The position numbers were made by a program, and so were the translations under genes. DNA of 64,000 nt from an uncultured Alphaproteobacteria bacterium (GTDB lineage: Bacteria > Pseudomonadota > Alphaproteobacteria > Micavibrionales > Micavibrionaceae), in NCBI GenBank assembly GCA_937923625.1, contig CALDTV010000015.1, positions 1 to 64,000 on the forward strand. The letters run 5' to 3'. The notes below the pieces were generated by a model. The model worked only from the letters and a program-made list of their open reading frames with translations, did no database searches and was not told the DNA's origin. Below are positions 1 through 64,000 of this stretch, piece after piece (position 1 is the first letter of the stretch; each line of letters opens with the position of its first letter).

Positions 1-1
1 G

Positions 2-283
2 CACACACAATTTACAGCGGAAGCTTATATCTTGTCTAAAGATGAAGGGGGCCGTCACACGCCATTCTTCGCTAATTACCGTCCACAATTCTACTTTAGA
101 ACAACAGACGTCACAGGCGAAGTGATCCTTCCTGAAGGCACAGAAATGGTGATGCCGGGCGATAACTGTAACTTCTCAGTGAAGTTAATTGCGCCAATCG
201 CGATGAATGAGGGCCTACGCTTCGCTATCCGCGAAGGCGGCCGTACAGTCGGCGCCGGCGTTGTGGCTAAAATTATTGAGTAG
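2..283 (+). CDS. tuf: Elongation factor Tu, C-terminal part (5' truncated by window)
   Basis: This is the last 93 codons of EF-Tu, the GTPase that delivers aminoacyl-tRNA to the ribosome. The visible part is domain 3, which contacts tRNA and EF-Ts. It contains the family signatures [25 protein letters not shown] and the terminal [13 protein letters not shown]. The reading frame is open from base 2, and the GTPase domain lies upstream of the window. tuf directly before rpsJ is the usual proteobacterial str-S10 arrangement, so rpsL, rpsG and fusA are expected further upstream. The family assignment is certain. Confidence 0.98.
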
Positions 284-339
284 GCATTTTTTTCAAGATT
301 GGATGTGTCAAAAATACATTCAAATTTTGAATTAAATGG

Positions 340-368
340 TTGCTTAAATGGTTTATTAAGATTATAAG
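340..368 (+). promoter_or_regulatory. Candidate sigma70 promoter for the S10 operon
   Basis: TTGCTT (340-345) and TATAAG (363-368) are separated by 17 bp. The start would fall near 375, about 88 nt before rpsJ, just at a hairpin (372-392). It suggests that the S10 genes have their own promoter besides read-through from tuf. This is motif evidence only. Confidence 0.45.
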
Positions 369-371
369 GTG

Positions 372-402
372 CGACCGATTTGTTATCGGTCGGGCGTTTT
401 TG
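372..402 (+). terminator. Likely intrinsic terminator of tuf
   Basis: Perfect 8-bp arms CGACCGAT (372-379) and ATCGGTCG (385-392) enclose a 5-nt loop and are followed by GGCGTTTTTG. The T-run is short, so termination may be partial. If the promoter just upstream is used, the same hairpin would form the 5' end of the S10 mRNA. Confidence 0.55.
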
Positions 403-462
403 AAAAAAATGAATATAGCGGAAAGGGTTTAGCCAATATTTTTTGGGTTAAACAGGATAGAT

Positions 463-786
463 ATGGAAGCACAAACAATAAGAATTCGCCTGAAGGCTTT
501 TGACCATCGTATCTTAGATACGTCGACGGGTGAGATTGTGGGGACAGCTAAACGCACGGGCGCAGGTGTTCGTGGCCCAATTCCGCTTCCAACACGCAAG
601 GAACGTTTTACTGTTTTACGTTCGCCTCACGTTAATAAAAATTCGATGGAGCACTTTGAAATGCGCACGCATAAGCGTTTGATAGATATTGTTGATCCGA
701 CGCCGCAAACTGTGGATGCGTTAATGAAGTTAGATTTGGCTGCGGGTGTTGATGTTGAAATTAAAATTGGTCAGGTGGCCGCTTAA
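463..786 (+). CDS. rpsJ: 30S ribosomal protein S10
   Basis: S10 (NusE) is a 30S head protein and also a partner of NusB/NusG in antitermination. The 107-residue product matches the usual length of about 103. It shows [13 protein letters not shown] at the N-terminus and the loop region [22 protein letters not shown], of which the conserved core is GPIPLPT and RSPHVNK. The AGGA before the ATG is a suitable ribosome-binding site. It is the first gene of the S10 cluster. Confidence 0.98.
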
Positions 787-802
787 ATAAGATGACAACA
801 TT

Positions 803-819
803 CTTCGCATGATGCGAAG
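803..819 (+). other. Hairpin in the rpsJ-rplC spacer
   Basis: CTTCGC (803-808) and GCGAAG (814-819) flank the loop ATGAT. There is no T-run, so it is not a terminator. It could be an RNA-processing or translational control element in the 85-nt spacer; its function is unknown. Confidence 0.35.
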
Positions 820-871
820 GAACTACGGTGGATTTATAGTTTAAAAGTCACCCTCTAGAAGGAAAAAGAAA

Positions 872-1612
872 ATGAGAACCGGTGTAATTGCACGTAAAGA
901 AGGAATGACGAGAATCTTCACAGAAGATGGTCGTCAAGTTCCTGTGACAGTGTTGAAAATTGATAATTGTCAGGTTACTGGCGTTATGACCGAGGAAAAA
1001 AATGGTTATTCTGCTGTTCAGCTTGGGGCAGGAACAGCCAAGGTAAAGCGTGTTTCAAAAGCAATGCGCGGCGTCTACGCTGCTGCAAAAGTAGAGCCGA
1101 AGAAAAAAGTTGCTGAGTTTCGTGTCGATGCACAAAACTTAGCGGAAGTTGGTTCTGAAGTTGGTGCTAATCATTTTATCGAAGGTCAAAAAGTTGATGT
1201 TTGTGCGACATCAAAGGGTAAAGGCTTTCAAGGCGGTATTAAACGCCATAACTTTGGCGGTATGCGCGCAACACACGGTGTTTCGGTTTCTCACCGCGCT
1301 TTGGGCTCGACTGGACAGTGTCAAGATCCAGGTAAGGTTTTCAAGGGTAAGAAAATGGCAGGTCAAATGGGTAATGTTCGTGTGACGACACAAAATCTTG
1401 AAGTGGCTGCTATTGATTTAGAAGATAATTTAATCTTGGTTAAGGGCTCTGTTCCTGGGCCAAAATCTGGTTGGGTTTACGTGACGGATGCTGTTAAACG
1501 TAAGGCCCCTGACGATGCGCCGAAGCCTCTTGGTGTTAAAGAGGGGGCTGCGGCGAATGATGCGCCTGCTTCGGAAGTGAATGAAGAAGCTAAGAATGAG
1601 GGAGCGGAATAA
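872..1612 (+). CDS. rplC: 50S ribosomal protein L3
   Basis: L3 is an early 50S assembly protein with a loop reaching towards the peptidyl transferase centre. The N-terminal [16 protein letters not shown] and the conserved loop ([11 protein letters not shown]-like [14 protein letters not shown], then [15 protein letters not shown]) are present. The Gln of the GQMGN segment is the known PrmB methylation site in the family. At 246 residues it is about 35 longer than E. coli L3 because of an acidic, alanine-rich C-terminal tail (about 209-246). AAGGA precedes the start. The stop overlaps the rplD start (TAATG). Confidence 0.98.
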
Positions 1613-2235
1613 TGAAACTCGCTGTAAAGACAATTGAAAATAAAGCCGCTGGCGACATTGATTTAGATGATGCTGTTTTTGGTGTTGAAGTGCGTCCTGA
1701 TGTTATTCATCAGATGGTTGTTTATCAGCTTGATAAACGCCGTGGCGGTAATGCAAAAACAAAAGAACGTCATGAAGTTTCTGGTACGGGTAAAAAGCCA
1801 CACGCACAAAAAGGTACGGGTCGTGCGCGTGCGGGTGATCTGAAACGTAATATTGATCGTGGTGGTGGTGTCGTTCATGGGCCGCGGGTTCGTTCACATG
1901 CGACGGCTTTACCAAAACGTGTTCGTCAAAATGCGATGAAAACTGTTTTGTCTGCGAAAGCAGCAGAGGGCAAGTTGATTATTCTTGACGCGGCAGTGTC
2001 TAAGGATCATAAGACAAAGCCAATGGTTGCTGCGTTGAAAAAAATGGGTGTTGATTCTGCTATTATTGTTGGCGGAAAAGAGATCGATCCCAATTTTGCT
2101 CGCGCTACATCTAACATTAAGCATATTGATGTGCTGCCATCACAAGGAGCAAATGTTTATGACATCATGCGTCGTGATGTTTTGGTATTGACCAAAGATG
2201 CTGTAGCAGATTTGACGACAAGACTTAAAGGATAA
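1612..2235 (+). CDS. rplD: 50S ribosomal protein L4
   Basis: L4 binds 23S rRNA and lines the exit tunnel; in E. coli it also represses the S10 operon. The 207-residue length is typical. The tunnel loop GTGKKPHAQKGTGRARAG and a later conserved block around residues 85-105 are recognisable. The start codon shares one base with the rplC stop, indicating translational coupling. No E. coli-like L4 control leader was recognised before rpsJ, so autoregulation cannot be claimed here. Confidence 0.98.
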   Translation: MKLAVKTIENKAAGDIDLDDAVFGVEVRPDVIHQMVVYQLDKRRGGNAKTKERHEVSGTGKKPHAQKGTGRARAGDLKRNIDRGGGVVHGPRVRSHATALPKRVRQNAMKTVLSAKAAEGKLIILDAAVSKDHKTKPMVAALKKMGVDSAIIVGGKEIDPNFARATSNIKHIDVLPSQGANVYDIMRRDVLVLTKDAVADLTTRLKG

Positions 2236-2240
2236 GAACA

Positions 2241-2573
2241 ATGGCTGCCCAGAAAAAAACGATAAAAAAAGAAAAAGTTGAAATCGCTGAGTGGATGTAT
2301 GAAATCATTCGCCACCCAGTTGTTACAGAAAAATCTGCGAATGGTGCGGCATTTGGTCAGGTGACATTTCGTGTGCCTCTTGATGCAACGAAGCCGCGTA
2401 TTAGAACTGCGATTGAGACTTTATTTAAGGTTGATGTGACGCGTGTGAATACATCTGTTCAAAAAGGTAAAACGAAACGCTTTAAAGGTATTCAAGCTTT
2501 TCGTGGTGATCAGAAAAAAGCGATTGTAACATTAAAAAGCGGCCAAACCATTGATATGGGTGCGGGCGTTTAA
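2241..2573 (+). CDS. rplW: 50S ribosomal protein L23
   Basis: L23 sits at the tunnel exit and docks trigger factor and SRP. The 110-residue product carries the motif IIRHPVVTEKS near the N-terminus and a KKAIVTLKSGQTIDM C-terminal block. The first ~18 residues are a short lysine-rich extension. The start lies five bases after rplD, in the usual S10 order. Confidence 0.97.
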   Translation: MAAQKKTIKKEKVEIAEWMYEIIRHPVVTEKSANGAAFGQVTFRVPLDATKPRIRTAIETLFKVDVTRVNTSVQKGKTKRFKGIQAFRGDQKKAIVTLKSGQTIDMGAGV

Positions 2574-2627
2574 TATAAGAATTTAAATTATGGCGGCTTC
2601 GCCGAAAATGAGCAAAGGATATAGATT

Positions 2628-3455
2628 ATGGCTTTAAAAAAATATAAACCACGTTCCGCAGGCCTTCGTGCCCTTGTGACGGTAGATCGTTCGGCTTTGC
2701 ACAAAGGTTCGCCCGAAAAGACGTTGCTTGAGGGTAAAAAGAAGAATGGTGGTCGTAACAACACTGGGCGTATTACTTGTCGTCACAAAGGTGGCGGTCA
2801 CAAGCAAAAATACCGTGTTATTGACTGGAAGCGTAACAAGTTTGATGTTGAGGCGACTGTTCTGCGTCTGGAGTATGACCCAAACCGTACGGCTTTTATT
2901 GCGTTGGTTCAGTATCCTGATGGTGAGAAAGCATATATTCTGGCGCCACAGCGCCTAGGTGAAGGTGATAAAGTTATCGCAGGTGAAAAAGTTGATATTA
3001 AACCTGGTAATGCCATGCCGTTAAAGGGTATGCCTATCGGGACAATCATTCACAATATTGAAATGAAGCCTGGCAAAGGTGGTCAAATGTGTCGTTCTGC
3101 TGGCACTTACGCGCAGCTTGTTGGTCGTGACCAAGGATATGCACAGGTGAAGTTGGCTTCTGGTGAGGTCCGCAAAATCCGTCAAGAATGTATTGCTTCT
3201 GTCGGTGCGGTATCAAATCCAGATCACATGAATACGAATTTAGGTAAAGCGGGTCGTAAACGTTGGATGGGTGTTCGCCCAACTGTTCGTGGTGTTGTTA
3301 TGAACCCAGTTGATCACCCACATGGTGGTGGTGAAGGCCGTACATCTGGTGGACGTCACCCTGTTTCTTATTCAGGTGTGCCAACAAAAGGGTATAAGAC
3401 ACGTAAGAATAAATCGACGGATCAATATATTATTCGCCGTCGTAAGAAGAAGTAA
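2628..3455 (+). CDS. rplB: 50S ribosomal protein L2
   Basis: L2 is needed for subunit association and the peptidyl transferase centre. The product has 275 residues, the usual size. It contains [18 protein letters not shown] (23S binding) and the signature [20 protein letters not shown], with the conserved histidine of the DHPHGGGEG motif. The C-terminus is lysine/arginine rich. A small GC hairpin (CGGCTTCGCCG) lies in the spacer before it, and an AAGG element precedes the ATG. Confidence 0.98.
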
Positions 3456-3467
3456 GAGGATTAGATA

Positions 3468-3737
3468 ATGACTAGAAGTGTTTGGAAAGGTCCATTTGTT
3501 GACCGTCATCTTTTGAAAAAGGTGGAGCAGGCCAAAGAAGGTACAATTAAAGGTGTGATCAAGACTTGGTCACGTCGTTCAACGATTTTGCCGCAAATGG
3601 TTGGTTTGACTTTTGGTGTACATAATGGGAACAAATTTATCCCTGTTTTGGTGACGGATAACATGATTGGACATAAGTTGGGCGAATTTTCACCGACACG
3701 TACTTATAACGGTCACCAAGCGGATAAGAAAAAATAA
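3468..3737 (+). CDS. rpsS: 30S ribosomal protein S19
   Basis: S19 is a 30S head protein that contacts S13 and the A-site finger. The 89-residue sequence begins [18 protein letters not shown] and contains [17 protein letters not shown] and [13 protein letters not shown], all family signatures. It lies 12 bp after rplB in standard S10 order. Confidence 0.98.
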
Positions 3738-3799
3738 GATAGTAGATTAACGAGGCCTTAGCGGATTTAAGATTGCTTTAGGCAGAGAAAGTAAGAAAA

Positions 3800-4354
3800 A
3801 TGGGACAGAAAGCTAACGAGAGACGTGTAAAAGACAACGAAGCCATGGCAATGGCGAGAGTTCTTCGTACAAGTCCACAAAAGTTGAATCTGGTTTGCCA
3901 GACAATTCGTGGTAAAGCTGCGGGGAGAGCTCTGGTCGATTTGGAATTTAACAGCCGCCGTATTTCTGAAGATGTGCGCAAAGTTCTTCAATCTGCTATT
4001 GCGAATGCTGAAAACAACCACGGTTTGGATGTTGATCGCTTATATGTGTCTGAAGCTTATGTCGGTAAATCAATTACAATGAAACGCTTTCGCGCACGTG
4101 CGCGCGGACGTGCCGCGAAGATTTTAAAACCTTTCAGTCGCTTAACTGTTATTGTGCGTGAGCGTGAAGACGCAGCAACGAGTAATACTAAAAAAGCACC
4201 AGCTAAGAAAGTTGATGTGACGAAGGGCGCTTTAAAGGAAGAGACATTTAAAGAAGAAGCGAAGAAATCTCCTGCGAAAAAAGCAGTGGCAAAGAAAACA
4301 TCAACTAAAAAAGCAGCAAAAAAATCTGCTAAAAGTACAGACAAGAAAGACTAG
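3800..4354 (+). CDS. rplV: 50S ribosomal protein L22 with a long lysine/alanine tail
   Basis: Residues 1-120 form a normal L22, whose beta-hairpin lines the exit tunnel. The core shows [19 protein letters not shown], the tunnel-loop segment after it, and a C-terminal [13 protein letters not shown] block. At 184 residues the protein is about 70 longer than E. coli L22. Residues ~125-184 are a low-complexity basic tail with repeats such as [11 protein letters not shown]. The same motif occurs in S17 and RNase E of this window, encoded with different codons. The tail is likely disordered and may bind RNA; this is inference. Confidence 0.97.
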
Positions 4355-4365
4355 GAGCAGTTAAG

Positions 4366-5064
4366 ATGGGTCAGAAGGTTAATCCAATAGGTATTCGTGT
4401 CGGTATCAACCGCACATGGGATTCAAGATGGTTTGATGATCGCAATTATGCGGATAAGCTTGTTCAGGATCTTAAACTACGCAAGTACGTAGAAACAAAA
4501 TTGAAAGCAGCTGGTATTTCAAAGGTTGTGATTGAGCGTGCGGCAAAAAATACGCGTGTTACTGTTTATACAGCGCGCCCAGGTGTTATTATTGGGAAAA
4601 AAGGTGCTGATATTGAAACTCTGCGTCGTGAGTTATCGGCGATTGCAGGTAATGATGTTGCTTTGAACATTGTTGAAATACGTAAGCCTGATCTTGATGC
4701 GCAATTGGTTGCAGAAGGTGTTTGTCAACAGCTTGAGCGCCGCGTATCTTTCCGTCGCGCAATGAAACGTGCGGTACAAAATGCTTTGCGTATGGGGTCA
4801 CTTGGTATTCGGATTAATGTTGCGGGTCGTTTGGGGGGCGCGGATATCGCGCGTACTGAATGGTATCGCGAAGGACGTGTGCCACTTCATACGTTACGTG
4901 CGGATATGGATTATGGCTTTGCTGAAGCATTAACAACATACGGTATTATTGGTGTGAAGGTTTGGCTTTATAAGGGTGATGTGATGGAACATGACCCAAT
5001 GGCGCGTGATAAGAAAATGGAACAGGCTCAGGCTGGCCCTGGTGGAAACAATAACAGACGCTAA
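4366..5064 (+). CDS. rpsC: 30S ribosomal protein S3
   Basis: S3 lies at the mRNA entry channel and has helicase-like activity. The KH type II domain shows [19 protein letters not shown] (about 73-91), with the GxxG element IGKKG. The C-terminal half contains [19 protein letters not shown] and the segment ending in [19 protein letters not shown]. The length of 232 is typical. It starts 11 bp after rplV. Confidence 0.98.
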
Positions 5065-5126
5065 TTTGCGCATTTAAAAATATTTGCATAATTATTGAAA
5101 TTTAAAATAAACAACGGTATAAGACG

Positions 5127-5540
5127 ATGTTACAACCAAAAAAGACAAAATTTAGAAAAGCGCATAAAGGCCGTATTCATGGTAATGCCAAAGGCGGTAC
5201 GACGTTGACTTTTGGGTCTTGCGGTTTGAAAGCAATGAGCCCAAACCGTATTACAGCGCGTCAAATTGAAGCGGCACGTCGTGCGATTACGCGTCACATT
5301 AGACGTCAAGGTAAGGTTTTTATTCGTATTTTTCCAGATGTCCCTGTGTCAAAAAAGCCACTTGAAGTGCGTCAAGGTAAGGGTAAAGGCTCAGTTGAAT
5401 ATTGGGCGGCGCGCGTGAAGCCAGGGCGTATTATGTTTGAATTGGATGGTGTTGATCCGACTTTAGCGCGCGAAGCAATGGAATTAGCGGCAATGAAATT
5501 GCCGATTAAAACAAAATTCGTCACACGTACTGGCGAGTAA
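5127..5540 (+). CDS. rplP: 50S ribosomal protein L16
   Basis: L16 organises the A-site region of the 50S subunit. The 137-residue product begins [16 protein letters not shown] and contains [37 protein letters not shown] and a C-terminal segment with KLPIKTKF. It follows rpsC after 62 bp of AT-rich sequence without a clear hairpin. Confidence 0.98.
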
Positions 5541-5554
5541 TTGGAGATAAGGTT

Positions 5555-5755
5555 ATGAAAGCAGAAGAGCTTAAAGGTAAATCAGCAGATGAGCTGAAAA
5601 AAATGTTGCTGGAAAAGAGAAAAGAGCAGTTTAATTTACGCTTTCAACTTTCTGGTGGACAGCTAGAGAATACGTCGCAAATGCGCAAACTTCGCCGTGA
5701 TATTGCACGGTTGAAGACAATGATGAGTCAACAAGCCGCATCGAAAGCAGCTTAA
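5555..5755 (+). CDS. rpmC: 50S ribosomal protein L29
   Basis: A 66-residue, all-helical protein near the tunnel exit. It shows the pattern [20 protein letters not shown], then [19 protein letters not shown] and [14 protein letters not shown] element precedes the ATG, and the gene follows rplP by 14 bp. Confidence 0.97.
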
Positions 5756-5774
5756 GGGAATTTAGGAGAGATAT

Positions 5775-6119
5775 ATGCCACGCCGCGTTTTAGAAGGTAG
5801 AGTTGTGAGTGACAAAATGGATAAGACCGTTACGGTTCTTGTTGAGCGTCAGTTCATGCATCCAAAATATAAAAAATATATCAAGCGTTCCTCTAAATAT
5901 GCGGCGCATGATGAAAGCAACAGCGTTAAAGAGGGTGAGCTGATTCAAATTATCGAATGCGCGCCAATCTCAAAGCGTAAAAGTTGGACTGTGGTAAAAG
6001 ACGGTGCGGCTGCACCAACACAGGCAGAGAAAAAAGCGGCGCCAAAAACGCAAGCAAAGAAGGCGCCAGTTAAAAAAGCGTCGACGAAAAAGGCTGCTAA
6101 AAAGTCAGCAAAGAAATAA
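5775..6119 (+). CDS. rpsQ: 30S ribosomal protein S17 with a lysine/alanine tail
   Basis: The OB-fold core (residues 1-75) has the S17 signatures [28 protein letters not shown] and the motif [17 protein letters not shown]. coli S17 is about 84 residues; this one is 114 because of a basic tail from about residue 77 that ends with [15 protein letters not shown]. The tail repeats the motif seen in L22 and RNase E. GGAG upstream of the ATG supports this start. Confidence 0.97.
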
Positions 6120-6164
6120 ATAAAAAATAAGATTTAGAATTAAATTAAGAAGTAGAGAATCGTT

Positions 6165-6533
6165 ATGATACAAATGCAATCAAATATGGAAGTCGCTGAT
6201 AACTCAGGTGCGCGTCGCGTTGAGTGTATCAAAGTGCTTGGCGGTTCTCACCGCCGCACAGCGAACATTGGTGATGTGGTTGTGGTTTCTGTGAAAGAAG
6301 CTATTCCGCGCGGCCGTGTTAAAAAAGGGGCGGTTCATAAGGCAGTTATCGTGCGTTCGCGTCACGGTTTACAACGTCACAGCGGTGAAAAAATTCGCTT
6401 TGATACAAATGCCTGTGTTCTTATCAGCGCAAATGGTGAACCGGTTGGAACACGTATTTTTGGCCCAGTTACACGTGAATTACGCGGTAAAGGCTATATG
6501 AAAATTATTTCACTTGCCGGAGAGGTGCTATAG
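6165..6533 (+). CDS. rplN: 50S ribosomal protein L14
   Basis: L14 forms an intersubunit bridge and is the docking site of RsfS. The protein has 122 residues, typical for the family. It contains [35 protein letters not shown] and [19 protein letters not shown]. It begins the spc part of the cluster. The rplX start follows its stop by two bases. Confidence 0.98.
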
Positions 6534-6535
6534 TC

Positions 6536-6853
6536 ATGACACAAGCAAAAATGAAAATTAAAAAGGGTGACACGGTCATCGTTAATACTGGCAAGGACAA
6601 AGGCAAAAAAGGTGAAGTTTTAAAAACAATGCCGGCTAAGTCCCGCGTTATAGTTCAGGGCGTTAATGTTGTTAAAAAACACACAAAGCCAACACAAATT
6701 AGCGCGGGCGGTATTGAACAAAAAGAACTGTCGATCCATGTTTCTAATGTCTCTTTGGTTAATAAAGACGGTAACGCGACACGCGTGGGCTTTAAAGTAG
6801 CTAAAGATGGTACTAAAACACGTATTGCGCGTAAATCAGGCGAAGAAGTTTAA
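6536..6853 (+). CDS. rplX: 50S ribosomal protein L24
   Basis: L24 is an assembly initiator that binds the 5' part of 23S rRNA. The KOW motif is clear: [20 protein letters not shown], then [15 protein letters not shown]. The 105-residue length is normal. The first ATG at 6536 overlaps the end region of rplN; an ATG five codons later (MKIKKGD) is an alternative start more like the usual N-terminus. Confidence 0.96.
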
Positions 6854-6864
6854 GGAATAGAGCG

Positions 6865-7443
6865 ATGAGTGCAGCAGATAAAAAACAGAATAAAGCAGGC
6901 GAGCAGACTCGCATGCAAAAGCGTTACGCGGACGTTATCCGTGAAGCTTTAAAAGAAAAATATGGCTTTAAGAATGACATGCAGATTCCCAAGTTGGAAA
7001 AAATTGTTATTAACATGGGCGTAACAGAAGCAACGACGGATCGTAAGGCCGTTGATAGTGCTGCTGCTGATTTGGCGCTCATTGCAGGTCAAAAACCCGT
7101 GATTACAAAAGCCAAAAAATCTAACGCTTCCTTTAAAGTACGTGAAGGTATGGATCTTGGTTGTAAGGTTACGCTTCGCGGTGCGCGTATGTATGAATTT
7201 TTGGACCGTTTAGTAACAATTGCGTTGCCACGTGTTCGTGACTTCCGCGGCATCAATGGTAAAAGCTTTGATGGTCAGGGAAACTACGCCATGGGTGTTA
7301 AGGAACATATTATCTTTCCAGAGATTGAATATGACAAGGTCGACAAGATTCGTGGAATGGACATTATTATTTGTACAACAGCTGCAAATGATGATGAAGC
7401 AAAAGAATTACTTAAAGGCTTTGATATGCCTTTTAAGAACTAA
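6865..7443 (+). CDS. rplE: 50S ribosomal protein L5
   Basis: L5 binds 5S rRNA and contacts the P-site tRNA. Signatures include [23 protein letters not shown] and a C-terminal [10 protein letters not shown] block. At 192 residues it is slightly longer than the usual 179-185 because of an N-terminal extension of about 12 residues. Its position between rplX and rpsN is standard. Confidence 0.97.
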
Positions 7444-7469
7444 GCTATCAATAAGGAGCATTTTGGAAA

Positions 7470-7775
7470 ATGGCAAAGGTTAGTGCAGTACATAAAGATA
7501 AAAAGCGTCGCAAGCTGGCGGGCAAATATGCCAAAAAGCGTGCTGCTTTAAAGGCTATTATTAAAGACAAGAATGTTGGCATGGAAGAACGCTTTGCCGC
7601 TGTTTTGGCTTTGTCTGAATTGCCAAAGAATTCGGCGAAAATTCGTCAGGTTAACCGTTGCGCACTGACTGGGCGCCCGCACGCTGTTTACCGTAAGTTT
7701 AAACTATCACGTATTGCGGTACGTAACTTGGCATCACGTGGCGAATTGCCGGGTGTTGTGAAGTCAAGCTGGTAA
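7470..7775 (+). CDS. rpsN: 30S ribosomal protein S14 (long, zinc-free form)
   Basis: The 101-residue product is the long S14 paralogue type. It has a single cysteine in [20 protein letters not shown] and lacks the two CxxC pairs of the zinc-binding form. The ending [11 protein letters not shown] is typical. Being zinc-independent, it is not expected to be part of a Zur-controlled alternative set. An AAGGAG element precedes the start. Confidence 0.97.
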
Positions 7776-7802
7776 GAAAGTTTTAGAAGAGGATATATTA
7801 AA

Positions 7803-8201
7803 ATGTCTATGAGTGATCCTTTAGGAGATATGTTGACACGCATTCGTAATGGTCAACGTGCAAATCACCCCGCAGTAGAATGTCCGTTTTCGAACGTGCG
7901 TAAATCTGTATGTGATGTGTTACAAGCAGAAGGTTATATTCGCGGTTATTCTGTTGAAGAACGCGCGGGTAACAAAAAGTTTTTGAATATTGAACTTAAA
8001 TATGATGAAGGCACACCTGTTATTCGTGAGTTAAAGCGTGTATCAAAGCCAGGGCGACGTGTTTATTCAAAAATTAAAGATTTGGAGCCGTTCCAAAACG
8101 GCCTAGGTATCAAGGTTATCTCAACGCCACGTGGTGTGATGCCTGATTACAAGGCACGTAATGAAAACGTTGGTGGAGAGGTTCTGTGTCAAGTCTACTA
8201 A
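7803..8201 (+). CDS. rpsH: 30S ribosomal protein S8
   Basis: S8 is a primary 16S binder and in E. coli the translational repressor of the spc operon. The 132-residue protein shows MSDPLGDMLTRIRNGQRA, KRVSKPGRRVY and the C-terminal block STPRGVMPDYKARNENVGGE. Two methionines are close together at the start (MSMSDP); either could initiate. Confidence 0.98.
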   Translation: MSMSDPLGDMLTRIRNGQRANHPAVECPFSNVRKSVCDVLQAEGYIRGYSVEERAGNKKFLNIELKYDEGTPVIRELKRVSKPGRRVYSKIKDLEPFQNGLGIKVISTPRGVMPDYKARNENVGGEVLCQVY

Positions 8202-8232
8202 GGCTTGATATGTTGAAATAAGGAAGAAAACA

Positions 8233-8766
8233 ATGTCTCGTATTGGTAAAAAACCGGTTGAAGTGCCTGAAGGCGTCACAATGGATGTGAATGGTCAGGA
8301 CGTAAAAGCCAAAGGATCAAAGGGTGAATTATCCATTCGTATCCATGATGATGTTTCTGTGAAAATGGAAGATGGTAAAGTGGTGTTTGCACCGCGCACA
8401 CAATCCCTTCATGCCAAGAAGCTTTATCCAACAATGCGTACTTTGGTGCATAACATTGTTGAAGGTGTTACGAATGGTTTCGAGAAAAAATTAGAAATCC
8501 AAGGGGTTGGTCTTCGTGCACAAATGCAAGGTAATACTATCGTCATGCAACTTGGTTTTTCGCATGAAGTGCGTTACGACATTCCGCAAGGTGTGACAGT
8601 TGCTGTTGAAGATCAAACGAAGATTGCTGTCTCTGGTATTGATAAACAGCTTGTCGGTCAGGTTGCAGCAAAAATTCGTGGATTTAAGCCACCTGAGCCA
8701 TATAAAGGTAAGGGTATCCGTTACGATGGCGAATATGTCATGCGTAAAGAAGGTAAGAAGAAATAA
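8233..8766 (+). CDS. rplF: 50S ribosomal protein L6
   Basis: L6 lies at the base of the L7/L12 stalk. The protein of 177 residues begins [15 protein letters not shown] and carries the C-terminal signature [18 protein letters not shown]. It is followed by a 58-bp spacer that contains a palindromic repeat fragment before rplR. Confidence 0.98.
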
Positions 8767-8778
8767 CGGGCGCCTTTG

Positions 8779-8803
8779 CGTCATCCCCGCGAAGGTGGGG
8801 AAC
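8779..8803. repeat. Palindromic repeat fragment between rplF and rplR
   Basis: GCGTCATCCCCGCGAAGG followed by TGGGGAAC resembles one arm of a common dispersed palindrome with the core GTCATCCCCGCGAA. TCCCC (8784-8788) can pair with GGGGA (8797-8801) around an 8-nt loop. It lies inside the co-transcribed spc genes and would be part of the mRNA. Confidence 0.5.
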
Positions 8804-8824
8804 TGGTAAATGTAGGAAAAGACT

Positions 8825-9205
8825 ATGACAGATAAAAGAAAAACACCATTTCAGCGTCGTAAGATGGGAACACGTTCCAAGTTACGTCGTGTTAATATTA
8901 ACCAAAATGCGACACGTGAAATTCGTCCGCGTTTAAGTGTGCACCGTACAAATAAGCAGATTTATGCGCAAATTATTGATGATATCAATGGCGTGACTCT
9001 GGCTTCTGCTTCTTCAATGGAAAAAGATGCCAAGGTGAAAGCGGGCCATACAGTTGAGGCTGCTTCTGCTGTTGGAAAATTAATTGGTGAGCGCGCGACA
9101 AAAGCTGGCGTTAAGAAAGTTCAGTTCGATCGCGGTGGTTTCGTTTATCACGGACGTATTAAAGCAATTGCTGATGGTGCGCGCGAAGGCGGACTTGAAT
9201 TTTAA
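8825..9205 (+). CDS. rplR: 50S ribosomal protein L18
   Basis: L18 binds 5S rRNA with L5. The protein has 126 residues. It shows [29 protein letters not shown] and the ending block [28 protein letters not shown] before the ATG serves as ribosome-binding site. The upstream spacer carries the palindromic repeat fragment. Confidence 0.97.
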
Positions 9206-9249
9206 TCAGCAATTTTAAGGTAAGATTTTAGGAATTAAAGGAATTAAGA

Positions 9250-9831
9250 ATGGCTAATCCAGAACAACAGTTTCAGAATAAACAAGATCGTGAGGAATCA
9301 GAATTTCACGAAAAGCTTGTTGCGGTTAACCGTGTGGCCAAAGTTGTAAAAGGTGGACGTCGTTTCGGTTTTGCTGCTCTTGTCGTTGTTGGTGATGGTC
9401 GCGGTCAGGTTGGTACGGGACATGGTAAAGCCAAAGAAGTTCCTGAAGCTATTCGTAAGGCAACTGAGCAAGCTAAGAAGAAGATGATCAGTGTTCCTTT
9501 ACGTGAAGGTCGTACAATTCACCATGATGTTAAAGGTCGCTCTGGTGCGGGAAAAGTTATCATGCGCTCTGCGCCTGTTGGTACGGGTGTCATTGCTGGT
9601 GGTCCGATGCGTGCGGTTTTTGACTGCTTGGGCATTCAAGATGTTGTGGCAAAAGCGGTTGGATCATCCAATCCTTATAACATGGTAAACGCGACTTTGG
9701 CGGCTTTAAAAAAGATGGAAAGTCCACGTCAAATTGCGACACGTCGTGGTAAAAAAGTAAGTGACATTGTTGCGGCACGTGAGTCTGCACATGGTCAAAA
9801 AAATGTCGAAACAAACGAAACCAAAAAATAA
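9250..9831 (+). CDS. rpsE: 30S ribosomal protein S5
   Basis: S5 is important for decoding fidelity. The N-terminal double-stranded-RNA-like domain shows [20 protein letters not shown] and [15 protein letters not shown]; the C-terminal domain shows [16 protein letters not shown]. The length of 193 is somewhat longer than E. coli S5 (167), because of short extensions at both ends. Confidence 0.98.
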
Positions 9832-9871
9832 TCAGCTTTTGAATATAAAGCAAAATTTTTGAGGCAAGAGA

Positions 9872-10078
9872 ATGAGTGAAAAGAAGAAAACATCAGGCAA
9901 AACTATTACTGTTAGGCAAACGAGCTCACCCATTGCGCGTGAAGCATCGCAACGTGCAACATTGGTCGGTCTTGGTTTGAATAAAATGGGACGTGCTAAG
10001 ACATTGGAAGATACACCAAGTGTTCGCGGTATGATCCGTAAAGTTGCGCACCTTGTGACAGTTGAAGAAGCCGCCTAA
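9872..10078 (+). CDS. rpmD: 50S ribosomal protein L30
   Basis: A small 68-residue protein with the L30 pattern [40 protein letters not shown] and KVAHLV. It lies between rpsE and rplO as in other proteobacteria. Confidence 0.96.
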
Positions 10079-10101
10079 TTCAGTAAAGAAGGAATAAAGT
10101 T

Positions 10102-10653
10102 ATGAAGATTAATGATTTACAACCAAAGCAAGGATCTCGGCAGAACACAAAACGTGTTGGTCGTGGTCTTGGGTCAGGTAAAGGCAAGACCTGTGGTGTT
10201 GGTCAAAAAGGTCAAAAAGCCCGTTCAGGTGTAGCGATTAACGGTTATGAAGGTGGTCAAATGCCGCTTTATAAACGTTTGCCGAAACGCGGTTTTACAA
10301 ATATTTTTGGTAAAAAATACGCCACTATATCGCTTGCACGTTTACAAGAGGCCTTAGATAAGAAAATGATTGATGCCAAAGGCACGATCGATGTTGATGC
10401 TCTGGCGTCAGCTAAAGTTATCAAGCATAAACGTGATGGTGTTCGCTTGCTTGGTAATGGTGAGTTGAAAACAAAAGTTACGTTGAAAATTGCAGGTGCG
10501 ACAAAGTCTGCGGTTGCTGCGGTTGAAAAAGCTGGTGGTAAAGTTGATATCATTGAAGCTGAAACTAAAGGCCCGCGTCATAAAGGTAAAGATGCCGATG
10601 CAAAACGTGCTGCAGCAAAAGAAAAAGGCACAGCAAAGAAGCCTAAGAAATAA
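10102..10653 (+). CDS. rplO: 50S ribosomal protein L15
   Basis: L15 is a late-assembly protein of the 50S subunit. It has the glycine-rich N-terminus RVGRGLGSGKGKTCGVGQKG, then GYEGGQMPLYKRLPKRGF. The product is 183 residues, longer than the usual ~145-160, with a lysine/alanine-rich tail from about residue 154. In most bacteria secY follows; here the operon ends 38 bp later at a strong terminator. Confidence 0.98.
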   Translation: MKINDLQPKQGSRQNTKRVGRGLGSGKGKTCGVGQKGQKARSGVAINGYEGGQMPLYKRLPKRGFTNIFGKKYATISLARLQEALDKKMIDAKGTIDVDALASAKVIKHKRDGVRLLGNGELKTKVTLKIAGATKSAVAAVEKAGGKVDIIEAETKGPRHKGKDADAKRAAAKEKGTAKKPKK

Positions 10654-10670
10654 GCGTCAAAGCGTTTAAA

Positions 10671-11096
10671 ATGCCAATAGAAATTCAAAAGGCTCTGTTA
10701 TCTCAAGAAAAAGAGGTACAGAGCCTTTTTCTTGAGGGAACTGGTCGGACCATGTCTGATCCAAAGATTTTGCTTGAAACATACCCTTGTGTTGTCGCTT
10801 TGGATAATCAGGAAGTTATCGGCCTTGCTGTGACAACTCGTTTTGCGCCGGATATTTTGGAGTTAGCTAATATTTATGTGAGAGCAGATCTGCGCAATAA
10901 AAATATTGGTTCTTTCCTTTTGAATTTTTTAGAAAAGCAGACGAAGGACACAAATTATAAAGCCATTATTTTAGCTAATAGCAACCTTTATGAGAACCAA
11001 GAAGGCAAGCGCTCTGCTGAAAATTTCTATCTTAGAAATGGTTATCAGCCATCTTTTCAGACGGCTGATACAAAAATTTTTTATAAAGTTGTATAG
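10671..11096 (+). CDS. GNAT-family N-acetyltransferase
   Basis: A 141-residue protein with the GNAT layout. An N-terminal strand and helix come first, then VVALDNQEVIGLAVTTRF and ELANIYVRADLRNKNIGSFL. The last segment fits motif A, where the acetyl-CoA pyrophosphate loop is normally Q/RxxGxG/A; here it reads RNKNIGS. The C-terminal region has RSAENFYLRNGYQPS, a common GNAT ending. The substrate is unknown. The rplO terminator hairpin is embedded in codons ~7-20. If ribosomal transcripts end there, expression depends on read-through or on another promoter. An ATG at 10752 would avoid the hairpin but would remove the first GNAT strand and helix. Confidence 0.8.
   Translation: MPIEIQKALLSQEKEVQSLFLEGTGRTMSDPKILLETYPCVVALDNQEVIGLAVTTRFAPDILELANIYVRADLRNKNIGSFLLNFLEKQTKDTNYKAIILANSNLYENQEGKRSAENFYLRNGYQPSFQTADTKIFYKVV
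10691..10733 (+). terminator. Strong intrinsic terminator of the S10-spc cluster
   Basis: GGCTCTGT (10691-10698) pairs perfectly with ACAGAGCC (10718-10725). An inner extension pairs ATCTC (10700-10704) with GAGGT (10713-10717), counting one G-U pair and one bulge. TTTTTC follows. It lies inside the first ~20 codons of the acetyltransferase gene on the same strand. Confidence 0.85.
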
Positions 11097-11107
11097 CTTG
11101 TTGAGCT

Positions 11108-11929
11108 TTAGCTTTTGACCAAGGCTTCTGGATTGACAATCTCTAATGTGCGCGTTGGGAATGGAATATCAATACCGTCCCTATCAAGCTCTTCTTTGAT
11201 CGCTTTGAGCAAGTCCCATTGCACAACAAAATAATCATCTGTTTTTGTCCAAATGCGCACTTTAATATCGACCGAAGAGTCCCCCATATTGGCAACGGCA
11301 ATAATGGGCTCTTTTCCTGTTGTCTGAACAAGGCGGTCCTCTTTTTTCAAGACATTATTAATTGTCTTAAATGCTTTGTTGAGGTCACTGCCATATGAGA
11401 CACCGATTGTAATGTCCTGACGGCGTTGTTTATTGCGGGTATAATTTGTAATTTCATTCCCCCAAACGGTGCTGTTGGGGGCAAACACATATTTATTATC
11501 CACTGTGATTAATTCCGTTCCGAATAAACCGAGCGCAGTCACCGTTCCACCCGTACTTGAAAATTCAACGTAATCACCGACACCAAAAGGGCGTAAAATT
11601 AACAACATCGTGCCCGCTGCAACATTGCTTAATGTTCCTTGTAATGCCAAACCGATGGCTAAGCCTGCAGCACCCATAACGGCGAGTAAACTTGCCGTTT
11701 GTACGCCAAATTGCCCGAGTACAGCGACGAGGGAGACAGCAAGAATAATATATTTTGCCAAGTTGCCCAAAAATGACGCAATGGTTTTATCTAATTTTTT
11801 TACATTTTGGATACGGCTTCGAACCCAGCTGCCAACAAGCCAACCAACGATAAGAATAATTAAGGCGCCGATAATCCTTAGCCCCCAATAGATAATGAGT
11901 TCCATATATTCTTCTAAATTTATATCCAT
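11108..11929 (-). CDS. mscS: Small-conductance mechanosensitive channel (MscS family)
   Basis: An inner-membrane channel that releases solutes on hypo-osmotic shock. The 273 residues match MscS. Three transmembrane helices occupy about residues 10-105; the pore-lining helix reads LAVMGAAGLAIGLALQGTLS followed by NVAAGTMLLILRPFGVGDYV. The beta domain (GTVTALGLFGTELITVDNK) and the mixed C-terminal domain follow. The SD AGAGGAA precedes the ATG. It is convergent with the acetyltransferase gene, 11 bp apart. The gene symbol is used in the family sense. Confidence 0.93.
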   Translation of the reverse strand: MDINLEEYMELIIYWGLRIIGALIILIVGWLVGSWVRSRIQNVKKLDKTIASFLGNLAKYIILAVSLVAVLGQFGVQTASLLAVMGAAGLAIGLALQGTLSNVAAGTMLLILRPFGVGDYVEFSSTGGTVTALGLFGTELITVDNKYVFAPNSTVWGNEITNYTRNKQRRQDITIGVSYGSDLNKAFKTINNVLKKEDRLVQTTGKEPIIAVANMGDSSVDIKVRIWTKTDDYFVVQWDLLKAIKEELDRDGIDIPFPTRTLEIVNPEALVKS

Positions 11930-12015
11930 AATTTCCTCTTTGATGTGTGACGTTGATGCTAAATATAGGCGTTCAAACTTTATAGATTCCTAAATTTTGT
12001 ACAAGCAAGCTTTTA

Positions 12016-12043
12016 TTGACATAATTTATTGTTTGTTTATATA
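12016..12043 (+). promoter_or_regulatory. Promoter predicting a leaderless transcript
   Basis: A consensus TTGACA (12016-12021) is followed after 16 bp by TATATA (12038-12043). The expected start is 12050, which is the A of the ATG. There is no Shine-Dalgarno sequence. Confidence 0.65.
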
Positions 12044-12049
12044 TGTAAT

Positions 12050-13117
12050 ATGAAAAAAATTCTGATAATATCTCAAGGAGGCGTGATCACGTCACATCGA
12101 AGCACTCACAGCGATCATTCTGATTTTGAGGGATTTCAAACGTTCGCCGCTAGTAGAATTAGTGATAACAAGTTTTCTTATGATCTTGTCTCGATTGGTA
12201 ATGATTTAACGGGGGTTAATTCTTGTTCTCCACATCATTGTAATTTACTCGCAGAAACGATTGAGCGTCATTATCATGAATATGACGGTTTTTTCATTTT
12301 ACGTGGCGCGGCATATTCTGATTATGTTGGGGCAAGTTTGACGTTTTCTCTGCAGGGAAACTACAAGCCAATTTTGATTGGTGACGGCCAAGGTTCTTTT
12401 TTAAGTCCTATATCAGACGCGGCAAGCTTCTTAAATCGTGGCTTATTATATTTGGTAACTGAAGCGCAATCAGGGAATAAATGCAGCGATGTATCGATTC
12501 TGTCAGATGGTTTGATTGTAAATGCTGTTGATGCCGCTCTTTTTCCTGATGGAACTATGCGATATTATTCCAGAACGGGGGAAAATTATCGTATTGAGAA
12601 TTTGTCTTATGCCAGAGATGACGGTACTGGGCGACAATGGGGAATGTTCAAGCGTGTCCCTATAGATGAGACGCTAATAGTACATAGTCATGATGGCATA
12701 GGAACATTTGGCAAGCAATTTTCTATGGTGGCGCGCATACCATATGACGCACTTTTACTAACAACCACGCAACATGGTGGGTTCAGTGCACTTTCAGATA
12801 ACGGTTTTGAGTATCTACACGAAATGGGTAAGCGCGCTACTCCGGTCATTTTGGTGAATAACCTTGTGCATGGCGGAGTCATAAATACATCTTTAGCGGG
12901 AATGGGAGATCATATTGTTGAGGGCTTAACGATGAGTAAGGCGGTGGCCGCGGCGAAGGCATTATATGCCCTAGGGGCCGCAAATGGCTCTGTTGAAGAG
13001 TTTAAAAATATTATGCATTTTAATTTCGCGGGAGAAATTCCCCCTTTAGACAAGTTGATTGGTTCTAAACGGCCTGAATTTAATCCACGCGAACGAAACT
13101 CTCGCGCTGTTATATAA
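12050..13117 (+). CDS. Asparaginase I-like protein lacking catalytic residues
   Basis: The 355-residue protein follows the L-asparaginase fold from end to end: ILIISQGGVITS (5-16), YDGFFILRGAAYSD (79-92), ASLTFSLQGNYKPILIGDG and a C-terminal domain with PVILVNNLVHGGVIN and MSKAVAAAKALYALG. The key residues differ. The N-terminal catalytic Thr of GGTI is Val (GGVI), and the HGTDT motif is RGAAY. The reading frame is intact, so this looks like a pseudoenzyme or a highly divergent enzyme rather than a decayed gene. A TTG 21 bp upstream would extend the N-terminus, but the promoter placement favours the ATG at 12050. Neighbours give no functional hint. Confidence 0.75.
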   Translation: MKKILIISQGGVITSHRSTHSDHSDFEGFQTFAASRISDNKFSYDLVSIGNDLTGVNSCSPHHCNLLAETIERHYHEYDGFFILRGAAYSDYVGASLTFSLQGNYKPILIGDGQGSFLSPISDAASFLNRGLLYLVTEAQSGNKCSDVSILSDGLIVNAVDAALFPDGTMRYYSRTGENYRIENLSYARDDGTGRQWGMFKRVPIDETLIVHSHDGIGTFGKQFSMVARIPYDALLLTTTQHGGFSALSDNGFEYLHEMGKRATPVILVNNLVHGGVINTSLAGMGDHIVEGLTMSKAVAAAKALYALGAANGSVEEFKNIMHFNFAGEIPPLDKLIGSKRPEFNPRERNSRAVI

Positions 13118-13119
13118 GG

Positions 13120-14580
13120 TTATTTTTTGCCGAATGGGTTGTTACTTGTTCTGACTAAAAGCCTTAAAGGAATACCTTTTAGGCCAAAATCTTCGCGCAA
13201 TCCGTTCATTAAATAACGCTTATATGTTTCGGGTAATGATTTAGGCCGTGACACCCACACAGCAAATGTCGGCGGGCGTATGTTAATTTGTGTGATATAC
13301 CGTAAACGGTTAGAGCGCCCTTCGTAGAGCGGAGCAGGGTTTTGACTCTCGCGCGCTGCCAGCCATCTATTCATTTTTGCGGTTGGCACACGTTTATTCC
13401 AAAGCGTGTAGGTGTCCAAAATAGTTTGCATGAGAAAACCGAGGTTACGATTTTTAATCGCAGAAATACTGACCGATGGTATATCGCGCACTTGCCCTAA
13501 AGAGGTTTCCATTTTGTAATTAATTAGCGCGAGAGTTTCTTTTTTGTCTTCTTCTTGTTTCATTAAGTCCCATTTATTAATGGCGAGAACAAGCGCGCGG
13601 CCTTCGCTCAGGACGTGATCAGCAATTTGCAAATCTTGCTTTTCTAAGATATTTTCAGCGTCAATCACAAGTACAACAACTTGCGCCAAACGAATGGCGC
13701 GAAGACTATCCTCTACGGACATTTTTTCAATGTTGTGATCAATCTTTGATTTACGGCGCATGCCTGCTGTATCCACCAGCTTAATTTTACGCCCGTCATA
13801 TTCCCAATCAACAGCAATTGCATCGCGCGTGATACCTGCCTCGGGACCTGTCATAACACGATGTTCTTCTAGTAAGGCGTTGAGTAGCGTTGATTTCCCT
13901 ACATTCGGACGCCCAACAATGGCTATCTTTATCGGTTTTTCTTCGTCATCTTCTTGGATTTCAAGTGCGGCGAAGTCAAAATCTTCACTTCCTTCAAGAT
14001 CATCGAGGTTTTCAATATCGGGAAGTTGATCGAGGCCATCTTCAATTTCTTCGTCATCTTCGGGAAAGTAAGGTTCAAACGCATGATAAAGATCTTCGAT
14101 ACCAATGCCATGCGCAGAAGAAATAGGGATTGGTTGGCCAAAACCAAGTCCATAAGCTTCTGCCATACCACTCGCGACAGCTTTGTCGGTTTCTGCTTTA
14201 TTGACGGCCAAAACAACGGGTTTTGGTTTATTGCCTTTTTTTCGGCTGGATTGTTTTCTAAGCCAACCGGCAAAATGTTCATCAATTGGGGTGACGCCTT
14301 CACGGCCATCAATGAGGAAAAGAACGGCATCGGCTTGCGCGATCCCATCTTCAGTTTGTCGGCGCATGCGTCCTTCGATTGAATCATCGAAAGATTCTTC
14401 TAATCCTGCGGTATCAATTATACGGATTTTTTGATCGAATAAATATCCTTCGGCATCCCGCCAATCGCGTGTGACACCAGGGGTATCATCAACAATAGCC
14501 AATTTTTTCTTCGCGAGTCTATTAAATAGTGTTGATTTCCCGACGTTAGGGCGTCCAACAATGGCGATTGTAAAAGTCAT
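13120..14580 (-). CDS. der: Ribosome biogenesis GTPase Der (EngA)
   Basis: An essential GTPase of 50S maturation. Two tandem GTPase domains each carry the P-loop GRPNVGKST (about residues 8-16 and 223-231), followed by DTPG/DTAG and NKAE or NKWD motifs. A C-terminal KH-like domain ends near residue 480. The linker between the G domains is unusually acidic (residues ~175-215). The length of 486 is typical. It closes the yfgM-bamB-der block on this strand, 118 bp after bamB, an arrangement also known from gammaproteobacteria. Confidence 0.97.
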   Translation of the reverse strand: MTFTIAIVGRPNVGKSTLFNRLAKKKLAIVDDTPGVTRDWRDAEGYLFDQKIRIIDTAGLEESFDDSIEGRMRRQTEDGIAQADAVLFLIDGREGVTPIDEHFAGWLRKQSSRKKGNKPKPVVLAVNKAETDKAVASGMAEAYGLGFGQPIPISSAHGIGIEDLYHAFEPYFPEDDEEIEDGLDQLPDIENLDDLEGSEDFDFAALEIQEDDEEKPIKIAIVGRPNVGKSTLLNALLEEHRVMTGPEAGITRDAIAVDWEYDGRKIKLVDTAGMRRKSKIDHNIEKMSVEDSLRAIRLAQVVVLVIDAENILEKQDLQIADHVLSEGRALVLAINKWDLMKQEEDKKETLALINYKMETSLGQVRDIPSVSISAIKNRNLGFLMQTILDTYTLWNKRVPTAKMNRWLAARESQNPAPLYEGRSNRLRYITQINIRPPTFAVWVSRPKSLPETYKRYLMNGLREDFGLKGIPLRLLVRTSNNPFGKK

Positions 14581-14697
14581 TTATCTGTATTCCCTGACAT
14601 CAATTTGTCGGTCTTTAACTATTTAAAAAATATGCACCGCCGCCTATGGCCTGTTGGCAAATAAAGCTAAACGGCTTGAAACTAAAGTCATACGGGA

Positions 14698-16029
14698 TTA
14701 ACGATAGGCAAGCAAGGTCGCATCATCCGCAAGAAAATATAATGCGCCATTGGCTACAATAGGCGATAGATTTATTGATTTTTTTGTCCGCCAGCTAGTC
14801 ATTATCGCGCCGCTAAGGGGATCAAATTCCGCAACATGGCCATAATTATTGACGAGTAACAAGCGACTGCCTGCCATAACGGGACCTGCCCATGTGAGTA
14901 AGCCTTCACGGTCTTTAGGATCTTTGTATTTCGGCACGGATTTAACCCATAAAACGTCGCCATTCATCGCATTTAATGCCAGTAAATTGCTGTCTGCGGT
15001 CATAACATAAACGGTGTTTCCTGCCATCCATGGCGTTTCTGTGCTGCTGATTTCACGTGCCCATATACGTGATCCCGTGCGTTTGTCTATAGCAACCATT
15101 TTGCCGCCAAAACTAACGGCTAAGACAACATCGCCTGCTATCACAGGTAGGCCACGAATATCGGACAGACCCGCCATTGCACCAAGGCGTAAGCTGTTTG
15201 AAAGGCTGTCTTCCCAAGCCACAGAACCATTTTCAACGCGTAAAGCAACAAGATCGCCAGAGGATAATGCCGCAATAACAAGATTATTATCAGCGGCTGG
15301 GCTTGCTGCGCCAAGCAAGCCAGTCATCTCGTCAACGCCTTCATGCTCCCATAGGATCTTACCGCTCGCCCCATCAAGGGCGATGACATTATTGTTTAAT
15401 GTGGTAACAAAAACGCGGCTATTTTTGATGGTCGGCGCGGCGCGGGTTGCCCCACTTAAACGGGTACGCCAATAAATTTCACCATTGGCTGGGTTCAGCG
15501 CTAAGACTTCGTTATAGCCTGATGTTGCAAAAACCACGCCGCCAGCATAAGAAATACCACCGCCAATTACAGCGTCATCTTCTTTTAAATCTCGAATAGA
15601 GCTGCTCCAAATTTCTTTACCTGTTTGGTCATGGAACGCCCGTACTTTTGATTTTGTATCAAGGGTGAAAATTTTGCCTTCCGCGACAACAGGACGGGTG
15701 ATGAGAGGGAGGCCATCATTACTGCCACCGCCAATATCTGTGCGCCAAATTAGCTCCAATTGCGCGGACTCGCCTAAAGCCAAATTCTGCATGGCATGGT
15801 GCGGATAACCACCAGCTTGGGGCCATTCTTTATTATATGTGACAGGGGGGAGTTCAATAATAGCACTGGCATTAATACCCGTTTTGGGTTTCAGCTCTTG
15901 TTGTAAATCAAGGATAGAAATACGCTCTCCTGCTAATGGTTTAACCTCTGGTTCAGAGTCAAAAAATGAGCAAGCGTTTAAAAGAAATGGAACGAGTAAT
16001 AGAGCGTAAAAATAAGGTTTCATTATCAT
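14698..16029 (-). CDS. bamB: Outer membrane assembly lipoprotein BamB
   Basis: BamB is a beta-propeller lipoprotein of the BAM complex, which inserts outer-membrane proteins. The N-terminus is a lipoprotein signal with lipobox LNAC (Cys at residue 20). PQQ-like repeats follow, e.g. GKIFTLDTKSKVRAFHDQTG, VFVTTLNNNVIALDGASGK and VYVMTADSNLLALNAMNGD. The length of 443 is slightly above E. coli BamB (392). The start codon overlaps the yfgM stop (ATGA), so the two are translationally coupled. An ATG two codons later is equally possible. Confidence 0.92.
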   Translation of the reverse strand: MIMKPYFYALLLVPFLLNACSFFDSEPEVKPLAGERISILDLQQELKPKTGINASAIIELPPVTYNKEWPQAGGYPHHAMQNLALGESAQLELIWRTDIGGGSNDGLPLITRPVVAEGKIFTLDTKSKVRAFHDQTGKEIWSSSIRDLKEDDAVIGGGISYAGGVVFATSGYNEVLALNPANGEIYWRTRLSGATRAAPTIKNSRVFVTTLNNNVIALDGASGKILWEHEGVDEMTGLLGAASPAADNNLVIAALSSGDLVALRVENGSVAWEDSLSNSLRLGAMAGLSDIRGLPVIAGDVVLAVSFGGKMVAIDKRTGSRIWAREISSTETPWMAGNTVYVMTADSNLLALNAMNGDVLWVKSVPKYKDPKDREGLLTWAGPVMAGSRLLLVNNYGHVAEFDPLSGAIMTSWRTKKSINLSPIVANGALYFLADDATLLAYR

Positions 16030-16691
16030 TGAGCCTCTGTTTGTGTTTTTTGTGCGGCTAATTTTAAGCCATAGATATGCGCCAATGCTTCGCCGCGTTG
16101 TTTTAAGGACGTTGGAATTGTTTTGGCATCTTTAAAGTCTTTTAGATATTTTAATGCTTCAGCATAATCATTTTTTTGGTGTGCGGCATGGCTGGCGGCC
16201 AATAAGCGCGCATGCCAAATCCACGGACTTTTATCATCGGCCAAAAGCGGTTTTAAAATATCAATGTCTGTTTCACCTTCTTGTTCCATTGCTTGTTGTG
16301 CGTAAAGAATGCGCGATAAATTTCTTAAATTTTTAGGGGCAGATTTAGTTGTCGCAATGTCTTTGTAAATCTCTCCCGCTTCTGCTGATTTTCCTTCATC
16401 GACCAACAAAGAGGCCGCAACCATTTTTCCAATTGCCGCATGATCTTTGCGGGTGTCTTTGACGGCTTCGGTCAAGGCGCCTTGTGGATTTTCGCTTTCT
16501 ATTGCGGCTAAAAGCTTTTGCGTCTCCGCGGCATCGCGTGATGAATCCCAACTACGATAAGCCGTTAAACCTGCTGTGCTTAAAATTAAGATAAGAATGG
16601 CGGTGATAATGGTCGAGCCATATTCTTTCCAAATAGCCAGCCATTTATCTTGTTGCATGGCTTCGTCAACTTCACGAAATATATCCGACAT
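16026..16691 (-). CDS. YfgM-like membrane-anchored TPR protein
   Basis: The 221-residue product has a cytoplasmic N-terminus (MSDIFREVDEAMQQDKWLAI), one membrane helix at about 28-48 and a periplasmic helical repeat region. This is the plan of YfgM, an ancillary SecYEG/periplasmic chaperone factor. Its position directly before bamB and der supports this. The last bases overlap the bamB start. Confidence 0.82.
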   Translation of the reverse strand: MSDIFREVDEAMQQDKWLAIWKEYGSTIITAILILILSTAGLTAYRSWDSSRDAAETQKLLAAIESENPQGALTEAVKDTRKDHAAIGKMVAASLLVDEGKSAEAGEIYKDIATTKSAPKNLRNLSRILYAQQAMEQEGETDIDILKPLLADDKSPWIWHARLLAASHAAHQKNDYAEALKYLKDFKDAKTIPTSLKQRGEALAHIYGLKLAAQKTQTEAQ

Positions 16692-16813
16692 ATTTTAAAC
16701 TTTCGGTTTTGCTAGATCTTGCATACGCATGGGCACGAAAGATGTTGTTCTTTAATTTTTAAAATCAGCCTCATACTAATCAAAAATATGACTGTTTCCA
16801 GCCAAAAATAAGG

Positions 16814-16819
16814 TATAAT
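16814..16819 (+). promoter_or_regulatory. Perfect -10 element 7 bp before an ATG
   Basis: TATAAT at 16814-16819 is followed by seven bases and then ATG at 16827. The -35 region around 16791-16797 (ACTGTTT) is poor. Transcription would begin at or one base before the start codon. Confidence 0.5.
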
Positions 16820-16826
16820 GGGTTTA

Positions 16827-17183
16827 ATGAGTATAAAACCACCTTATGACCAGAAAATAGGCTACACGCGCCGCGAATTTGGCGCTATTTTTCAGCTATA
16901 CAGCCAGAACGTGTACAGTGGCTTGTTCAAGGATTTTTCCTTTTTGGATATGAACGGGAAATATTACATTTCGTTTCGGGAGGAGGCGGGCAAAACACCG
17001 CTTGTGACTATCGAAAAACGAAAGCTGGGCGGTGACCGCGTGTTATTTGTTGCAACCACGCCCGCGCAAAATGGCTTAAAAGAAATTGCCCGAAGTGAAA
17101 AATTAGAAGCTTTTATTAAACAGCTAAAAGGCAAAATTGAAATTCTTAAAAATGTTAAAAATGGGCAGGCAAATATTGTTTGA
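16827..17183 (+). CDS. DUF2794-like alphaproteobacterial protein
   Basis: A 118-residue soluble protein of unknown function. The pattern YTRREFGAIFQLYSQNVYSG, then FLDMNGKYYISFRE and PLVTIEKRK, resembles the alphaproteobacterial DUF2794 family as I remember it; I could not check this by search. An upstream ATG at 16818 lies within the -10 element and is unlikely to be transcribed, so the start was set at 16827. There is no ribosome-binding site, and the message may be leaderless. Confidence 0.65.
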   Translation: MSIKPPYDQKIGYTRREFGAIFQLYSQNVYSGLFKDFSFLDMNGKYYISFREEAGKTPLVTIEKRKLGGDRVLFVATTPAQNGLKEIARSEKLEAFIKQLKGKIEILKNVKNGQANIV

Positions 17184-17292
17184 TTTGGTCATAATAACGG
17201 CCTCCGTAAAATAACATACTCAACGCATTTAAAAATACTTGAAACTTCTTTATGATGGCGCACGAATAAGCAGGACATAAAGGAGAGAATAG

Positions 17293-18510
17293 ATGAGCAA
17301 AATAAAAGTTGGTAATCCCGTTGTTGAAATTGATGGGGACGAGATGACTCGGATTATCTGGGCGATGATTAAAGAAAAATTCATCATGCCTTATTTGGAT
17401 ATTGATCTTAAATATTTTGACCTTTCTGTTCAAAATCGTGATGCGACAGATGACCAAATCACCATAGATGCCGCCAATGCCATTAAAGAGCATGGAGTCG
17501 GTATTAAATGCGCGACCATCACACCCGATGAAGGGCGCGTGGAAGAATTTGGCCTTAAAAAAATGTGGCGCTCTCCAAACGGTACGATCCGTAACATATT
17601 GGGCGGCACCGTTTTTCGTGAACCTATTGTGACTAAAAATGTCCCGAAATACGTGCCGGGTTGGGAGCAACCCATGGTGATTGGGCGTCATGCATTTGGC
17701 GATCAATATAAAGCGACAGACGTAAAAATTGAAACTGCAGGGAAGCTGAAAATGGTGTTTGAGCCAAAAGATGGTGGCGCGGCGCAAAGTTGGGAAGTGT
17801 TTGATTTCCAAGAACCAGGCGTGGCAATGGGCATGTATAATGTTGATGAGAGTATTCGTGGCTTTGCGCGCGCTTGTTTTAATTATGGCCTGCAACGAGG
17901 CTATCCTGTTTATCTTTCAACTAAAAATACCATCTTAAAGCAATATGATGGAAAATTTATGGAGATTTTCCAAGCCGTTTTTGACGCTGAGTTTAAAACA
18001 GAGTTTGAGTCGCAGGAATTATGGTACGAGCACCGCTTAATTGATGATATGGTCGCTTTTGCGATTAAATCAAAAGGCGGTTTTGTCTGGGCGTGTAAAA
18101 ATTATGATGGAGACGTGCAGTCAGATATTGTTGCGCAAGGCTTTGGATCGTTGGGCTTAATGACATCTGTTTTACTTACGCCCGATGGTAAAACTGTTGA
18201 GGCAGAAGCCGCACATGGTACAGTGACACGCCATTACCGCGAACACCAAAAAGGAAACGAAACGTCTACAAATCCAATCGCATCTATTTTTGCTTGGACG
18301 CGTGGGCTTCAATATCGGGGCAAATTTGACGACAATAAAGCGCTCATTGATTTTGCGGTGAGTTTAGAGGAAGCTTGTGTTCAAACAGTTGAAAATGGCG
18401 ATATGACCAAGGATTTGGCGCTTTTGGTGGGGAAAGACCAAGAATTCTTGACAACTGCTGCTTTTATGGACAAGGTCGAGCAGAATTTTAAGGAAAGAAT
18501 GGCAGAATGA
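17293..18510 (+). CDS. icd: NADP-dependent isocitrate dehydrogenase (eukaryote-like type)
   Basis: A TCA-cycle enzyme oxidising isocitrate to 2-oxoglutarate. The 405-residue sequence matches the eukaryotic/alphaproteobacterial homodimeric class: [52 protein letters not shown] and [17 protein letters not shown]. The SD AAGGAGAG precedes the ATG. The last four bases overlap the next gene (ATGA). Confidence 0.97.
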
Positions 18511-19601
18511 TACGCTTTTTTACGATAGTTGCACTCTTCGTTGCGTTTGCACCTTTGTCAATAACGGCGCAAGCGAAGACATATGACAAAGATTACTTTG
18601 GCGAAACAATCATTCATAAAGCAGTTTTTGAGGACACGTTAATCCATCTGGCGCGCAATAACGGCTTAGGATTTGTAGAAGTGCGTGCCGCGAACCCAAC
18701 GCTAGATGCGTGGATACCAGGGGCGGGGGCGCGTATAACATTGCCCAAGCAACATATTTTGCCAGATGCGCCGCGCAAAGGTTTGGTTATTAATTTGGCC
18801 GAAATGCGGATTTATTATTTTAAAAATCCAGGTGAAGCGCCGCAAACATATCCTATAAGCATCGGACGTGATGGCTTACAAACGCCAACAGGAAGCACAA
18901 CAATTGTCCGTAAAAAAGAAGGTCCAACATGGCGCCCAACAAAAAGAATGCGCGAAGAAGACCCAACTCTTCCCGTTTCTGTGCCGCCAGGGCCTGAAAA
19001 CCCATTGGGCACACACGCATTATATCTGGGATGGCCGCAATATTTAATTCATGGGACAAACAAGCCTTATGGTATTGGGCGTCGCGTCAGTAGTGGTTGC
19101 ATGCGCATGTACCCTGAAGACGTTAAAAAATTATTTCCTCAAGTGCCCGTGGGTACTCCTGTGACAGTTGTTGATCAATCGGTAAAAGTAGGGTGGATTG
19201 ACGATAGCTTGTACATTGAAGTTAGCCCCACGCAAGAGCAAGCCCTTCAAATTGAAGAGCAAAAAGAAGTAACACCTTATGTCTTGACCCCCTTAGACCG
19301 TAAGCGGATTGAAATAAAAGCGGGTGATAGAATCGACGAGATTGATTGGATACGCGTTGAAGATGCCATTGCTAATTACCGTGGTGTGCCGGTTTCTATA
19401 TTGGGTTTTTCCCGTCAAGCTTTTGACGAGGGCAATGGTAATTTATCCGCTATTCTTGATGATTTGGCGCAAGAAGAATCTGCTATAGCGAAAATCGAGC
19501 CTGCTGCTGGTGGCAGTATTATCAATGAAAATAAACAAGAGCTCGTCACGCGTGCGGGTTTGTCTGTTATTAATTTTGATGACGCTTATCACGTTGAATA
19601 A
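18507..19601 (+). CDS. L,D-transpeptidase (YkuD domain) with signal peptide
   Basis: The protein of 364 residues has a signal peptide (1-23) and a LysM-like segment at about 35-82 ([20 protein letters not shown]). A YkuD catalytic domain follows at about 90-220. The active-site motif [20 protein letters not shown] shows His182, the nucleophile Cys198 and Arg200. Such enzymes form 3-3 peptidoglycan cross-links or anchor lipoproteins in the periplasm. A ~140-residue C-terminal region is not recognised. It overlaps icd by 4 bp, so the two are probably co-transcribed although functionally unrelated. Confidence 0.93.
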
Positions 19602-19630
19602 GTTTATATCTTTTCGTGAGGGCCAACTGA

Positions 19631-19915
19631 TTATATTTGAATGGCGTAGATTACTGAAAAAAGCGCTGGGATAATGATCGGTAAGATAATCAACATCTTT
19701 GTCCATTTTTGTTTAAAAAAGAGTGATCCAAGCGCAAGAAGCGTGCTGATAAGCCATGTTGTGACAGCGATTTGCGTCATGTTCTCTAAATGTATGGCAG
19801 TAAAACTTTTACTGATCATGCCTGCTTTATATAGCAGGTGATAGGTCAGTAAGCTTAAAAGCCATCCAGCAGCAGCGGCAATCAGCACAACGATAAAGCG
19901 ATATAATTTTTCCAT
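19631..19915 (-). CDS. Small membrane protein of unknown function
   Basis: 94 residues with three hydrophobic segments (about 5-28, 45-66 and 72-93), so probably a three-pass inner membrane protein. No family was recognised. It is convergent with the L,D-transpeptidase gene, with 29 bp between the two stops. Confidence 0.6.
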   Translation of the reverse strand: MEKLYRFIVVLIAAAAGWLLSLLTYHLLYKAGMISKSFTAIHLENMTQIAVTTWLISTLLALGSLFFKQKWTKMLIILPIIIPALFSVIYAIQI

Positions 19916-19971
19916 GCAAATATTTTGCCCGAAAGAGTCCTCAAAAACAACTCAGTAAAAATCAGCCAAAT

Positions 19972-20009
19972 AAAAAGGCCGCTTGATCAAGGATCAAACA
20001 GCCTTTTTT
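19972..20009. terminator. Bidirectional-looking terminator downstream of the lipoprotein gene
   Basis: AAAAAGGC and GCCTTTTT form the outer arms; TTGATC (19983-19988) and GATCAA (19992-19997) form the inner stem. On the minus strand it lies 21 bp after the lipoprotein stop and is followed by a T-run. A-runs and T-runs on both sides would allow function in either direction. Confidence 0.75.
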
Positions 20010-20029
20010 AAAATTCTTAAAGCGTTAAA

Positions 20030-20284
20030 TTACTTAACTTGGTTGCTTTGAAAAACAGGCTCAGCTGAACGAACAACGCGGCGCATTGGCTCGCTTGCTG
20101 TTGCAGCAGGTGATCTTGTCACAACGTTTGTTGTTGATCCTGTAGAGCCAACTGTGCGTTCTTCTGCGTATGGACCAGATGTCAATGTGCCATCTAAGTC
20201 TGCTTCAGATGTACCGTTACCAGCACAAGCAGCAACCATCGCTGTTGAACCTAGTACTAATACTGTAGATAATAGTTTTTTCAT
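20030..20284 (-). CDS. Small lipoprotein
   Basis: 84 residues: signal peptide MKKLLSTVLVLGSTAMVAAC with lipobox VAAC (Cys20), then a Ser/Thr/Gly-rich, presumably disordered region. No family was recognised. It has its own promoter (TTATCA-17-TATAAG), a ~100-nt leader with alternative inverted repeats, a good SD (AGAAGGAA) and a terminator. This suggests a monocistronic, possibly abundant envelope protein. Confidence 0.75.
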   Translation of the reverse strand: MKKLLSTVLVLGSTAMVAACAGNGTSEADLDGTLTSGPYAEERTVGSTGSTTNVVTRSPAATASEPMRRVVRSAEPVFQSNQVK

Positions 20285-20391
20285 TTTATATTTCCTTCTA
20301 CCCCCACGGGTAATATTTTTTAAATTTAATGACAGGGAAGCTGTCTTTTTTCAACGTACTATCGCCTTCCCTATCGGGGAAAACTGCATTC

Positions 20392-20420
20392 CTTATACAA
20401 TAATCTAAGGCTTGTGATAA
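20392..20420 (-). promoter_or_regulatory. Promoter and structured leader of the lipoprotein gene
   Basis: On the minus strand TTATCA (20420-20415) and TATAAG (20397-20392) are 17 bp apart. The transcribed leader contains TTCCC, then GGGAA, then CTTCCCT. The first can pair with the second, or the second (as AGGGAAG) with the third, giving two exclusive hairpins. Whether this is regulatory is unknown. Confidence 0.5.
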
Positions 20421-20494
20421 TAGTTTTTTACGATTTTTTCCAATTTTTTCAACGGTGTTGCTTTGATTGAGGGTTTTATCACTGTTTTTCTCAT
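20405..20494 (-). CDS. Possible 29-residue basic peptide
   Basis: A short open frame starting 9 nt after the amidase stop and encoding MRKTVIKPSIKATPLKKLEK plus nine residues. It is lysine-rich and ends in HKP. No Shine-Dalgarno sequence is visible; translation could only come by coupling to the amidase gene. It overlaps the lipoprotein promoter. Weakly supported. Confidence 0.25.
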   Translation of the reverse strand: MRKTVIKPSIKATPLKKLEKIVKNYYHKP

Positions 20495-20503
20495 TTTATA
20501 TGG

Positions 20504-21892
20504 CTAAGACCCGTTTTTATGAACCTTTGAAAAATAAGCGTCGATACTATCTGCAAGAGATTGAGTGACTTTTCGTCTATAGTTGCTGGTAGATAGAAGG
20601 CGTGCCTCTTCTTTGTTTGACATAAAGCCCATCTCTACCAAAACTGATGGAATATCCGGTGCTTTAAGAACAGCAAAGCCAGCGTAACGATGGGGGCGCG
20701 GTAAAATCGTTAAATCATTTTTATACATTTTCTCAACGACAACATTGGCAAAAAACTTTGATTGGTTCATGGTTTCGCGCATGGCCAAATCAAGAAGGAT
20801 ATTTGCCACTTCCTTGTCTTCATGGCTTAAATCAACGCCTGCGATCAAATCAGCCTGATTTTCACGTTGCGCTAATTTGGCGGTTTGTGCATCGGATGCT
20901 TTGTTAGAAAGGGTGTAAATCGATGCTCCCCTAATATTGGATTTATCAATCGAATCGGCATGCAGTGATATAAATAGATCGGCTTCTTTGTCTCGTGCGA
21001 TTGAAACGCGATGGTAAAGTTTTAAATAGCTGTCATCGGAGCGCGTTAAAGCAACACGGTATCGGCCTGTTTTTTCTAATTTTGTTTTTAATTCTTTTGC
21101 GGCGGCTAATGTGATGGTCTTCTCTTTTTTATTGTTTGCGCCAATGGCTCCTGGGTCAACGCCGCCATGACCAGCGTCAATTACAATGAGAGGCTTATAT
21201 AAAGGTGAACTTGTTTTCGCGAGGGTGGGAGCTGCTTTTTTAATTTTGGTCGGTTTTTGCTCCTGATTAGAGAGAGCTTTAGCTGTTTGTTTTGTTGTGG
21301 ATTTTAAAACGCTTTTTTTTCGGGGTTGAACGGTTCTATCCTGTTCGGCGATAAGTTTGCTAAAATCGTTTGCGACTTCAATCTCTCCAACATCTAAAAG
21401 CCCAAAAATTTTTCTATCTGATTTTTTAAATGCAGATTTCGATATTCTTTGAAAATCAACGACCAAACGATCTGCCTTGCCTGAGTTCTTCTCAATGAAA
21501 AAAGCCTGATTTATGTCTACAGGGTTCTTTAAATCAACAACTATCCGCATAATATCAGGGGTGATACTTCCAGAGCGAACGTCTAAAAGCCCGATTTTGG
21601 GCTGTTCTTTTATTGTCCCTGCTTTCCAGTTGAAATTAGGCATATCAATAGCCAACTTGTAGTTTTTTTCCTGATCTAGTGGCAACATAAAAACGCGATA
21701 ATCTGTTTGATCGCTTAGCTCAATCACAAGGCGTGTTTTATCGGGATGTATGCCAAAACGAAGATTCTCGACATCAAGCGCTAAAGCGGGGCGCATTGAA
21801 AAGAGGAGCCATATAGAAAGGCACGTCAATATTGCTAAAATTTTAAAACTAAATTGGGGCACGAAAACATTATTTCCAAAGTGAGAGAGCAA
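20504..21892 (-). CDS. amiC: N-acetylmuramoyl-L-alanine amidase (AMIN + Amidase_3)
   Basis: A periplasmic zinc amidase that splits septal peptidoglycan. After a signal/membrane segment (about 15-39) comes an AMIN domain (about 40-150, e.g. DVENLRFGIHPDKTRLVIEL), which targets the septum. A basic linker and the Amidase_3 domain (about 232-455) follow. Zn-site motifs are VIDAGHGGVDPGAIG, FISLHADS and VLVEMGFMSN. The length of 462 is typical. It is divergent from rne, an arrangement common in alphaproteobacteria. Confidence 0.93.
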   Translation of the reverse strand: MLSHFGNNVFVPQFSFKILAILTCLSIWLLFSMRPALALDVENLRFGIHPDKTRLVIELSDQTDYRVFMLPLDQEKNYKLAIDMPNFNWKAGTIKEQPKIGLLDVRSGSITPDIMRIVVDLKNPVDINQAFFIEKNSGKADRLVVDFQRISKSAFKKSDRKIFGLLDVGEIEVANDFSKLIAEQDRTVQPRKKSVLKSTTKQTAKALSNQEQKPTKIKKAAPTLAKTSSPLYKPLIVIDAGHGGVDPGAIGANNKKEKTITLAAAKELKTKLEKTGRYRVALTRSDDSYLKLYHRVSIARDKEADLFISLHADSIDKSNIRGASIYTLSNKASDAQTAKLAQRENQADLIAGVDLSHEDKEVANILLDLAMRETMNQSKFFANVVVEKMYKNDLTILPRPHRYAGFAVLKAPDIPSVLVEMGFMSNKEEARLLSTSNYRRKVTQSLADSIDAYFSKVHKNGS

Positions 21893-22162
21893 ATCGCCAC
21901 AAAGAATTTAACACGATAAATAAGGCGTGAGCATGAAAAATTAATGTTATTTGATAAAAAATTCTTAAGCGGTGATTTGATGCTTGTAAGTTTTTTGACG
22001 TAGTTGTATTGTGTCACTGCGACACATTGTAGCTTTAGCATAATTATTTGATTTAATTGTATTTTTAAGGGTTTCGCTAGCTACATGGAAAACAAAAAGA
22101 CTATTCTTTCGGCTTAAAGAAAGATGTAAATGCTTTTTGTTCCGGCGCCGATGCCATAGCTA

Positions 22163-22190
22163 ATATTGTGATAATGACATCACAATATTG
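22163..22190 (+). promoter_or_regulatory. Perfect hairpin in the rne leader
   Basis: AATATTGTGAT (22163-22173) and ATCACAATATT (22180-22190) are perfect 11-nt arms around a 6-nt loop. There is no T-run. It lies about 180 nt before the rne start. RNase E controls its own mRNA through leader hairpins in E. coli; a similar role here is inference. Confidence 0.6.
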
Positions 22191-22296
22191 GCGCGAACAT
22201 GACAAAGGCGGAGCCTCCATTTACAAGAGGAATTTGGCTGGGCGGATAATTTTCCCTCACTCCAAAGCCGGATCACATTGAAACAGAATTTAAGTG

Positions 22297-22352
22297 CTGC
22301 GCGCTTTGTTCTTCGTCTCCGTCGCAAGTCCGAAGATAAAAGGCTCGCGCAG
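22297..22352 (+). promoter_or_regulatory. Nested stem-loop just before the rne ribosome-binding site
   Basis: CTGCGCG (22297-22303) pairs with CGCGCAG (22346-22352); inside, TCTTCG (22310-22315) pairs with CGAAGA (22331-22336). The structure ends 5 nt before the GGAG used by the ATG at 22368, a good place for control of translation or self-cleavage. Confidence 0.6.
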
Positions 22353-22367
22353 TCTATGGAGATTATT

Positions 22368-25037
22368 ATGGCTAAAAAAATGCTCATTGATGCAACGCAC
22401 GAAGAAGAAACGCGCGTTGCCATTGTCGATGGTGAACGGCTGGTTGAATTTGACTATGAAAGCAAAGTTCGCAAACAATTAAAGGGTGGTATTTATCTGG
22501 CGAAAGTCACACGGGTTGAGCCTTCCTTGCAAGCGGCTTTTGTGAATTTTGGCGGTAATCGCCATGGATTTTTACCGTTTTCGGAGATTCATCCAGACTA
22601 TTTCCGTATTCCCGTAAGTGACCGTGAAGCCTTGATGGCAGAGCAACAAGCCGAACTAGAGAAAATTGACGCTATTTATGATGACGACGAAGATGACATC
22701 GTGAATGATGACATTATCGATGCTGATATCGTTGATGAAAATGACGATGATGATGATGCTGCTGTCGTTGAGGTCGGCGGTGCGGATAAGCCCGCAGATG
22801 ACAATGATGAAGATTTATTGAAAAAAGAAACAAAATCTAAAAAATCGACGAAGAAATCTACGAAAAAGGCCGCCAAGAAATCAGCCCAAAAATCAACCAA
22901 GAAGGCGGCTAAAAAGTCAGCCAAGAAATCAGCCAAAAAGTCAGCCAAGAAAAATGACGATAATATTGGCAATGTTATCGAAGAGGCGCATGAAATATCT
23001 GATGAAGAATTAGATGCAGAAGCATTGAAAAAGGCGCAAGCCCTAGAGAGCCCAGAAGATCCAAAACCGGGCAATAAAGGTCGAGGGCGTCGCGGAAGAG
23101 GGCGCGTTGCGATGCGCCGTAAAAAGTCAGCGGAAATTGTTGACAATAATGATGGCCATGTTGATAGCGAAGGTGGGAAGCCGTTCCGCTTTAATTTGCG
23201 CCATAAATATAAAATTCAAGAAGTCGTGAAACGCGGCCAAATTATGTTGATTCAAGTATCTAAAGAAGAACGTGGCAATAAAGGTGCGGCAGTGACGACT
23301 TATATGTCCTTGCCTGGCCGTTATTGCGTTTTGATGCCAAACAGCCCACGTGGTGGCGGTGTCAGTCGTAAAATTGGTAATTTCAAAGACCGCAAACGTA
23401 TGCGTGATATTTTAAAAGAGCTGACGATTCCTGATGGCATGTCAGTCATTTTAAGGACAGCAGGGGTTGAGCGCACAAAGACAGAGATCAAACGTGATTT
23501 AGATTATTTAACGCGCCTTTGGAATAATATTCGCGAAGAAACGCTTAAATCTTCTGCGCCTGCCTTGATTAACGAAGAAGGAAATCTAATTAAACGCTCT
23601 ATCCGCGATTTATATACGCGTGATATTGATGATGTGTTGGTATCAGGTGAGCGTGGTTATAAAACGGCACGCGACTTCATGAAAATGTTGGTGCCGTCCC
23701 ACGCGAAGAAAGTAAAAGAATATAATGATGAGCGCGTTCCGTTGTTCCATCGCTATCACGTCGAAAGACAAATTAGTGAGATCGGTGAAATTTCAGTCAC
23801 GTTAAAATCTGGTGGCTATTTAATCATTAACCCGACAGAGGCATTGGTTTCTGTAGATGTTAACTCAGGTAAAGCAACCAAAGAACGTCATATTGAAGAA
23901 ACGGCGCTTAAAACAAATTTAGAAGCGGCAAGCGAAGTTGCCAGACAATTACGTTTACGTGATCTTGGTGGCTTGGTTGTCATTGACTTTATTGATATGG
24001 AAGAGCGCCGCAATAATCGCAAGGTAGAGAATAAATTGCGCGATGCGCTGTCCGATGATCGTGCCCGTATTCAAGTGGGGCGTATTTCATCCTTTGGTTT
24101 ATTGGAATTATCACGTCAACGTTTAAACCCAAGTTTAACGGAAGCGCAATTTGATAAATGCCCGCATTGCGATGGGACAGGAAATGTGAAGTCTTTAGAT
24201 TTTGCCGCGATTACTGCTATCCGCGCTTTAGAAGAAGAGGGAATCAAAGGCGTTGTCTCTGAGCTTTCCTTAAATGTACCAAACGCCGTTGCGGTTTACA
24301 TGCTGAATAATAAACGCCAAATGTTAGCCGATATCGAAGCGCGTTACGATTTTCGCGTTCATATTCGGGTGGATGAAAAATTGCATGCGTCTGAATTTCG
24401 CCTTGATGTCATTACACAGCATGATGGTAAAAAACCAAACAATAATGACCAGAAATCTGGTGCCCAGACACATAACAAGCAAGGCAATAGGAACAACAAG
24501 CAAAACAATAAACAGCATAATAAACACCAGCAAAATAGTAACGCGGCTCACAGTAGTGAAGGTGATGACGAAAATAATGAAGGCGGCAATGGCAAAAAGC
24601 GTAGCCGCCGCCGCGGTCGCCGTGGTGGTCGTCGTCATAACAAACAGCATAACGAAAATAATGCGCAAGGTGAGAACCAAAACCAGCAATCACAAGATAA
24701 TAATGAATCTGTGAACAAAGAGGCGGATAAACAAACGAACCAAGAATCTGCTGCTAAATCTTCAGCCAAACCCACCGCTAAAAAAGTTGAAAAAGGATCG
24801 GCTGCACAAGAGAAAAGCGCACCAAAGGCCTCTCATGATGCTGTGTCACAAGATCAACAGGTTGCTAAAACGCCCGAAGATAAAGCCACACAGAAAACGG
24901 AAAAGAAGCCCAAAAAACAGCCTGAGCAAAAAGCTGAAAAGCCACAACCAGAGGCAAATGTTGCCAAGGAATATGAAGTTGTGAATGAGGCACCAAAGAA
25001 GAAGAAAAAAGGTTGGTGGAATCGCCTCACGGACTGA
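22368..25037 (+). CDS. rne: Ribonuclease E
   Basis: The main mRNA-decay endonuclease and degradosome scaffold; 889 residues from the ATG at 22368 (GGAG 7 nt upstream). An earlier in-frame ATG at 22278 lies in the structured leader and is unlikely. The S1 domain (GIYLAKVTRVEPSLQAAFVN, HGFLPFSEIHP) is split by an insert of a very acidic part (~104-151) and a histone H1-like basic part (~152-196). The DNase I-like domain shows LVVIDFIDMEERRNN, and the zinc link is CPHCDGTG. The C-terminal half is disordered and Arg-rich (KRSRRRGRRGGRRH). The last residues KKGWWNRLTD carry the GWW motif known in Caulobacter to bind PNPase. Confidence 0.96.
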   Translation: MAKKMLIDATHEEETRVAIVDGERLVEFDYESKVRKQLKGGIYLAKVTRVEPSLQAAFVNFGGNRHGFLPFSEIHPDYFRIPVSDREALMAEQQAELEKIDAIYDDDEDDIVNDDIIDADIVDENDDDDDAAVVEVGGADKPADDNDEDLLKKETKSKKSTKKSTKKAAKKSAQKSTKKAAKKSAKKSAKKSAKKNDDNIGNVIEEAHEISDEELDAEALKKAQALESPEDPKPGNKGRGRRGRGRVAMRRKKSAEIVDNNDGHVDSEGGKPFRFNLRHKYKIQEVVKRGQIMLIQVSKEERGNKGAAVTTYMSLPGRYCVLMPNSPRGGGVSRKIGNFKDRKRMRDILKELTIPDGMSVILRTAGVERTKTEIKRDLDYLTRLWNNIREETLKSSAPALINEEGNLIKRSIRDLYTRDIDDVLVSGERGYKTARDFMKMLVPSHAKKVKEYNDERVPLFHRYHVERQISEIGEISVTLKSGGYLIINPTEALVSVDVNSGKATKERHIEETALKTNLEAASEVARQLRLRDLGGLVVIDFIDMEERRNNRKVENKLRDALSDDRARIQVGRISSFGLLELSRQRLNPSLTEAQFDKCPHCDGTGNVKSLDFAAITAIRALEEEGIKGVVSELSLNVPNAVAVYMLNNKRQMLADIEARYDFRVHIRVDEKLHASEFRLDVITQHDGKKPNNNDQKSGAQTHNKQGNRNNKQNNKQHNKHQQNSNAAHSSEGDDENNEGGNGKKRSRRRGRRGGRRHNKQHNENNAQGENQNQQSQDNNESVNKEADKQTNQESAAKSSAKPTAKKVEKGSAAQEKSAPKASHDAVSQDQQVAKTPEDKATQKTEKKPKKQPEQKAEKPQPEANVAKEYEVVNEAPKKKKKGWWNRLTD

Positions 25038-25105
25038 TTTTTAACCTATTGATTTTATAGGGTAATTTTTACTTAGATAAAATTTGAAATAATCTTTATG
25101 AGGCC

Positions 25106-25134
25106 TTAACTTTTATTATTTAACATAATAATAT
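25106..25134 (+). promoter_or_regulatory. Promoter of a putative small RNA
   Basis: TTAACT (25106-25111) and TAATAT (25129-25134) with a 17-bp spacer. The predicted start is near 25141, followed by ~220 nt without a good gene and then a terminator. Confidence 0.5.
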
Positions 25135-25140
25135 AGGGTG

Positions 25141-25362
25141 AATTTAAAGCAGTCTCTTCTTTTTTTAAAAGATGATTATGTCGGGTACGTGATGCCCCTC
25201 TTGTGCTCTGCTTACATGGTTGTCTGGTCTTTATTCGTTCTATACATTGAAATGGTTAACCCGCGCTCATATTGCCCCTTGAGCCAGTTTTGTTCACGTA
25301 TGAATGGCCAATCAATGATTTTTGTCCCTTTGGCCGCCGGGTAAAACCGGCGGCTTTTTTTT
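25141..25362 (+). ncRNA. Putative ~220-nt small RNA downstream of rne
   Basis: A promoter (25106-25134) and a perfect terminator (25333-25362) bracket this stretch. It has no credible coding potential. Possible pairings are AAGCAG (25147-25152) with CTGCTT (25208-25213), and TTGAGCCA (25279-25286) with TGGCCAATCAA (25305-25315, bulged). I looked for 6S, RNase P, SRP and tmRNA hallmarks and did not find them. It could instead be the 3' UTR of rne or a leader of the next gene, but that gene starts after the terminator. Confidence 0.5.
25333..25362 (+). terminator. Strong intrinsic terminator
   Basis: GCCGCCGG (25333-25340), loop GTAAAA, CCGGCGGC (25347-25354) and then eight T. It is a textbook terminator ending the rne transcript and/or the putative small RNA. 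Confidence 0.93.
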
Positions 25363-25418
25363 GCCTTCATTGCATGCTATTGCTTGTGCTTCTAAGATTT
25401 ATAAGTGAAAGTTTTTCG

Positions 25419-26075
25419 ATGCGGTTAATACAAAAAATAACTTATTTTTGTCTGTTTTTAATTTTGATGCCTTCTGTTGCTTTGGCGCAAGAAGCCAAAA
25501 TAACAGAAGCACCCTCCACACCCGTGACAGAATGGATGAAGGTTGAAAACGCATATCTGGACACTCTACCAAGCGGTAACAAAGAGCTCTTTTTTATTCT
25601 TCGCAATAAATATAACGTGATCCGCACGATTGATGTTGTGCATCGAGATATTGAAAATGCGGTGACGGCTTGTGGTCAAAAGAATGAAGCTTTAAAAACT
25701 CCCATGAAAAAGCGTTTAAAAGATTGGGAAGAATCTATTTTCCCCATTTTGGCCGAAGCTGATAGATTGCTAGAACGGGAATTAAATGAACAAGATGCTT
25801 TTCATGTCAGTGATTACGAGCATCTTATGAAATTAAACGATCAAGCCTTTAAATTTTCTGATGCAAAAATTAAAAAGACGCCAGTAACAACGGCGCAGGC
25901 CTGTAAAGGCCTTTTAGACAGTATGGATCGCACAGAAGACAAGCTTGTTGGCTTATTGCAAGAAATTTTATTGCCTCAACAAGTGGTGCGAAATCGCATG
26001 GATCGCGCCAGAAAACTAAGGGAAAAAGCGAAAGAATCTGCCGCAAAAGAAAAAACAGAAAAAGCTGCTGAGTAA
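25419..26075 (+). CDS. Secreted protein of unknown function
   Basis: 218 residues with a signal peptide (1-23, cleavage near ALAQ-E). A helical periplasmic part follows, with two cysteines (in TACGQ and QACKG) that could form a disulphide, and a charged coiled-coil end (RMDRARKLREKAKESAAKEK). No family was recognised. Upstream in-frame codons would run through the terminator at 25333-25362, so the ATG at 25419 was chosen. It lies 34 bp before the glycosyltransferase gene. Confidence 0.65.
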   Translation: MRLIQKITYFCLFLILMPSVALAQEAKITEAPSTPVTEWMKVENAYLDTLPSGNKELFFILRNKYNVIRTIDVVHRDIENAVTACGQKNEALKTPMKKRLKDWEESIFPILAEADRLLERELNEQDAFHVSDYEHLMKLNDQAFKFSDAKIKKTPVTTAQACKGLLDSMDRTEDKLVGLLQEILLPQQVVRNRMDRARKLREKAKESAAKEKTEKAAE

Positions 26076-26109
26076 ATAAACCCTTCATATAGGAAACAGA
26101 TAAAACATC

Positions 26110-27174
26110 ATGAAAATTTTACAAATAATGGCGGGTGACAATAATGGCGGCGCTGAAACATTTTTTTTGGATGCTGTGACTGCCTTAAGCGAAACGGATC
26201 ATCAACAACATGTGATTACACGTGCCAATAATGATTTTAAAGTTGAAAAAATAAGACAACTTAATATCCCCTTTGATGTGGCGGGCTTTTCTAATATTTT
26301 TAAACACCCCACAGCCAAGATTATCAAAGAAAGAATTAATAGCTTTCAGCCCGATATTGTTCACCATTATATGGGGCGCGCAGGAAGCTATTCTGTGGCG
26401 AATGATGCCCTTAATAATCATGTAAATATTGGGTGGTATGGCGGTTATTACAAACCAACGCGTTTTAAGCATTGTAATCATCACGTTGCTGTAACGCAGG
26501 ACATTGTAGACCATATCATCGCGCAAGGCGTGCCAGCAAGCAACGCGCATTTGCTTCACATTTATGCAGAATTTGAAAAAGCAGAAAAGCTGGATCGTGC
26601 GGCTTTTGATACGCCTGATGATGTGCCGCTTATGGTGTCTTTATCAAGGTTGCATGAGAAGAAAGGGTTGGATGTTTTATTAAAATCCCTGCGACAAGTG
26701 CCCGAGGCGTATTTGTGGATTGCAGGTTCAGGGCCGCTAGAGAAACAGCTTAAGCAACAAACTAAAGACTTAGGTCTAGAAGATCGTGTGCGCTTTTTAG
26801 GCTGGCGCAATGATCGTGAAGCATTGTTAGAAACAGCGGATATTTGTGTTTTTCCATCCCGTTATGAGCCTTTTGGCGCGGTCGTTATTGAGGCATGGGC
26901 GATGCAAAAACCATTGGTAACCGCTAAAGCCGCAGGCCCAAAAGCCTATGTGAAGCATGAAGAAAATGGTTTGATTGTTCAAATTGATGATGTGGATGCG
27001 CTGACAAATGCCATAAATCGTGTGATTACCGATAAGGATTTGTGCGCACATATCGTTAAGAACGGTAAGAAAGCCTATGGTGAAAACTTCACCAGAGAAG
27101 TGTTTAAGAAAAACGTCATTGCGCTTTATGAACGTATTCTCGCACAAGATAAAAAGTCGGCTGCTGTAGCCTAA
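26110..27174 (+). CDS. Glycosyltransferase, GT4 family
   Basis: A 354-residue GT-B enzyme that uses a nucleotide-sugar donor. The N-terminal acceptor domain begins MKILQIMAGDNNGGAETFFL. The C-terminal donor domain starts near PLMVSLSRLHEKKGLDVLLK and holds the E-x7-E motif in EPFGAVVIEAW. The likely role is surface polysaccharide or LPS synthesis; the sugar and acceptor cannot be told from sequence. An AGGAAAC element precedes the ATG. Confidence 0.9.
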   Translation: MKILQIMAGDNNGGAETFFLDAVTALSETDHQQHVITRANNDFKVEKIRQLNIPFDVAGFSNIFKHPTAKIIKERINSFQPDIVHHYMGRAGSYSVANDALNNHVNIGWYGGYYKPTRFKHCNHHVAVTQDIVDHIIAQGVPASNAHLLHIYAEFEKAEKLDRAAFDTPDDVPLMVSLSRLHEKKGLDVLLKSLRQVPEAYLWIAGSGPLEKQLKQQTKDLGLEDRVRFLGWRNDREALLETADICVFPSRYEPFGAVVIEAWAMQKPLVTAKAAGPKAYVKHEENGLIVQIDDVDALTNAINRVITDKDLCAHIVKNGKKAYGENFTREVFKKNVIALYERILAQDKKSAAVA

Positions 27175-27175
27175 C

Positions 27176-29249
<2,074 letters not shown>

Positions 29250-29337
29250 AATTTTTTAAGCCCCGAGAGAGGCGCAAAATTTTATTTTGACAGAGTATCT
29301 TCTCTGTTACTGCCGCAAAAAGACAAGGATAAAATTT

Positions 29338-30120
29338 ATGGCTAAATTTGATATGATTACTGCGGCTGGAAATGCCTATATGACGACATGGGCGGAGCGG
29401 CATTATTTAAAGAAAATGGCCATTGTGCCATTTATTGTTAAATTTATTTGCTTATCTATTGCTATGACTTTAACGACTCCTGAGAATCTAATCCGTTTTT
29501 CACTTATTATGTTGCCGGCTTATTTTGCGGAATGCTGGTTTTTGTCACATTGGGCACGCACAGTGATAATCGGTCACCGCTGGCCGTTTACGCCCACAGG
29601 AAATGATAAAAAAGACTCACAAGAATTAACGGTGAGGGGGCGTGGAATTTTATCAGGGATGGTGGCCTTTGCGGCTATTGCTTTTTTAATGTCTGGTTAT
29701 TTTTCAATATTTTTATATTTTGTGCCGATGGACATAAAGCCTGAGAATGCTGATCCGATGGTTGCTATTATTGGCTTGGTCATGATGATTACAACGCTTC
29801 TTCTATTTCGGTTTGTATGGTTGTATGTGGCCTTGGCCGTCAATATTCATTGGCGATCTTTTGCGCATAAAACCAAGTCGGTGCAAACAATTTGTTTTAT
29901 GATTGCCCTGTGGCTCGTTTGTACCGTGCCAAGCCTTTTAGGGTTGCAATTAACGGGGGGACTTTTAACGAATTTGGGCGGCGATGAACGCACAATGAAA
30001 ATGCTAGAGTGGCTGGCGATTGCCGCACGCGTTGCATTTGACATGATTAAAAATTTGATCTGCACTGCTGGTTTTGCTTATGCTTTGATGGAATTATATA
30101 ATTTAAAAAACAAAAAATAG
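29338..30120 (+). CDS. Multi-pass membrane protein of unknown function
   Basis: 260 residues with about six hydrophobic segments (about 27-47, 52-74, 100-125, 140-162, 185-208 and 235-252). No family was recognised. The start at 29338 (MAKFDMITAAGNAYMTTWAE) was chosen because AAGGA lies upstream. It sits between the reductase and ferredoxin genes on the same strand, so it may share their transcript. Confidence 0.65.
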   Translation: MAKFDMITAAGNAYMTTWAERHYLKKMAIVPFIVKFICLSIAMTLTTPENLIRFSLIMLPAYFAECWFLSHWARTVIIGHRWPFTPTGNDKKDSQELTVRGRGILSGMVAFAAIAFLMSGYFSIFLYFVPMDIKPENADPMVAIIGLVMMITTLLLFRFVWLYVALAVNIHWRSFAHKTKSVQTICFMIALWLVCTVPSLLGLQLTGGLLTNLGGDERTMKMLEWLAIAARVAFDMIKNLICTAGFAYALMELYNLKNKK

Positions 30121-30185
30121 GCGTCTGACGCTCCCTCTGAAAACTATGCGAGCCAAATAACGCGCAAAGCGAAGAAAGATGTAAC

Positions 30186-30506
30186 ATGCAAATTTACGTG
30201 ACAGATCAAGAGGGAAAAGAGCACGCGCTGGACGCAATTGAAGGTTGGCGCGTGATGGAGATTATTAAAGATCACGGCCTGCCGCTTAAGGCCGAATGTG
30301 GCGGGGCGTGTTGCTGTGCCACATGCCATGTATATGTGCATGAAGATTGGATCGACAAATTATTTGACATGCGGGATGATGAAGAAGACATGCTTGATGA
30401 AGCTATGGAAGTTGAAGATAACTCAAGATTATCATGCCAAATTTTGATGTCCGAAGATCTTGATGGCCTCAAAGTAACGATCGCGCCAGGGACAGAGCCT
30501 GAGTAA
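30186..30506 (+). CDS. [2Fe-2S] ferredoxin, adrenodoxin-like
   Basis: 106 residues with the cluster ligands Cys38, Cys44, Cys47 and Cys84 (C-x5-C-x2-C ... C) in ECGGACCCATCHVYV and SRLSCQIL. Two additional cysteines (42, 43) adjoin the cluster motif. It is of the ISC/adrenodoxin class used in Fe-S assembly or P450 systems. A second, similar ferredoxin lies at 49767-50108. The reductase at 28206 is a possible electron donor. Confidence 0.93.
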   Translation: MQIYVTDQEGKEHALDAIEGWRVMEIIKDHGLPLKAECGGACCCATCHVYVHEDWIDKLFDMRDDEEDMLDEAMEVEDNSRLSCQILMSEDLDGLKVTIAPGTEPE

Positions 30507-30555
30507 TATTTTATTTGAAGTTTTTACGATATTAAACTTAATATTTTTATCATAA

Positions 30556-30693
30556 TTTTGTCTTCTGTGCCTTGAATATTCTAATGACACAAAAGGCGAT
30601 ATCTTTGCTGACTTAGTAACGAGTGAAATTGATGGTATTGCTGGTAGCACGATTAACTCTGAGCCTTTTTTGACTCGCGATCCAAATCTATAG
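30556..30693 (+). pseudogene. Possible coding remnant
   Basis: A 45-codon stretch without a start codon, bounded by stops, that reads like protein sequence: KGDIFADLVTSEIDGIAG, then STINSEPFLTRDPNL. No family was recognised. The rest of this 220-bp spacer shows nothing. Weakly supported. Confidence 0.2.
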
Positions 30694-30728
30694 AAGCTGG
30701 GATAGTGGAAGCAGTTTAGAATGATTTA

Positions 30729-30992
30729 CTAAACTGTTTCATCAAAGATTCTTAATAATTCTTCGTTGATTTCTGTGACGGCTTTAATGGTCTCAATATT
30801 TGCCTTATAAGCTGTTTCGGCAAGTTTTATGTCGACAATGTCTTGAATTACGCGGCCGTTTGTGCCGCCGTCACTATCGCCCGCTTGGCTCTTACCTGCG
30901 GTGGAGCCTTGCGCAATATTTTGTGCCGCTTCGTCAACTTGATTACTGGCGGCAGTCAGCCCAGATAGGGCGGATGTAATAGCATTTATCAT
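30729..30992 (-). CDS. Mini flagellar-rod-like protein
   Basis: 87 residues that look like the two ends of a flagellar rod/hook protein joined together. The N-terminal MINAITSALSGLTAASNQVD and EAAQNIAQ resemble the rod-domain helix. The C-terminal VDIKLAETAYKANIETIKAV and NEELLRIFDE resemble the Flg_bbr_C helix. The middle domain is replaced by a short Gly/Ser linker. No flagellar gene is nearby. It may be a stand-alone member of the rod-like families or unrelated to flagella. Confidence 0.5.
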   Translation of the reverse strand: MINAITSALSGLTAASNQVDEAAQNIAQGSTAGKSQAGDSDGGTNGRVIQDIVDIKLAETAYKANIETIKAVTEINEELLRIFDETV

Positions 30993-31070
30993 TCTTTTAA
31001 GATATCATGAAAATGTTAAGGTCTGGTTAGTGGACATAACTCATGTAAAATCAATAGGTTAGAGTCAGTC

Positions 31071-31550
31071 ATGCGTGTCATTTTTTTACCGTTTTTTGTC
31101 CTCTTTTTGCTAAAGATAGCATCTTCTTTATCTTGGGCGGATGGTGGGCACCAAAATACTTATGGTGGAAATCATCATGTAGACGCGCCGTCACATGAAT
31201 CGTACCAGCCCCATTTGGAAAATGCCCGCCACATACAGCTCCCGCAGTGGGAACGAAAAAGCTGGTATGTTGAAAATTGGCTCGCGCAACGTGATGCTAT
31301 GGATTTGATTGAAGGTTTTTACAAAGCGGATATTTTTCGTGATCAATATGAAGAGAAATTACAATTGCCTGTGCTGATTGTAGGACCAAGCTTTTATCGT
31401 CTTTCTGGCTATGATAAACGCCGCGTTACTACAATGCTTGATAATGTGTATGGCGTAACGCAATCAACGGATGGCGCTTATATCTTAAAAGATTGGTTCA
31501 CAAGAGCGACCATAGGAGTCTTTGATCAAGAAGGCCTTCGATTGCATTAA
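31071..31550 (+). CDS. Secreted protein of unknown function
   Basis: 159 residues with a signal peptide (1-23, cleaved near SWADG). A His/Gly-rich region follows (e.g. GGHQNTYGGNHHVDAPSHES), which might bind metal, and then a folded-looking C-terminal part with YVENWLAQRDAMDLIEGFYK. No family was recognised. It overlaps the convergent next gene by 4 bp. Confidence 0.6.
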   Translation: MRVIFLPFFVLFLLKIASSLSWADGGHQNTYGGNHHVDAPSHESYQPHLENARHIQLPQWERKSWYVENWLAQRDAMDLIEGFYKADIFRDQYEEKLQLPVLIVGPSFYRLSGYDKRRVTTMLDNVYGVTQSTDGAYILKDWFTRATIGVFDQEGLRLH

Positions 31551-32029
31551 ATATCATGCCTAAATGAAGGCTCTGTAGAAGGGGATGCGTCAATTTTTGT
31601 AAGGGGAGATATTTCTAAAAAATCATTCATTCTTTCTGTCATATAAGTTAGTCCTAGCTCACGCCCAGCTTGTAAGGCGACTTCGTGCTGATAGCCTAAC
31701 TGTTCTTGGGCTTGTTCTTTTAAATGCTCTAGGAAATCACTCTCGTCAGAGAGTGCTCTTGCCCCTTCAATAGTATCTTTAATCAACGCAAGAGCGCTTG
31801 CGTGGGGAAAGTCATATTGATCATCGGCGCCTTTTATAGAAGCCAAATAATTATCAAGCGCCCCAAGTGTTGCACCGCTTATCATCACAAAGCCAAATCT
31901 TTCAGAAATTGCGCTTTCAGTTAGCGCTCGCTCTTCAGCTGCGTCTAAATCATTCAACGTATTGGCATAGACGGTTTGTATAACAGCGATAAAAGCTTTT
32001 ATGTGGTCTTCGTAATCTATTTGGGACAT
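31547..32029 (-). CDS. Hypothetical cytoplasmic protein
   Basis: 160 residues, acidic and mostly helical by composition (e.g. NTLNDLDAAEERALTESAIS), without signal peptide or membrane segments. No family was recognised. It lies 30 bp after the EamA gene on the same strand and may be co-transcribed with it. Confidence 0.55.
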   Translation of the reverse strand: MSQIDYEDHIKAFIAVIQTVYANTLNDLDAAEERALTESAISERFGFVMISGATLGALDNYLASIKGADDQYDFPHASALALIKDTIEGARALSDESDFLEHLKEQAQEQLGYQHEVALQAGRELGLTYMTERMNDFLEISPLTKIDASPSTEPSFRHDI

Positions 32030-32059
32030 TATTTAAATTATTCCATATGAACCATGGGC

Positions 32060-32986
32060 TCAATTTATTTTGGCTTTGGCTTTTAAACTTCCTGTTTTAT
32101 TTAAACGATGTTCGCGCCAAACCATAAATAAGTTTGAGGCAATGACAATGCTCCCGCCAACCCATATCGCGGGGGCGGGCCAATCTTGCCAGATAACCCA
32201 TCCAAATAATGTCGCCCATATAATGCCAGAATAATTAAATACCGTGACAATCGCAGCAGGGGCATTCCCAAAAGCAGCAGAAAGAAAATATTGTGCCATT
32301 AAACCAGACAGCCCAACACCAATCAAAAGTGGAATATCTGCCACTTGAGGAATGGTCGCAAACCATGGCATCAGGGCACCTGCGATAACTGTACCGATGG
32401 TGACAAAATAAAAAACAATCGTTTCTGGTTTTTCGGTCTGTCCAATATGGCGCAAAATAATGCCTAAGGTCGCGTGCATGCTTGCGGCAATGAGCGCTAA
32501 GGCGACACCAATTTTATTCATCTCATCACCGGGATTAAGCATGATTAAAACACCAACAAACCCAATCAAAATAGCGCCCCACCGATAGACGCCGACTTTT
32601 TCTTTTAAAAAGATAATCCCCATAATGGGAACAAGCAAAGATGCCGTGAATAAAAACGCCGTCACATCCGCCATCGGCATTGCGGCAAAAGCTGCAAAAG
32701 TAATAATTAAACTAATTACACCAATAACAGCACGCGCAATCACTCCAAATGGGCGCTGATTAATTTTAACAATATCGCGTTTTTTCAAGATAAAAATCAT
32801 AAAAAGAAAGGGGATGGAAGCAATGATATTTCGATAGAATGCAATTTCAATGACGTGATGCGTGTCACTTAACATTTTGGCAAAAAGATTCATGACGGCG
32901 AGCAAAAAGAAGGCAAAAAGCGCAAAAATCATACCTTTCACGACATTGTCTGGTGTTATGTCTTTATGTTCTGATTTTTGGGGCAT
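32060..32986 (-). CDS. EamA/DMT-family transporter
   Basis: 308 residues with ten hydrophobic segments in two EamA repeats (about 18-150 and 165-290). Typical elements are HVIEIAFYRNIIASIPFLFM, then AFLFTASLLVPIMGIIFLKE, then NYSGIIWATLFGWVIW. It is an inner membrane metabolite exporter or importer with unknown substrate. It resembles the EamA protein at 33641-34531 more than the five-gene array at the window end. Confidence 0.9.
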   Translation of the reverse strand: MPQKSEHKDITPDNVVKGMIFALFAFFLLAVMNLFAKMLSDTHHVIEIAFYRNIIASIPFLFMIFILKKRDIVKINQRPFGVIARAVIGVISLIITFAAFAAMPMADVTAFLFTASLLVPIMGIIFLKEKVGVYRWGAILIGFVGVLIMLNPGDEMNKIGVALALIAASMHATLGIILRHIGQTEKPETIVFYFVTIGTVIAGALMPWFATIPQVADIPLLIGVGLSGLMAQYFLSAAFGNAPAAIVTVFNYSGIIWATLFGWVIWQDWPAPAIWVGGSIVIASNLFMVWREHRLNKTGSLKAKAKIN

Positions 32987-33044
32987 GTGGGATTGGTCGC
33001 TAAGCTAAGTTAAGGGGCATATTAAGGAGGAAGTTATCAATAAA

Positions 33045-33072
33045 TTGTTAACGAAGATTATGATACTATTAA
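33045..33072 (+). promoter_or_regulatory. Candidate promoter of the gene at 33139
   Basis: TTGTTA (33045-33050) and TATTAA (33067-33072) with a 16-bp spacer; the predicted start is near 33079, giving a ~60-nt leader. Confidence 0.4.
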
Positions 33073-33138
33073 CGCGTCTAAAAAGATACGCCGTCAAGAA
33101 TGATGGTTATATGAATGAGCCAAGGAAAGGCAAAAATC

Positions 33139-33648
33139 ATGACAACACAATTAATTGCAACCTATCAATCCACTCAAGCCAGCGTGACGCAATTTCAAGC
33201 GCGTTCTGAGCAGAGTGTTGTCGCAGCCCAAGCGAGCGGAAAGAAACCACCGCCGCCGCCGTTGAATGCGCAACAACAACAGATAGTTGATGATGTTGGC
33301 ATTACTGAAGCCGCTTTAGAAAAATTTCAACAGGCGCAAATTGTTGCACAAAAATTAGAAGATTATCTAGATTATTTAAAAGGCGGCAATAGCCAAGATT
33401 TACCACGCATAACGGCACCAACAACAAATGATAATGACCCGTTATTGACCGTGCAGGGACGTTCTTCTTCCGTTGAGGCGAACGTAACTGTTGCATCCTT
33501 TTCGCAAGAAACATTAAAAATCGAAGCTGAATTTGATGATGATGGAAATCTTACAAGTCTAGCCGTTGATAAAACAACTATTACGGCAGAATACGTGAAG
33601 GTTGATATTACTGCGCAAGATAATCAATTCTTTGCAACTTTTAGTTAA
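33139..33648 (+). CDS. Hypothetical protein with proline stretch
   Basis: 169 residues without signal peptide. Residues 1-35 are Gln/Ser-rich, then comes KKPPPPPLNAQQQQIVDD, a helical part and a beta-like C-terminal half (TITAEYVKVDITAQDNQFFA). An earlier ATG at 33115 is in frame, but AAGGAAAGG sits just before 33139, so that start was chosen. The polyproline run suggests dependence on EF-P for translation. No family was recognised. It overlaps the convergent EamA gene by 8 bp. Confidence 0.55.
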   Translation: MTTQLIATYQSTQASVTQFQARSEQSVVAAQASGKKPPPPPLNAQQQQIVDDVGITEAALEKFQQAQIVAQKLEDYLDYLKGGNSQDLPRITAPTTNDNDPLLTVQGRSSSVEANVTVASFSQETLKIEAEFDDDGNLTSLAVDKTTITAEYVKVDITAQDNQFFATFS

Positions 33649-34531
33649 GGCGTTTCTTTCTATTTTCACGGTAGAGAATAAAAATATTGCTAGCAATAAT
33701 AATTGCCGCGCCTGTAAATACTGACCAAGTTGGTATGGTGTCCCAAAAGATAAATCCAAAAAGTGCCGCCCAAATGATGCCGGTGTAATTTAAAGGACCT
33801 GTTAAAGAAACGGGGGCAAGGGATGCGCCGATTGTTTTCGTTACTTGTTGTACGCCACCGGTGATGCCCAAGCCTAATAATAACAGCCACTGGCTTGATT
33901 GTGGGATACCTGTCCAAACAAAAGGCAGCATGAAAAAAGTCATCAGCGCACCGATGCCCATATAATAAAAAACGGTTGTAAAGGAGCTTTCTGTTTTGCC
34001 CAAGTCACGTAAAAATATTTGCGTTAGGGCGCTGAAGAAAGCATCAAAGAAGGCGAAGATCAAACCAATGATCACAAGGTCTTGTCCGTTTGGATTAACG
34101 ACCAGCATAACACCAGAAAAACCAACAACGACAGCAGTGTAACGCTGTAAGCCGACATGTTCGCGCAGCATTGGCCCAGAAAGAATGACTACCATAAGCG
34201 GCGCCGTGTAATAGAGCGTGGCCGCCGTAGCCAAAGGCAAAATAGAGAGGGAGTAAAACCCACAAATGAGCCCTAATGTCCCCGCAACCGCCCGAATGAT
34301 ATGGGCCTTAGGTCGTACTGTTTTAACTTTGTGCCATTTTTTTGAAATAAGTAGAAAAAGGACAAATCCTGAAAAAACCATAAGATTTCGATAAAAAGCT
34401 AGTTCAATAGGATTGATTGTTTCACTTAAAAACTTTGCGATAGCACCCATACAAGAAATTAAAAAAACGCTTGTAATGATAAAGGTAGCACCTTTAACAA
34501 TGTGGTCTTTATGGATTTTATTTTTGGACAT
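33641..34531 (-). CDS. EamA/DMT-family transporter
   Basis: 296 residues, ten predicted membrane helices in two EamA repeats. Landmarks are NPIELAFYRNLMVFSGFVLF, then PLATAATLYYTAPLMVVILS, then NYTGIIWAALFGFIFWDTIP. It shares the order of motifs and the terminal basic tail with the EamA protein at 32060-32986. The substrate is unknown. There is no clear ribosome-binding site. Confidence 0.9.
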   Translation of the reverse strand: MSKNKIHKDHIVKGATFIITSVFLISCMGAIAKFLSETINPIELAFYRNLMVFSGFVLFLLISKKWHKVKTVRPKAHIIRAVAGTLGLICGFYSLSILPLATAATLYYTAPLMVVILSGPMLREHVGLQRYTAVVVGFSGVMLVVNPNGQDLVIIGLIFAFFDAFFSALTQIFLRDLGKTESSFTTVFYYMGIGALMTFFMLPFVWTGIPQSSQWLLLLGLGITGGVQQVTKTIGASLAPVSLTGPLNYTGIIWAALFGFIFWDTIPTWSVFTGAAIIIASNIFILYRENRKKRLN

Positions 34532-34602
34532 ATTTTGTTTTTGTTAGCGCAATGTAATTAAAAATCATCGTAACGCTAATTTCTTTCAAAAGATATATGC
34601 GT

Positions 34603-34634
34603 AAAAAAAAACGGCGCCTACCGCTAAGCGCCGT
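34603..34634 (-). terminator. Terminator of ilvC
   Basis: On the minus strand ACGGCGC (34634-34628), a 10-nt loop and GCGCCGT (34617-34611) are followed by a T-run. A second small hairpin (TTCCC/GGGAA) lies between it and the ilvC stop. Confidence 0.85.
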
Positions 34635-34660
34635 TTTCTTTCTTCCCTATAAGGGAAAAC

Positions 34661-35755
<1,095 letters not shown>

Positions 35756-35817
35756 TTATGTGTAAAAACTGTCGTTAAAAAACCATTTTATCGCTTTAAA
35801 AGCAAGAGAAATCCTCA

Positions 35818-36573
35818 CTATTTGCTGATATATCGTGCGGCCCATTCGGCAATAACCCGTCCCGCATATTCCGCGTCTTCGCGCCGCGTCAGCAGATGGT
35901 CTGCATCATCCAAAGAGATATAGCTTTTGGGATGTTTGGCGGCAGAAAAAATCCGACCCGCATTCTCAATCCCAACGGTTTGATCGAATGGCCCGTGCAT
36001 AATCATTAAAGCTTTATCCAATTTACTAATCGCTTCGATCATATTTTGATTTTCGATGTCGTCTATAAATTGTTTTTTGATTTTAAATGGACGGCCCACC
36101 AAACAAACTTCGGCTTCGCCCTTTTCTAATATTTCTTCACGTTTTTCTTTAAAATGATGGGCAACATGTTTTGAATCCGCTGGTGCGCCAATTGTTGTGA
36201 CGGCTTTAACAGTAGGCATTTTATTAGCTGCAACCAATACGGCTGCCCCCCCAAGGGAATGGCCGATCAAGATTTGTGGTGCTTCAAAATTTTCTGTCAT
36301 AAAGTTTGCTGCTTTTAGAAGGTCATCAACATTAGAAGTAAAATTGGTATTGGCAAAATCACCTCCGCTACTACCGAGGCCAGTAAAGTCAAACCGAACA
36401 ACACTTATATTGTTTTCCGTGAGGGCTTTAGCGATACGACCTGCGGCAAAAATATCTTTAGTACAGGTAAAGCAATGGGCAAACAGGGCGTATGCGCGTG
36501 GGTTATCTTTGGCTTCATCCAGCCTTGCGGAGAGTTTGTGGCCTTGAGATCCTTCAAATTCAAATTTTTTCAT
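35818..36573 (-). CDS. Alpha/beta hydrolase
   Basis: 251 residues. The nucleophile elbow is GHSLGG, the oxyanion region ALFAHCFTCTKD, and the C-terminal Asp/His lie in GPFDQTVGIENA and DDADHLLTR. It resembles the hydrolase part of bacterial hydrolase/OsmC proteins, but no OsmC domain is attached. The substrate is unknown. It sits between ilvC and the decayed porin gene. Confidence 0.85.
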   Translation of the reverse strand: MKKFEFEGSQGHKLSARLDEAKDNPRAYALFAHCFTCTKDIFAAGRIAKALTENNISVVRFDFTGLGSSGGDFANTNFTSNVDDLLKAANFMTENFEAPQILIGHSLGGAAVLVAANKMPTVKAVTTIGAPADSKHVAHHFKEKREEILEKGEAEVCLVGRPFKIKKQFIDDIENQNMIEAISKLDKALMIMHGPFDQTVGIENAGRIFSAAKHPKSYISLDDADHLLTRREDAEYAGRVIAEWAARYISK

Positions 36574-36627
36574 TATTTCTCTTTCTTCACCGTTTATTCG
36601 TGGAAAAGATGTAAGCGTTACGGATTT

Positions 36628-37339
36628 TTAAAAAGTAACTTTAACGCCTGTTAAAAATGTGTGCAATACAACACCATCATTGGCCACAACACGTGGCAAG
36701 ATCAACGGTACAAAACTAGAATTGAATAAATATTCTGCCCCTATTGCTACATTAGGGTGCAAACGCATTTCTAATCCTGCAACAAATTGATCCATGCTTT
36801 CCCATTCATCGCCACTATTCCCTTGGATTCCTTGGTTATACATAATTGAATAAGTCGTTGGGAATTTCCAAATATAATCTTTGTAACGACCTTGTAGATT
36901 AAGGGCATGAACATGCGCGCCAGTCGCTGGCCATTCATCTAATGTTCTGCTGAACTCACCCATAAAGTCAAAAGAGCCGATGCTGTATTTTGCATTAACA
37001 TTCCATGCTGGTGAGCTGTCACGATAGAATAGGGAACTTTCCATCGGTGTTTGTACGCTCACTGATGACTGTACCGTTAAAAGGCCCACCAATTGTTAGT
37101 TTGTTATCTTTGAGTGTGCCGTTTTGACGCATTTTTAATTGCTGCGCGGCTTTGTCGGTTACATGATTTTGACGGTCAAACATAATTTCAGACGCTTCGC
37201 GTGATAGACCAATGTGCGGTGGCATACCTGCATCGACTTCTTTTTGAATATCAGGGAAGGGGGTTAAACGCTGATCTGTTTGTGCCTTAGCTTGAGTTGC
37301 TGATAAGAGTAGTAGCGATAACAGGAGTAATTTTTTCAT
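36628..37339 (-). pseudogene. Decayed outer-membrane beta-barrel protein gene
   Basis: Two overlapping frames together look like one porin-type gene. The 5' part (37339-37019) gives a signal peptide MKKLLLLSLLLLSATQAKAQ and the start of a barrel (LTIGGPFNGTVISERTNTDG, then KFPILS) and then stops. The 3' part, in another frame, gives SPAWNVNAKYSIGSFDFMGE, a series of strands and the ending LTGVKVTF with a C-terminal Phe, typical of outer-membrane barrels. The total is far shorter than a normal porin, so an internal deletion causing a frameshift near 37020 is the best explanation. Two real overlapping genes are a less likely alternative. Confidence 0.55.
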
Positions 37340-37378
37340 ATCAAATTCTCTTTTGAAAAATGTTTGGTCTTTGAAAAC

Positions 37379-37933
37379 TTAAAATTTTTCTTTACCGCAT
37401 GACATTGCTGCAGAGCCCGTACGGCTAATATTCTTCATACCAAAGGGAGTAATTTTTTCTAAAAATTCGTCAACTTTGGCTGTCGTATCAACATATTGAA
37501 ATACATAGGATTCCTCTGTTTTATCCGTAACAATAGCGCCATATTCATTGGCAATATCATAGGCTTTTAACAAATCATCTTGATTGCTCGCAATTTTGAT
37601 GAGGACTAAATCACGCTCTATGTGTGGGCCAAGAACCGTTAAGTCCGTTACTTTATGAACGGGTACTAAACGCGCCAGTAAATTAATAATTTGTTCAATC
37701 ACATCGGGCGTCCCCGTAATAACAACGGTAATGCGCGATTGGTTTAATTTCTCACTCACTTCAGCGACAGTCAAACTATCGATGTTATATCCACGGCCAG
37801 AGAACAGGCCGATGATACGTGATAAAACCCCTGGTTCATTATCTACTAAGATAGATAAAGTATGACGCGCTATTTTACGCTCACCTGGGCTGTCACCGTA
37901 AACGGATTGGTTTTTCTTTTCGTCTTCAGTCAT
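37379..37933 (-). CDS. ilvN: Acetolactate synthase small (regulatory) subunit
   Basis: 184 residues. The N-terminal ACT domain reads HTLSILVDNEPGVLSRIIGL followed by FSGRGYNIDSL, the valine-binding region for feedback inhibition. A C-terminal ACT-like domain contains ALSE-type segments. It starts 17 bp after the ilvB stop, so the two are one operon under the attenuator at 39812-39941. ilvN and ilvH are equivalent names. Confidence 0.96.
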   Translation of the reverse strand: MTEDEKKNQSVYGDSPGERKIARHTLSILVDNEPGVLSRIIGLFSGRGYNIDSLTVAEVSEKLNQSRITVVITGTPDVIEQIINLLARLVPVHKVTDLTVLGPHIERDLVLIKIASNQDDLLKAYDIANEYGAIVTDKTEESYVFQYVDTTAKVDEFLEKITPFGMKNISRTGSAAMSCGKEKF

Positions 37934-37950
37934 ATTCTTAAACCAATCCT

Positions 37951-39753
37951 TTATACTAATTTTTTGTCAAATTTTTCGGCATCTGCTGCCAGAATCATTT
38001 CGTTATGGGCTTTGCCTGATGGGATCATCGGGAAACAATTTTCAGACTGACAAACATTCACATCAACAATTGTTACTTTGTCAGTTTGCAACATTTGTTC
38101 GATCACGCCATCAAGCTCATCGGGTGTGGTAGCCCGCAAGCCAACGCCGCCATAGGCTTCGGCGAGCTTCACAAAATCAGGCAAGCTTTCAGTGTAGCTT
38201 TGGGAGTAACGTTCCCCATGCAGCAATTCTTGCCACTGGCGCACCATCCCCATCCATTGATTATTTAGGATAAAGATTTTTACGGGAAGATTATATTGCA
38301 CTGCCGTACTCATCTCTTGAATATTCATTAAGATTGACGCTTCGCCCGCAACATCAACCACCATGCCATCTGGGTTGCCCAGTTGCGTGCCTATTGCGGC
38401 GGGAAGGCCGTAGCCCATTGTCCCTAATCCACCAGAAGTCATCCAACGATTTGGTTTGTTAAATGGTAAGAACTGCGCCGCCCACATTTGGTGCTGACCG
38501 ACTTCGGTCGTGATAAAGCTTTCTTGCCCTGTTTCTTTTTCATTTTTTTGTAAAAAATGATTGAGGCGTTCTAACGCATATTGCGGTTTAATAATCGTGT
38601 CAGACTTTTTGTAAGATAAACATTTAACGGCGCGCCATTCATCAATCTGGCTCCACCATTTATTCAGCTCTTCATGGTTGGTTTTATAGCCTTTGTCTTT
38701 CCAAACATTCAGCATCGCTTCAATTGTTTTACCCGCATCGCCAATGATGGGCAGATCAACATGGATAATTTTATTAATAGAACTTGGGTCAATATCAACG
38801 TGAATTTTCTTTGAATTCGGTGAAAATTTAGTCACATCCCCCGTTACACGGTCATCAAAACGTGCGCCAATGTTAATCATGACATCACAATCATGCATTG
38901 ACCAATTGGCTTCATAGGTGCCGTGCATCCCCAACATTCCCAACCATTGCTCGTCATGGGCGGGGAAAGCGCCCAAGCCCATCAATGTTGAAGTGATAGG
39001 ATAGCCAGTGGCTTTCACAAATTCAGTGAGGTCTTTAGACGCTTTTGGCCCTGCATTAATAACACCGCCACCTGTATAAAAAATCGGCTTCTTGGCATTA
39101 GCGATCATTTCTACCGCTTGTTCAATAGCCGCCATATCAGGATCAGTTTGCGGCTTGTACATGTGCGTAATCGCTTTGTCTTTGGCGATGTAATCGCCTT
39201 CGGCAAATTGAATATCTTTTGGTAAATCAATAACGACGGGGCCGGGGCGTCCTGTTCCTGCAACATGAAACGCTTCGTGCATGATGTTTGGTAAGTCATT
39301 TACGTTTTTGACAAGGTAGTTATGTTTTGTACAGGGGCGCGTAATGCCCGTTGTGTCGGCCTCTTGGAAAGCATCATTCCCAATCAAAAATGTGGGTACT
39401 TGGCCCGTAATACAAACAAGGGGAATTGAATCCAGCAAGGCATCCGTTAATCCCGTTACCGCGTTTGTTGCGCCAGGGCCGGAGGTTACGAGGATAACAC
39501 CCGTTTTTCCTGTTGATCTTGCATAGCCTTCTGCGGCGTGTGCCGCGCCTTGTTCATGACGGCAAAGAATATGCTTAATTTTGTTTTGTTGAAAGAGCGC
39601 ATCGTAAATCGGTAAAACCGCGCCGCCAGGATAACCAAATATGGTATCAACCCCTTGTTCGATCATGGCTTCAATTACCATTTCCGCCCCAGAAAGCTGT
39701 TTTGTCTTATTTGTTTGATTAGATGATTTTTGTTTTAATGCTGTTGTGTTCAT
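37951..39753 (-). CDS. ilvB: Acetolactate synthase large subunit
   Basis: A ThDP enzyme forming acetolactate or acetohydroxybutyrate. The product is about 600 residues from the ATG at 39753; a TTG at 39789 would add 12. Motifs are VDTIFGYPGGAVLPIYDALF, the ThDP glutamate in CRHEQGAAHAAEGYARS, and the metal/diphosphate segment AGEASILMNIQE followed by ILNNQWMGMVRQWQ. No convincing ribosome-binding site was seen for either start. It is preceded by the attenuator. Confidence 0.96.
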   Translation of the reverse strand: MNTTALKQKSSNQTNKTKQLSGAEMVIEAMIEQGVDTIFGYPGGAVLPIYDALFQQNKIKHILCRHEQGAAHAAEGYARSTGKTGVILVTSGPGATNAVTGLTDALLDSIPLVCITGQVPTFLIGNDAFQEADTTGITRPCTKHNYLVKNVNDLPNIMHEAFHVAGTGRPGPVVIDLPKDIQFAEGDYIAKDKAITHMYKPQTDPDMAAIEQAVEMIANAKKPIFYTGGGVINAGPKASKDLTEFVKATGYPITSTLMGLGAFPAHDEQWLGMLGMHGTYEANWSMHDCDVMINIGARFDDRVTGDVTKFSPNSKKIHVDIDPSSINKIIHVDLPIIGDAGKTIEAMLNVWKDKGYKTNHEELNKWWSQIDEWRAVKCLSYKKSDTIIKPQYALERLNHFLQKNEKETGQESFITTEVGQHQMWAAQFLPFNKPNRWMTSGGLGTMGYGLPAAIGTQLGNPDGMVVDVAGEASILMNIQEMSTAVQYNLPVKIFILNNQWMGMVRQWQELLHGERYSQSYTESLPDFVKLAEAYGGVGLRATTPDELDGVIEQMLQTDKVTIVDVNVCQSENCFPMIPSGKAHNEMILAADAEKFDKKLV

Positions 39754-39811
39754 GGTGTTGTTTTTACCGTCTATCGTGTTGTTATTCAATATTATTTCGT
39801 TTTTAAGTCAT

Positions 39812-39840
39812 AAAAAAAGCCCCGAATAAATGTTCGGGGC
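39812..39840 (-). terminator. Attenuator terminator of ilvBN
   Basis: On the minus strand GCCCCGAA (39840-39833), loop CATTTA, TTCGGGGC (39826-39819) and seven T (39818-39812). It lies between the leader peptide and ilvB. Confidence 0.93.
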
Positions 39841-39900
39841 GCTTATCGGAAAACTGATCTTTTACAAATGCATCAGGCCGCAAGCGCTCCGGTCAGGAGC
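39836..39900 (-). promoter_or_regulatory. ilvBN antiterminator and pause hairpin segments
   Basis: Segment 1, GCTCC (39900-39896), pairs with segment 2, GGAGC (39890-39886). Segment 2 extended, GGAGCGCTT (39890-39882), can instead pair with AAGCGCCCC (39844-39836), eight of nine positions. This uses up the 5' arm of the terminator. The arrangement is the classical 1:2, 2:3, 3:4 attenuator logic. Confidence 0.8.
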
Positions 39901-39941
39901 ACCACCACATTCAGCACGACAAGGTCAGTATTTCTTTGCAT
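39873..39941 (-). CDS. ilvL: ilv leader peptide (22 residues, Val/Leu-rich)
   Basis: The frame reads MQRNTDLVVLNVVVLLTG followed by ALAA and a stop. Five of 22 residues are Val and five are Leu, fitting a sensor of charged valyl- and leucyl-tRNA. The control codons overlap segment 1 of the attenuator. The stop is 33 nt before the terminator stem. There is no ribosome-binding site, and the promoter places transcription at the ATG, so the peptide is probably made from a leaderless message. The name is used by analogy. Confidence 0.85.
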   Translation of the reverse strand: MQRNTDLVVLNVVVLLTGALAA

Positions 39942-39948
39942 GGTTATA

Positions 39949-39977
39949 TTATTACGTGATTTTCAATTTTTACGCAA
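39949..39977 (-). promoter_or_regulatory. ilv promoter
   Basis: On the minus strand TTGCGT (39977-39972) and TAATAA (39954-39949) have a 17-bp spacer. The predicted start is about 39942-39941, i.e. at the A of the leader peptide ATG. Confidence 0.65.
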
Positions 39978-39989
39978 GAATTTTATGAA

Positions 39990-40018
39990 TTGATTTTATT
40001 TACATATTGCTTTATTAA
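39990..40018 (+). promoter_or_regulatory. Divergent promoter predicting a leaderless transcript
   Basis: TTGATT (39990-39995) and TATTAA (40013-40018) have a 17-bp spacer. Six bases later comes the ATG at 40025, so the predicted start is the A of the start codon. Confidence 0.55.
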
Positions 40019-40024
40019 GATTGC

Positions 40025-40609
40025 ATGCAATTAAATGAGCGTTTAAGTGATTCAATAAAAAGAGCGGGATATGACAATTATAATATGAGTCCAATCGCTC
40101 ATAATCCCGCTTTTGTAACCCCAGACGGAGAGCATGAAATTTTTTCTTGTGAAGTACGCTTCAACCGTTCTCAAGAGACTGCAGCCATCCATAGCTTTCG
40201 CGTTTATGAACCATTTACAGGAAAAAAAATAGCGGCTGTTGCTTTAAAAGAGATTGCCATTCACGCTTTATCTGAATCCGTGAAAGAAATTAAAATTTTA
40301 CTTGTGAGGGGAGATGGACTTAGTTTTTGGCCAAGATTTGGTGCTTATCCGCAAGATCCGCTTTGTCAAAAATCCTTTACTGCTCCGCACGAGGATGAAA
40401 GTTTTTTGTCATCGGAAAAAAGTATTTTTGATGAAGCTTTCGCACGCGCGGCAAAAAATCCTATAGATGCGTGGCATTATATTTCAGCGCCAGAGACAAA
40501 AGCGAGTAACGATCTTATAAAATACGTCAATAGAACTGCTCTTAATAAAACGATGACATTACCTTTGCGATGCCCAGTTGTTCAAAGACGTTTAGGGATT
40601 AACGTTTAA
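40025..40609 (+). CDS. Hypothetical protein
   Basis: 194 residues, no signal peptide or membrane helix. The middle holds a helix AAVALKEIAIHALSESVKEI and a strand IKILLVRGDG. No family was recognised. There is no ribosome-binding site. The gene is divergent from ilvBN, with 83 bp between the two start codons, and overlaps the end of miaA by 4 bp. Confidence 0.6.
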   Translation: MQLNERLSDSIKRAGYDNYNMSPIAHNPAFVTPDGEHEIFSCEVRFNRSQETAAIHSFRVYEPFTGKKIAAVALKEIAIHALSESVKEIKILLVRGDGLSFWPRFGAYPQDPLCQKSFTAPHEDESFLSSEKSIFDEAFARAAKNPIDAWHYISAPETKASNDLIKYVNRTALNKTMTLPLRCPVVQRRLGINV

Positions 40610-41499
40610 CAAATAATTTTTGCGTCTTGCTTAATTTGATGTTTAAACCATGTCACTTGGCGCTTCGCGTAGCGACGGGTTTCACCTTGGCCGCGTTCGA
40701 TTGCTTCTTCTTTAGAGAGCTCCCCGTTAAGATAAGCGGTGAGCGGTTTTGCGCCAAGGGCATGACAGAGAAGGGCGTTCGGTTTGATTTCGCCTTTTGC
40801 TATTTCTGCGTTAAATTCTTTTAACTCTTCCAACGCGCCATTCTCTAACATCCATTCAAAACGTTTATTGCAACGATCATATAAAATTTCGCGTTCTGGC
40901 ATTACTAAGGTGATATCGAATAGCCAGTCATCGGGCGGACCGACACGCGGCATCGCTTGCCATTCGGCAAGGCTTTTTCCCGTGGCTTCTAACACTTCCC
41001 ATGCCCGCACAAGCCGCGCCGTATTAAAGGGCTCCAGCCGTTCAGCCATAACAGGATCACGCTTACTAAGCTCTGTATGGAACGCGGGGTTGCCTAATTC
41101 TTTTTGTTTATCGCTGGCGGCGCGACGGATCTCATCGGGAATATCAATCACGGGCGATAGCCCCAAAATAAGCGCATTGATATATAGACCCGATCCACCC
41201 ACTACGATGGGGGCTTTTCCTTGGGCCAAAATATCATGAATTAATGGCTCGACCATCTCCCGCCAATTCCCTGCAGAACAATCATCATTGGGATGGAGCA
41301 CCCCATAGAGCTCATGGGGGTGTATGGCTCTGTCCCCCGCTGATGGTTGAGCGGTGAGGGTGGGCAGGCCATCATAGATTTGCATACTATCGGCATTAAT
41401 GATGACGCCATCATGTTGCGCTGCCAATGCCATGGCGTGCGCAGATTTACCGCTAGCGGTTGGCCCGCCGATAATATAAACTATTTTTTCTTCAGACAT
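40606..41499 (-). CDS. miaA: tRNA dimethylallyltransferase
   Basis: Adds a dimethylallyl group to A37 of tRNAs reading UNN codons. The 297-residue protein has the P-loop GGPTASGKSAHAMALA, the substrate motif INADSMQIYDGLP, VVGGSGLYINAL and the C-terminal TRRYAKRQVTWFKHQ. The start overlaps the end of the preceding hydrolase gene by 8 bp, indicating coupling. Confidence 0.97.
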   Translation of the reverse strand: MSEEKIVYIIGGPTASGKSAHAMALAAQHDGVIINADSMQIYDGLPTLTAQPSAGDRAIHPHELYGVLHPNDDCSAGNWREMVEPLIHDILAQGKAPIVVGGSGLYINALILGLSPVIDIPDEIRRAASDKQKELGNPAFHTELSKRDPVMAERLEPFNTARLVRAWEVLEATGKSLAEWQAMPRVGPPDDWLFDITLVMPEREILYDRCNKRFEWMLENGALEELKEFNAEIAKGEIKPNALLCHALGAKPLTAYLNGELSKEEAIERGQGETRRYAKRQVTWFKHQIKQDAKIIC

Positions 41500-42037
41500 G
41501 GATGGCTTTTAGCAGGTCAGGAAATTCCAAATAACCTGCTTCCGCGTTTAAATGCCCACCATTTTCAATCATATGAAGCGCCGCGTTTAGTTGTTCTGAT
41601 ATTGTTTCGGCGTGTGTGGTTGGAACATACGGATCATCTTTCCCATGGAAAATGCTAATATCATCACATCTCACACCAATCTTTTTCCAATCAAATGGCG
41701 CATCGATAAAGCTTTTGTTGAGTGCATCAAACTGATTGCCAAGCGCACCAATCACGGCACTCACTAGAATGGTTTGTTTTGGCTGTATCAATGCCTCTTC
41801 CAATAAGCGCAAGGCAAAAGAGCCGCCACAGCTGTGACCGATCATTAAGTCTGCCTTTTCAAAGTCAGGGACTTGCTCCAAAAGGGCCCTTTTCCAATTT
41901 TGAAGGGATTGATCTTGAGGTGTCGGCAAAGCAGGAACATGCACGACATGCCCTTTTTCTGTTAAGCATTGCTGAAGCCATGGAAACCAATTTCCTTGTG
42001 GGCTACCATGGGTTCCATGAAAAATAAGAACTTTCAT
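41492..42037 (-). CDS. RBBP9/YdeN-type serine hydrolase
   Basis: 181 residues with VLIFHGTHGSPQGNWFPWL, the nucleophile elbow GHSCGG and the ending GGHLNAEAGYLEFPDLLKAI, typical of the small RBBP9/YdeN family. The catalytic Asp is in HGKDDPYVP. The substrate is unknown. It is coupled to miaA by overlap and follows the HtrA protease gene by 13 bp. Confidence 0.88.
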   Translation of the reverse strand: MKVLIFHGTHGSPQGNWFPWLQQCLTEKGHVVHVPALPTPQDQSLQNWKRALLEQVPDFEKADLMIGHSCGGSFALRLLEEALIQPKQTILVSAVIGALGNQFDALNKSFIDAPFDWKKIGVRCDDISIFHGKDDPYVPTTHAETISEQLNAALHMIENGGHLNAEAGYLEFPDLLKAIHV

Positions 42038-42050
42038 GGAAAGCTACCCT

Positions 42051-43592
42051 TTATTCTTCATCGGTTAATTTCAATGCGACAAAACGCACATCATCTTCAC
42101 GATTAACCAAAAGCAAGACAGATGGTTTTTTATCTTTTTTGGCTTTTTCAATGATTTGCACTAAGTCTTCTGGCGCTTTAACAGATTTTTGGTTGATCTC
42201 AACAATCACATCGCCAGCACTCAACCCTTTTTCAAGGGCTTCACTACGTGCTTCGACTTTTGTGACAACAACACCGTTTACTTCATCGCCAACAGCATAA
42301 GCTTCGCGGTTGCTTTTGTTGAGCGAGGCCACAGTCATGCCAACAGATTCAATTTCAACACCTTTTTCTTTTTGGGGTGCTTCGGGGCTGTTATCATTGC
42401 TGGCGAGCAAGCCGTTTTTTTCTGCCTTTTCAAGCTCACCAATAGCAACTTTTGCGGAGCGTTCTTTGCCTTCGCGCCAGTAAGTCACTTTGACGTCTTT
42501 CTCAATAGGTGTTTCGGCAACAATGCGGGGTAAAGCACGCATGTCAGCAACCTTTTTGCCATCAAAAGTGAGGATGATATCACCCGCTCTTAATTTTGCT
42601 TCTTCTGCAGGGCCGCCTTCCGTCACACTCGCGACCAAGGCTCCACGGGCTTTATCAAGGCCAAGGCTTTCAGCAATTTCATCTGTCACTGTTTGGATGC
42701 GCACACCCAACCAACCACGGCGCGTACGGCCAAATTCAATAAGTTGGTTAATTACGGGGCTGGCAAGGTTTGACGGGATGGCAAAGCCAATACCGACCGA
42801 GCCACCTGTTGGAGAAAAGATGGCGGTATTAATACCAATCACTTCACCTTTAAGGTTAAACATCGGCCCCCCGGAATTACCACGATTGATCGAGGCATCG
42901 GTTTGAATGTAATCGTCATAAGGGCCAGAGTTAATATCACGTTGACGCGCAGAGATAATGCCACTTGTGACGGTACCGCCAAGGCCGAAAGGATTACCAA
43001 TGGCAACAATCCAATCTCCAACGCGCATAGTTTCGCTATTACCAAAAGGAACGGCGGTTAATTTGTGTTTTTGTGCATCGACTTTTAATACAGCAATATC
43101 AATTTTTTCATCACGCCCGATGATCTCCGCTGGAATGGTGCTGTCATCGTGCAATGTTATGCGCACTTCATCGGCGTCTTTAATCACATGATTGTTCGTA
43201 ATAACATACCCTTTTTCGGCATCAATAATAAATCCCGACCCTAAAGATGCTGATGGCAATGAAGGCTGTATGCCGCCATTTCCATCGCCGCGGCGTCCCA
43301 TGAAATCCTCAAAGAAATCTTCAAAGGGGGAGCCTTCTGGGAATTGCGGCATATCGGGGAAGTCTTGACTGCGTGGGCCTGATTCTTCTTCTTCAAAATT
43401 TTGGGTAGAAGATACATTCACCACGGAAGGAAGTAATTTAGCGGCTAGATTTGCAAAGGAACTTGGTGGATCTTGAACCAATCTTTTATCATGGGGCTGT
43501 TCGCCGGATGATTGTGCCACCGCGGGGACGACGGGCAGGGCGGTAAATGCCAATAAAAATAAACTGACGGTGAAGATTTTCATTTTTTGCAT
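42051..43592 (-). CDS. Periplasmic serine protease of the HtrA/DegP family
   Basis: About 513 residues from the ATG at 43592 (AAGGAACC upstream). A signal peptide ends near AVAQSS. The trypsin-like domain has the triad in VITNNHVI, EKIDIAVLKV and RGNSGGPMFN. Two PDZ domains follow (GWLGVRIQTV and the C-terminal SAGDVIVEINQKSV). It digests or refolds damaged envelope proteins. Together with hflK/hflC it forms a protein quality control cluster. Confidence 0.95.
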   Translation of the reverse strand: MQKMKIFTVSLFLLAFTALPVVPAVAQSSGEQPHDKRLVQDPPSSFANLAAKLLPSVVNVSSTQNFEEEESGPRSQDFPDMPQFPEGSPFEDFFEDFMGRRGDGNGGIQPSLPSASLGSGFIIDAEKGYVITNNHVIKDADEVRITLHDDSTIPAEIIGRDEKIDIAVLKVDAQKHKLTAVPFGNSETMRVGDWIVAIGNPFGLGGTVTSGIISARQRDINSGPYDDYIQTDASINRGNSGGPMFNLKGEVIGINTAIFSPTGGSVGIGFAIPSNLASPVINQLIEFGRTRRGWLGVRIQTVTDEIAESLGLDKARGALVASVTEGGPAEEAKLRAGDIILTFDGKKVADMRALPRIVAETPIEKDVKVTYWREGKERSAKVAIGELEKAEKNGLLASNDNSPEAPQKEKGVEIESVGMTVASLNKSNREAYAVGDEVNGVVVTKVEARSEALEKGLSAGDVIVEINQKSVKAPEDLVQIIEKAKKDKKPSVLLLVNREDDVRFVALKLTDEE

Positions 43593-43671
43593 TTGAACTG
43601 GTTCCTTAAGTCTTGATGTTTTCACGTATTAAGTTAGTAGAGTATGAGATTTTAGCCACCTGCGCAAATAA

Positions 43672-43875
43672 TCATATGATCTTTTGAATAATCCAGACCA
43701 GCATCACGCCCAACGCGGCTATGGCGGCGCCATAATATCTGAATTTTTCTTTCGGCAGGTTACTGGCAAACTTCATAACCTGTTGAATATGCGATGGAAA
43801 TATGGCGTAAAGCAGGCCTTCAATGACAAAAACAAGGGCAAATGCCGTAAATAAGTGGGAGGTAAGGTCAGACAT
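43672..43875 (-). CDS. DUF2065-like small membrane protein
   Basis: 67 residues with two membrane segments (about 5-25 and 47-65) and the segment FVIEGLLYAIFPSHIQQVMK. This resembles the YjeT/DUF2065 family, which is commonly found next to hflKC. The function is unknown. Here it lies between the acetyltransferase and the protease gene. Confidence 0.75.
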   Translation of the reverse strand: MSDLTSHLFTAFALVFVIEGLLYAIFPSHIQQVMKFASNLPKEKFRYYGAAIAALGVMLVWIIQKII

Positions 43876-43876
43876 G

Positions 43877-44398
43877 TCAGCTATTGGCCTTCATCATCAC
43901 TTGATCTGTGCCGATAACTTTACCATTTGCAATAACGTCATAGGTTCCCACTTTTTTAAAGCCATAGTTAAGGTAGAAATTATAAGCAGGCTTATTTTCC
44001 TCCCATACACATAAATAGACGTTTTCCGCCTGCTTAAAGCGCGGTTGATCAAAAGCATAATCCATTAATTGGCGCCCGATACCTTGATGGTGGTACTTTT
44101 TATCGACGTAAATTCCTTTAAGGGCTTGATCCTTTGATGTCGGGTTGCGGCCACTCATTTTGAAGTTTGGTTTTTGCATACCGATATAGCCAATAATTTT
44201 GCGGGCTTTCTTTGCAACAAAAAAGTCATCACCATCTTTTAAAAATTGCTTAAAAGCATCGACTGATTTTGTACTTAAAATAATATCGTCAATTTCCTTT
44301 ATGGTCATACTATGACTAAAGGTTTGACGATATGTCTTTTGCGCCAGTGTGGCTAATTCTTCAATGTCTTGAGTTGTTAATTTTTCAATCAGCATCAA
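43877..44398 (-). CDS. GNAT-family N-acetyltransferase
   Basis: 173 residues with the GNAT motif A in LKGIYVDKKYHHQGIGRQLM (acetyl-CoA loop HHQGIG) and motif B NVYLCVWEENKPAYNFYLNY followed by GFKKVG. It resembles PaiA-like polyamine or small-molecule acetyltransferases; the substrate is uncertain. It is inserted between hflC and the DUF2065-like gene with spacers of 5 bp and 1 bp, so it belongs to this operon. Confidence 0.88.
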   Translation of the reverse strand: MMLIEKLTTQDIEELATLAQKTYRQTFSHSMTIKEIDDIILSTKSVDAFKQFLKDGDDFFVAKKARKIIGYIGMQKPNFKMSGRNPTSKDQALKGIYVDKKYHHQGIGRQLMDYAFDQPRFKQAENVYLCVWEENKPAYNFYLNYGFKKVGTYDVIANGKVIGTDQVMMKANS

Positions 44399-44403
44399 AA
44401 ATA

Positions 44404-45429
44404 TTAACGGCCTTCAAAATATTTAAAGAAATCGCTGTCAGGTGATAAAATCAAACGTGTTTCTGAATCAGCTAGCGTGTTTTTATAGGCCTCCATTGAA
44501 CGGATAAAGCTGTAAAATTCCTTATCTTTGTTAAACGCGTCAGCATAAATTTTAATCGCTGTATTGTCGCCTTCACCGCGTAAGATTTGGGCATCACGGC
44601 CTGCATTCGCAAGAATAACGGTTTTTTCTTTCTCCGCAATTGCACGAATTTCCTTCGCAAGCTCTTCCCCCTTTGCACGGGTTTCTGTGGCGCGTTCTTT
44701 TAGCTCTGATTGCATACGGCGCACTGTTGATGTCCGAAGCTCCTTTGTCAGATCCGCACGAACGATACGCACGTCGACAATTTCAATCCCAAGCTCATCT
44801 TGTTGAATTTTTCGGTTCACGCGACGACGGATATCGTTCATGACAAATGTACGCTCTTCGGATAAAAGTTCCTTTAACGATGTTTTACCAAGCACGGCAC
44901 GCGTTGCATCATTTAGGATGTTTTCCAAGCGTTGGTTGGCGATGGTAACAGTGCCCAATGTTTTTAAGAATTGAAGTGGATCAACAATTTTGTAACGGGC
45001 GAAGCTATCAACGATGATTGGCTCTCCGCTGACATTTTCAATTTTGGGGCGCTCCAACATTTCGGGGGTGACAGTTTCACTTCCCTCAACGGTTGCAGGG
45101 GCTTCATTGTCTGTTGCAAGCGCTTCATCTGCTTTGTTTGCTTTTGCGTCTTCTTGGGCGCGGGTTTGTTGGCGCTGCACGGCAGAACTCGCGATAACCA
45201 CTTGTTCAGGATCAGGATCAACCGCCAAAATACGCCTGTCAAAACGCTTTACTTCATGGATCAGGGGGATTTTAAAATGTAATCCAGGTTCACGTGGTTC
45301 GCCAACGGGGCTACCAAGTTGAAGCACAAGGGCTTGTTCTTTTTGATCTACGGTAAAGAGTGACTGCGTCAAAACGATCACACCAAGGATGATAAGAATA
45401 ACAGTTATATTAAGTGTTTTATTGGGCAT
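44404..45429 (-). CDS. hflC: FtsH modulator HflC
   Basis: SPFH/Band 7 membrane protein that with HflK surrounds the FtsH protease. One N-terminal membrane helix (5-25) is followed by FTVDQKEQALVLQLGSPVGE and the band-7 domain with TVRRMQSELKERATETRAKG. A poorly conserved, Glu/Ala-rich insert lies at about 85-130, making the protein slightly longer (341) than E. coli HflC (334). Confidence 0.95.
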   Translation of the reverse strand: MPNKTLNITVILIILGVIVLTQSLFTVDQKEQALVLQLGSPVGEPREPGLHFKIPLIHEVKRFDRRILAVDPDPEQVVIASSAVQRQQTRAQEDAKANKADEALATDNEAPATVEGSETVTPEMLERPKIENVSGEPIIVDSFARYKIVDPLQFLKTLGTVTIANQRLENILNDATRAVLGKTSLKELLSEERTFVMNDIRRRVNRKIQQDELGIEIVDVRIVRADLTKELRTSTVRRMQSELKERATETRAKGEELAKEIRAIAEKEKTVILANAGRDAQILRGEGDNTAIKIYADAFNKDKEFYSFIRSMEAYKNTLADSETRLILSPDSDFFKYFEGR

Positions 45430-45451
45430 CTTGTAGTTTCCTTTTGCGGCC

Positions 45452-46600
45452 TTATTTTTTCTTTGGCGTAGAGGCGTTTAATTCATTCAGCGGAAGATAG
45501 GGGACAACACCACCATTTCCACCATTGCTATCAACAATAATCTTTTGGGCGTTGCTTAAGACATCTTCCATTGTTTCAAGGAAGATACGTTTTTTGGTGA
45601 CGTCCTTACCCGTTAGGTAAGATTCATAGACAGAAATAAAACGCTCTGCATCCCCGTTTGATTTGGCAACGGTTGATTGCTTATAAGCTTCAGCATCCTG
45701 TAATAATTGAATGGCTTGTCCTCGGGCTTGGGGCAGAATTCCCTCACGATAGGCACGTGCTTCGTTTTGAAAATTCTCCGCATCTTGCTTCGCAGATTGT
45801 ACGTCTTGGAAAGCTTGTTGTACATCTGGGTGGACTTCGGCGCGTTGAATCAACACCTGTGTGATATTCACGCCAGAATTATATTCGTCTAGGTTCTCTT
45901 GAATGATGGCTCTTGTGGCTTGGGCGACAACATCACGTTCCGTCGTAATGATCGGGAACATATTTGTTTGGCCGACTTCTTCACGGATCGCACTTTCAAC
46001 GACTTTTTTAATCGTGTCTTCTTGGTCTTTAATATTAAATAAGAAATCTTCGGCAGATTTAATATTCCACTGAATAACCAAATCAAGATCAACAATGTTA
46101 CGGTCAGATGTGAGCATTAAGCTCTCTGCGGCGATGTCTTGGCTTTGACCAACACCCGCACGGCCGTAGCTCTCCCTGAAACCGATGTTCATTTTACGAA
46201 TTTCATTAACGTTGACTTTCGTCACATTTTCAATGGGCCACGGAAGTTTAAAGCCCAAACCTTCTTCGGTTTTTGTGCGATCCCATGCGCCAAATTGCTG
46301 CACAACGGCTTGTTCACCGGGTTTAACAATAAAAGTACAAAGCATCACAAAAAGCGCGATAAGAACGGCTCCTAAAATCAGGCCGAACACGCCGCCGTTG
46401 AAGTTCCCACCAAAAATACCACCAAAATCTTCTTTGGCGCGGCGTATAGCATCGTTCAAATCAATCGGGTCGTTGCCACGCCCGCCACCATTGTGACCGC
46501 CGCCATAAGAAGGGCTGCTACCTTTTTGTGGCGTTTTCTTTGGGCCGCTTGATTTTTTCGGCGCATTGCCCCATGGGTTTTTACCTTTTTTATCTGACAT
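45452..46600 (-). CDS. hflK: FtsH modulator HflK
   Basis: Partner of HflC. The cytoplasmic N-terminus is Gly/Lys-rich (YGGGHNGGGRGNDP), then a membrane helix (about 73-95), VKPGEQAVVQQFGAWDRTKT and the band-7 domain with VNITQVLIQRAEVHPDVQQA. The length of 382 is typical. It is the first gene of the hflK-hflC-GNAT-DUF2065-protease run. Confidence 0.95.
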   Translation of the reverse strand: MSDKKGKNPWGNAPKKSSGPKKTPQKGSSPSYGGGHNGGGRGNDPIDLNDAIRRAKEDFGGIFGGNFNGGVFGLILGAVLIALFVMLCTFIVKPGEQAVVQQFGAWDRTKTEEGLGFKLPWPIENVTKVNVNEIRKMNIGFRESYGRAGVGQSQDIAAESLMLTSDRNIVDLDLVIQWNIKSAEDFLFNIKDQEDTIKKVVESAIREEVGQTNMFPIITTERDVVAQATRAIIQENLDEYNSGVNITQVLIQRAEVHPDVQQAFQDVQSAKQDAENFQNEARAYREGILPQARGQAIQLLQDAEAYKQSTVAKSNGDAERFISVYESYLTGKDVTKKRIFLETMEDVLSNAQKIIVDSNGGNGGVVPYLPLNELNASTPKKK

Positions 46601-46674
46601 AAATCGAGATCCTTGATTTTTGGCTGTTCTGTGCTTAAGAGCAATACAATATCTTATTTTACAGTGAGTGCAAG

Positions 46675-47706
46675 ATGGTTAAACGACAAATACAAGATGC
46701 ATTGCAAGGCATCGTCTTGCCAGAGCATGTGCAAGGGTTACAGATTGACGAAAACGGGTCGGTTCTGTTTTCCTTAATCGTCGATCCCGCGGCTGGAACC
46801 AAGATGGAAGATTTGCGCCAAAAGGCCGAACAGGCCGTTATGGCTGTCAATGGTGTCAGCGCGGTAACAATTATTTTAACCGCTGAGCAAGCACCTGCCA
46901 CACCCACAAAAACCGCTCCAAGCGATCCGCACGGTATGAACAAAAATCCGCGCCTTAAATTGCCGATTAAGAAGATTATCGCTGTGGCTTCGGGGAAAGG
47001 CGGTGTTGGTAAATCTACCGTTGCCTTAAACATCGCCGCTGCGCTGGCAAAAACGGGGCGATCCGTGGGCTTGTTGGATGCTGATATTTACGGCCCAAGT
47101 GTCCCACGTTTAACAGGTTTGCCGTATGAAAAACCCGACATGGATGCGGACAAAAACCTTATCCCGTTCCAAGCCCACGGATTAAGCGTGATGTCGATTG
47201 GGTTTATGGTTGATCCTGACACACCGATGATTTGGCGCGGCCCGATGGTGCAATCGGCGATCTATCAAATGTTGCGCGATGTCGCTTGGGGAAGTGAAGC
47301 GCAACCGCTGGATATTCTTGTGATTGATATGCCACCAGGTACAGGTGATGCGCAATTAACGTTGGCACAGAAAATTGATGTGGATGGCGCGATTATTGTC
47401 TCCACACCGCAAGACCTTGCGCTGATGGATGCCATCAAGGCGATTGAAATGTTCCGCAAAACCGATGTGCCGATTTTAGGCTTGGTGGAGAATATGAGCA
47501 CGCATGTTTGCACCAATTGCGGCCATGAAGACCCTATTTTCGGCTCTGGTGGCGCACAAGAGGAAGCCAAAAAACGCGGTATTAATTTCCTTGGTAAAAT
47601 CCCGCTAGACGGTCAAATTCGCGCCGATAGCGATAACGGTAAATTAAGTGATGTTCAGGCTTACAGCGATATTGCCAATCTCATATCTTCGTCATTGCGA
47701 GCGTAA
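46675..47706 (+). CDS. mrp: Fe-S cluster carrier ATPase Mrp/ApbC
   Basis: 343 residues. An N-terminal DUF59-like domain (1-75) precedes the P-loop ASGKGGVGKSTVALN (105-119), IDMPPGTGDAQLTLAQ and the CxxC of STHVCTNCGHED, which holds a bridging Fe-S cluster. The last codons, encoding SSSLRA, and the stop lie inside a dispersed palindromic repeat, so the C-terminus has been reshaped by it. It is divergent from hflK. Confidence 0.95.
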   Translation: MVKRQIQDALQGIVLPEHVQGLQIDENGSVLFSLIVDPAAGTKMEDLRQKAEQAVMAVNGVSAVTIILTAEQAPATPTKTAPSDPHGMNKNPRLKLPIKKIIAVASGKGGVGKSTVALNIAAALAKTGRSVGLLDADIYGPSVPRLTGLPYEKPDMDADKNLIPFQAHGLSVMSIGFMVDPDTPMIWRGPMVQSAIYQMLRDVAWGSEAQPLDILVIDMPPGTGDAQLTLAQKIDVDGAIIVSTPQDLALMDAIKAIEMFRKTDVPILGLVENMSTHVCTNCGHEDPIFGSGGAQEEAKKRGINFLGKIPLDGQIRADSDNGKLSDVQAYSDIANLISSSLRA

Positions 47707-47771
47707 CGAAGCAATCCAGTGCCGCGATCACCATTCTAGATTGCGTCGTCGCTATGCTCCTCGCAATGACG
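47690..47771. repeat. Dispersed palindromic repeat, complete copy
   Basis: CGTCATTGCGAG (47690-47701) and CTCGCAATGACG (47760-47771) form perfect 12-bp ends; inner arms GCAATC and GATTGC also pair. The element lies between the convergent mrp and folA genes and overlaps the mrp stop codon. Confidence 0.85.
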
Positions 47772-47778
47772 GATTTAA

Positions 47779-48264
47779 TTAATTTTTATTCCGCTCCAAC
47801 GTTACGAAACTAAAGCCATCATGGGCTTCAAAATCTGATTCAATCCAATCTGCACCGAATTCAGGAAAGAAGGCATCGCCTTTTGGTTCTTGATGGACGC
47901 GCGTTAAATAAATACGGTCTGCGAGAGGCAAAGCAAGTTCATATATTTGGCTGCCACCAATTATCATGATTTCATCATCCGTTTCAGCTTTGGCTTTTTC
48001 GATGGCGTCTTCTAAGGATGTCGCGCTAATCGCCCCCTCATGTTCGAATCCGCTTCGGCTAACAACTATGCTGGTGCGTTTGGGTAACGGTTTGCCGAGT
48101 TGGTCTATAATACTCTCAAATGTCTTACGCCCCATGATGCATGGCTTGCCCATGGTGACTTCTTTAAAATGTTTAAAATCGGCAGGGATATGCCATGGCA
48201 TTTTATTGTCCATGCCAATAACATTATTATCCGCAACCGCAACGATGAGAGAGAGGTAAGCCAT
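47779..48264 (-). CDS. folA: Dihydrofolate reductase
   Basis: 161 residues with VAVADNNVIGMDNKMPWHIP, GKPCIMGRKTFESI and IMIIGGSQIYELALPLADRI, all diagnostic of DHFR. It regenerates tetrahydrofolate consumed by thymidylate synthase. It starts 3 bp after the thyA stop, forming a thyA-folA operon. Confidence 0.97.
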   Translation of the reverse strand: MAYLSLIVAVADNNVIGMDNKMPWHIPADFKHFKEVTMGKPCIMGRKTFESIIDQLGKPLPKRTSIVVSRSGFEHEGAISATSLEDAIEKAKAETDDEIMIIGGSQIYELALPLADRIYLTRVHQEPKGDAFFPEFGADWIESDFEAHDGFSFVTLERNKN

Positions 48265-48267
48265 TTT

Positions 48268-49062
48268 TTAAACCGCGACCTTGCCCGCGATATGCGGATG
48301 GGATTCATAACCGACTAATTCAAAATCTTCGAATTTGAAATCAAAGATGGATTTGACGGCGGGGTTGATTTTCATTTGCGGTAAGGGGTAGGGCTTGCGG
48401 GATAATTGTTCATTCACTTGCTCATAATGATTGCTATAGATATGCGCATCACCGAAGCTATGGACGAAGTCACCGACTTCGAGGTCACAGACCTGCGCCA
48501 TCATCATCGTCAGCAGCGCATAAGACGCAATATTAAACGGTACGCCCAAAAAGATATCGGCGGAGCGTTGATAAAGCTGACACGATAACTTTCCATCTGC
48601 CACATAAAATTGGAAGAAACAATGACAGGGCGGTAACGCCATGTCAGGGATATCTGTGGGGTTCCACGCGGAAACAATCAAACGGCGGCAATCTGGATTG
48701 GTTTTAATACGTTCCACCAGATTAGTGATCTGGTCAATCGTGCCGCCATCTTTGGACGGCCAGCTGCGCCATTGATGACCGTAGACGGGGCCAAGGTCGC
48801 CATTTTCATCGGCCCATTCATTCCAAATACGCACGCCGTTATCGGTGAGGTATTTTGTGTTGGTGTCCCCATCCAAAAACCACAATAATTCATGAATGAT
48901 TGATTTTAAATGAAGCTTCTTGGTTGTGACCATGGGGAAGCCCTCGGAGAGATCAAAGCGCATTTGGTGGCCAAAAACACTGACCGTTCCTGTGCCGGTG
49001 CGGTCTTCTTTTCGGGTTCCGTTTTCCATCACATGGCGCATCATATCTTGATATTGTTTCAT
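48268..49062 (-). CDS. thyA: Thymidylate synthase
   Basis: 264 residues, as E. coli ThyA. The nucleophile is the first Cys of [34 protein letters not shown] and [16 protein letters not shown] are further signatures. It makes dTMP from dUMP with methylene-tetrahydrofolate. AAGGAAGAG precedes the ATG. Confidence 0.98.
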
Positions 49063-49289
49063 CTCATCTCTTCCTTGTTTTGATGGCTGTCACTATGCCG
49101 TGATTCTATAAAAAGAGGAAAGGCATGAAATGGGTGGGTGGTAAGCTATTGATTTTATTAATGGAACACGCATCCTTCAGTTTGTTCGTTATTTTAAGGG
49201 GGGTGGGGGGTGTTTTAGGAATTTTAAATTGTTTTTAATTTTTGTTATGACTAGCCATAGGGGCGCGCGGCCATTCAATCATTATTATT

Positions 49290-49327
49290 CTCTGGATTGC
49301 TTCGTCACTTCGTTCCTCGCAATGACG
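49290..49327. repeat. Dispersed palindromic repeat, single arm
   Basis: CTCTGGATTGCTTCGTCACT and TCGTTCCTCGCAATGACG form one arm of the 47690-type repeat, without its partner. It sits in the 388-bp space between thyA and the secreted protein gene. The rest of this space has G-rich and AT-rich stretches and the promoter listed next. Confidence 0.8.
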
Positions 49328-49376
49328 GCTTGGGTGGTAATAGATCATTTTCGCATTATATGAAAAAATTCCTATT

Positions 49377-49404
49377 TTGGCAATATTACATTTATTGATA
49401 TAAT
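49377..49404 (+). promoter_or_regulatory. Promoter of the secreted protein gene
   Basis: TTGGCA (49377-49382) and a perfect TATAAT (49399-49404) with a 16-bp spacer. The start would be near 49411, giving a 40-nt leader with AGGAG before the ATG. Confidence 0.6.
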
Positions 49405-49450
49405 GAAAATAATATTTATATTGTTTGATATTGTAAAATAGGAGAATGAA

Positions 49451-49798
49451 ATGAGTTTCTTTAAAAAAATAGGTGTTGCTAGTGCTAGTGCTAGTGCGAT
49501 TTGTGCACTGAGTTTTAATGCTCAGGCTGAAGACAAGGATCAGTATTTTGTTCCTTTTGCAATAGGTGATAAGGTTTGCGTATATCCAGACAGAACAAAT
49601 GGAGATAAAAAATGGCATGGCAGAGTTGAATCTTATGGAGTAGAAATAGGTAAGAAAAACTCTACTTCATACACTGTAACAACAAACGATGACGCTATAA
49701 CAGTTTACTATATTGATCCAAAGCGCTTAGAAAAAGGTGACTGTAGTCCTCAACTCTTAAGCAGTGCTAGCTCCAATCAACTTCGCTTCCTGGCATAG
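49451..49798 (+). CDS. Small secreted protein of unknown function
   Basis: 115 residues with a signal peptide (1-26, cleavage near AQA-ED). The mature part has two cysteines and a beta-rich look (FAIGDKVCVYPDRTNGDKKW). The signal peptide contains a run of three GCTAGT hexamers (49478-49495), encoding ASASAS. No family was recognised. The 3' end overlaps the convergent ferredoxin gene by 32 bp. Confidence 0.65.
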   Translation: MSFFKKIGVASASASAICALSFNAQAEDKDQYFVPFAIGDKVCVYPDRTNGDKKWHGRVESYGVEIGKKNSTSYTVTTNDDAITVYYIDPKRLEKGDCSPQLLSSASSNQLRFLA

Positions 49799-50108
49799 CA
49801 ACGGTGAGGCCTTCATGAGTTTCGTCCACAATAATCTGACAGCAGAGGCGCGATGTTTCGCGGACATCGAAAGCGAGGTCGAGCATGTCTTCTTCGTCTT
49901 CTGAAATTTCGCCGTCTTCGGGCATGGTTTGATCTTTAAAATCTGGATGCACATAGAGATGGCAGGTGGCACAAGCAAGCCCGCCGCCACACGCGCCCTC
50001 AATAGCGTCGATCTTTTCTTTCACGGCCACTTCCATTAACGATAGGCCGAGGGGCGCATCAATTTCTTGGGCTGTTCCGTCTTTATGGATGATGTTAATT
50101 TTTGGCAT
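49767..50108 (-). CDS. [2Fe-2S] ferredoxin, ISC/adrenodoxin type
   Basis: 113 residues from the ATG at 50108. Cluster ligands are in EGACGGGLACATCHLYVHP (C-x5-C-x2-C) and SRLCCQII. It likely donates electrons in Fe-S cluster assembly or a related pathway. The cysteine desulfurase lies 340 bp upstream on the same strand, with two palindromic repeats between. It is a paralogue of the ferredoxin at 30186. Upstream codons in frame come from repeat-derived sequence and were left out. Confidence 0.93.
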   Translation of the reverse strand: MPKINIIHKDGTAQEIDAPLGLSLMEVAVKEKIDAIEGACGGGLACATCHLYVHPDFKDQTMPEDGEISEDEEDMLDLAFDVRETSRLCCQIIVDETHEGLTVAMPGSEVDWS

Positions 50109-50201
50109 GAAGGTTTTATAAACCACGAATGGACACGAATAAACACGAATTTTGAAATTTTTTAACGCAAAGAAAAAGAGGCACGCAAAGTTTGTCTGGT
50201 T

Positions 50202-50270
50202 TGTCATTGCGAAGAAGCAACGCGACAGTGGCAATTAAGGGATTTCACATAGACAGTCTGGATTGCCGCT
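50202..50270. repeat. Dispersed palindromic repeat, degenerate copy
   Basis: GTCATTGCGAAGAAGCAACG and GCAATT (left), TCTGGATTGCCGC (right) match the 47690-type repeat with an imperfect right end. A separate small hairpin TCCGT/ACGGA lies at 50285-50300. Confidence 0.65.
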
Positions 50271-50328
50271 TTAACCTAAAGGCGTCCGTACAATAACGGA
50301 AAAGTGGGAAGGTCTTTCATTTATTTAT

Positions 50329-50422
50329 GCGTCATTGCGAGAGAGCGTTAGCGAACGCGGCAATCTATTCTTTAATAGGGGCGCTCTGGATTGCTTCGTC
50401 ATTTTATTCCTCGCAATGACGC
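50329..50422. repeat. Dispersed palindromic repeat, complete copy
   Basis: GCGTCATTGCGAG (50329-50341) and CTCGCAATGACGC (50410-50422) form perfect 13-bp ends, with inner CGGCAATC and GGATTGC. It lies just beyond the cysteine desulfurase stop and may fold in the mRNA. With 50202-50270 it fills most of this 339-bp gene-free stretch. Confidence 0.85.
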
Positions 50423-50447
50423 GGTGGGGATGGTGAAGGGGCAATGT

Positions 50448-51548
50448 TCAAATGTTGTTTCGTGTTGCCAATTTTGACCAGCTATCAAAAAAGCGATCAA
50501 GTTCGCCTTGGGTGGTGTTCCAGCCCATTGAAATACGCAGGGCGTTTTTTGCGGCTTCCTCGTCGGCGCCCATCGCGGTTAAAACATGAGAGGGCTTGAA
50601 CGATCCACTGGAGCAGGCAGAACCACTGGAGACAGCAATCCCATCAAGATCAAGCGCCATCATTTGCGTTTGGGCGGGGACATTGCTCAAACCAACATTG
50701 ATGGTGTTGCCGACGCGCGGCGCGGCTTCGCCGTATATTGTGATGTTGTTCGTGATCTGGCGCATGCGCTTTTCTAACTCATCGCGCATTTTGGCGAGGG
50801 TGTCGTAATGCATTATATTTTGGAGCGCTAATTCTGCGGCCAAGCCCATCCCTGCAATCCCTGCTGTGTTATGCGTCCCCGCACGGCAGTTTTTCTCTTG
50901 GCCGCCGCCGAGCATGAATTTTGATAGATCAATTCCCTTGCGGGTGATGATTGCCCCAACCCCTTGAGGGCCTGCGAATTTATGCGCGGAGAGGCTGATA
51001 TAATCGACGCCTAGGGTCTCAAGCCCTATATCTAAACGGCCTGCGCCTTGCACGGCATCGGTGTGAAACAACGCGCCTGCTTCATGGGCAAGGGCAGCCA
51101 TTTCGGCTATCGGTTGGATCACGCCCGTTTCACTGTTGACGAGCATAACGGAAACAAGGCCGGGCGGTTCGCCTTCACTCAGCATTTTTTTATAGGCGTC
51201 CATATCCACCACGCCATCGGTGGTAACGGGAATGCGCTCCGCATGGGGGGCTGCCGCCATGACTGCAGGGTGTTCAATGGTTGAGGTCAATACGCGCTTG
51301 TCCCGAAAGCCGCAATGCACCGTGTTAATGGATTCTGTTGCGCCGCCTGTAAAGACAACTTGGTCAGGGGCGACATGGCATAAGTGAGCCACTTGCTGCC
51401 GCGCATCTTCCACATATTTACGCGCCCCACGACCATAGCTGTGAACCGAGGAAGCATTACCCACACCTCCCATAATTTTTGTCACAAGATCAAAGACTTC
51501 GAGGCGCATGGGGGCGGTGGCGTTGTGGTCTAGGTAAACGGTTTTCAT
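50448..51548 (-). CDS. Cysteine desulfurase (NifS/IscS-like)
   Basis: 366 residues. A PLP enzyme that transfers sulfur from cysteine. The PLP lysine is in SLSAHKFAGPQGVG, the catalytic His in STIEHPAVM, and the mobile-loop Cys in VSSGSACSSGSFKPSHVL. It is shorter than IscS (404). It may serve Fe-S assembly or thiolation; no scaffold gene (iscU, suf) is in view. Confidence 0.92.
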   Translation of the reverse strand: MKTVYLDHNATAPMRLEVFDLVTKIMGGVGNASSVHSYGRGARKYVEDARQQVAHLCHVAPDQVVFTGGATESINTVHCGFRDKRVLTSTIEHPAVMAAAPHAERIPVTTDGVVDMDAYKKMLSEGEPPGLVSVMLVNSETGVIQPIAEMAALAHEAGALFHTDAVQGAGRLDIGLETLGVDYISLSAHKFAGPQGVGAIITRKGIDLSKFMLGGGQEKNCRAGTHNTAGIAGMGLAAELALQNIMHYDTLAKMRDELEKRMRQITNNITIYGEAAPRVGNTINVGLSNVPAQTQMMALDLDGIAVSSGSACSSGSFKPSHVLTAMGADEEAAKNALRISMGWNTTQGELDRFFDSWSKLATRNNI

Positions 51549-51725
51549 GACTTAATTTTATCGCAGATAAGTGCGGTTGAACACATATAAAAAGCTGTCT
51601 TTACGAACGAGGCGCGCGTTACTTTAAATACTCGCCTTTGCCTAGATTGTTACGCTTTAGAAGCAAGGGGAAAATGAAAGGTTAAGTCATTATCCACAAT
51701 AGAATCAATGGCTTATTAGAAATGT

Positions 51726-51755
51726 TTGGACATTTGCGGCGCGGGTGTCTATAAA
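51726..51755 (+). promoter_or_regulatory. Candidate promoter of the gene at 51808
   Basis: TTGGAC (51726-51731) and TATAAA (51750-51755) are 18 bp apart; the predicted start is near 51762. The rest of this 259-bp intergenic stretch shows nothing clear. Confidence 0.45.
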
Positions 51756-51807
51756 AAAGAAATTCAGATAACTAAATATTACGAAAAATTGAAAGATTAG
51801 AATCATT

Positions 51808-52485
51808 ATGCCTGAAATTATGATCCCTGGCCCAGAAGGCCGCATGGAAGCCCGTTATCATCACTCTGCCACGCCAAACGCGCCATTGGCGTTGGTGTTA
51901 CACCCAAATCCTGAGCATGGCGGCACGATGAATAACAAGATCAGCTATATGATGTTTCAAACCATGAAAGAACGTGGTTTTTCTGTCCTTCGCTTTAATT
52001 TTCGCGGCGTTGGAAAATCCCAAGGGATCCATGACCGCGGTGAGGGGGAGCTGAGCGATGCGGCCTCTGCGCTAGATTGGATGCAAGATCTAAACCCGAA
52101 TGCCCCTTATGTGTGGATTAGTGGCTTTAATTTTGGCGCGTGGATTGGCATGCAATTATTGATGCGCCGTCCAGAGATCGAAGGCTTTATTTCTGTTGCC
52201 CCGCCCGCAAATTTATATGATTTCAGCTTTTTGGCACCATGCCCGTCTTCTGGCTTAATTATTCGTGGTGAGCGCGATGACATCGTCCCGCAAGAGCCTG
52301 TCGATAAGTTGGTTGAAAAGCTTCATTTGCAAAAAGGCATTGATATCGACCAGCGCACCGTGAGCGGCGCGAACCACTTCTTTCATGAAAAAACCGAAGA
52401 TCTAATGGCGCATATTCATGACCATATGAACAATGCAGGAAACGCAGGCCGTGAAGTGTCTGTAAATGTCAAAAAAGCGGCTTAA
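51808..52485 (+). CDS. Alpha/beta hydrolase-like protein, nucleophile Ser replaced by Asn
   Basis: 225 residues of the COG2945-like hydrolase group. Landmarks are LALVLHPNPEHGGTMNNKIS, FSVLRFNFRGVGKSQG, then ISGFNFGAWIGMQLL and GANHFFHEKT. The nucleophile elbow is normally G-x-S-x-G, but here it is GFNFG (106-110) with Asn108. The acid (GERDDIVPQ) and His (GANHFF) sites look normal. It may therefore be non-catalytic or work differently. It is divergent from the cysteine desulfurase. Confidence 0.85.
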   Translation: MPEIMIPGPEGRMEARYHHSATPNAPLALVLHPNPEHGGTMNNKISYMMFQTMKERGFSVLRFNFRGVGKSQGIHDRGEGELSDAASALDWMQDLNPNAPYVWISGFNFGAWIGMQLLMRRPEIEGFISVAPPANLYDFSFLAPCPSSGLIIRGERDDIVPQEPVDKLVEKLHLQKGIDIDQRTVSGANHFFHEKTEDLMAHIHDHMNNAGNAGREVSVNVKKAA

Positions 52486-52968
52486 TTAAGCTGCTTCGGC
52501 GTTGCTTGATTTAATGACATCCATCACTTCCGCGACATGACCTTTGACTTTCACCTTGCGCCAGATATGCGCGATTTTCCCTTGTTCGTCGATTAGGAAT
52601 GTTGCGCGTTCGATCCCCATATATTTTTTGCCATACATTGATTTTTCACCCCACGTGCCATAACGCTCGCAGGTATCATTATTTTCATCTGACGCTAGGG
52701 TGAAGTTTAAATCATATTTGGCTTTAAACTTATCATGTTTTTTAACGCTGCATTTAGACAGGCCGATAATGGCAGTATCCATTTTGTTAAACGCGCTCAA
52801 ATTATCATTAAAGCCACAAGATTCCTTAGTACAGCCAGGGGTGTCGTCCTTAGGGTAAAAATAAAGCACAACTTTTTGCCCTTTCAGGTCGGATAAAATG
52901 ATGTTTCCGTCGCCATCTGTAGGCAATGAAAAATCAGGGGCGGCGTCACCAATTTTAAGCTCTGTCAT
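52486..52968 (-). CDS. bcp: Thioredoxin-dependent peroxiredoxin, Bcp/PrxQ type
   Basis: 160 residues. Reduces hydroperoxides. The peroxidatic Cys and the resolving Cys are in DTPGCTKESCGFND, five residues apart, the pattern of PrxQ. VVLYFYPKD and the Arg in IERATFLID fit the family. An additional Cys occurs in LSKCSVKKHDKF, where Asp is usual. The stop directly adjoins the hydrolase-like gene (convergent). Confidence 0.95.
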   Translation of the reverse strand: MTELKIGDAAPDFSLPTDGDGNIILSDLKGQKVVLYFYPKDDTPGCTKESCGFNDNLSAFNKMDTAIIGLSKCSVKKHDKFKAKYDLNFTLASDENNDTCERYGTWGEKSMYGKKYMGIERATFLIDEQGKIAHIWRKVKVKGHVAEVMDVIKSSNAEAA

Positions 52969-53097
52969 TTTTTATCTCATCTTCCTTATAAATTTTGCTT
53001 ATGCGTCAGTCATATTTCATCTTCATATAAAAGAACTACATAAAAATGCCCAAAAGATCTTTTAAGTCAAGGGATTGTGATTATAATCAAGATTGTA

Positions 53098-56000
53098 ATG
53101 ACTGAAGACACACCAGAAAAACCGTCCCAAAAGCCCCAAAAGGATCAGCCGCCCGAAAAGTCAAATAAGAAGGCGCTCAAGACAAAAAAGCCAAAAATAA
53201 AAAAGTCCAAGACAAAAAAGTCTGGGGCCAAAAAAACTGTGAAAAAAGAAAAAGTCACAAAGCCATGCAAAGCCAGCTGGCTTATGAGTATTTTTTTGAT
53301 CCTTGGTATTTTGTTGATGTGTTTAATGGCGGCTTTTTTGGTACGTATGCAAAAAGGGCCGATTGACCTGACATTTGCCAAGCCGCAAATTGAACAAGCG
53401 TTAAGCTATTCTGCCAATAGTTCTGCAAATGGTGCATCAGGGCACTATGATGTTTTAATTTCAAAGGCTGAATTAACATGGCCCAATATTCTGGCGCCCA
53501 TTTTAATCGAAACACATGGCGTGCAAATTAATCAAAAAGACATCACGGCCTTATCGGTTGATAAAGTATCTTTGGGGCTGTCTGGGCTAAATCTTCTAAA
53601 AGGTAAAATATTGCCCTCAAAAATTATTATTGATGGGCCAACGTTTCAATTAAAGCGTGAGGATGGCTCGTTCAATCTTTTTTGGCAGGATGAAAATTTT
53701 CCCGAAGAAGAAATTGATGAGGAGGAGATCAAGGAACGAGATATCGACCAAGATATAAGCCAAGATATAGTCCAAAACATCAATCAAGATACAAAAAAAG
53801 TGACCAAAGATGAAAGCGATGATTCCCTTCATGAAGATATGGATGAAGACGTATTAGAAAACGCACTCAGCACGCTACACCAAGAAATTTTCGATGATAT
53901 TTTTGACTTTGGAGAAATTGAGGCAGAGCGGTTCGGCGATGCGGAGAGTGATGAAGATTTTGATGATACTGCCTTAACGGTAACAGAAGAAGATGCCCCC
54001 CCAACGCCAAAGCAAATGAGAAAAAGCGCAAAAGAATTTTTAGCGCATATCACAAATCCAGAAAATAGTGAGATTGATGCCCTGTCTGCATTACGCGTGA
54101 TTGAATTAAAAAATGCCGTTATTATGGCGCCGAATAACATGACGCAGGATTATTTGGCGTTAATGGATGTAAGCTTGCGTAAAAACCGTCAGGGATTAAA
54201 GGGGGAATTAAGAGTAACACTGCCAAAAGAAAATGGTGAAGCGGCGCTTTTAAAATCTGATATTTTATATCGGCGTGATCAGCAGGATGTCACTTTTATG
54301 GCTGAAGTTGTCGATATAAATCCTGAAAGTTTCGCGGCGTTATTTCCACAACAAAAATTATTACAAGACCAAAACATGCCTTTAAGCGGTATGGTGGAAG
54401 CAGTCTTTAACCAAGAATTTCAATTGAAAGAGGCCCGTTCGAATTTAAGCATTGCGGCAGGTAAATTAAATGTGCCGGATGTTTACGATGATTTGGATAT
54501 TAAAGATGCGGTGTTTGAAGCTGCCTATAGCCGTGCACAAGGCGTGTTGGCGATTAACCGTTTTGATGCGGTGACAGCCGGTATCCCGATAAAGTTAAAA
54601 GCCCAAGGGCGCATTGATCAAGAAGGCCTACATCTTCCACTGGTGGCAAGTATTGATAAAGTCCCGATGAATGATATTGAAAATCTTTTGCCGTTAACGG
54701 AGAAAAATACATCGTTTAGTGAGTGGCTTTCGGTGAAACTGCGGGATGGTATTTTAAGTAATATTATTTTTACGGCTGACGTTAAAATTGGTGCGCTTAA
54801 AACGGTGGAGATAGGCAGCAATAAAGGAAGCCTGAAAGATCAAATAGACACTCCCCCCCCGCGGGAAGTTGATTTTAGCAATAGCAAGATGACATTTGAT
54901 TTTGATGGATTGACGATCAAATATAGCGACACATTGACCCCTGTGACAAAGGCACGGGGCAAAACAATATTCGAAAAAGATAGCTTAAAAATCACGGGGG
55001 ATGCAGGCAACATCAAAGATATGATTGGCCGCAATATAAGCGTCATTTTAACAGACTTAAGTGTTGCTGGCGCTGGATATGCTAAAATTAGTTTAGATGC
55101 TTCTGGGCCTATGGCGACGGTTTTTGATTACGTATCCGATGAGCCATTAAATATGGCGAAAACTTTAGATTTTGATTTGCAGGCCGTGAAAGGGCAGGTT
55201 GATTTCAATCTTCAATTAAGTTTCCCGACGTTAAAAGATTTACCCAAAGAGCAAGTGAAGCTTGTGCTTGATGGCAAAGTGAATAATTTGGTTTTACCAA
55301 AAGTCGTTCAAGGGTTGCCATTAACGGGGGGGCCATATGATTTAGCGTTCAAGGATGGGAGGATATCTCTTAAAGGGCAGGGACAGCTTGCGGGCAGACC
55401 TATTGATGTTAGCTGGGTTGATAATGTTGACATGACAGGGCGTGATTTCAGTTCACGGGTCACCGCAAAATTAACAGCAGATGATGAGCTACGCCGCATT
55501 TTTGGCATTGGATTAGAAGAGTATTTGAGTGGCCCTGTTCCTATTGATGTGACTTATACAGATTTTGGTAAAAAATCGACTATTGATGTGAAAGGTGTTT
55601 TAACGCCTGCGACAATAACGATTGCGCCGTTTCAATATAAAAAATTGCCCGCGTCTTCGGCGAATATTTCTTTTAAGGCTTATATGGAAGGGGAGACATT
55701 AAAAGAAATTGATAATTTGAATTTATCCGCCCCCAATTTATTATTTGGTCGGGGGCGCTTAATTTTTAAAAAATTAAGCAATGGTGAAACGGATGTTGCG
55801 CGCGGTAATATTCCTGAATTTGTCCTTGGTAAAACCAACGTCGCAGCAGATTTTGAAGTTATGCCGAATAATACGTTAAAGATCATTGCCAATGGTGCTG
55901 TGGTTGATGCGACGCCGTTTTTTGAAAGTAACAGTGAAGGGGCGGTTCAAAAGAAAACGCCACAACCGCAAAGCGGTGTTGAACAGCCTCTACAATTATC

Positions 56001-56892
56001 TATCTCGGCCACAAAAATGCTAACCCCTAAGAATAATTCATTGCGTAATGTGAAGCTTTATATGGATCGTGATGCCAAGAACGGAGTGAAGCAAATTGAA
56101 TTAGATGCCGATGTTGGCAAAGGTGCAATGTTTGTGCGTTTTAAGCCAGAGGGAAATACAGGCAAGCGAACATTTAAGTTGGAGTCCACCGATGCTGGGG
56201 CGAGCTTAAAAGTTTTTGATGTCACTGATAAAGTTGTTGGAGGGTCAATGACTGTATATGGACAGCCACGCGGCGGTGACACAAAAGGTGATTTGTTTGG
56301 TAAGGCCAAGATTGAAAATTTCCGCGTCCGCAAAGCGCCCTCATTGGCAAAATTATTAAATGCCTTAAGCCTTTCTGGAATGCAGGATTTATTGAATAAT
56401 GATGGTCTTGTTTTTGAAAAATTAGAGTCTGATTTTCAATGGCAATTTAGGGAAGAGAGCGATTTATTAATTGTTGAAAATGGCCGTACATCTGGTGCGT
56501 CTTTGGGACTTACCTTTGAAGGGGTGATTAATAATTCTGCTAAAACGACGGATATTTCGGGCACTATCATTCCGCTTTCTGGGTTGAATAGAACGTTGGG
56601 CGAAATTCCTGTTTTGGGACAGCTTTTAACAGGGGGTAAAGCGCTTATTGCAGCGACCTATAAAATGTCTGGTTCTGCGGGTGATCCAAAAGTTTCCGTC
56701 AATCCATTATCTGTTTTGGCCCCTGGATTCTTACGTCGTTTATTATTTGAAGAATCAATTGAAAGTAAAATGCGTAAAGAAGGCGCGAAGATGGAAGAAG
56801 ATGCAACAGATACGCAATCAAAACCTTCTCTTCCTTCGGCGGTGATTAACAGCACGAAAAAGAATTTCAACTTAAAAGAAAAAACGCAATAA
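53098..56892 (+). CDS. Large AsmA/YhdP-like envelope protein
   Basis: About 1264 residues. The N-terminus is a Lys-rich cytoplasmic tail (~1-60), then one membrane helix (~62-85) and a long periplasmic beta-rich body typical of AsmA/YhdP/TamB-like proteins, thought to bridge the envelope for phospholipid transport. A strongly acidic insert lies at about 203-275. The end holds the YhdP-like segments GDTKGDLFGKAKIENFRVRK, SGTIIPLSGLNRTLGEIPVL and PLSVLAPGFLRRLLFE. TATAAT at 53082-53087 lies after an upstream GTG (53077), so the ATG at 53098 was preferred. There is no clear ribosome-binding site. Confidence 0.82.
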   Translation: MTEDTPEKPSQKPQKDQPPEKSNKKALKTKKPKIKKSKTKKSGAKKTVKKEKVTKPCKASWLMSIFLILGILLMCLMAAFLVRMQKGPIDLTFAKPQIEQALSYSANSSANGASGHYDVLISKAELTWPNILAPILIETHGVQINQKDITALSVDKVSLGLSGLNLLKGKILPSKIIIDGPTFQLKREDGSFNLFWQDENFPEEEIDEEEIKERDIDQDISQDIVQNINQDTKKVTKDESDDSLHEDMDEDVLENALSTLHQEIFDDIFDFGEIEAERFGDAESDEDFDDTALTVTEEDAPPTPKQMRKSAKEFLAHITNPENSEIDALSALRVIELKNAVIMAPNNMTQDYLALMDVSLRKNRQGLKGELRVTLPKENGEAALLKSDILYRRDQQDVTFMAEVVDINPESFAALFPQQKLLQDQNMPLSGMVEAVFNQEFQLKEARSNLSIAAGKLNVPDVYDDLDIKDAVFEAAYSRAQGVLAINRFDAVTAGIPIKLKAQGRIDQEGLHLPLVASIDKVPMNDIENLLPLTEKNTSFSEWLSVKLRDGILSNIIFTADVKIGALKTVEIGSNKGSLKDQIDTPPPREVDFSNSKMTFDFDGLTIKYSDTLTPVTKARGKTIFEKDSLKITGDAGNIKDMIGRNISVILTDLSVAGAGYAKISLDASGPMATVFDYVSDEPLNMAKTLDFDLQAVKGQVDFNLQLSFPTLKDLPKEQVKLVLDGKVNNLVLPKVVQGLPLTGGPYDLAFKDGRISLKGQGQLAGRPIDVSWVDNVDMTGRDFSSRVTAKLTADDELRRIFGIGLEEYLSGPVPIDVTYTDFGKKSTIDVKGVLTPATITIAPFQYKKLPASSANISFKAYMEGETLKEIDNLNLSAPNLLFGRGRLIFKKLSNGETDVARGNIPEFVLGKTNVAADFEVMPNNTLKIIANGAVVDATPFFESNSEGAVQKKTPQPQSGVEQPLQLSISATKMLTPKNNSLRNVKLYMDRDAKNGVKQIELDADVGKGAMFVRFKPEGNTGKRTFKLESTDAGASLKVFDVTDKVVGGSMTVYGQPRGGDTKGDLFGKAKIENFRVRKAPSLAKLLNALSLSGMQDLLNNDGLVFEKLESDFQWQFREESDLLIVENGRTSGASLGLTFEGVINNSAKTTDISGTIIPLSGLNRTLGEIPVLGQLLTGGKALIAATYKMSGSAGDPKVSVNPLSVLAPGFLRRLLFEESIESKMRKEGAKMEEDATDTQSKPSLPSAVINSTKKNFNLKEKTQ

Positions 56893-56943
56893 ACGAGAGA
56901 TTCTTACTCCGCCCAAATCCAAGAAATTTTTTGCAAAATAAGT

Positions 56944-58206
56944 TTATTGAACTTTCACCAACGCATGACGTTTTTTGCCCGAGGAAAGTTTGATGTATCC
57001 TTCATCGGTCAAGTCATTGGCGGTGAGGATAAGGTCAATATCGCTAACGCCTTTATCATTGACCTTTGCGCCGCCGCCTTTGATTAATCGCTTTACTTCA
57101 CCTTTGGACTCACACAGGCCACAGGCGATAAAGAGATCAACAAAACTCATACCTGCTTCAAGATCGGCTTTTACAACATCAATGCTGGGCAGGTCATCGC
57201 CCACGCTGCCCTGTTCGAATACTTTTTGCGCCGTGCCTTCTGCCTCTTTGGCGGCGTCTTCGCCGTGGCACATTTTTGTGGCTTCAAACGCCAAAATTTT
57301 CTTGGCATCGTTAATTTCTTGCCCCTGTAAGGCCTCTAGCTTCAGGATTTCATCCATTGGCAACATGGTAAAGCGGCGCAACAATGTTCCCACCATGGCA
57401 TCATCGGCATTGCGCCAAAATTGATAGTAATCATAGGGGGAAAGCATGTTCGCATTTAACCAAACAGCGCCATCAACCGTTTTACCCATCTTCTTACCAT
57501 CGGGCGTGGTCAAAAGTGGTGCGGTCAGGGCGAAGAGTTTTAGCTGGTGTGATTTATGCCCTAAATCTACGCCATTAATAATGTTGCCCCATTGGTCGCT
57601 TCCGCCCATTTGTAAAATTGTGCCGTAACGACGCCCCAGTTCAACAAAATCGTACCCTTGCATGACCATGTAGTTAAATTCGAGCAATGAAAGCGGGCTT
57701 TGGCGTTCAAGGCGGGTTTTGACACTGTCAAAAGATAACATGCGGTTGACGGTAAAGTGACGCCCATAATCACGCAGGAATGTGAGGTAATGTAGCCCAT
57801 CCAGCCAATCATTATTATTGACCATTTGCGCATCGGTCTCCCCATCGCCATAGGTCAGGAATTGTTTAAAGCAGGTGTCTTGAATTTGGCTGATATTGGT
57901 GTTGATAGTATCATCATCCAATAATTTGCGTTGTTCATCCTTAAACGATGGATCGCCAATTTTTGACGTGCCGCCGCCCATGAGGGTGATGGGTTTATGG
58001 CCGCATTCCTGAAACCAACGCAGCATCATAATGCCCGTTAAATTGCCAACATGCAGGGAGGTCGCAGTGGCGTCAAAACCAATATAGGCGCTTTGGATAC
58101 CTTCCATCAGCTTTGCATCAAGGGCATCAAAATCACTACACTGGTGAATAAAGCCGCGTTCGGTTAAGATATTGAGGAAATCAGATTTGTAATTTTTATT
58201 GCTCAT
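56944..58206 (-). CDS. tyrS: Tyrosyl-tRNA synthetase
   Basis: 420 residues. A class I synthetase with HIGH-like [15 protein letters not shown]-like [12 protein letters not shown], the tyrosine pocket in [20 protein letters not shown] and [12 protein letters not shown], and an S4 domain at the end ([16 protein letters not shown]). A TTG 30 bp upstream would add ten hydrophobic residues and is unlikely. No ribosome-binding site is visible. The start is 10 bp from that of anmK on the other strand. Confidence 0.97.
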
Positions 58207-58216
58207 GGGAAGCAGA

Positions 58217-59320
58217 ATGACAAAAACAGAAAACAAAGTCTATACCGCAATTGGCATGATGTCGGGGACATCGCTGGATGGGATTGATGTTGCCCTTATT
58301 CATACGGATGGCAAGGATTATACATCGTTGCTGGCGTTTAAGACGTTTTTATATGAGGCGGAGGAGCGTGATATTTTAAAATCTGTTCTGGGCTGTCGCC
58401 ATGCCAATGATGAAACAGCGGCGGCAGAGCGGGTTTTGACCGATGCGCATATCCGCGCCATTAAGGATTTTGGCCATAAAGCCGATGTGATCGGCTTTCA
58501 TGGGCAAACATTGGTGCATGACCCCGCGCAACGATTAACGTGGCAAATTGGCGATTCTGCAAGATTAGCGCACGAAACAGGCATCAATGTTGTTGGTGAT
58601 ATGCGCCAAGCCGATATTAAAGCAGGCGGGCAGGGCGCGCCGTTATTGCCGTTGTGCCATCGTGCCTTTGCGATGGATGCCCGTAAGCCCATTGCGATCT
58701 TAAATCTTGGTGGCGTGGGGAATGTGACGTGGTTGGGGCGGGCGCGCACCGATATTCTGGCGTTTGATACGGGGCCTGCCAATGCGTTGATTGATGATTT
58801 GGTAAAGCAAAAAACGGGCAAAAATTATGATAGTGGCGGTACGCTCGCCAGAGCGGGCACAGCGGATAAGGCGATGATTAATGATTGGATGGCGCATGAA
58901 TATTTTCAAAAACCTCCGCCAAAATCGTTAGATCGTGATGAATGGGCGGTGCAACGAGCGTATGATTTACCGCTGGAGGATGCCGTGGCAACTTTGTCAG
59001 AATTCACCGTTCAGGCGGTCAAACGCTCCATGATGCTATTGCCAGAGAAGCCGCGCTCACTTTATGTGGCGGGCGGTGGGCGTCATAATAGTTTTTTAAT
59101 GCTACGCATGAGCCAAGAATTATCCTGTAAGGTAAAACCCGTTGAAACATTGGGATGGAATGGCGATGGCTTAGAGGCGCAAGGTTTTGCTTATTTGGCT
59201 GTGCGTTCACTCAAAGGTTTGGCCTTAACCCTTCCCAGCACGACGGGCATTGCAGAACCATCAACAGGTGGCGTGCTTTATAACGCCTCAGAGAACTCAG
59301 CCTTGCGTCCCGCAAAATAA
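58217..59320 (+). CDS. anmK: Anhydro-N-acetylmuramic acid kinase
   Basis: 367 residues. Recycles cell-wall anhydro-MurNAc to MurNAc-6-P. Signatures are [60 protein letters not shown] and [19 protein letters not shown] lies before the ATG. The last six codons (encoding ALRPAK and the stop) fall within a DNA tract repeated almost exactly at the end of the second EamA gene, and the gene overlaps the convergent EamA gene by 43 bp. Confidence 0.96.
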
Positions 59321-60261
59321 AGATAGAGATTACAGGCGATGATAATACCGCCACCGATGAATAAGCCAGTCGTAAGAGTTGATTCACCTGCAAGCCAAAG
59401 TGCGATGACAGCCAGAAGCGGGACAAGATAATTAAGAATGTGAATCGTTGGCTGATTTGTATTGATAATTGAATAAGTATAAAACGCACCACCCATGATA
59501 AGCACAATAAAACCAATATAAAATGAAGCGAGCCAATTGATCGAAGAAATATCGACAAAGTTAGCGTATAAAGGAAAAGTAATTATTAACATGAGCAAAG
59601 CAGAACTGCGGCTGTAAAATTCGCTTAAAATTATGGCGCCTTTGTCATGGTTAAGGTTTCTAAAATCTTCTGCAACACGCCCCTTCGTGATGGCGTTTAA
59701 AGCGCAAGCATAGCCACCAATGAAAGCTATAACGTAGCCAAATAAATTAAGATAATTATGCTCTTCGCTATAATCTTTTTTCAAAAATGCTGAAAAGTTA
59801 ATCTGCTCGTCAGATAAAATAACAATTGCCACACCGATAAGGGCGATGAGGCTCACGATAAATTCATTTAAGCCGACTTGCTTCCATTGTTTCTTTAAAA
59901 TCAACGGGGTCATAATAACTGCGATGATAGGCCAAGATTCATATATAAGAGACACACCCGCCTTATGCGACATTGAAAGCGCAAGAAAAAATAACCCATT
60001 ACAGGCGATATGCGTGATGCCGCTACCTATGACAAAAAGCCAAGTTTGTTTTGATAGTTTTTTATGATTATCTATTAGTTTTTCAAGCTTATTTTTGCGC
60101 GCAAAATAAATAAGGGAAATGATGCTAATGGCAAAAGAAGCAACAATGGTTGTACTTAAAATTAACTCCATGCCGTTCATGGACTTTAAGCCAAAAGTGG
60201 CAGCAAGCGGCAGTGAAGCGTAAATAACTACAGCAAGTAGCATTGAGACAAGAACAGGCAT
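59278..60261 (-). CDS. EamA-family transporter, array copy 1 (most downstream)
   Basis: 327 residues, ten hydrophobic segments in two EamA repeats. It begins MPVLVSMLLAVVIYASLPLA. Repeat 1 holds GVSLIYESWPIIAVIMTPLI; repeat 2 holds PTIHILNYLVPLLAVIALWL and [20 protein letters not shown]. The motif order resembles YddG-like aromatic amino acid exporters, but the similarity is weak and the substrate unknown. It overlaps anmK by 43 bp and starts 10 bp after copy 2. The ribosome-binding site is weaker than in the other copies. Confidence 0.9.
   Translation of the reverse strand: MPVLVSMLLAVVIYASLPLAATFGLKSMNGMELILSTTIVASFAISIISLIYFARKNKLEKLIDNHKKLSKQTWLFVIGSGITHIACNGLFFLALSMSHKAGVSLIYESWPIIAVIMTPLILKKQWKQVGLNEFIVSLIALIGVAIVILSDEQINFSAFLKKDYSEEHNYLNLFGYVIAFIGGYACALNAITKGRVAEDFRNLNHDKGAIILSEFYSRSSALLMLIITFPLYANFVDISSINWLASFYIGFIVLIMGGAFYTYSIINTNQPTIHILNYLVPLLAVIALWLAGESTLTTGLFIGGGIIIACNLYLYFAGRKAEFSEAL
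59304..59364. repeat. Conversion-like tract, copy A (matches 60301-60361)
   Basis: The first 43 bases, beginning TGCGTCCCGCAAAATAAAGA, are identical to 60301-60343, and the next 18 differ at two positions. They encode the last residues of EamA copies 1 and 2, and here also the anmK stop codon. The bodies of the two genes are clearly more diverged. Confidence 0.8.
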
Positions 60262-60271
60262 AGTTTTTTCT

Positions 60272-61258
60272 TTAGTTTGTTACTTTAAGTACGGTTGCTT
60301 TGCGTCCCGCAAAATAAAGATAGAGATTACAGGCGATGATAATGCCACCACCGATGAATAAACCAGCATTCACGGTTGTCTCACCTGCTGCCCATAAAGC
60401 GATGACGGCAAAAAGTGGCACGAAATAATAAAGAATGTGAATGGTCGGTCGGCCGGTGTTGATGAAGGCGTAATTATAAAAAACTGTACCTGCGATCATC
60501 ACTCCAATACCAATAAATAAAACAGGGAAGATTGCTGTAACAGAAAAATCATAGCTGCCTTGATAAAAGAAAAATATCATAAGCAGGAATACAACGCCAA
60601 CAATTCTGCTGTATAGAGCGCTTATTAAGCTAGACCCTAGACTATTTTTTGTGCCACCAAAATATTCTGATACGAGACCGACTAAGACAACATTCATCGC
60701 GCAGGCATAAGCTCCAACAAATGCCGCAATATACCCCATAAGACCTATAAAGTCTTTTTCGACATTATAGTTACTTACAAAAAGGGCGCCCAAATCAATT
60801 TCGTCGTTCGATAAGATTATTATGCCCACTCCAATAAGGCTTACGAGGCTAATTATAACTTCTTTTAATGAGACTGATTTCCATTGTTTTTTGATTATAA
60901 ATGGTGTCGCAATAACGGCGATTAATGGCCAAGATTCATATAATAATGATACTCCCCCTTTGTGGGATAATGTTAATGCCAAGAAAAATAGACCGTTACA
61001 GAGGATGTTAGTCAATCCGCACATCAAAATAATGAAATATTCTTTTGCCCCTAATTTCTTTTGAAATTCGACAAATTCTTTTGTTTTACTTTTTGCAAGA
61101 AGGTAAATGCCAGAAAATAACGCGACAGCAACAGTTGAGACAGCTGTTGTCACAACAATTAGCTCTAAACTCGTCATTGTTTTTAACGCTTCGGTTGCTG
61201 CAAGTGGATACAAACTCCAGATGATTACGGCAAAAGCCATGGAAATAAGAACGGGCAT
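60272..61258 (-). CDS. EamA-family transporter, array copy 2
   Basis: 328 residues with the same plan as copy 1: MPVLISMAFAVIIWSLYPLA, GVSLLYESWPLIAVIATPFI, PTIHILYYFVPLFAVIALWA and [27 protein letters not shown] lies before the ATG. The leader of this gene (around 61264-61305) resembles that of copy 3, showing that spacer and gene were duplicated together. Confidence 0.9.
   Translation of the reverse strand: MPVLISMAFAVIIWSLYPLAATEALKTMTSLELIVVTTAVSTVAVALFSGIYLLAKSKTKEFVEFQKKLGAKEYFIILMCGLTNILCNGLFFLALTLSHKGGVSLLYESWPLIAVIATPFIIKKQWKSVSLKEVIISLVSLIGVGIIILSNDEIDLGALFVSNYNVEKDFIGLMGYIAAFVGAYACAMNVVLVGLVSEYFGGTKNSLGSSLISALYSRIVGVVFLLMIFFFYQGSYDFSVTAIFPVLFIGIGVMIAGTVFYNYAFINTGRPTIHILYYFVPLFAVIALWAAGETTVNAGLFIGGGIIIACNLYLYFAGRKATVLKVTN
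60301..60361. repeat. Conversion-like tract, copy B (matches 59304-59364)
   Basis: Near-identical partner of the tract at the end of copy 1; 43 identical bases followed by 18 with two differences. Confidence 0.8.
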
Positions 61259-61300
61259 AATATTATCCTTTAAATAAATTTTGTGTAACGTATCACATTT

Positions 61301-62278
61301 TTAACGATCTGAAAATTTTGCTTGGCGGCTGGAATAAAAAAGATACAGATTGCAGGCAACAACGATAAACCCGCCAATGAATAGGGTGAAATTTACTTCT
61401 GTTTCGCGCGCAAGCCACAGCCAGATAACTGCAAAAACGGGCACAAAATAATAAAAAATATGGATGGTTGGGCTGGTTGCATTGAGCAAGCTGTATGTGT
61501 ACAAAACGCCGCCCAAAACAAACACAACAAAGCCGATATAAATAGCAGAAGGCCAATAGATATCGGCGAGGATAATGGTTTCTTCAAAGAAAAATAACGC
61601 AAAAATGACCAAGATAACGCTGATGCCGCGGCTAAAAGTTTCACTAATGAAGGTGGCAGCAAAATCATCATTCATTTCTTTGAAATATTCGGCAAAAACG
61701 CCACGGGTAATGACAAGGATGGCTGTTAAGTAAGCCGCAAAAAAGGCTAAGACATAACCACCTAAAGCTTTGTAATCCACGCTCTCAGACAAGCTTTTTT
61801 CATTCAAGTTCAAAGAGATATCTTTGTCAGATAAAATGATTAAAGCGACCCCCATTAAAGCAATAAGGCCAATCAAAAAATCTTTAAAGCTTACTTCTTT
61901 CCATGCTTTTTTCATCATTAATGGTGTCGCAATGACCGCTATAATAGGCCATGATTCATAAAGTAATGATACGCCACTTTTGTTGGCCATTCCCAACGCC
62001 ACAATAAAAAGAGCGTGCGATAAAATACCCGTTAGGCCGCTCATAACAATAGCAAGCCAGCCATTGGTAGGAATATTTCTTAAAATATCACATGTTTGTT
62101 TTATTTTGTTTGAGGCGATTAAATAAAAAGCCGTCACAATAATTGCCCCTGCGCCAGAGACAAAATAAACTATAAAAATAAGTTGAAAGCTCGACATGGA
62201 TTTTAACCCATAAGTCGCGGCGAGCGGGTATAAACTCCAAATAAGAACGGCTAATGACATTGAGGCGAGAACAGGCAT
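61301..62278 (-). CDS. EamA-family transporter, array copy 3
   Basis: 325 residues, ten membrane segments. Landmarks are MPVLASMSLAVLIWSLYPLA, GVSLLYESWPIIAVIATPLM, ITRGVFAEYFKEMNDDF and PTIHIFYYFVPVFAVIWLWL. Copies 3, 4 and 5 share the EYFKxxxDDF(A/G)(A/S)T element absent from copies 1 and 2. SD AGGA is present; the gene lies 50 bp after copy 4. Confidence 0.9.
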   Translation of the reverse strand: MPVLASMSLAVLIWSLYPLAATYGLKSMSSFQLIFIVYFVSGAGAIIVTAFYLIASNKIKQTCDILRNIPTNGWLAIVMSGLTGILSHALFIVALGMANKSGVSLLYESWPIIAVIATPLMMKKAWKEVSFKDFLIGLIALMGVALIILSDKDISLNLNEKSLSESVDYKALGGYVLAFFAAYLTAILVITRGVFAEYFKEMNDDFAATFISETFSRGISVILVIFALFFFEETIILADIYWPSAIYIGFVVFVLGGVLYTYSLLNATSPTIHIFYYFVPVFAVIWLWLARETEVNFTLFIGGFIVVACNLYLFYSSRQAKFSDR

Positions 62279-62328
62279 GAAATATCCTTTAAATAAATTT
62301 CATAAAGAATATCATACTTTTAACAATC

Positions 62329-63300
62329 CTATGGATTTGTTTTCCGTCCGTTATAAATAAGATAGGCGTTGCAAAATATGACGATTAAGCCACCGATAAA
62401 TAAGCCCATATTTAATTGCGTTTGGCCAGCAAGCCATAACCAAATAACGGCAATAACAGGCACCATATAATTTAAGGTATGGATTGTTGGGCTGTTAGAT
62501 TTTAAAAGTGATAGCGTGTAAAGCGCACTACCAATGGTGAAGACACCAACACCAATAAAGATGGCGGGTAATAATTGAATATCACCCGTGGTAATATCAG
62601 GTTGAATGATAATGAGCCCTAAGATAATGACGGCAAAACATATCAGGCGGCTGATCATTTCGCTAATCAGCGTGCTACCAAAATCATCCTTCAAATCTTT
62701 GAAATATTCCGAATAAGCGCCCTTTGTAACAACAACGATGGCGCATAAGTAAGCACCCGCAAAGGCCAGAATATATCCCCCCAATGTGGAATAATCTATT
62801 TTGTTGCTGTTCGAATTTTCGGGCGTCATATCAATATGAATGGAATCATCGGACAAGATAATAATCGCAACACCAATAAGGGCGACGAGGCTTATCATAA
62901 ATTCTTTTAAGCTGACGTCGCTCCATGTTTTTTTCATTAAAAACGGGGTCGCAATAATGGCAATGACGGGCCACGATTCAAACAAAAGCGATACGCCCCC
63001 TTTGTTCGCAAGGGTTAAGGCAATAATAAAAAAGCCGTGACACAAAACCCCCGCAATACCAGAAACAAGAATAAGCAAATATGCATTGGTATTTAATGTT
63101 TTTTGAATAGCGATGGATTGCTTAATTAATCCCTTCTTCCACAAGTAAGCAATGGCCAATATAGGCGCCCCCACACCCGCAAAGAAGTAAACCAATATAA
63201 TCATTTGCGCGGTGCTCATCGTTTCTAAACCGATTGTGGCGGCAAGTGGGTATAAACTCCAAATAAGAACAGCCAGTGACATTGACGCAAGAACGGGCAT
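62329..63300 (-). CDS. EamA-family transporter, array copy 4
   Basis: 323 residues with the first 20 residues identical to copy 3 (MPVLASMSLAVLIWSLYPLA). Repeat landmarks are GVSLLFESWPVIAIIATPFL and PTIHTLNYMVPVIAVIWLWL, ending YNGRKTNP. SD GAAGGA precedes the ATG. It is 36 bp after copy 5. Confidence 0.9.
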   Translation of the reverse strand: MPVLASMSLAVLIWSLYPLAATIGLETMSTAQMIILVYFFAGVGAPILAIAYLWKKGLIKQSIAIQKTLNTNAYLLILVSGIAGVLCHGFFIIALTLANKGGVSLLFESWPVIAIIATPFLMKKTWSDVSLKEFMISLVALIGVAIIILSDDSIHIDMTPENSNSNKIDYSTLGGYILAFAGAYLCAIVVVTKGAYSEYFKDLKDDFGSTLISEMISRLICFAVIILGLIIIQPDITTGDIQLLPAIFIGVGVFTIGSALYTLSLLKSNSPTIHTLNYMVPVIAVIWLWLAGQTQLNMGLFIGGLIVIFCNAYLIYNGRKTNP

Positions 63301-63336
63301 AATTTTTCCTTCTTTTAAAAAAAGTATGTTTAGGCG

Positions 63337-64000
63337 TTATAATTTTTTTTGTGGTGCTTCAACTTTTTGGCTGGTGTAAAAAAGATACACATTGCAGGCC
63401 AGCACAATTGCGCCGCCAATAAATAAACCAGCATTTATTTCTGCTTCGCGCATCACCCATAACCAGACAACCGCAAAGACGGGCACAAAATAATACAAGA
63501 TATGCACCGTAGGACTTTTGGCATTTAAAAGACTGTAAGTGTAAAGCGCGCCGCCGACAACAAACACGATAAAGCCAATGAAAAATGTGGAAAACCAGTT
63601 AATATCAATAAAACTGACGTTGTGGCTAAAAAAACTTAAACCCGCTACCATGAAAACAAGGCTTAACATACGGCTGATGGCTTCACTGATAAAAGTAGAA
63701 CCAAAATCATCGTTCATTTCTTTAAAATATTCCGAAAACACACCTTTTGTAACCACGTGGATCGCGCATAAATACGCCCCTGCAAATGCAAGAATATAGC
63801 CGCCTAAGCTATAATAATCTGTTTCTTTGACGGTGTGGTCTTCAAGGCCTAAAGAGACAGCTTTATCTGATAAAATAATGATCGCAACCCCCATTAACGC
63901 TACAAGGCTGACCATGAATTCACGTAAATTAACCTCTTTCCATTGACGTTTCATCATAAAGGGCGTGGCGACCACGGCAATGATGGGCCATGATTCATAA
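63337..64000 (-). CDS. EamA-family transporter, array copy 5 (N-terminus outside window)
   Basis: The frame remains open to the window edge; at least 221 residues are visible. The first visible residues YESWPIIAVVATPFMMKRQW correspond to repeat 1 of the other copies, so about 100 residues are missing. The C-terminal part has PTVHILYYFVPVFAVVWLWV and LACNVYLFYTSQK. It is closest to copy 3 in motif details. More copies may follow beyond 64000. Confidence 0.9.
   Translation of the reverse strand, partial: YESWPIIAVVATPFMMKRQWKEVNLREFMVSLVALMGVAIIILSDKAVSLGLEDHTVKETDYYSLGGYILAFAGAYLCAIHVVTKGVFSEYFKEMNDDFGSTFISEAISRMLSLVFMVAGLSFFSHNVSFIDINWFSTFFIGFIVFVVGGALYTYSLLNAKSPTVHILYYFVPVFAVVWLWVMREAEINAGLFIGGAIVLACNVYLFYTSQKVEAPQKKL

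Follow-up and report, generated by a model that had tools for sequence, protein, structure and literature searches.

We found that the ilvB(N) operon in the 64,000-nucleotide stretch of DNA analysed here (the window) is preceded by what is very probably (about 85%) a ribosome-mediated transcription attenuator whose leader-peptide mRNA would be leaderless. An earlier note had described attenuator parts ahead of ilvB at 39812-39977 on the minus strand, and each part that it named was found where it had placed it. Read on that strand from 39977 to 39812, the layout is TTGCGT-N17-TAATAA-N7-ATG, followed by a 22-codon ORF and a terminator. The TTGC of the -35 element TTGCGT (39972..39977, minus strand, as are all the parts that follow) lies at -35/-36 relative to the ATG of the leader, a position conserved in nearly all unambiguous family leaders, and the -10 element TAATAA lies at 39949..39954. 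The leader peptide ORF, MQRNTDLVVLNVVVLLTGALAA, occupies 39873..39941 (22 codons plus stop) and contains five Val and five Leu codons, together 10 of the 22. Within and beyond it lie region 1, GCTCC (39896..39900), which is complementary to GGAGC and formed a pause hairpin with region 2 in the minimum free energy fold of the untranslated leader; region 2, GGAGCGCTT (39882..39890), whose partner is either region 1 or region 3; and region 3, AAGCGCCCC (39836..39844), the antiterminator partner of region 2. The GGAGCGCTT:AAGCGCCCC duplex has eight pairs with one A.C mismatch, and the 3' part of region 3 doubles as the 5' arm of the terminator hairpin (3:4), GCCCCGAA-CATTTA-TTCGGGGC (39819..39840), whose stem of eight pairs is followed by a U-tract of seven T (39812..39818). 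The terminator site was also recovered by a terminator scan of the window, and a 49-nt terminator fragment had a folding z of -3.75. When both strands were scanned for a Val/Leu/Ile-dense ORF with a terminator, this module proved to be unique in the 64 kb, and the attenuated RNA would measure about 125-130 nt. An Rfam scan of the window gave no family above the gathering threshold, the small RNA matches all being sub-threshold.

Downstream of the attenuator on the minus strand lie ilvB (37951..39753, ATG at 39753), encoding the acetolactate synthase large subunit with three TPP-enzyme Pfam domains, and ilvN (37379..37933), encoding the small subunit with ALS_ss_C and ACT domains. A 358-residue ORF at 34661-35737, two genes beyond ilvN, was taken on inspection to be ilvC. 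Between ilvN and ilvC, two overlapping ORFs in different frames were seen at 36628-37339 (minus strand), the downstream one with a weak porin match; this pair is possibly one frameshifted gene. On the other side of the ilv promoter, a 194-residue plus-strand ORF without a Pfam match (40025-40609) separates it from a gene about 660 bp from the leader ATG that is, judging by inspection, presumably miaA.

The analysis was extended to ilvB loci gathered from the Micavibrio-related alphaproteobacterial family of the source genome; the grouping of genomes was not tree-based, and membership in Micavibrionaceae proper is provisional. Homologous Val/Leu/Ile leaders with a terminator were found at 51 family ilvB loci in at least 18 genera, a few of these loci deriving from near-identical genomes and one (L027), which has no ATG start, being dropped from later counts. 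Relatives are not independent, and counting by genus softens this kinship effect without removing it. Leader ORFs, terminators and coevolving stems were conserved in 18 genera, which bore out the reading of the element as an ilvB attenuator. At 15 or more family ilvB loci, L009, L014, L018, L021, L022 and L026 among them, no leader was detectable. At some loci of this kind we observed an A/T-rich stretch resembling TTATAAT.TTATTTCG and other hairpins instead, suggesting that the attenuator has been replaced by another control. Separately, L005, L008, L010, L025, L028, L031, L111, L113 and L117 carry a second module in the interval of 280-430 nt that separates ilvB from the ilv terminator, made up of a promoter-like ATG(T/A)C(T/C)ATAATA, a conserved CCTCC and a terminator-like hairpin followed by U-rich sequence; it was not found in the genome of the window.

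We then considered the distance between promoter and start codon. The promoter TTGCGT-17-TAATAA of the earlier note is present in the sequence and its spacing is kept in relatives, but a strict sigma-70 consensus scan returned no promoter at the leader. The pattern TTGC-N19-TAA-N10-ATG had five occurrences across the genome (2.05 Mb), the same number as the reversed pattern used as control, and this genome-wide count was dropped as evidence for leaderlessness. The promoter and its putative start site are thus not significant from a single sequence and become significant only by comparison. In 31 leaders there was just one candidate ATG and the upstream sequence was long enough; TTGC started at -38 to -34 from the ATG in 26 of them, compared with a mean of 0.82 and a maximum of 4 in 300 shuffles; the count was limited to these leaders because in ambiguous ones the start codon had been picked with the position of TTGC known. 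By genus, TTG stood in the expected place in at least one member of 18/18 and in most members of 17/18; it was missing there from the near-identical L031 and L119 and from two other leaders. Aligned on their ATG, the family leaders were A/T-rich at -45 to -38 and had conserved T/A/A at -13 to -11.

The base preceding the ATG and the strength of the Shine-Dalgarno pairing were determined in all leaders, ambiguous starts included. The -1 base was C in 28 leaders and T in 20, and never a purine (0/48), whereas a pyrimidine stood at -1 in 28 of the 54 long ORFs of the window that served as a comparison set. Bacterial transcription usually starts with a pyrimidine at -1 and a purine at +1, about seven bases past the -10 element, and this start-site geometry coincides with the A of the leader ATG, which places the probable transcription start of the window's leader at 39941. 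The median energy of the duplex with the anti-Shine-Dalgarno sequence was -0.9 kcal/mol for family leaders versus -6.25 kcal/mol for other alphaproteobacterial ilvB leaders, and a duplex of -5 kcal/mol or stronger was found in 1/49 family leaders versus 12/16 outgroup leaders. These results agree with the earlier proposals that the leader has no Shine-Dalgarno sequence and that its RNA would begin at the A of the ATG. The case for a leaderless start, weak from one sequence, appears strong across the family.

The pairing of the stems was examined in the same set of leaders. Column-based covariation of regions 2 and 3 was diluted by alignment gaps (4/500 shuffles reached the paired percentage), and a partner-swap test was therefore used. 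In 50 leaders, region 2 paired with its own region 3 at a mean of -17.2 kcal/mol versus -15.35 ± 0.32 kcal/mol for permuted partners, a value reached by none of 20,000 permutations, and when the opening 35 nt of the ORF were paired with region 3 instead, the energy was -6.2 kcal/mol. Matching variants were seen, such as GGGGACGC with GCGTCCC in L010 and AAGGGCG with CGCCCTT in L005. Covariation in the terminator stem was 0.347 versus 0.188 in shuffled alignments (0/500), and a slid stem reached at most 0.155. The compensatory changes across related genomes that had been suggested as a check were thus seen both in the own-partner fit of 2:3 and in the terminator stem. Folding of the untranslated RNA of the window gave 1:2 plus 3:4. 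With the RNA masked by a ribosome to nt 43-51 and made as far as nt 112, 2:3 formed with eight pairs, and with the mask extended to nt 61 or further, 3:4 was the only possible stem. At equilibrium, masking of region 1 did not keep the full RNA from favouring the terminator, so the switch would have to be kinetic, which is typical of classical attenuators. The element combines the structural features of an ilv attenuator, namely a leader ORF directly upstream of ilvB that is rich in end-product codons, a terminator and a mutually exclusive antiterminator positioned for translation of the leader to decide between the two.

Based on these features, we propose the following mechanism. RNA polymerase would start on the first base of the leader ATG, or one or two bases from it, and the 5'-terminal AUG would load the ribosome without a Shine-Dalgarno sequence. 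When charged tRNA-Val or tRNA-Leu is scarce, the ribosome would stall at codons 12-16 (GUG GUG GUG CUC CUG) and cover region 1, allowing 2:3 to pair and ilvB to be transcribed. When charged tRNAs are ample, it would reach the stop codon and cover region 2, the 3:4 terminator would form, releasing about 130 nt of RNA. If the leader is not translated at all, 1:2 and 3:4 would both form and transcription would stop. The parts, their conservation and coevolution and the fixed spacing of promoter and ATG are observed, and from them we infer the exact start site, the translation of the leader, its regulatory response and its specificity for these amino acids.

Similar leaders were seen at leuA. In the genome of the window, leuA (contig 16 of G000, locus L151) is preceded by the ORF MQLVNSKNNLLLSLLLIAL, with TTGACT at -36, TACAAA at -12 and T at -1. 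In 20 Leu-rich family leuA leaders (L151 and the range L160-L189), TTG[A/C/T] lay between -35 and -37 and the -1 base was a pyrimidine, although in L163, L167, L183 and L186 the start was picked among several ATGs with the spacing already known. The family leuA leaders look leaderless, with the same geometry as those of ilvB. Downstream of these leaders lies a conserved hairpin (CGGG.ATGAGGC...) that lacks a U-tract, and a CTCCTTA run of Leu codons could, in several leaders, pair with the AAGGAG Shine-Dalgarno sequence of leuA. The leaders had no match in Rfam; in arrangement they may be likened to the LEU element of Actinobacteria (PMC1262725), a likeness only. Inspection of the sequence upstream of trpE and hisG in the same genome revealed no attenuator.

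A classical attenuator with a normal 5' untranslated region, transcribed from a promoter farther upstream and translated either without a Shine-Dalgarno sequence or by re-initiation after an upstream gene, is an alternative that we consider unlikely. Coupling would be possible at seven family loci, where the stop of an upstream ORF (apparently miaA at the same-genus loci) lies 11-21 nt ahead of the leader, but such a stop is absent from most family leaders, and the window has no co-directional ORF ending close to the ATG, the presumed miaA being about 660 bp away with a plus-strand ORF in between. Translational coupling to miaA was accordingly rejected as impossible in the window and rare among relatives. 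Moreover, an upstream promoter leaves the fixed spacing of TTGC and the invariant -1 pyrimidine unexplained. TTGC is also the core of the -12 element of sigma-54 promoters, and if the conserved TTGC were such an element the 5' untranslated region would measure about 20 nt; the GG expected at the matching -24 is missing, however, columns -48 to -44 being A-rich or unconserved, and the separate TAA at -13 to -11 with the -1 pyrimidine fits a promoter of the sigma-70 type. With no -24 GG, the sigma-54 promoter was rejected, and we give it only a negligible chance. As a separate observation, in relatives of the same genus the stop codon of the upstream ORF, apparently miaA, falls inside the -10 box of the leader.

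The leaderless attenuator might in addition release an RNA or peptide with a function in trans, like rnTrpL and peTrpL of Sinorhizobium meliloti, and the earlier note had raised a trans-acting product as an inference. The argument for it is by analogy, S. meliloti being another alphaproteobacterium with a similarly designed leaderless attenuator RNA that has a trans role (PMC7298713). Our comparison lent the idea no support: conservation was lowest, at 0.25 bits per column, in the segment from the leader stop to region 3, and only 0.64 in the variable N-terminal codons, whereas regions 3 and 4 carry about 1.3-1.4 bits per column (all leaders, ambiguous starts included). A seed would naturally sit in the stretch that precedes region 3. 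Neither a conserved seed nor a conserved peptide for trans action was seen among the family leaders, nothing beyond the requirements in cis stands out in their conservation, and evidence of a target is lacking. Weak conservation is not decisive against a trans role, because the peptide is likewise unconserved between species among the relatives of S. meliloti (PMC7298713), and we regard such a role as very doubtful. A broader proposal is also unlikely: that leaderless starts are a fixed design of the ilvB and leuA attenuators of the family, that readthrough follows both tRNA charging and how well the cell can carry out 70S leaderless initiation, and that the RNA of about 130 nt may act in trans.

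Each part of the proposed leaderless attenuator has counterparts in known systems. In Caulobacter crescentus an ilvBN/ilvIH attenuator with ilvL was proposed from ribosome profiling and RNA-seq (PMC4117421), and it resembles the present one in being an alphaproteobacterial ilv operon with a short branched-chain leader ORF and an intrinsic terminator; the Caulobacter relative in our set (L105) differs in having a GTG start, a Shine-Dalgarno sequence (GGAG), TTGAC at -57, that is, a leadered mRNA, and another peptide. Leaderless transcription has been reported for ilvL, among others, of Streptomyces lividans, which likewise has a leader peptide upstream of ilvB and a likely Rho-independent terminator (PMC8079986), but this is an actinobacterium with a 13-residue peptide and only four branched-chain codons, and the likeness is one of design. 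The ilvBNC attenuator of Corynebacterium glutamicum, also an actinobacterium and with another peptide, is described in the title of a cited work as having a leader peptide without a ribosome binding site (Morbach 2000, cited in PMC10272879). The trpL RNA of the alphaproteobacterium S. meliloti is a leaderless attenuator that begins at the leader AUG, and it differs in its Trp codons, its target trpE(G) and its trans roles, which were shown experimentally there (PMC7298713, PMC10117765). Leaderless ilv and trp leaders are thus known from Streptomyces, Corynebacterium and Sinorhizobium, and the kind itself is therefore not new. We found no report of a leaderless ilv leader in Proteobacteria in the searchable literature, a weak negative as subscription papers lie mostly outside it. 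The parts are known already; what is new is the family-wide lock between promoter and leader start, unlike the rest of the class.

This family provides a comparative case of a leader start codon held at a fixed place relative to its promoter; in most of the other alphaproteobacterial leaders examined, that regulated gene uses a Shine-Dalgarno sequence. How leaderless initiation affects attenuation is directly testable by swapping both leader types in one host. The comparison also yielded about 50 ilvB and 20 leuA leader peptides that would probably be missed in ordinary gene calling. The ilvB leaders in relatives of Caulobacter and in Rhodobacterales and Hyphomicrobiales mostly combine TTGAC at -53 to -62 with a Shine-Dalgarno sequence. 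Among them, the ilvB leader of an Amylibacter sp. metagenome-assembled genome (L088, Rhodobacterales) has TTGAC at -35 and no Shine-Dalgarno sequence, the other Rhodobacterales leaders being led by one, suggesting a second, independent leaderless ilvB leader.
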